Both the position numbers and the translations under genes were made by a program. A stretch of DNA of 44,032 nt from an uncultured Pseudomonadota bacterium (GTDB lineage Bacteria > Pseudomonadota > Zetaproteobacteria > Mariprofundales > Mariprofundaceae). The DNA lies in the NCBI GenBank assembly GCA_913055645.1, contig CAJXLC010000015.1:1-44032 (forward strand), in the 5' to 3' direction. Positions 1 to 44,032 of this stretch are shown here, piece by piece; position 1 is the first letter of the stretch, and every line of letters starts with the position of its first letter. The notes beneath the pieces were generated by a model. The model saw nothing but the letters and a program-made list of their open reading frames with translations, did not search any database and was not told where the DNA came from.

Positions 1-138
1 TGAGCCCTTTCCCCCTTTCTGGCTCATATTAGATCCAGTAGATTTACGTAGGAGAAACCAAGATATAACAGCAACTCCAATACCACTGAAAATCCATTCC
101 TTGTTATCGATTATGTACTCTATCACTTGCCTCTCCAT
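1..138 (-). CDS. Partial small membrane protein, C-terminus outside window
   Basis: An open frame runs from an ATG at 138 (minus strand) off the left edge of the window, giving 46 residues with no stop. It starts MERQVIEYIIDNKEWIF and continues with a short hydrophobic helix (IFSGIGVAVISWFLL, about residues 16-30), then a polar Ser/Gly/Lys/Gln-rich stretch. I do not recognise a named family. From memory, a short N-terminal 'NKEW-(I/L)FSGIGV' membrane anchor followed by a Gly/Gln-rich linker recurs in accessory, sometimes defence-associated, proteins; that is an impression, not a match I can verify. No clear Shine-Dalgarno sequence is visible before the ATG. It lies where recF or gyrB often follows dnaN, so the local gene order departs from the common dnaA-dnaN-recF-gyrB arrangement. 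Confidence 0.5.
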   Translation of the reverse strand, partial: MERQVIEYIIDNKEWIFSGIGVAVISWFLLRKSTGSNMSQKGGKGS

Positions 139-289
139 CTAAAGATTTAACAATCCCAATCGCAGGAATTATTATCCTCATATTCCTTATACATAGGTGG
201 AATAATAGTCCATAATATTGCATATTAAAGCCAAAATAGGGAAAGTGGGGTATATAACTGTTCGTTCATATCAGTTTTATAAAGCCAGC

Positions 290-1390
290 TTAAATCCGCA
301 TCGGCATCACAACATATTTCACACCACTTTCGTTGCTTGTGGTTAATAAAACTGGTGATAATTCATCACGAAAACGAATACTTACTTGTTCAGTATCAAT
401 AACGCCCAAGACATCACGCAAATAACGACCATTAAAACCAATCAGTGTTTCAGCACCTTGAATATCCGCTTCAACAAACTCTTCAGCTTGTTCTTGCTCG
501 GTATTATGGGCTGCAACTTGTAAACCTTCTGGTGTAAAGGTTAAACGCACATCATGGGTAACTTCATTGGCAACAATCATACTACGGCGCAATGCCTGAT
601 CGAGTTTCTTACAACCTGCATCAACCTGACGCGGATTCTGTTTTGGAATCACTTCTTCATAAGCAGGGAAGGTTGCATCAATGACTTTACTGCTCAGGGT
701 ATATGTACCACATTCTAGTCTTATTTGCCTTGTACCCAAACTTAAACGTACAGAACCTTCTTGCTCTTCACATATCTTACGAATCTCAACCACGGTCTTC
801 TTCGGAACAATACATTTCACAGCTTCTAAGGATGCATCCAAAGGTAATTCTACCAATGCCAGACGATGACTATCAGTGGTGACCAAACGAAAACCCAATG
901 TTTCATCGGTTTCAAATAATGTACCAGTCAGATATTTCCGTGTTTCATCATTGGACATCGCAAAGGCTGTACCCGCAATCATTTTAGCCAATGTTTGACT
1001 ATTCAATTCAAAGTTCATATCGGTATCATCATTTGGCATACCTGGATAATCTTCTGTTCCCATCACTGATAAGCGAAAACGCGAACGACCACTTTTAATC
1101 ACTAAGAATCCTTCTTCTGTTTTCAACTCAATATCTTGATCGGCATCCAGCTCTTTAATAATCTCAAATAGTTTTTGTGCAGAAACTGTGGTTTCACCAG
1201 CCTCCATCACTTGGGTTTCAATAGTTGCTGAAATTGCCATTTGTAAATCAGTGCCGATAACTTTAAGTGTTTGCGCTTCTGCACATAAAAATAAATTACA
1301 CAAAATAGGTTTGGTACTACGTTTTTCAACGATACCCTGACAATGTTGAACTTGCTGCAATAAAGATGCCCGTGAAACTGAAAGATGCAT
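290..1390 (-). CDS. dnaN: DNA polymerase III subunit beta (sliding clamp)
   Basis: A 366-residue protein of the usual length for the bacterial beta clamp. It forms the ring that tethers DNA polymerase III to DNA and also recruits Hda, mismatch repair and translesion polymerases through its hydrophobic cleft. The N-terminus (MHLSVSRASLLQQVQHCQGI), the internal phrase SVMGTEDYPGMP and the C-terminal YVVMPMRI ending are typical of the family, which folds into three repeated clamp domains of about 120 residues each. It lies downstream of dnaA on the same strand, separated by 319 bp that carry DnaA boxes. No recF follows. No convincing rho-independent terminator is visible in 139-289, which is AT-rich and otherwise featureless. 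Confidence 0.97.
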   Translation of the reverse strand: MHLSVSRASLLQQVQHCQGIVEKRSTKPILCNLFLCAEAQTLKVIGTDLQMAISATIETQVMEAGETTVSAQKLFEIIKELDADQDIELKTEEGFLVIKSGRSRFRLSVMGTEDYPGMPNDDTDMNFELNSQTLAKMIAGTAFAMSNDETRKYLTGTLFETDETLGFRLVTTDSHRLALVELPLDASLEAVKCIVPKKTVVEIRKICEEQEGSVRLSLGTRQIRLECGTYTLSSKVIDATFPAYEEVIPKQNPRQVDAGCKKLDQALRRSMIVANEVTHDVRLTFTPEGLQVAAHNTEQEQAEEFVEADIQGAETLIGFNGRYLRDVLGVIDTEQVSIRFRDELSPVLLTTSNESGVKYVVMPMRI

Positions 1391-1709
1391 GCTTTACTCC
1401 TTTATAAATACTTAATTACAAAAAATATAGTCATCGTAGTAATAACTGTGGATAACTGGATAACTCTAAATTCATTTTTTTTTCAAATAGTTAGGCTATT
1501 TTTCACCACTTAATCATTTCAGTAAACAGTGTGAATGAAATGTGTATAAACTTTGGTATGCGTACCTTTATTAACATACATCATACTTACTCCCAAATAA
1601 TCCACATCTTACCCATTCTGTTTACCAAAGAATATTCACAACCCTCTATAATCCCGTATCATAAGCAATACGGATGTAATTTCACCCTATAACCGTGGCT
1701 TATTACTTT
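1391..1709. other. Candidate replication origin (oriC) between dnaA and dnaN
   Basis: This 319-bp gene-free stretch is AT-rich, with a T-run near 1475-1490. It holds sequences close to the DnaA box TTATNCACA: TGTGGATAA at 1447-1455 and TGTGTATAA at 1541-1549 (both exact boxes when read on the minus strand), plus TAATCCACA at 1598-1606 on the plus strand, one mismatch from TTATCCACA. A tandem GGATAACT duplication (1450-1457, 1458-1465) overlaps the first box. An AT-rich intergenic region next to dnaA with clustered DnaA boxes is a common location for bacterial oriC. However, the strand switch of the flanking genes lies on the other side of dnaA (3033-3211), so the exact origin is an inference. 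The dnaN promoter probably lies here too. Confidence 0.6.
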
Positions 1710-3032
1710 TTAGCCATGTAAGGTGTTTAATAGGTGTGATATTTCATCGTCAAATGCACGATCCTCTTGGCGTTGTGCATCTATTTTTCTATGGGCATAC
1801 AATACCGTTGTATGATCCCTTCCACCAAAAGAAGAACCTATTTCGGGCAGTGATGATTGGGTTAATTCCTTACTCATATACATAGCAACCTGTCTTGGAA
1901 AGGCAATATTGCGACTGCGCTTGTTGGATTTCATTTCTTTTGGGGCAATACCATAATAGTCAGCTATTTTCTTTTGAATATCATCAATGGTGATACTACG
2001 AACTACAACATGAAGTTGTTCTCGTAGAACATTTTTTGCCATATCCATATCAATTGATTTCTTTGTTAGATGTGAAAAGGCAGTAAGGCGAGTTAATGCA
2101 CCTTCAAGCTCGCGCACATTGTTGGTGATGCGTGATGCCAATAAATAAGACACATCTTTGTCTAACGTGATACCTGCTAACTCAGCTTTACTTGCTAAAA
2201 TTGCCAAGCGTGTTTCTAAATTAGGTGGCTGAATATCTGCAACCAAGCCCCAGTTGAAACGTGATCGCAAGCGCTCCTCCAAATGACTCATATCATGTGG
2301 ATTACGATCAGATACAAGGATGATTTGTTTATGGATTTCATGAAGTGCGTTAAAGGTATGGAAGAATTCTTCTTGAGTACTGGTTTTACCCGCAATAAAT
2401 TGCACATCATCAATAATTAATACATCAACCTTGCGGTAATGTTCACGAAACTGATCCGTTGAGCGGCTACCAATAGCTTTGATAAGTTCATTGGTAAAAC
2501 GCTCGCCTGTTCTGTAAGCTATTTTAATATTGTCTTTTTGTGATAATTGGTTGGATATTGCATGAATAAGATGTGTCTTTCCAAGACCTACACCGCCATG
2601 TAAATAAAGAGGATTATAACTTTCACCAGGCTTTTCAGCCACAGCTTGGCAGGCTGCAAAGGCAAATTCATTACTGGAACCGACAATAAAATTCTTAAAT
2701 GTAAAACGTGGGTCAATATTACCATCAACTTTTGACGCAGGGCTTTTTTTATCAGTCGTTTGATCTACTTTTTTCACTTTTGGGGTGCTAACTTCATAAT
2801 GAATCTTGATATCTTGACCAAACACATCATGGACACAGGCTTCAAATATTGTGCCGCAATCTGCCTTTAAACCGTTGATAAAAAAGTTGCTTGCACAGGC
2901 TATAAAAATACCATCATCAACCTTTCTAGCTTCAAGAGGGTGAATCCAAGCATCAAACTTTTGGCTTGGAAGTTGGTTTTGTAGTTGATTAATGGCATCT
3001 TGCCACTGACTTGTCCATGTAGGGTTATTCAT
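1710..3032 (-). CDS. dnaA: Chromosomal replication initiator protein DnaA
   Basis: A 440-residue AAA+ initiator that binds DnaA boxes and melts oriC. Domain I (about 1-85) begins with WTSQWQDAINQLQ. A short linker follows, then the AAA+ domain with Walker A GGVGLGKTHL (about 146-155) and Walker B VLIIDDVQF (about 204-212). The C-terminal helix-turn-helix DNA-binding domain carries the DnaA signature GGRDHTTVLYAHRKI from residue 403. Length and domain order are normal. The gene diverges from rpmH, with 179 bp between them, and precedes dnaN on the same strand. An Hda-like regulator is encoded at 12286-12963, consistent with regulatory inactivation of DnaA by Hda and the clamp. Confidence 0.98.
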   Translation of the reverse strand: MNNPTWTSQWQDAINQLQNQLPSQKFDAWIHPLEARKVDDGIFIACASNFFINGLKADCGTIFEACVHDVFGQDIKIHYEVSTPKVKKVDQTTDKKSPASKVDGNIDPRFTFKNFIVGSSNEFAFAACQAVAEKPGESYNPLYLHGGVGLGKTHLIHAISNQLSQKDNIKIAYRTGERFTNELIKAIGSRSTDQFREHYRKVDVLIIDDVQFIAGKTSTQEEFFHTFNALHEIHKQIILVSDRNPHDMSHLEERLRSRFNWGLVADIQPPNLETRLAILASKAELAGITLDKDVSYLLASRITNNVRELEGALTRLTAFSHLTKKSIDMDMAKNVLREQLHVVVRSITIDDIQKKIADYYGIAPKEMKSNKRSRNIAFPRQVAMYMSKELTQSSLPEIGSSFGGRDHTTVLYAHRKIDAQRQEDRAFDDEISHLLNTLHG

Positions 3033-3151
3033 CGTCAGAATAATACATGTGAAAGCTACTATATCTATATTGAAGTTTTTATAGAGCTGACCCGCTTCTT
3101 ATATAAAGAATAGAAATAAGGTAGGGTAATAATCAAAATTAATGTTTTATA

Positions 3152-3180
3152 TTGACATCAACACCCTAAATTTTACTATT
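3152..3180 (+). promoter_or_regulatory. Probable sigma-70 promoter of the rpmH operon
   Basis: A perfect -35 hexamer TTGACA (3152-3157) is followed after 16 bp by TACTAT (3174-3179), which matches four of six bases of TATAAT. Transcription would begin about 25 bp before the Shine-Dalgarno sequence AGGAG (3201-3205) of rpmH. This is the only strong -35 in the dnaA-rpmH divergent gap, and it faces rpmH, a highly expressed gene. Assignment rests on consensus matching only. Confidence 0.65.
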
Positions 3181-3211
3181 CGCGCCCTTTTTATGATTGC
3201 AGGAGAACACT

Positions 3212-3346
3212 ATGAGCTTTACATATAAACCAAGTCGTATCAAACGCGCCCGCACCCACGGTTTTCGTGCCCGTATGGCAACTCGTTCAGGCCGTGCTTT
3301 GATTAACCGTCGTCGTGCCAAAGGCCGTAAGCGCCTTTCTGCCTGA
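3212..3346 (+). CDS. rpmH: 50S ribosomal protein L34
   Basis: A 44-residue, strongly basic protein starting [18 protein letters not shown] and ending GRKRLSA. It has the typical L34 core, [27 protein letters not shown] in two overlapping stretches. It is a small component of the large ribosomal subunit that binds 23S rRNA. An AGGAG Shine-Dalgarno sequence sits 6 bases before the ATG. The usual N-terminus in many proteobacteria is MKRTFQPS; here it is MSFTYKPS, with the same spacing to the arginine-rich core. It is the first gene of the rpmH-rnpA-yidD-yidC-mnmE string and is divergent from dnaA. Its TGA overlaps the likely rnpA start. Confidence 0.97.
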
Positions 3347-3693
3347 ATCAGAAATTTTCTTCTCATTACCGACTTCGTTCCAAGCAAGATTTTGCAGGCA
3401 TGAAGAAGGGACGGCGTTTTTCTTGTTGTGATTTTCGCTGTATTTATAGAAAAAACGACTTAGATTATGGACGTATTGGATTTGCGGTATCGAGAAAGTA
3501 CGGTAATGCCGTACAACGCCAGCAATTTAAGCGTCATTGGCGCGAGGTATTTCGTTGCCATATCGCCAAAGTTTCTGGGTTGGATATTTTGATTATTCCA
3601 ATGGCAAACTTTCGTAAAGAGTTTGATATTCAGGAGAATGCTTTAGCATTATTAACCAAACTTATGCAAAAGAACCTTTTACCACTATCATGA
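3343..3693 (+). CDS. rnpA: Ribonuclease P protein component, probable CTG start
   Basis: This protein subunit of RNase P binds the catalytic RNA (encoded at 16088-16460) and helps 5' maturation of tRNAs. The first ATG in frame (3400) would remove the conserved N-terminal segment. Reading upstream in the same frame gives [20 protein letters not shown], the expected 'RLR..F' start of RnpA, back to a stop at 3328. In that open stretch no ATG, GTG or TTG exists. The best candidate is CTG at 3343, overlapping the rpmH stop as CTGA, which gives 116 residues, the normal length. The RNR-type motif reads [18 protein letters not shown], with Gln where Asn is usual. Its stop overlaps yidD as ATGA. Identity is firm; the start codon is inferred. 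Confidence 0.9.
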
Positions 3694-3923
3694 AATACAT
3701 ATTTCTTTTCCCTGTTTATGTTTATCGTTATTGCATCTCTCCATTTTTGGTAGGTCGCTGCATTTATACACCTACTTGTTCCTCTTATATGATTGAAGCT
3801 GTTGAAAAACATGGTGTATGTCGGGGTGGTTTTTTAGGGTTGAAACGCTTATGCCGTTGTCGCCCTATGGTAAAAGGATGTTATGATCCTGTGCCAGATG
3901 TTCTTAAAGTTTCTAACAAGTAA
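3690..3923 (+). CDS. yidD: Membrane protein insertion efficiency factor YidD
   Basis: A 77-residue protein with the family pattern: an N-terminal amphipathic or membrane-associated segment (FLFPVYVYRYCISPFL), the cysteine-containing CIYTPTCSSYMIEAVEKHG core, then GFLGLKRLCRCRPM and the GCYDPVP ending. YidD assists YidC-dependent insertion of inner-membrane proteins. Its start overlaps the rnpA stop by four bases (ATGA), indicating translational coupling, and yidC follows after 9 bp, the standard gene order. Confidence 0.96.
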   Translation: MKYIFLFPVYVYRYCISPFLVGRCIYTPTCSSYMIEAVEKHGVCRGGFLGLKRLCRCRPMVKGCYDPVPDVLKVSNK

Positions 3924-3932
3924 GGAGTTCCC

Positions 3933-5513
3933 ATGGAACAGCGTAATATGCTATTGGCTTTCGCATTATCGATTGCGATTTTACTCGGTTGGGGAGTTAT
4001 TTTCCCACAGTCTGAGTCAAAGGTAGTTGAACCCAAAGTAAAATCTGAAAGTTCTCAGAAGATAGTCGAAGCTAACAAACAGGCTCCTGAATTAAAACCT
4101 GTCGATATTGCTGTTAAATCCATTGAGCCAATATCCAGTGTTGAAGCGAAAGACTTAAAAGTTTTTTACATGGGTAATGATATGCTTCGTGTGGGCATGG
4201 ATGATAGAGGTTGGATCATAAAGGGTGAGTTATTAGCTTACAATGAGACAACTGAACCTGACAGCAAACATGCAATTGTCTTACATACAGGTGAAGGTCA
4301 CAATGTTTATGTAAATGGTGGTATACAGGGTTACAAACGTGCAACACCGTTTAAGCAAGTTTCCTCATCTTCTACAGTGAACACTCAAACTAAAGTTTTT
4401 CAAGCTACTTTGGACAACGGTAAAACTTGGCAGCGTTCTTTAAGCCTTACAAAAGGCACGTATATTATCCATGTTGAGGATAGAATATTCAATGGTGGTG
4501 GTATGAAAATGTTCCGTCAGGTGGTGGAGCGAAACCCTGATAAAAAGAAGAACACCTTTTATGAACACATGGGAGCAACAGGCTTGCTTAATGGTGAGTT
4601 AAAAGAACCAAGTTATGATGATTTGGATGAAAAACCTGTTAAATTGGCTTCGACTGGTGGTTGGACAGGGATTATGGATAGGTATTTTATTACCGCACTG
4701 ATTAGCCAAAAGGATCATGATTATCGTTATTATTATAAGGGTGATGGTCGCTCTTATCAGGCGGGTGTATTGGATGATGGCGTTTTAGATAAAGATGATG
4801 CTGTGTTCGCATCGGATATTTATATGGGCCCTAAATCTATTCCATTAATGAAAACTCTGGGTGTTGGTTTGGAACGTTCGGTTGATTTTGGTTTGTTTGC
4901 CTTTATCGCCAAACCTATGCATAAGTTCATGATGTGGATGTTTCAATATATTCAGAATTTTGGCTGGTGCATTATTTTGCTTGTGGTTGTGATTAAAATA
5001 TTGTTCTTTTACCCAACCCATAAAGCTTATTCATCCATGGCTAGGATGCGAAAAATTCAACCTGAAATGGCTAGATTAAAAGACTTGTATGGCGACGACC
5101 GTCAGAAGATGGGACAGGAAACGATGAAGCTTTATAAAAAGCATCAAGTGAACCCTTTGGGTGGCTGTTTACCTATTTTGATTCAGATGCCTGTATTTTT
5201 TGCTTTATATAAAGTTCTTTTGATGTCGATTGAAATGCGTCAGGCACCATTTATTGGCTGGTTACAAGATTTATCTGTTCAGGATCCATATTTCATTTTA
5301 CCAGTTCTAATGGGTATATCGATGTTTATTCAACAGAAATTAAACCCAAAACCTGCTGATCCTACACAAGCTAAAGTCATGCAGTTTTTACCGCCTGTGT
5401 TCACCATTATGTTCTTATTCTTCCCATCTGGTTTGGTTTTATACTGGGTTGTGAATAATACACTGGCGATTGCACAGCAGTGGTATGTAACAAAAAAACT
5501 TAACGCCATCTAG
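3933..5513 (+). CDS. yidC: Membrane protein insertase YidC
   Basis: A 526-residue Gram-negative type YidC. An N-terminal membrane helix (MLLAFALSIAILLGWGVIF) is followed by a large periplasmic domain (about 60-330). The conserved insertase core of five helices comes after it, with the phrases QMPVFFALYKVL and FLFFPSGLVLYWVVNN near the C-terminus. It inserts membrane proteins alone or with SecYEG. A good Shine-Dalgarno sequence (AAGGAG) precedes the ATG. The large periplasmic domain is a Gram-negative hallmark. The gene lies between yidD and mnmE in the standard order. Confidence 0.97.
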   Translation: MEQRNMLLAFALSIAILLGWGVIFPQSESKVVEPKVKSESSQKIVEANKQAPELKPVDIAVKSIEPISSVEAKDLKVFYMGNDMLRVGMDDRGWIIKGELLAYNETTEPDSKHAIVLHTGEGHNVYVNGGIQGYKRATPFKQVSSSSTVNTQTKVFQATLDNGKTWQRSLSLTKGTYIIHVEDRIFNGGGMKMFRQVVERNPDKKKNTFYEHMGATGLLNGELKEPSYDDLDEKPVKLASTGGWTGIMDRYFITALISQKDHDYRYYYKGDGRSYQAGVLDDGVLDKDDAVFASDIYMGPKSIPLMKTLGVGLERSVDFGLFAFIAKPMHKFMMWMFQYIQNFGWCIILLVVVIKILFFYPTHKAYSSMARMRKIQPEMARLKDLYGDDRQKMGQETMKLYKKHQVNPLGGCLPILIQMPVFFALYKVLLMSIEMRQAPFIGWLQDLSVQDPYFILPVLMGISMFIQQKLNPKPADPTQAKVMQFLPPVFTIMFLFFPSGLVLYWVVNNTLAIAQQWYVTKKLNAI

Positions 5514-5521
5514 TATATTTT

Positions 5522-6847
5522 ATGAATGTTACCACCACGACTATTGCTGCAATCGCAACACCTGTGGGACGTGGTGGTATAGGTATTATACGTTTATCGG
5601 GAAGTCAGGCTTTGGCTGTTGTCAAAAAACTATCCCACAAGAAAACATTCAAACATCGCTACCCTCAACTTTGTACATGGAAGGATGTGAATGATGAGGT
5701 TATTGATTCGGGTTTGGTGTTGTATTTTCCAGCCCCTGCTTCTTACACGGGTGAAGATGTTGTAGAGCTACAAGGGCATGGTAGCCCTGTCTTGTTGCGC
5801 GCCTTATTACGCCGCTGTATTGATTTGGGTTGTGTGCCTGCAGAGCCAGGTGATTTTACCCGTAGGGCTGTTGAAAATGGTTGTATGGATCTATCTCAAG
5901 CAGAAGCAGTAGTGGCATGTATTGATGCCGCAACAGAGCGGGCTGGTAAACAAGCACAGAAGCATTTAGCGGGCATGTTTGGTCAAAAGATAGAGTCTTT
6001 AATGCATACTTTAACGGGTGTTGTTGCACATGTTGAGGCGTGTTTGGATTTTCCTGAAGAAGAGATTCCTGAATTATTTTTAAGTCAGTTATGTGATCAG
6101 TTAAAACGGGATTTATGCGTGCCTATGCAGGCACTGTTAGCCTCTGCATCCTTTGGTGAGCGACTGTTTTCGGGCGCGTCGATTGCGATTGTTGGTGCCC
6201 CGAATGTTGGGAAATCAAGCTTGTTAAACCTATTGTCTGGACGTGAGCGTGCCATTGTTAGTGATATTGCTGGGACGACACGTGATGTGTTAGAAGTGGA
6301 CTTTGAAATTCATGGTATTCCTGTTCGCTTGGTTGATACAGCAGGTATGCGAGAAAGCATGGATGTGATTGAGCAGGAGGGTGTTCGTAGAGCCAAAGAG
6401 GCTGCTGATGTGGCAGACGTGGTTGTTTTCTTAGCTGATGCCGAACGAGAGGATACATGGCACTTTGATGAGCCTTTTGACATTGCGGTGTTTAACAAGA
6501 TTGATTTGATTGAACCATCAAAGCACAAGTGTATGAATGGCATTTCTTTGTCGGCCCATACAGGTGAAGGTTTGGATAAGCTTTTAAACGCTCTCGCAGA
6601 TATGTTGGGGGAAAAGCTTGTGGATGGCGAAGATGTTTTTGTGACCAATGAGCGCCATCGCATTGCAATCCAAGATGCCGAGCATTATGTGCAAGCGGCA
6701 ATGCCTATGTTGCTGCATGAAGAACAGCTGGATTTGGCAGCCTTGGAGTTAAGGCGTGCTTGGTCGGCTTTGGGTGTGATTGTTGGTGTGGGTGATGTGG
6801 AATATATTTTAGATAGGGTTTTTTCAGAATTCTGTGTTGGAAAATAG
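5522..6847 (+). CDS. mnmE: tRNA uridine-5-carboxymethylaminomethyl(34) GTPase MnmE
   Basis: A 441-residue tRNA-modification GTPase that works with MnmG (8104-9990) to modify wobble uridine 34. The N-terminal tetrahydrofolate-binding domain begins TTIAAIATPVGRGGIGIIRLSG. A helical domain contains the inserted G domain, with G1 GAPNVGKSS (about 224-232), the G3 phrase DTAGMRES and G4 NKID. The protein ends FCVGK, the C-x-G-K terminus of the family with Val where Ile is most common. The start codon lies 8 bp after yidC with no clear Shine-Dalgarno sequence, so coupling to yidC translation is plausible. Confidence 0.97.
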   Translation: MNVTTTTIAAIATPVGRGGIGIIRLSGSQALAVVKKLSHKKTFKHRYPQLCTWKDVNDEVIDSGLVLYFPAPASYTGEDVVELQGHGSPVLLRALLRRCIDLGCVPAEPGDFTRRAVENGCMDLSQAEAVVACIDAATERAGKQAQKHLAGMFGQKIESLMHTLTGVVAHVEACLDFPEEEIPELFLSQLCDQLKRDLCVPMQALLASASFGERLFSGASIAIVGAPNVGKSSLLNLLSGRERAIVSDIAGTTRDVLEVDFEIHGIPVRLVDTAGMRESMDVIEQEGVRRAKEAADVADVVVFLADAEREDTWHFDEPFDIAVFNKIDLIEPSKHKCMNGISLSAHTGEGLDKLLNALADMLGEKLVDGEDVFVTNERHRIAIQDAEHYVQAAMPMLLHEEQLDLAALELRRAWSALGVIVGVGDVEYILDRVFSEFCVGK

Positions 6848-6854
6848 TGTTATC

Positions 6855-6877
6855 TACCACTTTTATGGTGTTTTTTC
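6855..6877 (+). terminator. Possible weak terminator after mnmE
   Basis: ACCA (6856-6859) pairs with TGGT (6866-6869) across a six-base loop, extendable by one T-G pair, and is followed by a run of six T residues. The position just after the mnmE stop is right, but the four- to five-pair stem is weak. Confidence 0.3.
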
Positions 6878-6965
6878 TTGAATCGAGGGACATCTAAGTC
6901 CATAATGCACCTTCTCATTTTTAGCTGGATTTTTAAGCTATCATGTTAAATGCGGTGGTGAGACT

Positions 6966-7002
6966 TTTTCAGCCAGTGGTTCGAATGAAAACTTGCTGAA
7001 AA
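6966..7002. repeat. Inverted repeat upstream of phosphoribulokinase gene
   Basis: TTTTCAGC (6966-6973) and GCTGAAAA (6995-7002) form a perfect 8-bp inverted repeat with a 21-bp spacer, about 77 bp before the prk start codon. It could be an operator for a dimeric regulator or a leader hairpin. Calvin-cycle genes are often controlled by the LysR-type regulator CbbR, but this site does not obviously show the T-N11-A pattern, so no regulator is assigned. Confidence 0.4.
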
Positions 7003-7078
7003 GGTTTTATCTTACGCTTAATGCATAAGAAACTTATAAAAATGATTGAGATTTTAAGCAAGTAGGAGAGGGGTATAT

Positions 7079-7936
7079 ATGTCTGTTAAGCATCCTGTAA
7101 TTTCTGTAACTGGTTCTTCTGGTGCAGGTACAAGTACAGCCAAGGTCGCATTGGAACACATTTTTCGTCGCGAAAATATTACAGCAGCGGTTGTAGAAGG
7201 TGATTGTTTCCATAAATATGGCCGTATTGAATTTAAAGAAAAGGCGAAAGAGTTTGAAGCTGCTGGCAAGCGTTTAAGCCATTTTTCTGACGAAGCAAAT
7301 CTGTTTGGTAAAATTGCAGAGCTTTTTAAAGGTTATGGCGAAGAGGGCAAGGGTAAGGCTCGCACGTATGTTCATGATGATGAAGAAGCTAAAATACATG
7401 GCGTTGATTCAGGTAAGTTTACTGACTGGCGTGACGTTGGTGAAGGCTCAGATGTATTGTTTTATGAAGGTTTGCATGGTGGTGTAGAAGAAGTTCGTCC
7501 ATACACTGATTTGATGATGGGTATTGTGCCTGTGGTAAACTTGGAATGGATTCAAAAAATCCATCGTGATACTGCGATGCGTGGTTATTCTGCCGAAGCT
7601 GTTGTCGATAATATTTTATCACGTATGCATGATTATATTCATTTTATTACACCACAATTCACACATACTGATATTAACTTTCAGCGTGTGCCTTTGGTGG
7701 ATACGTCCAATCCATTTGTTGCGCGTGATGTGCCCACGCCTGATGAAAGTATGATGGTGGTTCGTATTCGCAATCCTCAAAAGTGGGGTATTGATTTCCC
7801 ATGGTTGCTTTCTATGTTGAACGGTTCATTTATGTCGCGTCGTAATACGATTGTGTTGCCATCTTCTAAAATGTTATTGGCAATGGAATTGATTTTAGCG
7901 CCAATCATTCATGACATGATGGAAAAGCGTAAATAA
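7079..7936 (+). CDS. prk: Phosphoribulokinase (proteobacterial class)
   Basis: A 285-residue enzyme that phosphorylates ribulose 5-phosphate to ribulose 1,5-bisphosphate, the CO2 acceptor of RuBisCO in the Calvin-Benson cycle. The P-loop GSSGAGTS is at residues 12-19 (preceded by HPVISVT). VEGDCFHKYGR follows, and the substrate- and effector-binding phrases FYEGLHGG and VPVVNLEWIQKIHRD identify the shorter bacterial octameric class rather than the plant/cyanobacterial class. A strong TAGGAGAGG Shine-Dalgarno sequence precedes the ATG. The gene stands alone with its own terminator; no RuBisCO or other cbb gene lies in the window. Some non-autotrophs carry related PrkB proteins of unclear role, so autotrophy is inferred, not shown. 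Confidence 0.92.
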   Translation: MSVKHPVISVTGSSGAGTSTAKVALEHIFRRENITAAVVEGDCFHKYGRIEFKEKAKEFEAAGKRLSHFSDEANLFGKIAELFKGYGEEGKGKARTYVHDDEEAKIHGVDSGKFTDWRDVGEGSDVLFYEGLHGGVEEVRPYTDLMMGIVPVVNLEWIQKIHRDTAMRGYSAEAVVDNILSRMHDYIHFITPQFTHTDINFQRVPLVDTSNPFVARDVPTPDESMMVVRIRNPQKWGIDFPWLLSMLNGSFMSRRNTIVLPSSKMLLAMELILAPIIHDMMEKRK

Positions 7937-7955
7937 AAGCATATTGATTGAACTT

Positions 7956-7983
7956 AAAAGGGAGGCTTCGGCCTCCTTTTTTT
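7956..7983 (+). terminator. Rho-independent terminator after prk
   Basis: GGAGGC (7961-7966), the stable TTCG tetraloop and GCCTCC (7971-7976) form a perfect GC-rich hairpin, flanked by AAAAG on the left and seven T residues on the right. It begins about 20 bp after the prk stop. It isolates prk from the downstream mnmG operon. Confidence 0.93.
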
Positions 7984-8103
7984 GTGCTTAAAATCAATAT
8001 ATAGTATGTTTAGTTATAAATATTCTTTTATATTGTAGCTCTGCTTTAGACGTGTGGATTTCATGTTTGTATAAATTATGCTTGCAGGATGAAGAGTAAT
8101 GAA

Positions 8104-9990
8104 ATGTTTCACGTGAAACACCCTGATGGCATTGTAGATGTTATTGTTGTGGGTGCGGGTCATGCAGGTTGTGAAGCGGCGGCATCAGCTGCGCGCCGTG
8201 GTGCGAAGGTTAGATTGATAACTCAGAATCTTGACACTATTGCAAAAATGTCTTGCAACCCAGCAGTTGGCGGAATTGGAAAAAGTCACTTGGTAAAAGA
8301 GGTGGATGCGCTTGGCGGCTTGATGGGTATATGTGCGGATAAAGCTGCGATTCAATACCGAGTTCTAAATCAACGTAAAGGACCAGCAGTGCGTTCTACA
8401 CGAGCCCAGTGTGATCGGCGTATATACCATATGGCAATGCGTGAACTTCTTGATCAACAAGAAAATCTTTCCCTGCATCAAGGCTCAATTAATGAGTTAA
8501 TTTTTGATGGCAGTCATGTGGTGGGAGTGATTGATGAGCTTGGCATAAGTCATTATGCAAAAGCTGTCGTGCTTACGACGGGGACATTCCTTGGCGGGCT
8601 TATTCATGTAGGTGACAAAAAGTTTCCAGCAGGCCGTTCTGGTGATGCTGGTATTGAAGGTTTAACGCAAGAGTTGTATCAAAAAGAATTACGTTTGGGG
8701 CGTTTAAAAACAGGAACGCCACCCCGTTTGGATAAGAATACCATTGCATGGGATAGCTTGGATCAACAGCCTGGGGAATACGATGCATTGCCTTTTGCAG
8801 ATATGCATGCTGCTGTTACACAAGATCAAATTCCATGTGCAATTACACGCACAACCCAGCAAACACATGACATTATTCGTGAAAACTTATCTCGCTCCCC
8901 TATGTATTCAGGTGATATTGAAAGCAAAGGACCGCGTTATTGCCCAAGTATTGAAGATAAAGTAGTTCGATTTGCAGATAAAGATAGCCATCAGATTTTT
9001 CTAGAACCAGAAGGTAAAGATCATGCAGAGGTTTATCCAAATGGTATTTCGACATCCTTACCGATTGATGTTCAGTGGAAGGTTGTGCGTTCAATTCCAG
9101 GGCTGGAGAAGGCTCTGATTATTCGACCAGGTTACGCCATTGAATATGACTATGTTGATCCGACTGAACTAAAACTAACTCTGGAGTGTAAGAAGGTTGC
9201 GGGGCTTTTCCATGCCGGTCAAATTAATGGTACAACAGGCTATGAAGAGGCTGCTGCACAAGGTATTTTGGCAGGTATTAATGCTGCGGCACTTGCATGT
9301 GATTTAGAAAGTTGGATTCCTGATCGGTCAGAATCTTATTTGGGCGTGATGGTGGATGACTTAGTAACAAAAGGCGTGAGTGAACCGTACCGCATGTTTA
9401 CATCACGTGCGGAGTTTCGTTTATATTTGCGAGAAGATAATGCTGATTTGCGTTTGGGTGTAACGGCTGTTCATTTGGGTTTATATGATGACGCACGACT
9501 GAGTTCTTATAGTCAGAGAGAGGCTCGTGTGCAGTCCGTGATTGATAAGGCTAAGGCCATGATGATTGGTAGCGGAAAAGCATGGGCTGGGCGTTTAGAA
9601 GCTTTGGGCTTGCCTGTAACACAGCAGGGGACGTATTTTCCAGCCTATTGTCACCGCCAAGATGTGGATATGAATGAAGCCTTAAAGTTACTTGAGGGCT
9701 GTGAAGATTTTACTGTTCAAGACTGGGCGAGTTTAAAGGCTGAAATGCATTATGATGGTTATTTGGATAAACAAGCTATTGAAGTGCAGCGTTTTAAAGA
9801 TTTGGAAGGACGTAAGATTCCGTGTGATTTGGACTATACAAAAGTGAAAGGTTTGAGTATTGAATGTCAGCAAAAATTAGCGGATGTGCAACCTGATAAT
9901 CTTGGTCAGGCGATACGTATTTCTGGTGTTACGCCTGCAGCCGTAACATGTTTGATGATTTATTTGCAGCAGCAAAAGGCTGTGTCATGA
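8104..9990 (+). CDS. mnmG: tRNA uridine-5-carboxymethylaminomethyl(34) synthesis enzyme MnmG
   Basis: A FAD-dependent partner of MnmE in wobble-uridine modification. The dinucleotide-binding motif [10 protein letters not shown] lies near the N-terminus. The family phrases [24 protein letters not shown] and [21 protein letters not shown] are present in pieces, and the C-terminal helical MnmE/tRNA-binding domain is complete. The frame opens at ATG 8089 (633 residues), but the spacing of purines (GAAGAG) favours ATG 8104, giving 628 residues. The codons just after that start spell FHVKH because they are also a perfect parS site (8105-8120). The gene heads the mnmG-rsmG-parA-parB cluster, and its stop overlaps the likely rsmG start as ATGA. 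Confidence 0.96.
8105..8120. other. parS: parS centromere site (perfect palindrome)
   Basis: TGTTTCACGTGAAACA is the exact 16-bp parS palindrome recognised by chromosomal ParB in most bacteria. It lies inside the first codons of mnmG and is read in frame as FHVKH. It is about 3.2 kb from parB and about 6 kb from the candidate origin, as expected for origin-proximal ParB loading sites. Confidence 0.95.
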
Positions 9991-10529
9991 AAGAAAAACT
10001 TGATGCATATATCACGGAAGTGTTGCGTTTTCGCAAAGCTTTGAATTTAACTTCTATTTCAGATGCTAGCGTATTCAATCGGCGTTTTGTGCAGCCATCA
10101 GTGGCTTTGACAAGCTGGATGCCAGATGAGGGGCGTTTGTTGGATATTGGTAGTGGTATGGGTGTTCCTGGCATACCGCTGTTAATTGCCAAACCTCATT
10201 TGCACGGCGTATTGGTTGAACGGCGAAAAAAACGAGCAGAGTTTCTTCGACATTTGGGGCGAGTGTTGGAATTAAATGTGGAAGTTTATGATGCCGACAT
10301 TAATGATTTGCCATCACTGTCTGTGGATGTGTGCGTGGCGCGGGCGGTTACTAATGTGAAGGGATTGCTGGATATGTGTTCGCCGCATGTGAATCATAAA
10401 GCTATTGCAGTGTTCCCTGTACCGAGAGATCAACCATCAGTTGATGCTGACGGATGGACTTTGAATGACCTTGGTGATGTCGATGCAATTGAGGCACAGC
10501 AGATACAGTGTTACTCTTGGCTGGGGTAG
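9987..10529 (+). CDS. rsmG: 16S rRNA (guanine(527)-N7)-methyltransferase RsmG
   Basis: A Rossmann-fold methyltransferase that makes m7G527 in 16S rRNA using S-adenosylmethionine. The SAM-binding motif [15 protein letters not shown], the following [15 protein letters not shown] and the VARAVT segment are typical of RsmG. The frame is open from 9948, but ATG 9987 overlaps the mnmG stop as ATGA and begins [23 protein letters not shown], the expected N-terminus in two pieces. This gives 180 residues, somewhat shorter than the usual 200-210 and trimmed at the C-terminus. The gene lies between mnmG and parA in the standard order. Confidence 0.93.
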
Positions 10530-10560
10530 TCATGTTTGGGATATATTTTGAGAGGGAAGG

Positions 10561-10576
10561 GGTTTCACGTGAAACA
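10561..10576. other. parS: Second parS site overlapping the parA start
   Basis: GGTTTCACGTGAAACA matches the parS consensus at 15 of 16 positions, with G in place of the first T. The likely GTG start codon of parA (10569) lies inside it. ParB bound here could repress its own operon as well as seed the partition complex; that regulatory role is an inference from position. Confidence 0.9.
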
Positions 10577-11351
10577 TCATAATCTTGGACGGGTGATTTC
10601 AATTGCCAATCAAAAAGGTGGGGTCGGTAAAACAACGACAAGTATTAACCTTGCGGCATCACTTGCTGTATTAGAAAAGCGAGTTTTATTGATGGATTTG
10701 GATCCTCAAGGAAATAGTACATCGGGTTTGGGTGTTGATAAGAAAGAGATTGAATCAGGTATGTATGAGGTACTGATGGGCGACAGTAGCTTACAAGATG
10801 CTATCGTCGAAACAGAGTGTGAAAACTTATCGTTGCTTGCTGCCACGATGGACTTGGCAGGTTCAGAAGTAGAACTGGTAAATAAAGATAAACGTGAGCA
10901 TCGCTTACAAAATGCCTTTGCGGCGTATACAGGCAAACCTTTTGATTATGTGGTGATTGATTGCCCTCCAGCGTTGAATATTTTGACATTGAATGCATTA
11001 ACGGCTTCAGATGCGGTGATGATTACATTGCAAACAGAGTTTTATGCTATGGAAGGGTTGAGCCAACTGATGGATACTATTCGTCGTGTTCGGGCTGCTT
11101 TAAATCCTGACTTGCTTATGGATGGTATTCTACTAACCATGGTGGATCGAAGGAATAATTTAGCACAGCAGGTTGAGGGTGAGGTGCGTGAATACTTTGG
11201 TCAGCAAGTGTATCAGCAGGTTATTCCAAGAAATGTGCGCTTGTCGGAGGCTCCGAGTTATGGAATTCCTGTGATGTATCATGATATTCGTTCTGCTGGA
11301 GCGAAGGCTTATTTGCAGGTTGCACAAGAATTTATGCAGCGTCAGGGGTAG
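10569..11351 (+). CDS. parA: Chromosome partitioning ATPase ParA (Soj)
   Basis: A ParA/MinD-type ATPase that forms nucleoid gradients and moves ParB-parS complexes. The deviant Walker A KGGVGKTT is at residues 16-23, the A' motif [16 protein letters not shown] follows, and Walker B is VVIDCPPAL. The frame is open from TTG 10536 (271 residues), but GTG 10569 sits about 6 bases after the purine-rich GAGGGAAGGGG and yields a 260-residue protein beginning [18 protein letters not shown], the usual ParA length. TTG 10536 remains possible. It is followed immediately by parB, the normal pair. Confidence 0.95.
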
Positions 11352-11355
11352 AGAA

Positions 11356-12219
11356 ATGGTGGTCAAAAAAACAATGAAAAAACGCGCTTTAGGCCGTGGT
11401 TTAGACGCTTTATTGGCAGATAAGCCGACTCCGGAAGTGTTAAATCAATCCACTAAGGTATTGATTTCAAAGATTAAACCGAATCGCTATCAGCCACGGT
11501 CACATTTTGATGAGCAAGAATTACAATCATTAACCGAATCTATTCGTAAAGAGGGTGTGCTCATGCCAATCCTTTTGCGTGCGCAGGGTGATGAGTATGA
11601 GTTGATTGCGGGCGAGCGACGTTGGCGAGCATCGCAAGCAGCGGGTTTATTGGATATACCAGCTGTTGTACGTGAAGTGGATGACTTACAAGCTTTAGAG
11701 TTGGCGATTATTGAGAATGAACAGCGCGATGATTTAACCGCAGTTGAATCAGCAAGAGCATATAAACGTTTGATTGATGAATTTTCTTTTACCCAGCAGC
11801 AGGTAGCCGAGAGTATTGGTGTATCACGGGTGCAAGTAAGTAATTTAATTCGTTTATTGCAGTTGCCTATGTCTATTCAGAAAATGATTGAGCAGCGATT
11901 GTTAACGATGGGTCATGCTCGTCCATTGGTGGGTTTGGATGCAAACAAAGCTGAAGTGTTGGCGCGTAAGTGTATTGCTGAGCAGTGGAGCGCTAGGCAA
12001 ATGGAGAAAGAGTCCAAGCGTGTGCTGAATGATCATGTAGAGCGTTCCCCTATGCCTATAGATGCAGATATTGCAGCTCTTCAGGATGAGTTGATGCGTA
12101 CCTTGGGTTTGCCTGTTGCGTTGCATTGTAAAAAGAATGGTTCGGGCGAATTAAAGATTAGTTATAGTCGCGCACAAGAATTGGATGGTGTTTTAAGACG
12201 TTTGCGAACAGCAATCTAA
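11356..12219 (+). CDS. parB: Chromosome partitioning protein ParB (Spo0J)
   Basis: A 287-residue parS-binding CTPase clamp. Near the N-terminus is KKRALGRGLDALLADK. The ParB/Sulfiredoxin-like nuclease-fold domain carries the GERRWRA CTP-binding motif and ENEQRDDLTAVESA. A helix-turn-helix segment (TQQQVAESIGVSRVQVSNLIRLLQLP) follows in pieces, with a C-terminal dimerisation domain at the end. The frame is open further upstream into parA, but the ATG at 11356, four bases after the parA stop, gives the conserved N-terminus. It recognises the two parS sites at 8105-8120 and 10561-10576, and should load SMC (38530-42003) onto the origin region. Confidence 0.96.
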   Translation: MVVKKTMKKRALGRGLDALLADKPTPEVLNQSTKVLISKIKPNRYQPRSHFDEQELQSLTESIRKEGVLMPILLRAQGDEYELIAGERRWRASQAAGLLDIPAVVREVDDLQALELAIIENEQRDDLTAVESARAYKRLIDEFSFTQQQVAESIGVSRVQVSNLIRLLQLPMSIQKMIEQRLLTMGHARPLVGLDANKAEVLARKCIAEQWSARQMEKESKRVLNDHVERSPMPIDADIAALQDELMRTLGLPVALHCKKNGSGELKISYSRAQELDGVLRRLRTAI

Positions 12220-12285
12220 AGTAAACAATTACCTATAAATTTGGAAATATATTGCATCACTAACATATTGATATATAAGGATTAT

Positions 12286-12963
12286 TTATATATTTAGTTT
12301 TTCGCGAACCCATGCCTGTGTCATGCGAGCTCGCTCTGTTTGAGAGGCGGCCTCCAAAAGCCTTAATGCAGATATTTGACTATCCAAATCGCGTGCTAGA
12401 TGGGATAGCATAACCTTAATGAGTTTATCTGGTACATCCCAATGTAATTGATGGGCGACTGCCTTTAAAACGCTATGCAGATCCTCATCACTTTCTGGAG
12501 CTTTAATCTGAACCTGCTCCATCATACGCATGCGGCTAGCAAGCTCTGGTGGGGCAAGCTCATGGTCGCTACAGCGCCATGATATGAGTAGTGGATGAGC
12601 CTTTTCTTTGGCTCGTTCTATGAGATGAAATAATGCTATGGCGGTATGTGTTGGCAAAGCTTGGGCAGGTAAATCAATGCTCCAAACAGCATGATTTTCT
12701 GCTGTTTCAAGCCATGCTGCAACTTGTTCTAGCGCAGATAAAGTTGCTTGAACTTGGAGTCTTGCTAGCTGAGGATATTCTTCTTGTAAGGCTCGTAAAA
12801 GGTGACTCTTTCCTGCTGGACTATCTGACTTTAACCATAGTGTTCCGCCTTCATTGAGCCATACAGCGAGTCTTGTACAGGCTGTCATCGTACCTTGGTG
12901 GTGAACCCAAGTGTGGTAACCAGGTGTGATAGGAAGCGTGAAAAGAAGGCGTTGTTGCGGCAT
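12286..12963 (-). CDS. hda: DnaA regulatory inactivator Hda-like AAA+ protein
   Basis: A 225-residue homologue of the DnaA ATPase domain. A modified P-loop DSPAGKSHLLRAL follows GGTLWLKS. The C-terminal lid contains ARDLDSQISALRLLEAAS, resembling the RD-x-RTL-x-x-LDRLDRAS segment of Hda. The N-terminus MPQQRLLFTLP resembles the clamp-binding Q-L-S-L-P motif of Hda, which lets it act with the DNA-loaded sliding clamp to stimulate ATP hydrolysis by DnaA. The frame is open from a TTG at 12984, but ATG 12963 gives the Hda-like N-terminus. It ends the aroG-sspB-DUF2066-pgsA-hda run, a neighbourhood (DUF2066, Hda) familiar from gammaproteobacteria. A generic DnaA-paralogue role cannot be excluded. 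Confidence 0.8.
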   Translation of the reverse strand: MPQQRLLFTLPITPGYHTWVHHQGTMTACTRLAVWLNEGGTLWLKSDSPAGKSHLLRALQEEYPQLARLQVQATLSALEQVAAWLETAENHAVWSIDLPAQALPTHTAIALFHLIERAKEKAHPLLISWRCSDHELAPPELASRMRMMEQVQIKAPESDEDLHSVLKAVAHQLHWDVPDKLIKVMLSHLARDLDSQISALRLLEAASQTERARMTQAWVREKLNI

Positions 12964-12986
12964 AAAAGTTGTTTTATTAGGCAAGC

Positions 12987-13541
12987 TTATGACTTATTTT
13001 CTTGTTTGGCAGCTTTGCCTGTCCAGCTCACAAGATAGTGTAGTCCTGAAGCACAGGTCAGTATAAACGTTAACCACATGGCAATTTGCAGCAATGTGTC
13101 AGGTATAACCATTGCCATATTTAATAATAACAAAACTACATAGACAATTTGGATAAAGGTGGTGGCTTTGGATATGAAGCTGGGCTGCATAGTGAGACGA
13201 CGGGTGACGATTTCATAGGTGATTGCGCCCAAAACAATGATTAAATCACGAAAAATAATCGCAAGAAAAACAAATAAAGGGACTTGCTCAACCATAAATA
13301 GCGTTACAAACAAGCTGATAAGCATGATTTTATCTGCCATGGGATCTAAGTAGGCACCAACAGTTGTACGTAGGTTGAAATAGCGTGCAATAGCTCCATC
13401 CAGCATGTCTGTAATGCCTGCAAGAACCATCAGAGCAAGGGCAAGCCATGCTTGTTCGCTTAATACCATATATACAATTACAGGGGTCATGATTATACGT
13501 GCCAAAGTGAGCACGTTGGGGACATTAAGCAGCTGTTGCAT
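12987..13541 (-). CDS. pgsA: CDP-diacylglycerol--glycerol-3-phosphate 3-phosphatidyltransferase-like enzyme
   Basis: A 184-residue integral membrane CDP-alcohol phosphotransferase. The complete signature D(x2)DG(x2)AR(x8)G(x3)D(x3)D is present, with D45, D48, G49, A52, R53, G62, D66 and D70. The N-terminus MQQLLNVPNVLTLARI is typical of PgsA, which makes phosphatidylglycerophosphate for phosphatidylglycerol and cardiolipin. The frame opens 20 codons earlier, but ATG 13541 overlaps the stop of the preceding gene as TGATG, a translational-coupling arrangement. Four to five hydrophobic helices follow. Another CDP-alcohol transferase specificity is possible, but PgsA is the most likely. Confidence 0.88.
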   Translation of the reverse strand: MQQLLNVPNVLTLARIIMTPVIVYMVLSEQAWLALALMVLAGITDMLDGAIARYFNLRTTVGAYLDPMADKIMLISLFVTLFMVEQVPLFVFLAIIFRDLIIVLGAITYEIVTRRLTMQPSFISKATTFIQIVYVVLLLLNMAMVIPDTLLQIAMWLTFILTCASGLHYLVSWTGKAAKQENKS

Positions 13542-14470
13542 CAGTGAATGAGCCAACCTTGCGCATTGGGAGTAGCAACCATACCGCGCTGTGCAAACCA
13601 ATCAGCTATCCAACTATCATCGTTTTGTTTAAGTTGAATGATATATTCACGGCTACGATAGTTTAAGTAACTCGGTAACATACTTTGCACACGTGGATCA
13701 TTTTTTAGAGCGGTTTCCAAGGCTATTTGTTCGGATAGGTTGGCTTTTTGTTCAATCAATAAATGCAAGCTGGATACTGCTATCGCTGGGGCTGCGTCAC
13801 CTGTACCTTCTACTACAACCTTTGCTTGCCATACATAAGCATCACGGGCACGAAGCATGGTTTGTACTACCCAACGTTTAAGTTGTATGAATGGGTCGCC
13901 CATATCGAGATTACGCGTTTCACTAAATTCACTTAACCGAGATTGCCCGCGTGCAGATAGTTGCACTTGTATATCATCAAGCCATTGGATACGAATTGCC
14001 AGTAATGGCGCATTGGGCTTGAGTTGTATGCCTAGTATGTCTGCCTGTTTATGTGCATAAGCTAAAATCTCACTTTCAGAGCCTTGCATACTTCCACCAA
14101 ATGCATTGATAAGCTCAATGCGAAGATTAAAGCTAGGTATGGCGCGGATATGAGGGATATTTTCTTTTTCCAAGATAGCCCACACCCTTGATGGGTTAAA
14201 CTGGATGTTACTACCATCCTCTTGAGGGCGTACACGGCGCAGTAAACCCATGGCTCGGATATTATCAGGGACGCTTGGGCGTGCTTGTTGGGTAATGATT
14301 CTATCCCAAAGTATGGGTAATGCCTGTTTGACTTGTTTGTTTATAGGCGGCGCGTTGCCATCTTCAAAATTGATTGAAATACTAAACCGAGGGTCTTCTT
14401 GTGCTTGTGCCGTGTTTATGTTGAGTAGTATGCAAAGACAGAGTGATAGGAATCTAAAGCAAGTGAACAT
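13541..14470 (-). CDS. Secreted DUF2066-like protein
   Basis: A 309-residue protein with an N-terminal signal peptide (MFTCFRFLSLCLCILLNINTAQA, in two pieces) and a probable cleavage site before QEDPRF, so it is predicted to be exported to the periplasm. The body has no catalytic motif I can name. Its position next to hda, and a segment ALPILWDRIITQQARPSVP that fits the 'ALxxxLxRLTG' start of DUF2066, suggest the DUF2066 family, whose function is unknown. The ATG directly abuts the sspB stop, and the gene end overlaps pgsA by one base. Family assignment is moderate. Confidence 0.7.
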   Translation of the reverse strand: MFTCFRFLSLCLCILLNINTAQAQEDPRFSISINFEDGNAPPINKQVKQALPILWDRIITQQARPSVPDNIRAMGLLRRVRPQEDGSNIQFNPSRVWAILEKENIPHIRAIPSFNLRIELINAFGGSMQGSESEILAYAHKQADILGIQLKPNAPLLAIRIQWLDDIQVQLSARGQSRLSEFSETRNLDMGDPFIQLKRWVVQTMLRARDAYVWQAKVVVEGTGDAAPAIAVSSLHLLIEQKANLSEQIALETALKNDPRVQSMLPSYLNYRSREYIIQLKQNDDSWIADWFAQRGMVATPNAQGWLIH

Positions 14471-14938
14471 CTATTTTACCACGCGCAAATGACGAACTTT
14501 TTTCCTTGTAACCTTCTCTTCGGCGCTTGAAACAGGTGTGTGTGTATCCAATGATGGTTCGCTGCTTGGCATTTCTTGCAAACCACGTGCGGCATTCACC
14601 ACCACACGGATGGTTTCTGGCACGCAGTCTTCCCACACCAAACCCTGTTCGAGATCACCATCAGGTTGATAGGCCGCCCAAATGTATGTCATGGGAATAT
14701 GACATGCGTGTGACTGTCCAGAAAACGAAAAATCGGATGTCAGTGCATCATCGCGAATGTAAATAGGCTGAGGCATACGACTATTGAGCACCAAGCGAAG
14801 CGCGGGGTCACCTTTTAAAAAATCGGGCACGTCAACATCATCATGGGTTGCATCAACAACGATATAAATACGCCCATGTTGCTGAAAAAATTCGCGTAAT
14901 TGTTTGGCTTTGGCAGCATCTGAAAATTGAATGGTCAT
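14471..14938 (-). CDS. sspB: ClpXP protease specificity-enhancing factor SspB
   Basis: A 155-residue adaptor that delivers ssrA-tagged, incompletely synthesised proteins to ClpXP. The globular domain shows the family order: IYIVVDATHDDVDVPDFL, LRLVLNSRMP, FSFSGQSHACHIPM and IWAAYQPDGDLEQGLVWED. A disordered linker ends in VRHLRVVK, the ClpX-binding XB motif that also ends E. coli SspB (LRVVK). The start overlaps the DAHP synthase stop as ATGA. In E. coli sspB follows sspA; here sspA is absent and the gene is coupled to an aroG-type gene. Confidence 0.92.
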   Translation of the reverse strand: MTIQFSDAAKAKQLREFFQQHGRIYIVVDATHDDVDVPDFLKGDPALRLVLNSRMPQPIYIRDDALTSDFSFSGQSHACHIPMTYIWAAYQPDGDLEQGLVWEDCVPETIRVVVNAARGLQEMPSSEPSLDTHTPVSSAEEKVTRKKVRHLRVVK

Positions 14939-16002
14939 GTCTGTTGTTTCCGACGTTGTTCGATGGCTTGCGCAAAATTGTCTAATAAATCAGCTGTATC
15001 ATCCCATGCAATACAGGCATCTGTAATGCTCACACCATGCTTAAGGGGTTGACCATCAACGACATTTTGACGACCAGCTTGCAAATGACTTTCAACCATG
15101 ACACCAATGATTTTATCATTCCCCGAACTAATCTGGTCACATACATCATGCCCCACAATGATTTGGCGCTCATGTTGTTTTAGACTATTGGCATGACTAC
15201 AATCAATCATAATGCCTGAGTCTATCTTTGCGGATTCTAGCTCTTTTGCTGCTATAGCGATGTGTTTGGCATCGTAGTTGGGTTCATGCCCACCACGTAA
15301 AATAATATGGCAGTCTTCATTGCCACTGGTGGAGAAAATTGCTGAACGACCTTCTTTGGTCAGTGATAAAAAGTGATGTGGGTTGGATGCAGCGTTGATG
15401 GCATCAATGGCGATACGAAAACCGCCTTCGGTACTATTTTTGAAACCAACAGGACAAGATAAACCCGATGATAATTCGCGATGTCCTTGGCTTTCAGTGG
15501 TGCGTGCGCCAATAGCACCCCAACTTACGAGGTCAGCAAAATATTGTGGTGTAATCAAATCAAGAAACTCTGTACCCGCAGGAACACCCATTTCATTGAT
15601 TTCGAGCAATAGTTTGCGTGCCATGCGGATGCCTGTATTAATTTCAAATGAGCCATCCAAATGTGGGTCATTAATCAATCCTTTCCAGCCTACAGTGGTG
15701 CGTGGTTTTTCAAAATAAACGCGCATGACAATTTGCAGGGTGTTGGCATACTTATCTTTTACGCCTTGAATACGTTTGGCATATTCAATAGCCAAGTCAG
15801 GGTCATGAATAGAGCATGGGCCGACCACAACCAGTAAGCGGTCATCATCGCCGTGAAGAATATTGTGAATATTCTTTCGAGCAGTAGCAACGGTGTATGC
15901 AGCTGTATCATTCACAGGGTGTTCAGCATGAACCAATGCTGGCGATACAACTTCTTTGATGCCGACGATACGAAGGTCATCTGTCAAATATTGGGCTGAC
16001 AT
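14935..16002 (-). CDS. aroG: 3-deoxy-7-phosphoheptulonate synthase (DAHP synthase, class I alpha)
   Basis: A 355-residue enzyme that condenses phosphoenolpyruvate and erythrose 4-phosphate, the first step of the shikimate pathway. The metal-binding cysteine lies in VVVGPCSIHDP (Cys63). Further family phrases are MRVYFEKPRTTVGWKGLINDP, GTEFLDLITPQYFADLVSWGAIGARTTESQ and GVMVESHL, all present. Length and motifs match the E. coli AroF/AroG/AroH type; which amino acid feedback-inhibits it cannot be told from the sequence by eye. An AGAGGTAG Shine-Dalgarno sequence precedes the ATG. It heads a minus-strand operon that ends with hda. Confidence 0.95.
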   Translation of the reverse strand: MSAQYLTDDLRIVGIKEVVSPALVHAEHPVNDTAAYTVATARKNIHNILHGDDDRLLVVVGPCSIHDPDLAIEYAKRIQGVKDKYANTLQIVMRVYFEKPRTTVGWKGLINDPHLDGSFEINTGIRMARKLLLEINEMGVPAGTEFLDLITPQYFADLVSWGAIGARTTESQGHRELSSGLSCPVGFKNSTEGGFRIAIDAINAASNPHHFLSLTKEGRSAIFSTSGNEDCHIILRGGHEPNYDAKHIAIAAKELESAKIDSGIMIDCSHANSLKQHERQIIVGHDVCDQISSGNDKIIGVMVESHLQAGRQNVVDGQPLKHGVSITDACIAWDDTADLLDNFAQAIEQRRKQQT

Positions 16003-16087
16003 TTGTGCTACCTCTTTTGAGTAAAAACTGAATATTGTAATATTGATGCGGATTATGTCAGAAATGATTACAAATTTTTAGGAAAAA

Positions 16088-16460
16088 GTGCGGAGTGGCT
16101 CTATAAGCCGGGTTCTGTGTCATTATTTCAAGAAATAATGGTGGTAATCATTCCTCTGGACATACCATTACTGGCAGCCTCAAGCAGCCTACCCGAAGCC
16201 ACGCGCGAACCACGCTTAACGACTCCCTATTTGGCCTTGCTGCGGATGGGGTTTACCTACGCCTGTATGCGTTACCGAATACAGCGGTGCGCTCTTACCG
16301 CACCTTTTCACCCTAACCATCGCAAGCGATGGCGGTCTAGTCTCTGTGGCACTTTCCTAGGGTTTCCCCCACTGGACGTTATCCAGCATCCTGTTCTGTG
16401 CAGCCCGGACTTTCCTCGATATGCATTAAACATACCGCGATTACCCAAGCCACTCCGCAC
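16088..16460 (-). ncRNA. rnpB: RNase P RNA, bacterial class A
   Basis: The catalytic RNA of RNase P, about 373 nt. On the minus strand the conserved GAGGAAAGTCCGGGCT (complement of 16402-16417) lies near the 5' end. ACAGAACCCGGCTTATAG (complement of 16101-16118) lies near the 3' end. These form the universal P4 pseudoknot core. The two ends pair as a terminal helix (AGCCACTCCGCAC at 16448-16460 with its complement at 16088-16100), which fixes the boundaries. A T-run follows the 3' end on the transcribed strand. It lies upstream of the aroG operon on the same strand; the protein partner is encoded at 3343-3693. Confidence 0.95.
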
Positions 16461-16556
16461 GGCAAAGCCTATGAATTGTAACGGGCATAGCTAGAGATTA
16501 TGTGTCGATATAAAAGATATGTTTAAGGGCAAAGGCTGCTTTGTTACCATCGCGGC

Positions 16557-18350
16557 ATGTTAAAAGCCATTTATTACCGTGTGAATCAGTGGAAAGTGAC
16601 CCATGAGCACATGTATTTGGGCATTTTGGCGCTGTTTGTTGCTGTTTTGGCTGGTTATGGTGCATTGGTAGTGCGTTTTGGTATCCAATGGGTTGCCACG
16701 TTATGGACAGGCGAAGCAACATGGTCTGCGGCTTTACAAACGATTCCGTGGTACATGTTTCTTGTTGCCCCCATCAGTGCTGGCTTGTTGGTTGGTTTCA
16801 TCAATCACTATTGGGTTCCTAAGGGTGAAGCGCGTGTGATTCCCGGTGTATTGGAAGCCTTGTCTGAGCGTGGTGGGCGCATCAGTGGGCGTAAAACTCT
16901 GGCAGAGCTGACCAGTAATATTGTCTCGGTTGGTAGTGGGGCATCAATGGGGCGAGAGGCTCCGACTGTGGCTTTGGGAGCAGCGTTAGCATCGCAACTT
17001 GGTAAGCAGTTTGCGCTTAATGAAACGCAAATGCGTACGATTATTGGTTGTGGTGTCGCGGCAGGTATTGCAGCTGCCTTTAATGCTCCAATTGCAGGTG
17101 TACTTTTTGCGTTGGAAGTTATTTTAACCGATTATGCGATTGCAACATTCACACCGATTGTCCTTGCGGCGGTGATTGCCACGGTTATTACACGGGCGCA
17201 TTTAGGCAATATCACGGTGTTTTCTATTCCTGATTTTACATTGGTTTCTAACTGGGAAATTCCTGCCTATATGGGTTTGGGGGTATTTTGTGGATTGACT
17301 GCAGCTGTAACGTTGAATTTTTTGCCAAAGTCACGGCATTTGTTTGAAAAATATGTTTCTAACCCTGTATTGCGACCGGTGATCGCGGGTTTGATTTTAG
17401 GTTGCTGTGCATTGATTGTACCTGAGGTGATGTCCATTGGTTATGGCACTGTGGAAAGTATCCTTTTGGAATCTTTTTCACCTGTGATTCAAGGCGTTGT
17501 GCTTCCAGCTTTATTATTTTTAGGCGTGCTACTTATTTTTAAGATTGCGGTGAGCGTGATTTGTTCAGGTGGTGGTTTTGGTGGTGGTATGATTGGTCCA
17601 TCACTATTTATTGGTGTGGTTGCGGGAGCCTTTTTTGGTTTGATTGTACACAGTATTTTTCCAAACATATCCGAGAGTTATGGCGCATATGCCTTGGTAG
17701 CATGTGCAGCCATGATGGCGGCGATGCTGCAAGCACCGATGAGTTCTATTCTTATGGTGTTTGAGTTGTCTGGGAATTATCAGGTGATGATGCCGTTAAT
17801 GGCAGCATGTGTGATTGCAGCACTGGTGAAGCGCGCCTTTGGCGAAGACTCCGCTATAACGGAAGCTCTAGAAGAGCGCGGTATTGAGACGGGTTGGGGG
17901 CTAGAGCGTTCATGGATGCGCTCTGTTCCTGTTAGTCGTATTCCTTGGAGGGCGATTCCCAAGGTATCAGAGCATGCGCGCTTGGTAGAATTAAAGGCTG
18001 CCTATGTAAAGTCAGGTAAAGGCTGTGTGCAAGTCGTTGATGATGATGATTTGATGGTGGGTATTATCACCTTTTCTGATTTGCAAGAATGGCTATTGGA
18101 TTCAACTTTGGATCAGGTGCTGCTTGCATCTGAGATAGCCAATAGAAAGGTGCTTACGATTTCTGAAAGTGATAATTTATTAAATGCTGTAACATTATTG
18201 GATCGGGTTGAATTTGAGCAAATGCCTGTTGTGGCAGCAGACAATCCACGTAAATTATTGGGTATTTTATCGCGTAATGCTGTATTCTCAAAATATCATA
18301 AATTGATTGTGAAACATGGTGAAAAAGTGGACGATCGTGGCCATGTTTGA
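16557..18350 (+). CDS. ClC family chloride channel / H+-Cl- exchanger with CBS domains
   Basis: A 597-residue membrane protein with about ten or more hydrophobic segments and a C-terminal pair of CBS domains (about 460-590). The ClC signature GREAPT at 132-137 contains the gating glutamate (E134). The third filter motif reads GGGFGGGMIGPSLFIG near residues 336-351. The first motif, GSGIPE in E. coli ClcA, is represented by ARVIPG (about 92-97), so the canonical chloride-coordinating serine is not obvious and ion selectivity is open. CBS domains usually sense adenine nucleotides or ionic state. No Shine-Dalgarno sequence is clear. Its last eight bases overlap the helicase start. Confidence 0.92.
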   Translation: MLKAIYYRVNQWKVTHEHMYLGILALFVAVLAGYGALVVRFGIQWVATLWTGEATWSAALQTIPWYMFLVAPISAGLLVGFINHYWVPKGEARVIPGVLEALSERGGRISGRKTLAELTSNIVSVGSGASMGREAPTVALGAALASQLGKQFALNETQMRTIIGCGVAAGIAAAFNAPIAGVLFALEVILTDYAIATFTPIVLAAVIATVITRAHLGNITVFSIPDFTLVSNWEIPAYMGLGVFCGLTAAVTLNFLPKSRHLFEKYVSNPVLRPVIAGLILGCCALIVPEVMSIGYGTVESILLESFSPVIQGVVLPALLFLGVLLIFKIAVSVICSGGGFGGGMIGPSLFIGVVAGAFFGLIVHSIFPNISESYGAYALVACAAMMAAMLQAPMSSILMVFELSGNYQVMMPLMAACVIAALVKRAFGEDSAITEALEERGIETGWGLERSWMRSVPVSRIPWRAIPKVSEHARLVELKAAYVKSGKGCVQVVDDDDLMVGIITFSDLQEWLLDSTLDQVLLASEIANRKVLTISESDNLLNAVTLLDRVEFEQMPVVAADNPRKLLGILSRNAVFSKYHKLIVKHGEKVDDRGHV

Positions 18351-20439
18351 TTTAAACCCTGCACAACAGCAAGCTGTAGAGGCAGGCGATGGACCACAAC
18401 TTATTTTAGCAGGGGCAGGCTCTGGCAAAACACGAACCATTGTACATCGTATCGGGCATTTGATTGCTGCACAGCAAACTGCGCCACACCGTATTTTAGC
18501 AGTAACCTTCACCAATAAAGCTGCGGCTGAATTAAAAGGGCGGTTGTCTGATTTGATTGGTGATGGCGGCGGCGGTGTTGTTTCAGGAACATTCCATGCC
18601 CTATCCCTGCGTTTTTTACGCCGTTATGTAGATGTGTTGGGCTATCCAACATCATTTCAGGTGATTGATTCCGATGACCAACGGGCTTTGGTGAAGCGAA
18701 TTCTAAAAGCCCGTAATATCGCCAGTGAAAAGTTACATCCATCCTATTTGATTGGATGGATTGAGCATTGTAAACATGCGGGGCTTTTGCCTGACCAGGT
18801 GGATGAACAGATGTGGAGTGGCATTGATTTACGTGAGTTGTATGTTGAATATCAGAGCCAACTTAAGCAGTTAGAGCGCATGGATTTTTCCGATTTACTT
18901 GTGAATACAGTACGTTTATTGCGTGAAAAATCTGATATTGCGGTGGCATTGCGCAGTCGTTTTGATCATGTCTTGGTGGATGAATACCAAGATACCAACC
19001 CTGTGCAACATGAGTGGCTAACCCTGCTTTGTGCAGAACATCATAATCTGACCGTGGTTGGTGATGATGATCAGTCGATTTATGGTTGGCGCGGCGCGGA
19101 TGTGCGCCATATTCTTGATTTTGAGAATATTTGGCAGGGTGTGTCGGTAGGTATACATAGGTTGGAAGAGAATTATCGCTCGACTCCATCCATTCTCAAG
19201 CTTGCGAACGCTATTATTTCTGACAACAGTGAACGTCATGAAAAAGTGTTAAAACCCACCCGTGAAGATGGTCGTAAACCTGCATGGAAAGTGTGCAATG
19301 ATGAGTATGATGAATCACGGCAGGTTGCACGCTTTCTTCAATCTCGTCGTGATTGTGGCATTGCATGGGATGATATGGCGGTATTGTATCGCTCCAATCG
19401 TCAATCCTTGGCTTTGGAGCAAATTTTACGGCAAGAGGATATGCCGTATCAGATTATTGGTGGCGTAGGTTTCTTCGAACGCTTGGAAATTAAAGATGCT
19501 TTGAGTTTCTGGGCAATTATCAACCGTTGTGCTGATGTCATGCATGTGTTGCGCATTGTGAACAAACCCAAACGTGGCATTGGGCTTAAAGGTCAGGAGC
19601 AGATTGCTGCACAATTGGCTGCTTCGGGTATGCGTGCCTATGAGTGGTTGGATATTGTAGCAGCAGGTCATGCGGAAGGTGCGGCGAAGAAGTTACAGGC
19701 TTTGGCGCAACTCATTGTGCGTTTACGTGAAGATTTGGAAAGCATGCCAGATCGAGGGCTCATGGCAGTTTTGGAACAAACGGCATACATTGATAGCCTG
19801 CAATCCTTTGGTGAATTGGAGGCTGAATCACGCCTTGAAAATATTCGCACATTGCAAAATTATATTGAAATTACCATGCAAGAAGATGTTACGCCGATTG
19901 AATTTATGGATAGGGCGGCGTTATTACAATCAGGGGAAGAAAATGATGATGCGGACACACCAAGCATAAACTTGATGAGCTTGCATCGTGCCAAAGGTTT
20001 GGAATTTGATTCAGTGGTCTTGGCGGGTGTGGAAGAAGGTCTGCTCCCCCATCAACGCTCATTAGATGAAGGTGATACCGATGAAGAACGGCGTTTGCTT
20101 TATGTGGGTGTTACACGGGCTGAAAATGCACTGCTTATCACTTCGGCTCGCCAGCGAAGGGTGTTTGGTGACATGCACTTTCCGATGCCGAGCCAATTCA
20201 TTAAAGACTTGCCTGAGGATGTGTTGTACAAAGATCAGCCGAAAGCTAAGCCATCTATGTCTAGTGTAAGCCATGATTCAGGTTTGAATATTGGCAGTGC
20301 GGTCTCTCATCCTAGCTTTGGCGAAGGTATAATCCTAGAGCTTGAAGGCAGTGGCGATGCCACTCGTATTTCTGTGGAGTTTGAAAGGGTAGGTTTAAAG
20401 CGTTTAATGCTAAAGTATGCAGCATTGCAGGTAATCTAG
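18343..20439 (+). CDS. uvrD: ATP-dependent DNA helicase, UvrD/PcrA/Rep family
   Basis: A 698-residue superfamily 1A 3'-5' helicase for nucleotide-excision and mismatch repair and for clearing proteins from DNA. The N-terminus MFDLNPAQQQAVEAGDGP leads to Walker A AGAGSGKT (23-30). Then come motif Ia AVTFTNKAA, Walker B VDEYQDTN (about 209), motif III GDDDQSIYGWRGA, motif IV NYRS, motif V LMSLHRAKGLEFD and motif VI LLYVGVTRA. The C-terminal HPSFGEGIILELEGSG segment resembles the PcrA/UvrD Tudor-like domain that binds RNA polymerase. The frame opens at 18316, but ATG 18343 gives the family start and overlaps the ClC stop. UvrD versus Rep cannot be fully separated by eye; the C-terminal domain favours UvrD/PcrA. 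Confidence 0.94.
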   Translation: MFDLNPAQQQAVEAGDGPQLILAGAGSGKTRTIVHRIGHLIAAQQTAPHRILAVTFTNKAAAELKGRLSDLIGDGGGGVVSGTFHALSLRFLRRYVDVLGYPTSFQVIDSDDQRALVKRILKARNIASEKLHPSYLIGWIEHCKHAGLLPDQVDEQMWSGIDLRELYVEYQSQLKQLERMDFSDLLVNTVRLLREKSDIAVALRSRFDHVLVDEYQDTNPVQHEWLTLLCAEHHNLTVVGDDDQSIYGWRGADVRHILDFENIWQGVSVGIHRLEENYRSTPSILKLANAIISDNSERHEKVLKPTREDGRKPAWKVCNDEYDESRQVARFLQSRRDCGIAWDDMAVLYRSNRQSLALEQILRQEDMPYQIIGGVGFFERLEIKDALSFWAIINRCADVMHVLRIVNKPKRGIGLKGQEQIAAQLAASGMRAYEWLDIVAAGHAEGAAKKLQALAQLIVRLREDLESMPDRGLMAVLEQTAYIDSLQSFGELEAESRLENIRTLQNYIEITMQEDVTPIEFMDRAALLQSGEENDDADTPSINLMSLHRAKGLEFDSVVLAGVEEGLLPHQRSLDEGDTDEERRLLYVGVTRAENALLITSARQRRVFGDMHFPMPSQFIKDLPEDVLYKDQPKAKPSMSSVSHDSGLNIGSAVSHPSFGEGIILELEGSGDATRISVEFERVGLKRLMLKYAALQVI

Positions 20440-20470
20440 GGTTCTAAGCATCTCTGCGTGGTTGCTCTGA

Positions 20471-20734
20471 TTACCAAGCTTTATTTTTATCTTTGCGGAG
20501 TAGGCGTAAAAAGGTTGTGCTAGCCGCAATACCGCAACCACCGGCAAAAAATAGAATGCCACCCAACATCATGCCGTATACTTCTTTTAGATTTTTTGCG
20601 CCTTGACCAGACATTTCGGCATCAACGAAGCCATATAGAGCCAATCCAGAGATGAAAGATGCAATAGCAATACGACGCATGATGGTAAATTTTCTGATTT
20701 GTTTTTTTTCTTTCTCCGTGAACTCTTTTTTCAT
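20471..20734 (-). CDS. Small two-helix membrane protein, unknown function
   Basis: An 87-residue protein beginning MKKEFTEKEKKQIRKF, preceded by a good AAGGGAG Shine-Dalgarno sequence that selects this ATG over an upstream one at 20758. It has a basic, charged N-terminus and two hydrophobic segments, IAIASFISGLALYGFVD and YGMMLGGILFFAGGCGIAAST, ending in a lysine/arginine-rich tail. I recognise no family. It is convergent with the uvrD gene and divergent from the moxR operon, so it is probably a single-gene unit. Confidence 0.7.
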   Translation of the reverse strand: MKKEFTEKEKKQIRKFTIMRRIAIASFISGLALYGFVDAEMSGQGAKNLKEVYGMMLGGILFFAGGCGIAASTTFLRLLRKDKNKAW

Positions 20735-21020
20735 ATCGACTCCCTTGTTACCCATCACTCGGCTACTTTGACTATCATGCAGAGGTATAGAAGATAGTTA
20801 GCTGTCGATGTTACCCACACTATTAACCACTTTACATTTATGGTCAATATCTGTTGAGTGAATCGAACTTCTAGTGCTTCATCATTTGGTCATGACGTTG
20901 AGAGATAATGGTGATATAACAACAAAAACTATTAAAATATTTTCATAAAAAAGACCTTGAATCGACTTGTTTGGAGCATAAAGTATGCGACCGATTATAG
21001 GTATTTTATTCGGAGTAGTT

Positions 21021-21983
21021 ATGAGTTCATTTCCAGCATTCTCAGCCTTGCAAGAGTATATTGAGCAAAAAATCATTGGTCAATCGCATTTGGCAAACCG
21101 CCTGTTGGTGGCAATTCTAGCGGATGGACATTTGTTGGTGGAAGGTGCACCTGGATTAGCGAAAACGCGCGCTATTAAAGTGTTGAGTGATGGAATTGAG
21201 GGTGACTTTCATCGCGTGCAGTTTACGCCAGATTTATTGCCATCAGATTTGACAGGCATTGAAATTTATCGACCCCAAGATGGCACATTTCATTTCCAGA
21301 AAGGTCCATTATTTCATAATTTATTGTTGGCAGATGAAATCAACCGTGCGCCAGCCAAGGTACAATCTGCATTGCTTGAAGCGATGGCAGAGCGTCAGAT
21401 TACTGTCGGCAGCGTGAGTTATCCTTTGCCAGAGTTGTTTTTGGTGATGGCAACACAGAACCCCATTGAACAAGAAGGCACGTATCCCTTACCTGAAGCA
21501 CAATTGGATCGTTTTTTATTGCATGTGACGATTGATTATCCATCGGCAGAGGCAGAGCGTGATATTTTGCGTTTATCGCGCCAAGAGGCAGGTGGCTTTG
21601 ATCATGGAGATGCGCAACCTGTTATTTTGACGCAAGATATGTTGATGCAAGCTAGGCAAGCCGTACTGGATTTATATATCGCAGAAGATTTAGAAGCTTA
21701 TATGGTCAATCTAATTATGGCGACGCGTAGCAATCATACGCAAACAGGGGTAGTGAAGCATTTACAATATGGTGCAAGTCCGCGTGCGACCATTGCTTTG
21801 GATCGCTGCGCACGTGCCCATGCTTGGTTGAATGGACGCGATTTTGTGTCACCTGAAGATATTCAAAGCATGGCATTTGATGTGTTACGCCATCGTTTAT
21901 TGCTAAATTATGAAGCTGAAGCGGCAGGGTTGACGACGGATGATGTGATTGGGCAACTGATTGCGCAGGTGGCAGTGCCTTAA
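21021..21983 (+). CDS. MoxR family AAA+ ATPase
   Basis: A 320-residue MoxR-type chaperone ATPase, usually thought to activate VWA-domain partners. Walker A reads EGAPGLAKT (about 41-49), Walker B LLADEINRAP (about 102-111), and sensor-type segments MATQNPIEQEGTYPLPEAQLDRF follow in two pieces. The frame is open from 20985, but ATG 21021 follows CGGAG at proper distance and starts MSSFPAFSALQEYI, as expected. It is the first gene of a compact operon with DUF58, DUF4381 and BatA/B/D genes, the standard moxR-bat arrangement. TTGAAT (20957) and TAAAGT (20979) are a possible weak promoter. Confidence 0.93.
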   Translation: MSSFPAFSALQEYIEQKIIGQSHLANRLLVAILADGHLLVEGAPGLAKTRAIKVLSDGIEGDFHRVQFTPDLLPSDLTGIEIYRPQDGTFHFQKGPLFHNLLLADEINRAPAKVQSALLEAMAERQITVGSVSYPLPELFLVMATQNPIEQEGTYPLPEAQLDRFLLHVTIDYPSAEAERDILRLSRQEAGGFDHGDAQPVILTQDMLMQARQAVLDLYIAEDLEAYMVNLIMATRSNHTQTGVVKHLQYGASPRATIALDRCARAHAWLNGRDFVSPEDIQSMAFDVLRHRLLLNYEAEAAGLTTDDVIGQLIAQVAVP

Positions 21984-22011
21984 TGTTGCAAGCAGGTCGG
22001 ATGGCATACGC

Positions 22012-22920
22012 ATGAGCCAAGCTACAGAACTTGATTTACAGCAGCTTATTTCTATGCAACAACAAGCCAGCAAACTTTCGATAAGACGTAAATATATTCG
22101 TTCACCTCTAAGCGGCGGGCATGTATCTCGTTTGCGTGGACGTGGTATGGAGATTGATGAGGTCCGTGTGTATCAAGCCGGTGATGAAGTATCTAGCATC
22201 GACTGGAAGGTGACCGCGCGTAAGGGCATCACGCATAGCAAAGTTTTTCGAGAAGAGCGCGAGCGTCCAGTGTTGGTGTGCTTGGATTATCGCCCATCGA
22301 TGTTTTTTGCGACACAAGGCGTGTTAAAATCTGTGCTGGCAACGCAAGCTGCAGCATTATTGGCATGGCATGGCGTGTCACAGGGCGATCGTTTGGGAGG
22401 CTTGATTTTTTCAGATGATGAACATCATGAAATCAAACCTACACGTGGGCGTAAGGGTGTGTTGAAGCTCTTGCATGCTTGTGTACACGCCAAGGTGTGG
22501 AAACACAGGTATTATCAAACAACCCAGCATAGCGATATGTTTCAAGAAACTACGACGCGCTTGCGCCATATTAGTAAACCAGGAAGCCTGATTTATATAT
22601 TAAGTGATTTTCGAGGACTCAATGCTAAGGCTATGTCTAACTTGGGGCAGCTGGCACGTCATAATGATGTGGTCTTAATATCAGTGTTGGATGTGATTGA
22701 GAAAAATTTCCCTGACAAGGGAGTTTACCCCATCTCTGATGGTAAAGAACATTTTGTTTGCTATGCTAATGAGGGCATGCAAGAGCATGTAAAAAAACTT
22801 GTCCAGCAACGTATGGATTGCCTTAAAACATTGCAAATACAGCATGGCATGCAACATATTTCATTAAGCACAAACGATGATGTTGCAGAGAAAGTGCGCT
22901 CGCATGTGTGGTTTAAATGA
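22012..22920 (+). CDS. DUF58 domain protein of the moxR-bat operon
   Basis: A 302-residue cytoplasmic protein. The DUF58 signature is RVYQAGDEVSSIDWKVTAR (about 53-71), preceded by GGHVSRLRGRGMEIDEV; the second half has a VWA-like fold (VLVCLDYRPSMFF, then IYILSDFRG). DUF58 proteins accompany MoxR ATPases and are thought to be part of a MoxR-VWA complex, with the exact activity unknown. The frame is open from 21961 inside the moxR end, but ATG 22012 gives a natural N-terminus. The stop overlaps the next gene as ATGA. Confidence 0.9.
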   Translation: MSQATELDLQQLISMQQQASKLSIRRKYIRSPLSGGHVSRLRGRGMEIDEVRVYQAGDEVSSIDWKVTARKGITHSKVFREERERPVLVCLDYRPSMFFATQGVLKSVLATQAAALLAWHGVSQGDRLGGLIFSDDEHHEIKPTRGRKGVLKLLHACVHAKVWKHRYYQTTQHSDMFQETTTRLRHISKPGSLIYILSDFRGLNAKAMSNLGQLARHNDVVLISVLDVIEKNFPDKGVYPISDGKEHFVCYANEGMQEHVKKLVQQRMDCLKTLQIQHGMQHISLSTNDDVAEKVRSHVWFK

Positions 22921-23444
22921 ATCCATCCTTGCAACAATTGAAAGATATTCATTTGCCTGCTCCAGAGGCATGGTGGCATCTTGCATGGGGTTGGTGGCTT
23001 GTGTGCTTTCTACTCATGCTCTGTGTCTTAGGAATATGGTTGGCGATGCCTCGCATCAAAGCTTATATAAGACATTATCAAGAGCGAAAAGCAATTAAAC
23101 GTGATATACAAGGTGAGCTAGAGAACATGCGCACTATGTATGAGGAGAATCATGATAGTTTGGTATTGCTACGTTCTATTTCTATTTTTCTTCGTAGGGT
23201 ATCATTGACAGTCTTTGAGCGTTCTGAAAGTGCAGGATTGATTGAAGATGCATGGCTTAGATTTCTAGATCAACAATGGGGTGACGATGTACCTCAAGAA
23301 TGCTTTAGCGATGACATCAATGCTCATTTACTGAAATATGATGCCTACAAGGGTGAAATTGATAAAGATATGCGAATAAATATTGATAATATGCTTATTT
23401 TGGTAGAAAAGTGGGCAAATCATGTGATTAAATACCATGTTTGA
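22917..23444 (+). CDS. DUF4381 domain membrane protein
   Basis: A 175-residue protein with one N-terminal transmembrane helix. The start, LKDIHLPAPEAWWHLAWGWW, has the characteristic 'L-x-DIHLP' and Trp/Pro-rich phrase of DUF4381, followed by the helix LVCFLLMLCVLGIWL and a charged cytoplasmic helical region with RSISIFLRRVSLTVF. DUF4381 proteins occur between DUF58 and VWA genes in moxR-bat operons; no activity is established. It overlaps the DUF58 gene by four bases and the BatA gene by eight bases. Confidence 0.88.
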   Translation: MNPSLQQLKDIHLPAPEAWWHLAWGWWLVCFLLMLCVLGIWLAMPRIKAYIRHYQERKAIKRDIQGELENMRTMYEENHDSLVLLRSISIFLRRVSLTVFERSESAGLIEDAWLRFLDQQWGDDVPQECFSDDINAHLLKYDAYKGEIDKDMRINIDNMLILVEKWANHVIKYHV

Positions 23445-24426
23445 ATTTGCTTGGTTATGGGCATTACTTTTGCTGCCATTGCCCTGGTTGGCACGTCGTT
23501 TTTTTGCTCCTATACAGAATCAACAAGAGCAAGGTTTGTATATCCCTTTTGCCGATGAATTGCGAATGGTTCATAGCTCCAGTGATAAGAACACGCCCAA
23601 GCGACCGTGGCTGCTATATTTGGCGAGTTTGGCTTGGATTTGTTTGATTTTAGCTGTGGCTCGCCCGCAATGGATGGGGGATCCTGTGGAAGTTTCTCGC
23701 AGTGGTCGCGATGTCATGTTGGCGGTGGACTTGTCGGGAAGTATGCAAATCCAAGACTTTAGCCTGAGTTCGCATCAAGTGAGTCGTTTGAGGGCAACAA
23801 AGAAGGTCGCCGGCGAGTTCATTCAGCGCAGAAAAGGTGACCGTTTAGGATTGATTCTGTTTGGCACACAAGCGTATTTGCAAGCGCCGTTAAGTTTTGA
23901 TCGGGTGACTATCAACCGCTTCTTGCAAGAAGCAGCGATTGGTTTGGCGGGCAAAAAAACTGCCATTGGCGATGCTATTGGCTTAGCCGTCAAACGCCTG
24001 AAAGATAAAAAGAACATCTCGCAGATGGTTCTCATTTTATTAACCGATGGTGTCAATACTGCCGGAGTTCTGTCTCCTGAAGAGGGTGTGGCACTGGCAA
24101 AGAAAATTGGTTTGCGTATTTACACCATTGGCATTGGTGCATCGCAAATGCAAGTAGAATCATTTTTTGGCACACAGGTGATTAATCCTTCTAAAGATTT
24201 GGATGAATCCATGCTAAAAGCCATTGCCAAACAAACCGGAGGTCAATACTTCCGTGCCCATGATACAAAGGAACTCGAAAAAATTTATGCTCAGATTGAT
24301 AAGCTTGAACCTGTAGATTCGGATAAGGAAACATTTCGACCCATTCAAGCTTTATTTATGTATCCATTGGGCGCGGCCATGATGCTTGCTTGTCTGATTC
24401 TTCTATTACGCTTGAGGTCAGTATGA
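23437..24426 (+). CDS. batA: BatA-like VWA domain membrane protein
   Basis: A 329-residue protein with N-terminal hydrophobic helices (FAWLWALLLLPLPWL and a second near residue 60), a VWA domain, and a C-terminal helix (GAAMMLACLILLLRL). The metal-ion-dependent adhesion site is intact, with AVDLSGSMQ near residues 97-105 and LTDGVNTAG further on. BatA proteins, named for Bacteroides aerotolerance, form a periplasmic or membrane complex with BatB, BatC and BatD and are presumed clients of MoxR. The start overlaps the DUF4381 stop, and the stop overlaps the next gene as ATGA. Confidence 0.9.
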   Translation: MFEFAWLWALLLLPLPWLARRFFAPIQNQQEQGLYIPFADELRMVHSSSDKNTPKRPWLLYLASLAWICLILAVARPQWMGDPVEVSRSGRDVMLAVDLSGSMQIQDFSLSSHQVSRLRATKKVAGEFIQRRKGDRLGLILFGTQAYLQAPLSFDRVTINRFLQEAAIGLAGKKTAIGDAIGLAVKRLKDKKNISQMVLILLTDGVNTAGVLSPEEGVALAKKIGLRIYTIGIGASQMQVESFFGTQVINPSKDLDESMLKAIAKQTGGQYFRAHDTKELEKIYAQIDKLEPVDSDKETFRPIQALFMYPLGAAMMLACLILLLRLRSV

Positions 24427-26306
24427 TGGATATGATGATCAGTCAATTTCATTTTTTACGTCCTTGGGCATGGTTATGCCTAATTTTATTATTTTTTATC
24501 ATATATCTTATGAAAAAAGGTATGAAAGGAGCATCTGCATGGCAAAAAGTATGCGCGCCTGAATTATTTGCGTATTTACAGGTAGATGAAATGTCAGGAC
24601 GTAAGCGTGATACATCGATGTGGTTGCTTGCGATAGCTGGATTATTGGCAATCACAGCTTTGGCTGGCCCCGTTTGGGAGCAACAACCACAACCGATGTA
24701 TCGTGCCGCATCTGGTTTGGTCATTGCTTTGGATTTATCACGCTCAATGGATAGTAGTGATATAAAACCGAGTCGTTTGGTGCGCGCCAAACAGAAATTA
24801 AGTGATTTGTTGGCCATGCGAAAAGAAGGGCAAACAGCTCTGATTGCTTTTGCTGGTACTGCGTATGCGGTGACACCTTTAACCGAAGATAGCAAAACTA
24901 TTTTGGCACAACTTCCAGCACTAACGACAGATATTATGCCCAAGCAAGGTGGTTCTTTGGATGCCGCGATGGATAAAGCCTTGGATTTATTTCATCAGGC
25001 AGGCATCCAACATGGGCAATTGTTGTTTGTAACCGATTCGCAGGACTTTTCAGCTTTGAAAGTAAACGAAGTGGTCGATGATGGGCATGAAATAAGTGTG
25101 ATTGGCGTTGGGACATTGCAAGGAGCACCCATTCCACAAGCTGATGGAAGTTTTGTTACTGACCGCAAAGGAAATATTGTTATTCCGGTACTGCAACGCA
25201 AGCAACTACAAACGTTGGCAAGCCTTGGTCATGGCGTGTATCGCGACTTATCACTGGATAATTCAGATATCGAGCCAATATTGGCTCGTTTGAATGCTTC
25301 TGCTCATCAGCAGGCAAATAAAGTGGTAAAATCAGCAGTACAACATGATAGCTGGTATGAGGAAGGTCCATGGTTATTGCTATTATTGTTGCCAATAGCA
25401 GCGCTCGGTTTTCGGCGCGGCTTGTTGATTGTGGTGTTATGTTTGTCGGTACAAGTCAAACCTGTTGAGGCAGGTGTATGGCATGATATGTGGCATACGC
25501 CCAATCAACAGGCAGAAGCATTGATGGCGGAAAAAAAATATCAACAAGCGGCTAAAACATTTCAAAGTCCAGCATGGAAAATGGCCGCGAACTATCGAAA
25601 TAAGAATTATCAAGCTGCATTGCAAGATTTTCAGCATATCAAACAACCCAGTACCGTTGATTTATATAATAAAGGCAATGCATTGGCGCATTTGGGACAT
25701 CTCGATGAAGCGATCTCAACATATGACGAGGTGTTAAAGAAGGAACCTAATAACAAGGATGCCAAAGCCAATAAAGCATTGCTTGAGTCTATGAAAAAGA
25801 AACAGGACAAGCAAAAACAAGACAAGCAAAGTCAAATGAAGAAACAGCAGAAAGGAAAACAAGGTCAAAGCGATCAAAAGAAAGACCAGAAAACACAGGG
25901 TAAACAGAGTCAAGAGCAGCAACAACAGCAGGGAAAGGATAAGCAAGAGCAGGGCAAGCAAGATCAAGATGAACAAAAGAAAGCCAAAAAAAAACAGGGT
26001 AAACAGGATCAAGGGCAGCAACAGCAGGGTGATGAACAAAGTCAGGCGAAGAAGGATCAAGCTAAACAGCAAAAGCATGGGCAAAGCGTAGCACAGCAAA
26101 AAAAAGCCAGTTCAAGTCAGCCTAAGAAGAAAAAGCAACATAAGCTGGATGAACAAGATATGAAAAAATTTGAGGAAAAACAGGCATTCAAGCAAGCAAT
26201 AAAGCGAGTTCCTGATGATCCTAGTGGCTTGTTGCGGCGTAAATTCTTGTATCAATATCGGCAACAAGACAATGATGTATCTCAGGGAAATGGAGAGGCA
26301 TGGTAA
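24423..26306 (+). CDS. batB: BatB-BatC fusion: VWA domain, TPR and Lys/Gln-rich tail
   Basis: A 627-residue protein joining two Bat functions. Two N-terminal membrane helices precede a VWA domain with the MIDAS phrase ALDLSRSMDSSD (about 102-113). A second hydrophobic patch lies near residues 315-345. A TPR region (YNKGNALAHLGHLDEAISTYD, split, about 412-446) follows. A low-complexity tail of about 120 residues, dominated by Lys, Gln and Asp (nt 25790-26155), comes next. The end, RVPDDPSGLLRRKFLYQY, is a conserved motif of these fusion proteins. ATG 24423 overlaps the batA stop, which selects it over the in-frame upstream start at 24390. The C-terminal seven bases overlap batD. Confidence 0.9.
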   Translation: MMDMMISQFHFLRPWAWLCLILLFFIIYLMKKGMKGASAWQKVCAPELFAYLQVDEMSGRKRDTSMWLLAIAGLLAITALAGPVWEQQPQPMYRAASGLVIALDLSRSMDSSDIKPSRLVRAKQKLSDLLAMRKEGQTALIAFAGTAYAVTPLTEDSKTILAQLPALTTDIMPKQGGSLDAAMDKALDLFHQAGIQHGQLLFVTDSQDFSALKVNEVVDDGHEISVIGVGTLQGAPIPQADGSFVTDRKGNIVIPVLQRKQLQTLASLGHGVYRDLSLDNSDIEPILARLNASAHQQANKVVKSAVQHDSWYEEGPWLLLLLLPIAALGFRRGLLIVVLCLSVQVKPVEAGVWHDMWHTPNQQAEALMAEKKYQQAAKTFQSPAWKMAANYRNKNYQAALQDFQHIKQPSTVDLYNKGNALAHLGHLDEAISTYDEVLKKEPNNKDAKANKALLESMKKKQDKQKQDKQSQMKKQQKGKQGQSDQKKDQKTQGKQSQEQQQQQGKDKQEQGKQDQDEQKKAKKKQGKQDQGQQQQGDEQSQAKKDQAKQQKHGQSVAQQKKASSSQPKKKKQHKLDEQDMKKFEEKQAFKQAIKRVPDDPSGLLRRKFLYQYRQQDNDVSQGNGEAW

Positions 26307-28003
26307 TGAAAATAGTGCGACTTTTTTTAATGTTTATATGGCTTATTTCACCAATATTAGCACTGGCAGATGGTGCAACGGCTTCATTGGATCGCAGTGT
26401 GACGACATTAGGGGAATCGGTTAGCTTGCATATTCGTGTAGAAGGCAGTGCTGATCAAGATCCTGACCTTAGCGTGCTTAAACAAGACTTTGATGTCTTA
26501 AGTCAGAGTGAAAGCAGTAATTATAGTCTTATCAATGGTAGCTTAAGCCGTAGTAAAACGTGGTCTGTTATGTTGATGCCAAAGCGGCAAGGAATCCTTC
26601 AAATTCCATCCATATCATTGGGTAATATGCATACTCAGCCCTTACAGTTGCAGGTTACTGCCCAGCAGCAAAGTTCAGGCATACAAGGGAAGAATGTTTA
26701 TCTTGAGCTAAGCAGCAGTTCGCAACATGCCTATGTACAATCGCAAATTATTTTGACGGTGAAGTTGTTTCGTGCCATTGACCTCGCGCAAGCACAATTA
26801 ACTGAACCAGATATATCACATGCAGTCATCAAAAGAATAGGTGATGATAAAAATTATGAAACGGTGCGGAATCAACGACGTTTTATTGTAACCGAGCGAC
26901 GCTATGCTCTTTTCCCAGAGAAGAGCGGCATGTTGCATATACCAGCCGTACAATTTACAGGGCAAGAAGTAAGCCAAATGAGCATGTTTAATCATGCTGG
27001 ACGAGTGCTACGCTTAGCATCTAAAGGGTTGGACATCAAGGTTGATCCCATACCCAGTAGTTGGCCAACCACACAGCCATGGTTGCCTGCTGAAGAGGTA
27101 AGTATTCGGGAAATTCCTGTGGATCATCAAAGTGATTCATTGAAGGTGGGCGAGCCATTTACTCGCACCATAGAAATTAGGGCTACAGGCCTCACAGCAG
27201 AGCAATTACCACAAATATTTCAGCACACAAGCAGTGCTAACTTCAAACAATATCCTGACAAACCACAGTTAAGCAACAAGATTGGCAAACATGGGTTGGT
27301 AGCTATGCGTCGTGAAAAAGTTGCCATGATTCCAAGCAAGTCAGGCAATTTAGTGGTGCCTGCTATTACTGTGTTCTGGTGGAACACCAAGACAAACAGT
27401 ATCCAGAAAGCAGTAATTTTAGAGCATATGATTGATGTAAAAGCATCCACCAAACTCAATGCTCAGCCAGCAACACCATCGGCAATATTGCCAAAAGTGA
27501 AACAAGAAAGCGTAACACCGATGGTGCAAAAACAAATGAGTAATTTATCGGCTCAGTCAGAGAAAATAGATATAGATTTATGGCAAGGGGGGACGTTATT
27601 TTTTGCTATAGTTTGGCTATTGACGGTGGCTATATGGTGGTATGTTTCTTCGGCGAAGAAAAAAGGCTTACAAGAGGATAAAGGTGTATCTGAGAAGCCC
27701 ATACATGAAAAAAAATACCGCAAACAACTTGAGCATGCCTGCCAATCAGGGCAAGCAAAAGAGGCAATGCGTCTGTTACTGCAATGGGCGGATTGCTTTT
27801 TCCAAGATGAAAAAATCACAAGCATAGCGCAGCTTCAAGGTCGGTCTCCAGCATTAGATAGCGCAATATTGGCATTGGAAGTGTCATTGTATGGGCAAAA
27901 AAGTGAACAAACATGGGATGGTGAGGGTTTGTTTCAGGCTATTTCAAACCTGCAGATTTCGGAAAAGGAATCACCTGTATTAGGTTTGAAACTATTGTCT
28001 TAA
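26300..28003 (+). CDS. batD: BatD-like protein (oxygen-tolerance family)
   Basis: A 567-residue protein with a signal peptide (FLMFIWLISPILALA), then immunoglobulin-like beta-rich periplasmic domains starting TASLDRSVTTLGESVSL. A C-terminal membrane helix (LFFAIVWLLTVAIWWYV, about 432-448) is followed by a cytoplasmic helical tail. This is the BatD layout. It closes the moxR operon. GGAG sits before ATG 26300; ATG 26306, which overlaps the batB stop, is an alternative. The role in envelope stress or oxygen tolerance is known only loosely for the family. Confidence 0.87.
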   Translation: MVMKIVRLFLMFIWLISPILALADGATASLDRSVTTLGESVSLHIRVEGSADQDPDLSVLKQDFDVLSQSESSNYSLINGSLSRSKTWSVMLMPKRQGILQIPSISLGNMHTQPLQLQVTAQQQSSGIQGKNVYLELSSSSQHAYVQSQIILTVKLFRAIDLAQAQLTEPDISHAVIKRIGDDKNYETVRNQRRFIVTERRYALFPEKSGMLHIPAVQFTGQEVSQMSMFNHAGRVLRLASKGLDIKVDPIPSSWPTTQPWLPAEEVSIREIPVDHQSDSLKVGEPFTRTIEIRATGLTAEQLPQIFQHTSSANFKQYPDKPQLSNKIGKHGLVAMRREKVAMIPSKSGNLVVPAITVFWWNTKTNSIQKAVILEHMIDVKASTKLNAQPATPSAILPKVKQESVTPMVQKQMSNLSAQSEKIDIDLWQGGTLFFAIVWLLTVAIWWYVSSAKKKGLQEDKGVSEKPIHEKKYRKQLEHACQSGQAKEAMRLLLQWADCFFQDEKITSIAQLQGRSPALDSAILALEVSLYGQKSEQTWDGEGLFQAISNLQISEKESPVLGLKLLS

Positions 28004-28074
28004 ATATCATATTTTTAGCAGCGTGAGCATTTTGCTGTTAATGTTCCTATTTTTTAATATGCAGGAGAGTTTAT

Positions 28075-28419
28075 ATGACCGTTGTCATTTATCATAATCC
28101 ACGTTGTTCCAAATCAAGAGCTACATTGGCATTGATTCAAGAAAAAGGCATAGAGCCTGAAATTATTGAATATTTGGATGCCACACCCTCGGAAAGTGAG
28201 CTGGATGCGATTTTAAGCAAATTGAATATGCAACCTGCGGATTTGATGCGTACAGGCGAAGATGAATATAAGGCTCATATTAAAGGCAACGATTTAAGTC
28301 GTGCAGAAGCGATTGCATTGATGGTGAAATATCCACGCGTGATTGAGCGTCCTGTGGTGGTTAATGGCGAAAAGGCTGCAGTAGGTCGCCCGCCAGAATC
28401 AGTGTTGGATATTTTGTAG
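28075..28419 (+). CDS. ArsC/YfgD family protein (glutaredoxin-type arsenate reductase-like)
   Basis: A 114-residue thioredoxin-fold protein starting MTVVIYHNPRCSKSR, with the catalytic-type cysteine Cys11 in the NPRCSKSR loop. The conserved tail includes YPRVIERPVVVNG and AAVGRPPE. Members include plasmid ArsC, which reduces arsenate with glutathione and glutaredoxin, and YfgD/YffB-like paralogues of unclear role. The neighbours are purD and purE rather than arsenic-resistance genes, so a YfgD-type housekeeping role is as likely as arsenate reduction. A clear GCAGGAGAG Shine-Dalgarno sequence precedes the ATG. Confidence 0.88.
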   Translation: MTVVIYHNPRCSKSRATLALIQEKGIEPEIIEYLDATPSESELDAILSKLNMQPADLMRTGEDEYKAHIKGNDLSRAEAIALMVKYPRVIERPVVVNGEKAAVGRPPESVLDIL

Positions 28420-28431
28420 GAAGGAAATGAT

Positions 28432-29709
28432 ATGAAAGTTTTAGTCGTAGGCGGCGGTGGTCGTGAACATGCATTATGTTGGAAATTAAATCGTTCGGAT
28501 TCAGTATCTGAAGTGGTTTGCGCGCCAGGTAATCCTGGTATTGCTAAGGATGCGCGTTGCGTGAATGTGGGAGCCGAAGATATTGATGGTTTGATGGCTC
28601 TAGCACGCGATGAACAGCCGCGTTTGGTGGTGGTTGGACCTGAAGTTGCCTTGGTAAAAGGCTTGGGGGATAAGTTACGTGCGGAAGGTTTTGCCGTGTA
28701 TGGCCCTGATGCGGCAGCCGCAGAATTGGAAGGTAGTAAATCATTTTCCAAAGCATTGATGGATGAAGCGGGTGTACCAACCGCAAAATTTGAAACCCAT
28801 ACTGATGCGGATAAAGCAGAAGCCTTGATTCGAGAATGGGGTGCGCCGATTGTGATTAAAGCATCGGGGTTGGCTGCGGGTAAAGGAGTGATTGTAGCGC
28901 AAACAGTTGAGGAAGCTGTGGATGCAGCACGCGATATGTTATCGGGCAATTCGTTTGGTGATGCAGGCTCACAAGTGGTGATTGAAGAGTTTTTAGAAGG
29001 TGAAGAAGCATCATGCTTGTTCCTCGTATCGGGTGATACCATTCTTCCATTGGCTTCATCACAAGATCATAAAGCTTTGCTTGATGGTGATTTGGGTCCA
29101 AATACAGGTGGTATGGGTGCATACTCACCCGCTCCATGTGTGACACCTGCGATTGAACAAGAGGTGTTGGAAACGATTGCCCGACCAACGATTGCAGCTT
29201 TGAAAGAGCGCGGCGTAGAATTTATTGGTACGTTGTATGCAGGTGTGATGTTGACCAAGAGCGGCTTAAAAACACTCGAATTTAATGTGCGTTTTGGTGA
29301 CCCTGAATGCCAGCCTTTGATGTCCCGTTTAAAATCAGATTTGGGTGAAGTGCTACTTGCCGCTGCTGAAAAGCGTTTGGATGCCGTGAAGCTTGAATGG
29401 GATAGCCGCAAAGCATTGTGTGTGGTTGTGGTTTCAGATGGTTACCCAGCCAGTTTTGAAAAAGGACAGGTGATTGCTGGACTTGATGCTATAGAAGCTG
29501 CCGGCGCAATAGTGTTTCATGCAGGTACGGCTGAAAAAGATGGTGATATTGTCAATGCTGGCGGACGCGTGTTGGGTATTACAAGCTTAGCGGATAGTGT
29601 TTCAGAGGCACAAACATCTGTTTATCATGCTTTGCAAGAGCTTGATTGGAAAGGTGGTTTTTATCGTCAAGATATTGGCTATCGTGCTGTTCAGCGAGAA
29701 GGAATATAA
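28432..29709 (+). CDS. purD: Phosphoribosylamine--glycine ligase
   Basis: A 425-residue ATP-grasp enzyme that joins glycine to phosphoribosylamine in purine synthesis. The N-terminus MKVLVVGGGGREHALCWKL is diagnostic, followed by APGNPGIA, VVVGPEVALVKGL, KASGLAAGKGV, LASSQDHKALLDGDLGPNTGGMGAYSP (in parts) and the metal-binding EFNVRFGDPE. AGGAAGGA precedes the ATG, 12 bp after the ArsC-like gene. purE follows directly. Confidence 0.97.
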   Translation: MKVLVVGGGGREHALCWKLNRSDSVSEVVCAPGNPGIAKDARCVNVGAEDIDGLMALARDEQPRLVVVGPEVALVKGLGDKLRAEGFAVYGPDAAAAELEGSKSFSKALMDEAGVPTAKFETHTDADKAEALIREWGAPIVIKASGLAAGKGVIVAQTVEEAVDAARDMLSGNSFGDAGSQVVIEEFLEGEEASCLFLVSGDTILPLASSQDHKALLDGDLGPNTGGMGAYSPAPCVTPAIEQEVLETIARPTIAALKERGVEFIGTLYAGVMLTKSGLKTLEFNVRFGDPECQPLMSRLKSDLGEVLLAAAEKRLDAVKLEWDSRKALCVVVVSDGYPASFEKGQVIAGLDAIEAAGAIVFHAGTAEKDGDIVNAGGRVLGITSLADSVSEAQTSVYHALQELDWKGGFYRQDIGYRAVQREGI

Positions 29710-29710
29710 T

Positions 29711-30184
29711 ATGAAATCAATCAAAGTGCTTATTTTAATGGGCAGTAAATCTGACCGTTCTGTAATGAAAAAAGCGGAGGTGGTTCTAGAAGAATTTGGT
29801 GTACGTTTTAAAACCATGATTCGTTCTGCACATCGTACACCAGAGGCAACTGTACAAGCTGTTCAAGATGCTGAAGAGGCGGGCTGCCAGGTGTTTATCT
29901 GCGCAGCAGGCATGGCAGCACATCTGGCAGGTGTGGTTTGCTCGAAAACTGTTAAACCTGTGATTGGTGTGCCGATTGCATCGGGGCCATTGAATGGTGA
30001 AGATGCATTGCTTTCCACGGTGATGATGCCACCTGGTTTACCTGTAGCTACGGTTGGTGTGAATGCTGCAAAAAATGCAGGTTTGTTGGCTGTACAAATG
30101 TTGGCACAAAGCGATGATAATTTAACAAGCCTGCTAAACATTGACCGTGCTGCACAAGCTGAGGCAATCCTCGCTGAAGGTTAA
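29711..30184 (+). CDS. purE: 5-(carboxyamino)imidazole ribonucleotide mutase
   Basis: A 157-residue class I PurE, which converts N5-CAIR to CAIR in purine synthesis. The phrases MGSKSDRSVMKKA (from residue 10), SAHRTPE (about 42-48) and AAGMAAHLAGV are the family's active-site loops; PVASGPLNG is here PIASGPLNGEDALLSTVMMP in two parts. The frame is open far upstream within purD, but ATG 29711, two bases after the purD stop, gives the correct start. purK, the usual partner, is not adjacent; a YrdC-like gene follows instead. Confidence 0.96.
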   Translation: MKSIKVLILMGSKSDRSVMKKAEVVLEEFGVRFKTMIRSAHRTPEATVQAVQDAEEAGCQVFICAAGMAAHLAGVVCSKTVKPVIGVPIASGPLNGEDALLSTVMMPPGLPVATVGVNAAKNAGLLAVQMLAQSDDNLTSLLNIDRAAQAEAILAEG

Positions 30185-30734
30185 ACGTAAATTAGCCACG
30201 TTACGCGCAGCGAAAGTGTTGCGAAGAGGCGGTCTTCTTGCACATCAAACAGGCACAGTTGCAGGTATTGCGGCACATCCAGGGTGTTCAAAATCTATCA
30301 AGAAATTACAGCGATTTAAGCAGCGCAATGGGCCATTTTTACTACTGGCAGATTCGATTTCCACAGCGTTATCACAAGCGCGATATATTTCACCCACCTT
30401 GCGTAAAATGGCGAAAAAATCTTGGCCAGGCGCAGTCACATTGGTTTTCCCTGGCAAACCCAAACATCATCAAGCTTGTTACCAGCAAGGGATGCTGGCA
30501 GTGCGTGTGGATGGCGATAGTGAAAGCCGACGTTTGGCACAGTTATGTGGAGGCTTTTTGTTATCAAGTAGCTTGAATCGGCGAGGTAGCCCTATCATGC
30601 CACTTCATCGGCAGTTGTTTAGGCGCTTTTCATCATGGCTTGATGCCCAGTTAGTGCATAAAAATATTTCAAATTCAAATATACCATCACGTATGTACCA
30701 TATCACACATGCTGGTGTGAAACGTTTGCGTTAA
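30141..30734 (+). CDS. Divergent YrdC/TsaC-like protein
   Basis: A 197-residue basic protein with the YrdC fold pattern: AAKVLRRGGLLAHQTGTVAGIA near the N-terminus (in two parts), then SIKKLQRFKQRNGPFLLLAD, LRKMAKKSWPGAVTLVF and MLAVRVDGD, as in TsaC/Sua5. Those enzymes make threonylcarbamoyl-AMP for the t6A37 tRNA modification. The expected PT(D/E)T is replaced by HQTGT, and the lysine-rich substrate loop is altered (KQRNGPF against K-R-x-x-x-KP), so it may have changed or weak activity. No ATG exists near the start; TTG 30141 overlaps purE by 44 bases. A start at GTG 30147 or later is possible. Confidence 0.75.
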   Translation: MTVLHKLRQSSLKVKRKLATLRAAKVLRRGGLLAHQTGTVAGIAAHPGCSKSIKKLQRFKQRNGPFLLLADSISTALSQARYISPTLRKMAKKSWPGAVTLVFPGKPKHHQACYQQGMLAVRVDGDSESRRLAQLCGGFLLSSSLNRRGSPIMPLHRQLFRRFSSWLDAQLVHKNISNSNIPSRMYHITHAGVKRLR

Positions 30735-30839
30735 ACGTTGTCGTTACGCGAGTGTTAGTGGTCAAAGGCTATGCAATAAATAGTGTAACGGGTAAGGTTT
30801 ATATTTTGGCGTAACAATGAGTTTTTGATGGGAGATTAG

Positions 30840-33527
30840 ATGCAGATGGATGCACCAAATAAAACTGCTGTTGATATTGCGCTTGATAAGCCGATGCGCG
30901 CAGATGAATATGAGCATGTACGTTTGGAGCAGATTAAACGTCTTTTTGATGGTTCTCCCTATTTGATTGTTAGCAACGTTTTGATTGCGTTCATTGTCGC
31001 GATATTGCAATGGGATTCAGTTGAGCATACAAGCATACTTATATGGTTTGCTTGCATGGCGGTTGTTGTCGTATTTCGGTTTATCATGATTTATAGTTTT
31101 TCATTGAAGAAGCTGACTGTGGAGGATGTAGGCTACGGGAAAAAGCTATATATGGTGACGGCAGTTTTACTTGGGATTGCTTGGGGAGCTACTGGTGTGT
31201 TGTTTTTTCCTCAAGGAAACCTTGAAAGCCAAGGGCTCACTGTGTTTATACTCATGCTTTTAACAGGTGTTGTGGCAGCGAGACCCATGGTGGTAAAAGG
31301 AGCCTTTTTTACCTTTTTATTCTGTGTGATGGTGCCCGTTATGGTGCAGCTTGTTGTACTTGGAAGTGATATTGCTTTAAAAATGCTTGTGATATGTATC
31401 GTTTATAGCATTTTCCTTGTTATATATGCCAATAAATCCTATCAGATGCATATGAAAAATATATTGTTCCAAGTGCGTTATTTGGAACAAGAAGCAATGA
31501 CACAAACATCACAATATATGTCTAAAAAGACGGCTGAAATTTTAAAGATGATTGCCGTGGGCGAATCTGTGCAAGATGTTTGTAATGAAATTATAGGTTT
31601 GTATGAACAGTGTTATGATGGTTTGCGTTGTTCGATATTGGCACTGCACGGCGATAAGTTGCTTCATGTTAGTGCGCCCAGTTTACCAAAAGCCTATACT
31701 GATGCAGTGAACGGTTTGCAAGTCGGAGAGAATAGAGGCTTGTGTGGAACAGCAGCTTATTTGGGGCAACGTGTGTTGGTTGAAGATATTGCCAATGATG
31801 AAATATGGCAGGCATTTAAAGATATAGCGCTTGCATGTGGCTTGGGTAGTTGTTGGTCTGAACCTGTATTGGATGCGAAAGCACAAGTCATGGGCACATT
31901 AGCCATGTATCATGATGAGCCTGGCTTACCAAGCGAACAAGAGTTACATGATTTAGAAGGCGCCGCACAGTTGGTTAGTATTGTCATGGAGAGAGAGCAG
32001 AGGGAAGATTCATTGCGGACACTATCGCAGGCGATTAAGCAGACTGGTGAAGGGGTGATGATTAGTAATGTCTCTGGTTTGATTGAATATGTGAATCCAG
32101 CATTTACATATTTGACAGGTTATGAAGCCAGCGAAATTGTCGGGAAACCTTTAAGTTCTTTAAACAAGAGTACAGAAACAAAAGCGTTTTATAAGAAGCT
32201 TTGGAGCAATGTGCACGGTGGAAAAACTTACAGTGCTATGTTAACTGAACAACGCAAAGATGGTTGTGAATATCCAGCAAGGGTGTCTGTTGCGCCGATT
32301 TTTGATGGCGAACATATCTCACATTATGTTACGATAAAACAAGACATGACAGAGTATGAAAGCTTGGAAGGGCAGTTTCGACAAGCTCAAAAAATGGAAG
32401 CTATTGGCACATTGGTTGGCGGCATTGCCCATGATTTTAATAATATTCTTGCAGGCATGACAGGAAATATTTATCTGACGAAACAACGAAGTCAGGCATT
32501 GCCAGATGTTGTAAAAGGCATAGAAAATATTGAGCAACTTGCTATGCGTGGTGCTGATTTGATTCAACGACTCATGACATTTGCTCGCAAAGATCACGTG
32601 GAGATCAAAAAGATAAAATTGGTACCCATTTTTTCGGAAGCCATTCAACTGCTTCGCACATCGATACCAGAAAATGTCGATATGCATGAGGAAATGCTTG
32701 GTAGACCGCTATATATTCGTGGTGATAGTACACAGATGCATCAGATGTTGATGAATTTAGTGAATAATGCTTATGATGCACTTGAAGGAAAAAGTAATCC
32801 TAGCATTACCATCAAACTTGAGCGTTTTTATCCAGATGCAGACTTTATGGAAGCTCATCCATATTTTAGGTCAGAGCATTACGCCCATTTAAGTGTTGAA
32901 GATAATGGCAGTGGTATTCCAGAGACCCAAGTGAAACATGTGTTCGAACCGTTTTTTACAACCAAAGAAGTGGGTAAGGGAACGGGGCTTGGCTTATCTA
33001 TGGTTTTTGGGGCAGTGAAAAGGCATGAAGGCTTTATTGAAGTTCAAAGCGTTGAAGGAGAAGGTTCGACATTCCATATTTATTTGCCTTTAATTGATAC
33101 AGATGATGCTACGTATGTAGCACCGTTGCAGAAGAAAGCATTGCCATTTTATGCTGCTGGGCACGAAGTTATTTTGTTGGTTGATGATGATGCGTTTGTT
33201 CTTGAGATACTCAAAGAAGTGTTAGAGGATTTGGGTTATCAAGTATTAGAAGCCAGCAATGGTTTAGAAGCTGTGGATATATTTAAAGATAATCAGGATA
33301 AAATATCTTTGATGATTACCGATATTGTGATGCCGAAGCTAGGTGGCATCAAGGCTGCCGAGCAAATTAGAAAACTATGCCCAGATATGAAAGTTATTTT
33401 TGTTACAGGATATAATAAGGATGTGACACTACCCCGTGATATTCTTGCAAATGGCAACAGCGTTCTTTCTAAGCCCTACGATATTGAGTTGTTGAGCAGA
33501 ATGATTAGAAAAGAATTGGATGGGTGA
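30840..33527 (+). CDS. Hybrid sensor histidine kinase (6 TM, GAF, PAS, HisKA, HATPase, REC)
   Basis: An 895-residue membrane signalling protein. About six hydrophobic helices (residues 35-195) are followed by a GAF domain (about 230-385), a PAS domain (about 395-500), a dimerisation/phosphoacceptor domain with GGIAHDFNNILA (His531) and an ATPase domain. The ATPase has an N box at MNLVNNAYDAL, VEDNGSGIP and GKGTGLGLSMVFG. A C-terminal receiver (about 775-895) carries VDDD and the phosphorylatable Asp828 in ITDIVMP. The input signal is unknown. No dedicated output regulator lies next to it; a lone receiver protein is encoded about 9 kb away at 42330-42953. GGGAGATT precedes the ATG. Confidence 0.92.
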   Translation: MQMDAPNKTAVDIALDKPMRADEYEHVRLEQIKRLFDGSPYLIVSNVLIAFIVAILQWDSVEHTSILIWFACMAVVVVFRFIMIYSFSLKKLTVEDVGYGKKLYMVTAVLLGIAWGATGVLFFPQGNLESQGLTVFILMLLTGVVAARPMVVKGAFFTFLFCVMVPVMVQLVVLGSDIALKMLVICIVYSIFLVIYANKSYQMHMKNILFQVRYLEQEAMTQTSQYMSKKTAEILKMIAVGESVQDVCNEIIGLYEQCYDGLRCSILALHGDKLLHVSAPSLPKAYTDAVNGLQVGENRGLCGTAAYLGQRVLVEDIANDEIWQAFKDIALACGLGSCWSEPVLDAKAQVMGTLAMYHDEPGLPSEQELHDLEGAAQLVSIVMEREQREDSLRTLSQAIKQTGEGVMISNVSGLIEYVNPAFTYLTGYEASEIVGKPLSSLNKSTETKAFYKKLWSNVHGGKTYSAMLTEQRKDGCEYPARVSVAPIFDGEHISHYVTIKQDMTEYESLEGQFRQAQKMEAIGTLVGGIAHDFNNILAGMTGNIYLTKQRSQALPDVVKGIENIEQLAMRGADLIQRLMTFARKDHVEIKKIKLVPIFSEAIQLLRTSIPENVDMHEEMLGRPLYIRGDSTQMHQMLMNLVNNAYDALEGKSNPSITIKLERFYPDADFMEAHPYFRSEHYAHLSVEDNGSGIPETQVKHVFEPFFTTKEVGKGTGLGLSMVFGAVKRHEGFIEVQSVEGEGSTFHIYLPLIDTDDATYVAPLQKKALPFYAAGHEVILLVDDDAFVLEILKEVLEDLGYQVLEASNGLEAVDIFKDNQDKISLMITDIVMPKLGGIKAAEQIRKLCPDMKVIFVTGYNKDVTLPRDILANGNSVLSKPYDIELLSRMIRKELDG

Positions 33528-33534
33528 TATGCGT

Positions 33535-34482
33535 TTATTGTGTATGTTCAAATGGCTCTGAAATACTCACTGCACTGATTGGATCTTCATGAATGATGAT
33601 TTCAGCATTGGGATATACTGCCATCAGGCTCGCCTCCACTTGATCGGATATGGTATGTGCATCAAGCAAGGTGAGTGCATCATCCAATTCTAAGTGCAGT
33701 TGAATGAATACCGTTGTTCCAGATTTTCGGGTGCGTAAATCATGCATGCCGTGGGCTTGCGGATGTTGGGATACCAGCTCTCGAATGTGTTTACGTTCAT
33801 CGCTCGACAATTCATGATCCATTAAATCATGCATGGCATGCTGAATGATTTCATAGGCGCTGTATAGAATATAAAAAGCAATGCCTATACCAAAAACGGC
33901 ATCAAAACCTTGCCAGCCATATACCGCCAATACCAAGGCAAGAATAACGCTGGCATTCATAAATAAATCGCTTTTGTAATGTAGCGAATCGGCAGCAATT
34001 GCTGTTGAACCTGTTTTGCGCACCACATATCTTTGCAGGATGACTAGCCCCAATGTCACGATAATAGAGAAAATCATCACGGCAATACCCATATGGGAGC
34101 CTTCAATGGTTTGTGGATGGAAAAAACGAGCTGATGCTTCGAGAAATAAAAATAATGCTGAACCTGTAATAAACATGGACTGCGCCAAGCCCGCCAATGC
34201 TTCGGCTTTGCCATGACCAAAGCGATGTTCATCGTCGGCTGGTACTAAAGCATGACGCACGGCTAATAATGTAATCAATGAGGCAACTGCATCCAAACAA
34301 GAATCTATCAAGGTTGCCAATAGACTAACCGAATCAGTCCAAAGCCAAGCAACCAATTTTACCGCAATCAATACACATGCCACAGAAGCTGAGGCATAGG
34401 TTGCAATCTTCATCCAGCGTGCAGATTCTTCGGGAGATAAATGCGGGGTCGCGGAGTTTGATTTTTGGGTAGAACTATCCAT
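33535..34482 (-). CDS. fieF: Cation diffusion facilitator family metal exporter (FieF-like)
   Basis: A 315-residue CDF transporter that exports divalent metals such as Zn2+ or Fe2+ in exchange for protons. The membrane metal site residues appear as Asp60 and Asp64 (LIDSCLDAVASL) and the later SLHYKSD (HxxxD). The FieF-type loop HRFGHGKAEALAGL is intact. The C-terminal cytoplasmic domain has GMHDLRTRKSGTTVFIQLHLELD. The order Asp/Asp with His/Asp fits the Zn/Fe subgroup; precise specificity is not determined. Its stop lies 7 bp from the kinase stop (convergent), and its start diverges from ampD across 47 bp. Confidence 0.92.
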   Translation of the reverse strand: MDSSTQKSNSATPHLSPEESARWMKIATYASASVACVLIAVKLVAWLWTDSVSLLATLIDSCLDAVASLITLLAVRHALVPADDEHRFGHGKAEALAGLAQSMFITGSALFLFLEASARFFHPQTIEGSHMGIAVMIFSIIVTLGLVILQRYVVRKTGSTAIAADSLHYKSDLFMNASVILALVLAVYGWQGFDAVFGIGIAFYILYSAYEIIQHAMHDLMDHELSSDERKHIRELVSQHPQAHGMHDLRTRKSGTTVFIQLHLELDDALTLLDAHTISDQVEASLMAVYPNAEIIIHEDPISAVSISEPFEHTQ

Positions 34483-34529
34483 GGCGCTATTGTGGCTGGC
34501 TTTGGGCAGACAATAAAGTCTTTGTAAGT

Positions 34530-35114
34530 GTGCTTATTCATCTGCATCATATCCACATGCGTTATTTGGAATCCCCTCATTGCGATGCACGCCCTGATTC
34601 AACAGAGCTTGATTTGATTGTATTGCATGCAATTAGCTTGCCTGATGGCACATTTGAACAGCATTATATTGATGATTTTTTTATGGGGAAATTAGATATA
34701 TCTGCACATTCAAGCTTTGAGGATTTGCGAGATGTTCGTGTTTCAGCACATTTTGTTGTGAATCGAAAGGGTGAGGTCACACAATTTGTACCCTGTCAAA
34801 AGCGGGCTTGGCATGCAGGTGAGTCATCATGGTTGGGTCGAAAGGGTTGCAATGATTATGCTATCGGAATTGAAATAATTGGCGATGAGAAACGACCATT
34901 CACGCATGCACAATATACTGAGGTGGCACGTTTATGCCGTGTATTGATGCAACATTACCCGAATATCACGAAAGAACGCATTGTTGGGCATCAAGATATT
35001 GCACCAGATAGAAAGTGGGATCCTGGTAAACAATGGCACTGGCAACGCTTTCACCAGTCCTTTTCGCATATTCGGAAATTAGATTTAGCCCGCATTATTC
35101 ATAAATCGTCGTGA
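34530..35114 (+). CDS. ampD: 1,6-anhydro-N-acetylmuramyl-L-alanine amidase AmpD
   Basis: A 194-residue cytoplasmic zinc amidase that removes the peptide from 1,6-anhydro-muropeptides during cell-wall recycling. The zinc ligands are recognisable: His in LIVLHAISLP (about 33), and His and Asp in GHQDIAPDRKWDPG (about 153-163). VSAHFVVNRKGEVTQFVP, KRAWHAG and CNDYAIGIEI are also conserved. No signal peptide is present, as expected for the cytoplasmic form. GTG 34530 gives the same N-terminal length as E. coli AmpD; ATG 34557 is an alternative. No ampE or ampR is nearby. Confidence 0.94.
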   Translation: MLIHLHHIHMRYLESPHCDARPDSTELDLIVLHAISLPDGTFEQHYIDDFFMGKLDISAHSSFEDLRDVRVSAHFVVNRKGEVTQFVPCQKRAWHAGESSWLGRKGCNDYAIGIEIIGDEKRPFTHAQYTEVARLCRVLMQHYPNITKERIVGHQDIAPDRKWDPGKQWHWQRFHQSFSHIRKLDLARIIHKSS

Positions 35115-35133
35115 TGATTGCGCAGGAGCTTTG

Positions 35134-35203
35134 TTTGCAACAGATTTTGAAGAATGCGTTCGTAGCAGTGCTTACGAATAATTGATGAAAAATTTGTTGC
35201 AAA
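35134..35203. repeat. Nested inverted repeats between ampD and sterol-desaturase gene
   Basis: An outer pair TTTGCAACA (35134-35142) / TGTTGCAAA (35195-35203) is a perfect 9-bp inverted repeat. It encloses an inner pair TTCGTA (35159-35164) / TACGAA (35173-35178) with an 8-base loop. Together they could fold a branched RNA hairpin or mark a small mobile repeat. No T-run follows, so a simple rho-independent terminator is unlikely. Confidence 0.55.
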
Positions 35204-35265
35204 TAAAGAGCCAAGCAAGGTTGCGACAGTATTTATGAATATTGCGGGTTAGAGGTGCGTTGAAT

Positions 35266-36081
35266 ATGGAGCATGAAACTTGGTTGCGATTAAGTGCATT
35301 TTTCGGTGTGTTTTTTGTGATGGCTTTGTGGGAAATTATGGCTCCAAAGAGAAAACTTCTTTTTGGTAAAAAACGTTGGGCATCCAACCTTGGTATTGTG
35401 GTTTTAGATTCTTTGGTTGCCCGTCTGATTTTACCAGGTGGTGCTGTTGCGGCTTCGATATGGGCTGAATCACATCATATCGGCGTATTACCCTTGTTGG
35501 ATTTACCCGATACCATGCTTATTCTTGTCGCGATTATTGTGATGGATTTTATTATTTATGCCCAGCATGTGATGTTTCATCGTGTGTCGATATTGTGGCG
35601 TTTGCATCAGGTACATCATGCAGACCGTGATATTGATATTACCACGGGATTACGCTTTCATCCTATCGAAATTCTTATATCTATGGGCATTAAAATAACG
35701 GCTGTAGTGGCGCTGGGTATTCCTGTGATTGCGGTGGTGATTTTTGAAGTGATATTGAATGGTATGGCGATGTTTAACCACTCGAATGTACGTCTGCCCA
35801 AAGCACTTGATGGCTTGATACGTTTATTATTGGTTACGCCTGATATGCACAGGGTTCATCATTCGGTGATTTACTGTGAAACCAACAGTAATTATGGCTT
35901 TAATTTATCTGTTTGGGATAGAGCTTGTAGAACATACCGCGCTCAACCAGAACTTGGACATGAACATGTGGTGATTGGTTTGCCAGATTTTCAACAAGCA
36001 CCCACGCATCAATTATTTTGGATGTTACACCTTCCTTTTGCTACAAAAACTCAGGAAAACGCCCCTGCCAATAAGGCATAA
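35266..36081 (+). CDS. Sterol desaturase / fatty acid hydroxylase family protein
   Basis: A 271-residue integral membrane diiron enzyme candidate. Membrane helices flank the histidine boxes HVMFH (HxxxH), HQVHH (HxxHH) and HRVHHS (HxxHH), with further histidines in LRFHPIE and FNHSNV, the full eight-histidine cluster of the superfamily. Substrates in bacteria include sterols, carotenoids, hopanoids and lipids; none is implied by the neighbours. The frame opens with TTG 35242, but ATG 35266 is preferred, with GAGG about 10 bases upstream. Its last 31 bp overlap the convergent YqaA-family gene. Confidence 0.9.
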   Translation: MEHETWLRLSAFFGVFFVMALWEIMAPKRKLLFGKKRWASNLGIVVLDSLVARLILPGGAVAASIWAESHHIGVLPLLDLPDTMLILVAIIVMDFIIYAQHVMFHRVSILWRLHQVHHADRDIDITTGLRFHPIEILISMGIKITAVVALGIPVIAVVIFEVILNGMAMFNHSNVRLPKALDGLIRLLLVTPDMHRVHHSVIYCETNSNYGFNLSVWDRACRTYRAQPELGHEHVVIGLPDFQQAPTHQLFWMLHLPFATKTQENAPANKA

Positions 36082-36476
36082 CGCGCGAATTTCCCAATAC
36101 TGACCAGCACGATAAACCACAGTAAGGGACTGCGTAATAAACCTGCGACCAAACAAAGAGGATCACCGACTATAGGCAGCCATGCCAGCAAAAGTGAGGG
36201 TTGCCCGTAACGCGTAAACCATGATTCGGCACGCTCGACTTTTTGCTCATCCATGCGCAACCACTTCTTATGCATGGCACTGCTTCCCAATCGCCCCATC
36301 GCATAAGTAATAAGGCTACCAAGCACATTGCCCACAGTTGCAATCATCACCAATGCAAAAGCAGAGCCTCCCTCATGTAATCGATAGAGCAATAATGCCT
36401 CTGAACCTCCTGGAAATAGTGTGGATGAAATCAAGGCGGAGAAAAATAATGACCAATCTGCATCAAGCATATACAT
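36051..36476 (-). CDS. YqaA family membrane protein
   Basis: A 141-residue membrane protein related to the DedA/SNARE-associated (VTT) superfamily. It contains FFSALISSTLFPGGSEALLL, then NVLGSLITYAMGR and the conserved WLPIVGDPLCLVAGLLR, which match YqaA proteins. The function of the family is not well defined; wider DedA relatives act in membrane-lipid or proton homeostasis. A TTG at 36485 is in frame, but ATG 36476 (or 36470) is more likely. It overlaps the desaturase gene tail to tail by 31 bp. Confidence 0.87.
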   Translation of the reverse strand: MYMLDADWSLFFSALISSTLFPGGSEALLLYRLHEGGSAFALVMIATVGNVLGSLITYAMGRLGSSAMHKKWLRMDEQKVERAESWFTRYGQPSLLLAWLPIVGDPLCLVAGLLRSPLLWFIVLVSIGKFARYALLAGAFS

Positions 36477-36531
36477 AATGGACAATGTACATCATGTGTT
36501 TCGCACAGCAATATTAGTTACTATTCTTTTA

Positions 36532-36602
36532 CGTCATTCCTGTGCAGACGGGAATCCATGTCTGTTGAGGTTGAAATAGATTCCCGCCTTCCCTTGGAGG
36601 AT
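36532..36602. repeat. Dispersed palindromic repeat fragment (REP/MITE-like)
   Basis: CGTCATTCC at 36532-36540 leads into GACGGGAATC (36547-36556), which pairs at nine of ten positions with GATTCCCGCC (36579-36588) across a 22-bp spacer. This is the layout of the common bacterial 'CGTCATTCCCGC...GCGGGAATCCA' intergenic palindromes. The right half decays after 36602. The reading frame of the MGMT gene starts inside it at ATG 36558. Confidence 0.6.
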
Positions 36603-37175
36603 AACCTCTTGCTTTGCAATTCACTTAATCTCGATAATGACGTACAATTTAGGAAGTTGGAAAGTCTTGAATCCAATCATGGTTTGATAGGGGTGTATGA
36701 TGGCATGTATATACTTGGCGATGCAGTTATTTTCCAAGACAGTTCAACATTGATGTATAGCTTCCAATCGCCTTTTGGTGTGATTGATTATGATTGGCAT
36801 GAGGGTCGATGTCGGAAATTAATGCTCCAGCAATCGGATATGCATTATGCTGAACATGATGATGCTATTTCAGCATGGTTGTCTTCATACTTTAAGGGAA
36901 ACACATTGCCATTACCAAACTTAGCGCCTGCCAAAACCAGTTTTCAGAGCAAGCTACGAGATGGTTTATGTACAATTCCGTACGGCGAAGTCAGAACTTA
37001 TGGCACATTGGCAAAAGCACTAAACACGGCTCCGAGAGCATTGGGGCAAGCGTTGGGAGCCAACCCATTACCGATTATCATTCCATGTCACCGTGTTGTC
37101 GCGGCAAATGATTTGGGTGGATTTCATTATGGATCAGCGTGGAAAAAAGCACTACTTGATTTTGAACATGGGTGA
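36558..37175 (+). CDS. ogt: Methylated-DNA--protein-cysteine methyltransferase (MGMT/Ogt type)
   Basis: A suicide repair protein that transfers methyl groups from O6-methylguanine to its own cysteine. The active site PCHRV is intact, with Cys177 in the frame counted from 36558, followed by GGFHYGSAWKKALLDFE. IPYGEVRTYGTLAKAL and APRALGQALGANP are the DNA-binding helices. The first 15 or so codons lie in a dispersed palindromic repeat and are unlikely to be ancestral; ATG 36705 is a possible internal start, leaving a core of about 156 residues. The gene is followed closely by the parvulin gene. Confidence 0.9.
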   Translation: MSVEVEIDSRLPLEDNLLLCNSLNLDNDVQFRKLESLESNHGLIGVYDGMYILGDAVIFQDSSTLMYSFQSPFGVIDYDWHEGRCRKLMLQQSDMHYAEHDDAISAWLSSYFKGNTLPLPNLAPAKTSFQSKLRDGLCTIPYGEVRTYGTLAKALNTAPRALGQALGANPLPIIIPCHRVVAANDLGGFHYGSAWKKALLDFEHG

Positions 37176-37237
37176 GCAAAGTTGCGTCATGGCATCAAAT
37201 CCCGATAATCACGCGATTATTTTTAAACGAGGTAAAT

Positions 37238-37516
37238 ATGTCTAGAGCATGCGCACGCCATATTTTGGTAGATACAGAAGAAAAATGTAATGAATTAAAA
37301 GCAGAGATTGAAGCGGGCGCGAGTTTCGCAGATGTTGCAAAAGAGCATTCAAGCTGCCCATCAGGGCGCAATGGTGGTGACTTGGGCGAGTTTGGCCCGG
37401 GTCAAATGGTTCCTGAATTTGATACAGTCGTATTTTCAGCTGAAGTGGGTTCCGTTGAAGGGCCTGTAAAAACACAGTTTGGTTATCATTTATTGGAAGT
37501 AACCAGCCGCCGCTAA
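37238..37516 (+). CDS. ppiC: Parvulin-type peptidyl-prolyl cis-trans isomerase
   Basis: A 92-residue stand-alone parvulin domain, close in size to E. coli PpiC. It starts MSRACARHILVDTEEKC and contains the substrate-pocket phrases SCPSGRNGGDLGEFGPGQMVPEFD (in parts) and the ending TQFGYHLLEV. It has no signal peptide and is predicted to be cytoplasmic. The frame is open from 37172, but ATG 37238, after CGAGGTAAAT, is clearly the start. Confidence 0.95.
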   Translation: MSRACARHILVDTEEKCNELKAEIEAGASFADVAKEHSSCPSGRNGGDLGEFGPGQMVPEFDTVVFSAEVGSVEGPVKTQFGYHLLEVTSRR

Positions 37517-37739
37517 TTTTTTAGCCTTTATTGGCTTGTTTGGTTGAAAATTTAATAAAGACCTAATTATTATAGGGTTCATTGAGCCCTTCATTTCTTT
37601 TGCGAAAAAGAAACGAAGCAAAGAAAGTCGCCCTATATATCTGCATATATCCGTTGTTTCAGTCATAAAAAGGGCGCGTGTCACTGCGCTAATCCTTTTG
37701 AAGCCTGAAACAACGGTGCAGCTATAACAGGGAAGAAGT
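37517..37739. repeat. Intergenic repeat-like region with two perfect inverted repeats
   Basis: This gene-free gap contains a tight hairpin, TTTCTTTT (37594-37601) / AAAAGAAA (37606-37613), inside AGAAACGAAGCAAAGAAAG-type sequence that I associate with intergenic repeats in proteobacteria. It also has a perfect 12-bp inverted repeat, CCGTTGTTTCAG (37652-37663) / CTGAAACAACGG (37705-37716), spaced by 41 bp. Neither has a clean T-run. It could be a structured RNA, a double terminator region or a remnant mobile repeat; copy number elsewhere cannot be seen from this window. Confidence 0.55.
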
Positions 37740-38465
37740 TTATTCTACAGTATATGCCTTAAAGGGCAGTGCAATACTTCCTGATACAGTCACACTGATT
37801 TTTCCTTCGCCTGCATGAAGTTGGGGTGGGCTACTTTCAGATTTGCGCATCATTGCCATAGCAGGCATATCTTGGCGCATGCGATAAACAGGGCGTTGTT
37901 GGCTTGTTTGCAACTGCATTATACGGAAAGATGTTGCATCCAAGGCTTTGGCAAAGGAACCTGCTTTTTTACGAAAGGCTTGGATAGCTTGTAAACGCAA
38001 GCTGTTTTGTGTTGTCTTTAGTGTCGTATCTGAAATGCGAAAACTTAAATGATTCAGGTGTGCTCCAGCCTTTTCAATGCTATCAACCCAATCGGGAACA
38101 GCATCAAGGTTGCTACTTACAAGCTGCTCTGTTTGCACCAGCTTCCAGCCATCACGGACTTGCCGACTATTCAACTTATCATAGCGCCAACGCATTTCCA
38201 TGCGGCGACTTAACGTCGTTTGTTTGATGCCCTGTGCACCTTTTAACTGTTGGTGAATAAGCCGACTTATGCGGTTGACCTTTTTTCTTAGAGCATCGGC
38301 ATACATACCAGTGGCTTCCATACGATAATTTACCACTGCTTCATCATTAGGCAGAGTAATACTTGATGTCGCAGATAGACTTATGAGTGTTTCTTTTTGC
38401 GGTGTATTTTCATCTGCCCAAGCAGGGGTGATAAAGATAAGGGAGAGGATTATAAGGTATTTCAT
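37740..38465 (-). CDS. SIMPL domain (DUF541) periplasmic protein
   Basis: A 241-residue protein with a signal peptide MKYLIILSLIFITPAWADE, so predicted to be exported. The body begins ISLSATSSITLPNDEAVVNYRMEATG (in parts), the first strand of a SIMPL/DUF541 fold, and ends GKISVTVSGSIALPF. Family members (e.g. YggE) are linked loosely to oxidative or envelope stress. The frame is open 31 codons upstream, but ATG 38465 is selected by the signal peptide. It lies downstream of smc on the same strand, 64 bp apart. Confidence 0.88.
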   Translation of the reverse strand: MKYLIILSLIFITPAWADENTPQKETLISLSATSSITLPNDEAVVNYRMEATGMYADALRKKVNRISRLIHQQLKGAQGIKQTTLSRRMEMRWRYDKLNSRQVRDGWKLVQTEQLVSSNLDAVPDWVDSIEKAGAHLNHLSFRISDTTLKTTQNSLRLQAIQAFRKKAGSFAKALDATSFRIMQLQTSQQRPVYRMRQDMPAMAMMRKSESSPPQLHAGEGKISVTVSGSIALPFKAYTVE

Positions 38466-38529
38466 GTCTATAAGCATGGAACAAAATGAACCGTTCGGCA
38501 AGCAACCTGAACAGTTACGTAATAATAAT

Positions 38530-41500
38530 TTATTCGGGTATCGAAGACATATCCACACTCACAATACGCGATACACCAGGTTCAGGCATGGATACACCAA
38601 TCAACTGGTTAGCTTTTTGCATGGTGATTTTATTGTGGCTGATAGCAAGAAACTGAACATCTTCACAAAATTCGGAAATCATATCGGCAAAGCGTCCAAC
38701 ATTGGCATCATCCAGTGGCGCATCGACTTCATCAAGAATACAAAACGGTGCAGGGTTAATACGAAAGATTGAGAAGACCAAAGCCACAGCCGTGAGTGCT
38801 TTTTCACCACCTGATAGAAGGGTTATATCTTGTAAACGCTTACCTGGCGGTTGGGCAATTACTTCCACACCAGCGGTGAGCACGTCATCGGAGTCCAGGT
38901 TTAATTCTGCGCGACCGCCACCAAACAAACGTGGAAATGTTTCTTTGAAATAAGCATTGGTTTTATCAAAGGTATCACGGAAACGTTGGCGGGTGGTGCG
39001 GTCAATGCGGCTAATCGTATCGTTTAAGGTGTTCAAGCTGGCTTCTAAGTCAGCAACTTGCTCTGCCAAAAACTGTTCACGTTCAGAAGCTTCTTTGAAT
39101 TCATCAATCGCCAATAGATTTACAGGACCAAAGCGTGATAAGCGGTCTTCTAATTCACGGCTATGGCGTAATATCTGTTCCATATCTTCATTATTGAGCT
39201 TGTCATGTTTGAGCAGTAATTGCTCACTGGTAAGTTGGCAACGTTGCTCAATTTCATCATTTAAATCTTGTAAACGTGCTTGTTCACTGGCTTGGCGAAT
39301 CGCAATGTGTTGTTTGGCTTCAGCAGCCTGTTGTACCTGTTTACGTGCTGCTTGTTCATCCTGTTCATATTGATGCAATTGCTTTTGCAGGGCATGTCCT
39401 TGTTGCCTCATATCGGTGAGTGTGCGATGCGCTGACTCAACACTTTCATGGGCAGCTTCTAATTGCATATCAAGATCTGTATGCGTTTGATTAGCGACAA
39501 TATCTGCTTCAGTTTTACGATATTGTTGGGTATCTTGTTGCTGTCGTTGTTGTAGTTGTTCAATCTCTTGTTGCATACGCTTTTGATCGCGCGCAAGACT
39601 TTGTATGGTTTGTTTGTGCAGTGCTAAGGCTTGATCGGCATGTGCTTGTGATGAACGCGCTTGTTGCCATTGTTGCTCATACTGTTGTTGAATGAGGCTT
39701 TGTGCTTCCAGTTTTTGTTCGGACTGTTGCAACTGTTGGGCATCCATCGCGCCTATATTCGCCAATTCTTGCTGCCAGTGCTGTAATTCGTTTTCGGTCG
39801 TTTCTGCATCGTTTTGTGTTTGTGTATGGCGTGAATTCAAACTGTTCTGCTCGTCTTGCAGGCGTTGTAACAATGCTTGAGCAGCCTGAGTTTCGCTTTG
39901 TGCTTGTGTTGCGGCAAGGTGAATGCTTTGCCATTGCTGTTGTTGTGTTGTTAATGCCATGTCAGCAGTTTCAACAGCTTGCTCGGCAGCCCGCATATTT
40001 TTTTCGGCAGTGGTTTGCTCTGATTCGCAGGTTTGCAAACGCCGTTGCAGTGTTAAGCGTCGCGCAGTTTGGCTTTTGGCAGGGGGAATCAGCCAGCCAT
40101 CAGATGTTAAACACCAACCATCACGGCTTACCAAACAACCATATTTGGGCACGGAGGCTGTAAAAATATCATGGCAAAGAAGTACATGGCAAAATATGGC
40201 ATATAAAGGATGGCTTGTATCCAAGTTCAGTTGTTTAGCCAAATTATCCTGTTCCATATCCTGCGTTATCTGGGCAGTATTTATGTGCATGGCAATGGGG
40301 CTATCTTGGGCTTGTGTCAACGGATCTTTCCACGTCGCTAGCGTGGTTTGTTTTGGTAGGCTTACATCACCTTCTTTACCGCGCAATACTGCAGCCACTG
40401 CCAATTCTAAACCTTCAGGCACATCAAGGTTTTCATCCACCCATATGCCACCAAGCTTGCGTATGTCAGCACGCAATTCATCGGGCATATTTTGCTGGTT
40501 TAATTGAGCTTGAAGCTCTTGAATTTCACCATTTAAAGCGCGTAATGCCTGCTCTGCCTGTTGACGCGCTACTGCTGTTTGCTGTTGCTGTTCGCGGCAC
40601 TGATCCAAGCGTAGTTGCCCATCATGGATTGCCATTTCAGCATCTTTTTGGTTTTGTAATGCTTGGCTTGCTTGCTCTTTTGCCGCGATTAATGCCTGTT
40701 GTAGTTCGCGTTCTTTATCGCTGAACTGTTGCAGTTGTGTTTGATATTGGGTTTGTTTATCCAATAAACGTTGCACATGTGATTCGGCTTGTTGGCGACG
40801 TTGTTTCAAATCGTTAAATAGGCTACGCAATTGTTCCAATTCTCGCAGTAAGGTATCGCGTTTTTCGCGTGCTTCTTGCAACATCTCTTGCGCCATACTG
40901 AGTTGAGTTTCGGCATCACGGCGATTGGCTTGCAAGTCTTCATCAGTTTGTTCGTGTAACTGCGTTTGAATATTGGCAACATCATCCTGTAATTGCTTTT
41001 GTCGCAATGCGTTTTCATCCATACGCTGTTGCAGCATCTCTTTACGCTCGAGCAATAATCGCCGTTCGCCAGTAACACGTTCGGCTTGTTGTTGTAATGT
41101 GGCACGCTGTTGTTCAAATAAACGCAATTTTTCTTGTGCTTGTTGTACCTCTTCATCATGCAATACCCCAGCACGGCGAGATTGGGTGAGCAAACGCTCT
41201 GCATGAATATGTTTTGCCTCTTCTTCTTCAACCTGTTGCTGGGCTTGCTCAAGTTGTTTTTCAAATGTGAGCAATTGCTCTTGTTGTTGTTGAAAACGAA
41301 TCGCTAATGTTTTGGATTGGACATGTTCAAATTCATCTTGCATGGTTTTAAAGCGTTCGGCGCGTGATGATTGTTGTTTCAAGCTACGGCATTGGGTACG
41401 TACTTCTTCAAGCAAATCTTCAACGCGATCCATATTTTGACGTGTGCTATCCATTTTGCGTTCGGCTTCTTTGCGGCGCGAGCGGTATTTCATCACCCCC

Positions 41501-42003
41501 GCAGCTTCTTCCAATAGCTGCCGCCGCTCTTCTGGTTTGGCAGTAATCATACGTGCAATCGAGCCTTGCTCCACAATGGCATAAGCGCGTGTCGATACAC
41601 CTGTATCAAGGAATAAATCGACAATATCTTTTAGACGAGCCATTTTACCATTGATAAATGCATCAGAGCCGCCATCGCGAACCAAACGGCGGCGAATGCG
41701 AATTTCATCCATATCATGATAAGGGGGAGCCAGCTTTCCGCGCTGTACAGCAAAGGTCAGTTCCACATCGCAAATGGCGACTGGCGGACGTGTTTCAGAG
41801 CCTTGAAAGATTAAATCATCCATCACGCCACCACGCAAATGACGCGCAGAATGTTCGCCTAATACCCAGCGAATGGCATCAACAATATTGGATTTTCCGC
41901 AACCATTGGGTCCAACAATGGAATTGATGCCGTTACCCAACTCAATTTTTGTAGGGTCAACGAATGATTTAAAACCAGATAGTTCTAGTCGTTTAAGTCG
42001 CAT
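38530..42003 (-). CDS. smc: Chromosome segregation ATPase SMC
   Basis: A 1157-residue condensin subunit. The N-terminus MRLKRLELSGFKSFVDPTK leads to Walker A GPNGCGKSNIVDAIRW. Long Gln-rich coiled coils surround a hinge at about 500-650 (KLGGIWVDENLDVPEGLELA). The C-terminal head has the signature LSGGEKALTAVALVF and Walker B FCILDEVDAPLDD. SMC is loaded at parS sites by ParB and organises the replicated origins. Length and architecture are normal. ScpA and ScpB are not in the window. Its ATG overlaps a possible 41-codon upstream frame (41985-42110). Confidence 0.97.
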   Translation of the reverse strand: MRLKRLELSGFKSFVDPTKIELGNGINSIVGPNGCGKSNIVDAIRWVLGEHSARHLRGGVMDDLIFQGSETRPPVAICDVELTFAVQRGKLAPPYHDMDEIRIRRRLVRDGGSDAFINGKMARLKDIVDLFLDTGVSTRAYAIVEQGSIARMITAKPEERRQLLEEAAGVMKYRSRRKEAERKMDSTRQNMDRVEDLLEEVRTQCRSLKQQSSRAERFKTMQDEFEHVQSKTLAIRFQQQQEQLLTFEKQLEQAQQQVEEEEAKHIHAERLLTQSRRAGVLHDEEVQQAQEKLRLFEQQRATLQQQAERVTGERRLLLERKEMLQQRMDENALRQKQLQDDVANIQTQLHEQTDEDLQANRRDAETQLSMAQEMLQEAREKRDTLLRELEQLRSLFNDLKQRRQQAESHVQRLLDKQTQYQTQLQQFSDKERELQQALIAAKEQASQALQNQKDAEMAIHDGQLRLDQCREQQQQTAVARQQAEQALRALNGEIQELQAQLNQQNMPDELRADIRKLGGIWVDENLDVPEGLELAVAAVLRGKEGDVSLPKQTTLATWKDPLTQAQDSPIAMHINTAQITQDMEQDNLAKQLNLDTSHPLYAIFCHVLLCHDIFTASVPKYGCLVSRDGWCLTSDGWLIPPAKSQTARRLTLQRRLQTCESEQTTAEKNMRAAEQAVETADMALTTQQQQWQSIHLAATQAQSETQAAQALLQRLQDEQNSLNSRHTQTQNDAETTENELQHWQQELANIGAMDAQQLQQSEQKLEAQSLIQQQYEQQWQQARSSQAHADQALALHKQTIQSLARDQKRMQQEIEQLQQRQQQDTQQYRKTEADIVANQTHTDLDMQLEAAHESVESAHRTLTDMRQQGHALQKQLHQYEQDEQAARKQVQQAAEAKQHIAIRQASEQARLQDLNDEIEQRCQLTSEQLLLKHDKLNNEDMEQILRHSRELEDRLSRFGPVNLLAIDEFKEASEREQFLAEQVADLEASLNTLNDTISRIDRTTRQRFRDTFDKTNAYFKETFPRLFGGGRAELNLDSDDVLTAGVEVIAQPPGKRLQDITLLSGGEKALTAVALVFSIFRINPAPFCILDEVDAPLDDANVGRFADMISEFCEDVQFLAISHNKITMQKANQLIGVSMPEPGVSRIVSVDMSSIPE

Positions 42004-42110
42004 GCTTGTGCGTGGTCAAAGTAGAGCGTCATCATCAAGCTAACCATACACACCATGGCAACGGATGCCAGTGCAAGATTCATGTAGGTTTTGTGTTCAG
42101 TTGTAAGCAT
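41985..42110 (-). CDS. Possible 41-residue single-helix protein overlapping smc start
   Basis: From ATG 42110 (minus strand) an open frame of 41 codons ends at TAG 41985-41987, overlapping the first 19 bp of smc in another frame. The product has one hydrophobic stretch (NLALASVAMVCMVSLMMTLYF) and polar ends. It would be translationally linked to smc. No Shine-Dalgarno sequence lies at a proper distance, and I recognise no family, so it may be chance; the overlap and membrane-helix composition are its only support. Confidence 0.3.
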   Translation of the reverse strand: MLTTEHKTYMNLALASVAMVCMVSLMMTLYFDHAQACDLND

Positions 42111-42146
42111 TGTTTTGAATATGCTGAATCATAAGCTGTTTCCTGC

Positions 42147-42189
42147 AGACCCTTAGGTGACTTCGTGAGTTGGGTCACTTCATAGGTCT
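42147..42189 (+). promoter_or_regulatory. Two-tier stem-loop upstream of small gene
   Basis: AGACC (42147-42151) pairs with GGTCT (42185-42189), and within it AGGTGAC (42155-42161) pairs with GTCACTT (42174-42180) with one G-T pair, leaving a 12-base loop. The structure ends about 40 bp before the start codon of the 42231 gene and could be a leader element, an operator or part of an untranslated RNA. No known riboswitch class is recognised. Confidence 0.4.
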
Positions 42190-42230
42190 AGAAGGGTAAG
42201 TTATCATTTAACTATCGATTAGGAGGTGTT

Positions 42231-42449
42231 ATGATGAATACTTTTCGCGCACGTAAAATCGCAGAAGCTTTTTCACCGATTAACTCGTTTGGTGTTCAAA
42301 CAAGCAATGACGGCATGTTGGTAAATTATTTAAATAACCATGCTTATTTTGCAACAGAAGATAAATTTTGGGCATTTGTGTTTAAACTTGCTCAAGTGAA
42401 TCACGAAGAAGGACAAGTCGCTGAAATCGAAGCTGAACTTATCGCCTGA
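42231..42449 (+). CDS. Small protein of unknown function (72 residues)
   Basis: A very strong Shine-Dalgarno sequence, TAGGAGGTG, sits five to seven bases before ATG 42231 (ATG 42234 is also possible), which is the main reason to call it. The product begins MMNTFRARKIAEAFSPINSF, has a central NDGMLVNYLNNHAYFATEDKF segment (two parts) and an acidic end (EEGQVAEIEAELIA). It has no signal peptide or membrane helix. I do not recognise the family. Its last 120 bp are antisense to the end of the response-regulator frame. Confidence 0.65.
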   Translation: MMNTFRARKIAEAFSPINSFGVQTSNDGMLVNYLNNHAYFATEDKFWAFVFKLAQVNHEEGQVAEIEAELIA

Positions 42450-42953
42450 CTTAAATTTTGTTTGAACAGAAGTTTTTTGCTTCCTATGATGACTGCTTAG
42501 ATCCCTGATTTGAGAGCTTAATAACTCCACATTAACAGGCTTGGATAGTATTGTTATATTATGTTGGGCTACTTGATTTGCATCTATGTCATCAGGGGCG
42601 GCGGTTAAAATCATTGAAGGAATATTTTGTCCATATTCTAAAGCTTTTTGGATAAGCTGAAGGCCGCTCATGTTTGGCATTTTATAATCTGTAATAATAA
42701 TATCGATATTTTCGCCATGCTGCTTTAGATAACTTGCGGCACCGAGAGGGCAATCAAAAGCAAGTGGTTGGTGCCCGATGTCTTCTAGAATAGCAGAATG
42801 AATCTGCAAGAGCATTTTATTATCGTCTACGATAACAATGCGTAAAGAGTCTGGTTCAGACTGAATGTCAGTATTCATAGTGTTTTTCGTTTTTTTCTTT
42901 AGAAAATCGATAAACCTATAAAATGCATCAAGCCATTTTGGTGTTTTACTCAT
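42330..42953 (-). CDS. Single-domain response regulator with atypical C-terminal tail
   Basis: A 207-residue protein with a receiver domain (about 36-152): VDDN at the acidic pocket (residues 42-45), phosphorylatable Asp89 in IIITDYKMPNMSG, the conserved Thr of LTAAP and Lys138 in LSKPVN. There is no recognisable output domain. The last 47 or so residues, from about 160, are Phe/Lys/Cys-rich and are encoded opposite the 42231 gene, so the tail may come from loss of an earlier stop codon. AGGATAG precedes ATG 42953. A partner kinase is not adjacent; the hybrid kinase at 30840-33527 is one candidate. Confidence 0.82.
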   Translation of the reverse strand: MSKTPKWLDAFYRFIDFLKKKTKNTMNTDIQSEPDSLRIVIVDDNKMLLQIHSAILEDIGHQPLAFDCPLGAASYLKQHGENIDIIITDYKMPNMSGLQLIQKALEYGQNIPSMILTAAPDDIDANQVAQHNITILSKPVNVELLSSQIRDLSSHHRKQKTSVQTKFKSGDKFSFDFSDLSFFVIHLSKFKHKCPKFIFCCKISMVI

Positions 42954-42982
42954 GGTTTCTATCCTACCCCCATGCAGGAATG

Positions 42983-42994
42983 ATACCTAGTTAT
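42983..42994. repeat. Left copy of 12-bp inverted repeat flanking lipase gene
   Basis: ATACCTAGTTAT is the exact reverse complement of ATAACTAGGTAT at 43992-44003. Just inside it the sequence continues to GTAGCC, which resembles the complement of GGCT at the outer part of the right copy, so the similarity extends slightly beyond 12 bp with gaps. Confidence 0.5.
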
Positions 42995-43007
42995 TGTAGC
43001 CTATTAT

Positions 43008-43025
43008 ATCGCATAAATATGCGAT
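43008..43025. promoter_or_regulatory. Palindromic operator candidate
   Basis: ATCGCATA-AA-TATGCGAT is a perfect 8-bp inverted repeat with a 2-bp spacer in the divergent gap between the response-regulator gene and the lipase gene. It is flanked by a 9-bp direct repeat TTGTAGCCT (42994-43002 and 43045-43053). The symmetry suits binding of a dimeric repressor or activator; no regulator is identified. Confidence 0.45.
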
Positions 43026-43159
43026 GCGAGCAGTAACGATGATGTTGTAGCCTTTAACGTTTTAATGGGTAGAAGGGGTTCAAAGATTTCAAAGCATCAT
43101 CATAAAAGGTTTTGTTATCAAACCGCAATTGAAATATATTTCAGATAGTGAGGTGTGAT

Positions 43160-43948
43160 ATGTCCAAAGTGGAAGATGCCAGCTTAGATATTGAGAAACA
43201 GGGACGAACATTTGATGGCTTAAGCAACCCTAGAAAATACAAATCATCACTCGACCATTTGAGCAAACAAGCCTTTGAACAAGCTTGGCAAGATAAGCAG
43301 GCATGGGTATTGGCAAACTTTTCACATATTGCATATTATGATGCAGCGCATGTGCAAAACAGCTTAAAAGATTTTGGGTTTCAAGTGACATGTTATGATG
43401 ATGGGCATGGTCGCCAAGGTTTTTTAGCCGTGGATGCAGATAAAGCGATTTTAGCTATTCGAGGTACAGAATCATCAGATATTCGTGATATCATTGATGA
43501 TTTAAGGGTTTGTCCTATTTCTTATCAAGGTGCTAAAGTGCATCGTGGTTTTTTGGATGCGGCGCAGTCATTGATGCAAACGCAAGGTGATACGGAAAGT
43601 CTTGAGGTATCATTAAACAAGTTGAATCATCATGCGCTGTATGCAACAGGGCATAGTTTGGGTGCGGCGATGGCAGTGATTGTTGGGATGTCTTGTGCGT
43701 TTGAGAAAATAGTAACTTTTGGCGAGCCTAGAGTGGGTGCAGGCATTATATTGCAAGGGGACGATGGGTTAAGTCATACCCGTTTTGTGAATGGTAAAGA
43801 TATTGTCACCGCGATTATTCCTGAAATGCCTATTTACAGGCATCACGGTGTTGAGCAAAAGCTTTTTGAGCATGAGGAAAGTGAGTTTTTTGTGGGAAGT
43901 ATATTGGATCATTCAATCATCAACTATGTGGAAAGGCTCAAAGAATAG
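43160..43948 (+). CDS. Class 3 lipase family alpha/beta hydrolase
   Basis: A 262-residue protein with the nucleophile elbow GHSLGAAMA, the acid candidate in VNGKDIVTAIIP and a histidine candidate in ILDHSIINYV, in the order Ser-Asp-His of lipase class 3 (PF01764-type). LAIRGTESSDIRDIIDDL before it is the typical oxyanion-region phrase, and KVHRGFLDAAQ is also characteristic. There is no signal peptide, so it is predicted to be intracellular. The frame opens with GTG 43148, but ATG 43160 after GAGG is preferred. The gene is bracketed by a 12-bp inverted repeat. The substrate is unknown. Confidence 0.88.
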   Translation: MSKVEDASLDIEKQGRTFDGLSNPRKYKSSLDHLSKQAFEQAWQDKQAWVLANFSHIAYYDAAHVQNSLKDFGFQVTCYDDGHGRQGFLAVDADKAILAIRGTESSDIRDIIDDLRVCPISYQGAKVHRGFLDAAQSLMQTQGDTESLEVSLNKLNHHALYATGHSLGAAMAVIVGMSCAFEKIVTFGEPRVGAGIILQGDDGLSHTRFVNGKDIVTAIIPEMPIYRHHGVEQKLFEHEESEFFVGSILDHSIINYVERLKE

Positions 43949-43979
43949 GCTGAAACACACTGGAAATGAATAAGATTTG

Positions 43980-44032
43980 GGGCTGTCCCAGATAACTAGG
44001 TATTATTTTTTGTAACCCATTGTTTTAACATA
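43980..44032. mobile_element. Possible transposon or repeat end at right window edge
   Basis: Sequence beginning GGGGCTGTCCCAGATAACTA (43979-43998) has the look of an insertion-sequence terminus, GG-rich followed by a conserved AT-rich block. It contains ATAACTAGGTAT (43992-44003), which is inverted relative to 42983-42994. No transposase is visible before the window ends, so this is only a suggestion. Confidence 0.35.

Follow-up and report, generated by a model that had tools for sequence, protein, structure and literature searches.

The end of a probable IS1595-family insertion sequence beside a lipase gene in a Mariprofundaceae genome, and a 12-bp inverted repeat that does not delimit an element

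The window analysed here, 44,032 nucleotides long, is an entire contig (C15) in the genome assembly of an uncultured bacterium of the Mariprofundaceae (1.88 Mb in 56 contigs). Near its right end lies a gene for a class 3 lipase of 262 amino acids, encoded on the plus strand (43160-43948, with the ATG at 43160 and the stop codon ending at 43948), whose product matches the Pfam family Lipase_3 at 55.1 bits (cut-off 22). Its left neighbour is a response-regulator gene on the minus strand (42330-42953), and the upstream region of that gene contains the 12-mer ATACCTAGTTAT at 42983-42994 and the palindrome TCGCATAAATATGCGA at 43009-43024. The exact reverse complement of the 12-mer is found on the other side of the lipase gene, at 43992-44003. 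An earlier note on this DNA had described a perfect inverted pair about 1 kb apart that encloses the lipase gene and the palindrome, and this description is accurate: both copies are present, and both features are located between them. The note went on to propose that the pair bounds a small non-autonomous cargo element, or else represents two remnants of one repeat family. A scan of positions 42850-44032 for promoters and terminators stayed near the level of shuffled sequence (5 against a mean of 3.7, and 1 against 0.9, respectively).

Among 2000 dinucleotide shuffles of the 1.1-kb segment, 4.55% contain one or more exact 12-bp inverted pairs. In the window as a whole there are ten exact 12-bp inverted pairs spaced 50-1100 bp apart, compared to a shuffle mean of 3.8 (sd 1.9); none of 200 whole-window shuffles reached ten. 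The window thus exceeds its own shuffles in the number of these pairs, and the pair flanking the lipase, being one of ten, does not stand out. Genome-wide, the 12-mer has 7 matches with at most one mismatch, below the 17 of a reversed control pattern, and a stray copy is therefore unsurprising. Exact copies of ATACCTAGTTAT number five: the left copy at 42983-42994 and four right ends of the insertion sequence (IS) described below.

The right copy of the 12-mer overlaps a longer sequence, GGGGCTGTCCCAGATAACTA (43979-43998), which the earlier note had rightly likened to a transposon terminus. With at most three mismatches allowed, this 20-bp terminus has ten matches in the genome and a reversed control pattern has zero, which puts it far beyond chance. 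The ten termini are four left ends, four right ends and two that bound a single deletion derivative on contig C4. Left and right ends have in common a 22-bp terminal inverted repeat (TIR), GGGGCTGTCCCAGATAACTAGG, located in the window at 43979-44000. Inward of these 22 bp the termini split into two sequence classes: left ends (C8, C30, C36, C46 and one side of the C4 derivative) continue as AAAAGTTATCGTGAGGGACAATATGAGA, the start of the transposase gene, and right ends (C10, C19, C52 and C15, the window itself) continue as TATTATTTTTTGTAACCC, of which the other C4 side has a diverged form. C30 and the left-end side of C4 have one terminus mismatch each. All eight ends outside C4 are no more than 154 bp away from the end of a contig, which is what one expects of an element that short-read assembly cannot cross. 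The right end in the window occupies 43979-44032 on the minus strand; it starts at 43979, is oriented away from the lipase, and is truncated at 44032 by the end of the contig. The right 12-mer is made up of inner TIR sequence together with the terminal bases of the transposase gene. This gene's final 11 codons and stop (MLKQWVTKNNT-stop) are encoded at 43996-44031 on the minus strand, and the stop codon falls within the 12-mer. Among the 11 genomes of the genus, the terminus is present in three, including this one (at most two mismatches).

The C4 derivative (73309-73662) is 354 bp long. Presumably it is of the same kind as the MITE-like deletion derivatives of insertion sequences, which it resembles in that it retains both termini and its interior matches pieces of both ends of the transposase gene; it differs in that a single copy was seen, and its target duplication is alike in 7 of 8 bases.

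The IS is flanked in the window by the 8-bp sequence TAAGATTT (43971-43978), the partner of which follows the left end on contig C8. Three such target site duplications are exact, 8 bp long and A/T-rich: AAATCTTA for C15/C8, ATAATCAA for C10/C46, and AAATATTT for C52/C36. When four random 8-mers from the window were compared with four others, three or more exact matches were obtained in none of 200,000 draws, and likewise in none when only A/T-rich 8-mers were drawn. The left end on C30 and the right end on C19 have no partner. The match between C15 and C8 indicates that the window contig should be joined to C8.

The uninterrupted site is observed in a contig (L044) of a Mariprofundaceae metagenome-assembled genome, which encodes a lipase 92% identical to that in the window; judged by coordinates, L044 and contig C201 of genome G007 are apparently one contig. 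Window positions 43105 to 43975 align with L044, which then continues with sequence corresponding to C8 from base 58 onward; no IS separates the two. The window side and the C8 side align directly on L044, where the sequence passes from the lipase to the next gene without the IS, and the joined C15/C8 flanks align with it with few differences. This next gene, which on C8 has matches to an S1 domain and to a ComEA-type helix-hairpin-helix (the matches listed all score under the whole-protein cut-offs), is the one we take to be tex-like. A stretch of approximately 210 bp (C8 142-353) containing a dispersed hairpin repeat is absent from L044, so that the IS is not the only difference between the two sites.

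What family does this IS belong to? A 717-bp relative in genome G017 carries the same TIR, with 1 and 2 mismatches, and is flanked on either side by TATTTTAA. The reading frame of this copy is broken, and its longest open part, which was the part analysed, matches the IS1595 transposase model NF033547 at 161.4 bits (cut-off 75) and PF12762 at 113.4 bits (cut-off 27). A partial transposase in genome G005 scores 38.4 bits with the Pfam model (cut-off 27) and 69 bits with the NCBIfam model (cut-off 75); related transposases occur in 13 of the 61 genomes sampled from the family, our genome being among the 48 without one. The earlier note had suggested looking for a matching transposase in the genome itself, and a search with NF033547 found none, as the interior of the IS is unassembled. 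Another right end in the genome, on C10, encodes a 44-aa C-terminal tail, which is 73% identical to the tail of the G017 copy; its match to NF033547 is weak (15.1 bits, E 0.016, cut-off 75), and a search of Pfam with the tail found nothing. Since the interior is unassembled and the tail match is weak, family membership rests on the ends, the target duplications, the tail and the relatives. On these sequence grounds the right-hand element is probably an IS1595-family, IS1016-like insertion sequence. Of the features of the IS1016 subgroup it has the TIR beginning with GGGGCTGT, here 22 bp at left and right ends, and the A/T-rich 8-bp duplications, in three exact pairs; its length is predicted at about 0.7 kb from the G017 relative, its own interior being unassembled.

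A known IS1016-type member of the IS1595 family, ISApl4, is 712 bp long, has the terminus GGGGCTGTACTAGA, makes A/T-rich 8-bp duplications and contains a motif with FIKECEFRFN, according to the account available in PMC12561309. Compared with that account, the present element is alike in its predicted length of approximately 0.7 kb (the G017 relative measuring 717 bp), in the beginning of its TIR, in its A/T-rich 8-bp duplications, in the C-terminal FLKECEWRFN, and in that its ends map to multiple contigs of draft genomes. It is unlike ISApl4, as described in the same source, in having a 22-bp TIR of its own sequence instead of one of 14 bp, and it differs in its host, which probably belongs to the Mariprofundaceae.

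The history of the locus that we propose, and in which we have high confidence, is as follows. A copy of the IS1595-family (IS1016-like) element, with a predicted length of about 0.7 kb, would have transposed between the lipase gene and the tex-like, S1-domain gene, duplicating the 8 bp TAAGATTT. The assembly was then presumably unable to pass a multi-copy element, which would be why only its first 54 bp are included in the contig. The right 12-mer is inner IS terminus where this overlaps the transposase gene's end, and the left one would be unrelated sequence from the region upstream of the response-regulator gene, matching it by chance. C15 and C8 would be connected through one full copy of the IS, and its unassembled interior is probably the transposase gene.

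No transposon terminus surrounds the left 12-mer. A genome search with positions 42951-43040 found no further copy of the 12-mer region, and the four weak matches that were obtained overlap the palindrome. A comparison of the left region was allowed by one congener only, G001, whose genome is 68% complete. In G001 an intergenic stretch with 123 of 165 alignment columns identical holds the 12-mer as ATACCTAGCTAT (11 of 12 bases) and the palindrome with one change, and runs on into a tex-like gene. In this 68% complete genome there is no match to the lipase, and no match to the IS terminus at two mismatches or fewer; the left 12-mer is thus independent of both. Beside it in G001 (L054 1464-1562) there is only a remnant of the response-regulator start, a 32-aa frame with 48% matching over its first 29 residues, and a longer response-regulator frame is absent, so that the neighbourhood of this intergenic sequence varies on both sides between species.

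One could suppose that the left 12-mer is a decayed right-end remnant of the same IS family and that the lipase came to lie between two IS copies. All 12 bases match the IS right end, including transposase-gene bases beyond the TIR. However, the 12-mer is perfect while its flanks are identical to the IS at only 9 of 28 and 2 of 13 positions, approximately the chance level, and its position is kept in G001, where the terminus search was negative. We rejected the left 12-mer as a decayed IS end, consider this history very improbable, and do not retain the notion that the two 12-mers are remnants of one repeat family. It is most likely that the left 12-mer is a chance match unrelated to the IS; it may also be a conserved regulatory piece, and it is not an IS end either way.

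Alternatively, the 12-mers could delimit the lipase segment as a small non-autonomous element that is mobilised in trans. For this one could cite the perfect inverted pair, the patchy distribution of the lipase and three congeners in which the intergenic sequence of the site is joined to tex without it. The idea is hardly credible, as the right 12-mer sits inside an outward-facing IS end with a duplication and partner end of its own, the left 12-mer lacks a terminus and is retained with one change in G001, where the lipase has no match, and in L044 the lipase is followed by neither the IS nor the right 12-mer. A cargo element would require two facing termini and a duplication; here the right terminus faces away and the left one is absent. 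The IS extends rightward from its terminus, outside the lipase segment, and the idea of the lipase as cargo was rejected, the terminus facing away and the lipase being present without the IS in L044. On this reading no mobile element carries the lipase. The inverted pair is real, but it does not delimit an element, and most likely it combines one IS end and one chance match.

The distribution of the lipase is nevertheless uneven. It is matched at E 1e-10 or better in 2 of the 11 genomes of the genus (G000 and G007), several of the eleven being incomplete, and in G001, G003 and G004 the intergenic sequence of the site runs into the tex-like gene without a lipase. The leader of the lipase gene (43105-43144) is present in G003 and G004 (L058 and L059) before the tex-like gene, with no lipase between them. 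Judged from these alignments, the leader without a lipase suggests that the lipase was gained or lost at that point. Nothing was found that ties its patchiness to the 12-mers.

The palindrome is not specific to the lipase, since G001 keeps it with one change and has no lipase match. With at most one mismatch, TMGCATAAATATGCKA (43009-43024) recurs at 7 places in the genome and in 8 of the 11 genomes of the genus; for the reversed control, the 11 genomes together give 2 matches. Four of the sites in this genome were viewed, those in the window, C7, C11 and C18. In the window the palindrome is upstream of the response-regulator gene; on C7 it presumably precedes another response-regulator gene and on C18 a sigma-factor-like gene, and on C11 it lies beside a gene that we take to be hybrid-kinase-like. 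It is possible that this predicted site is the operator of a shared regulon.

The repeat that distinguishes C8 from L044 is a hairpin element, about 122 bp long and dispersed through the genome (GTAACTATTCAG...CTGAACAGTTAC), found at C8 (L029) 138-260 and at further places (L060-L087), and absent at the corresponding site in L044. It is MITE-like. A 231-bp query containing it matched 47 stretches of the genome, part of them belonging to a second, neighbouring repeat, and by our own count the 31 aligned rows represent 27 distinct copies, four of which were aligned once in each orientation. For the C8 copy the folding energy is -40.7 kcal/mol (z -5.9). By eye, the IS flanks on C36 and C52 look like two halves of one such element; its start does not occur in the window at three mismatches or fewer. 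The Rfam search covered L001 and L029 (C8) and reported one family; at the gathering score nothing matched over the hairpin in L029. The reported family is an SAH riboswitch (RF01057, 47.1 bits) at C8 4986-5064, and the gene just upstream of it is, we assume, S-adenosylmethionine-synthetase-like.

The case is mainly a warning that a repeat pair found close to the end of a contig may combine a real IS end and a chance match. The prediction that follows from the present case is that contigs C15 and C8 join. It is conceivable, though we think it doubtful, that the lipase is a recent gain of this lineage before the tex-like gene, that the nearby IS copy and hairpin repeats point to a rearrangement-prone site, and that the IS is an undescribed IS1016-like element of the Mariprofundaceae. 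For this lineage, a multi-copy IS1016-like element is now documented.
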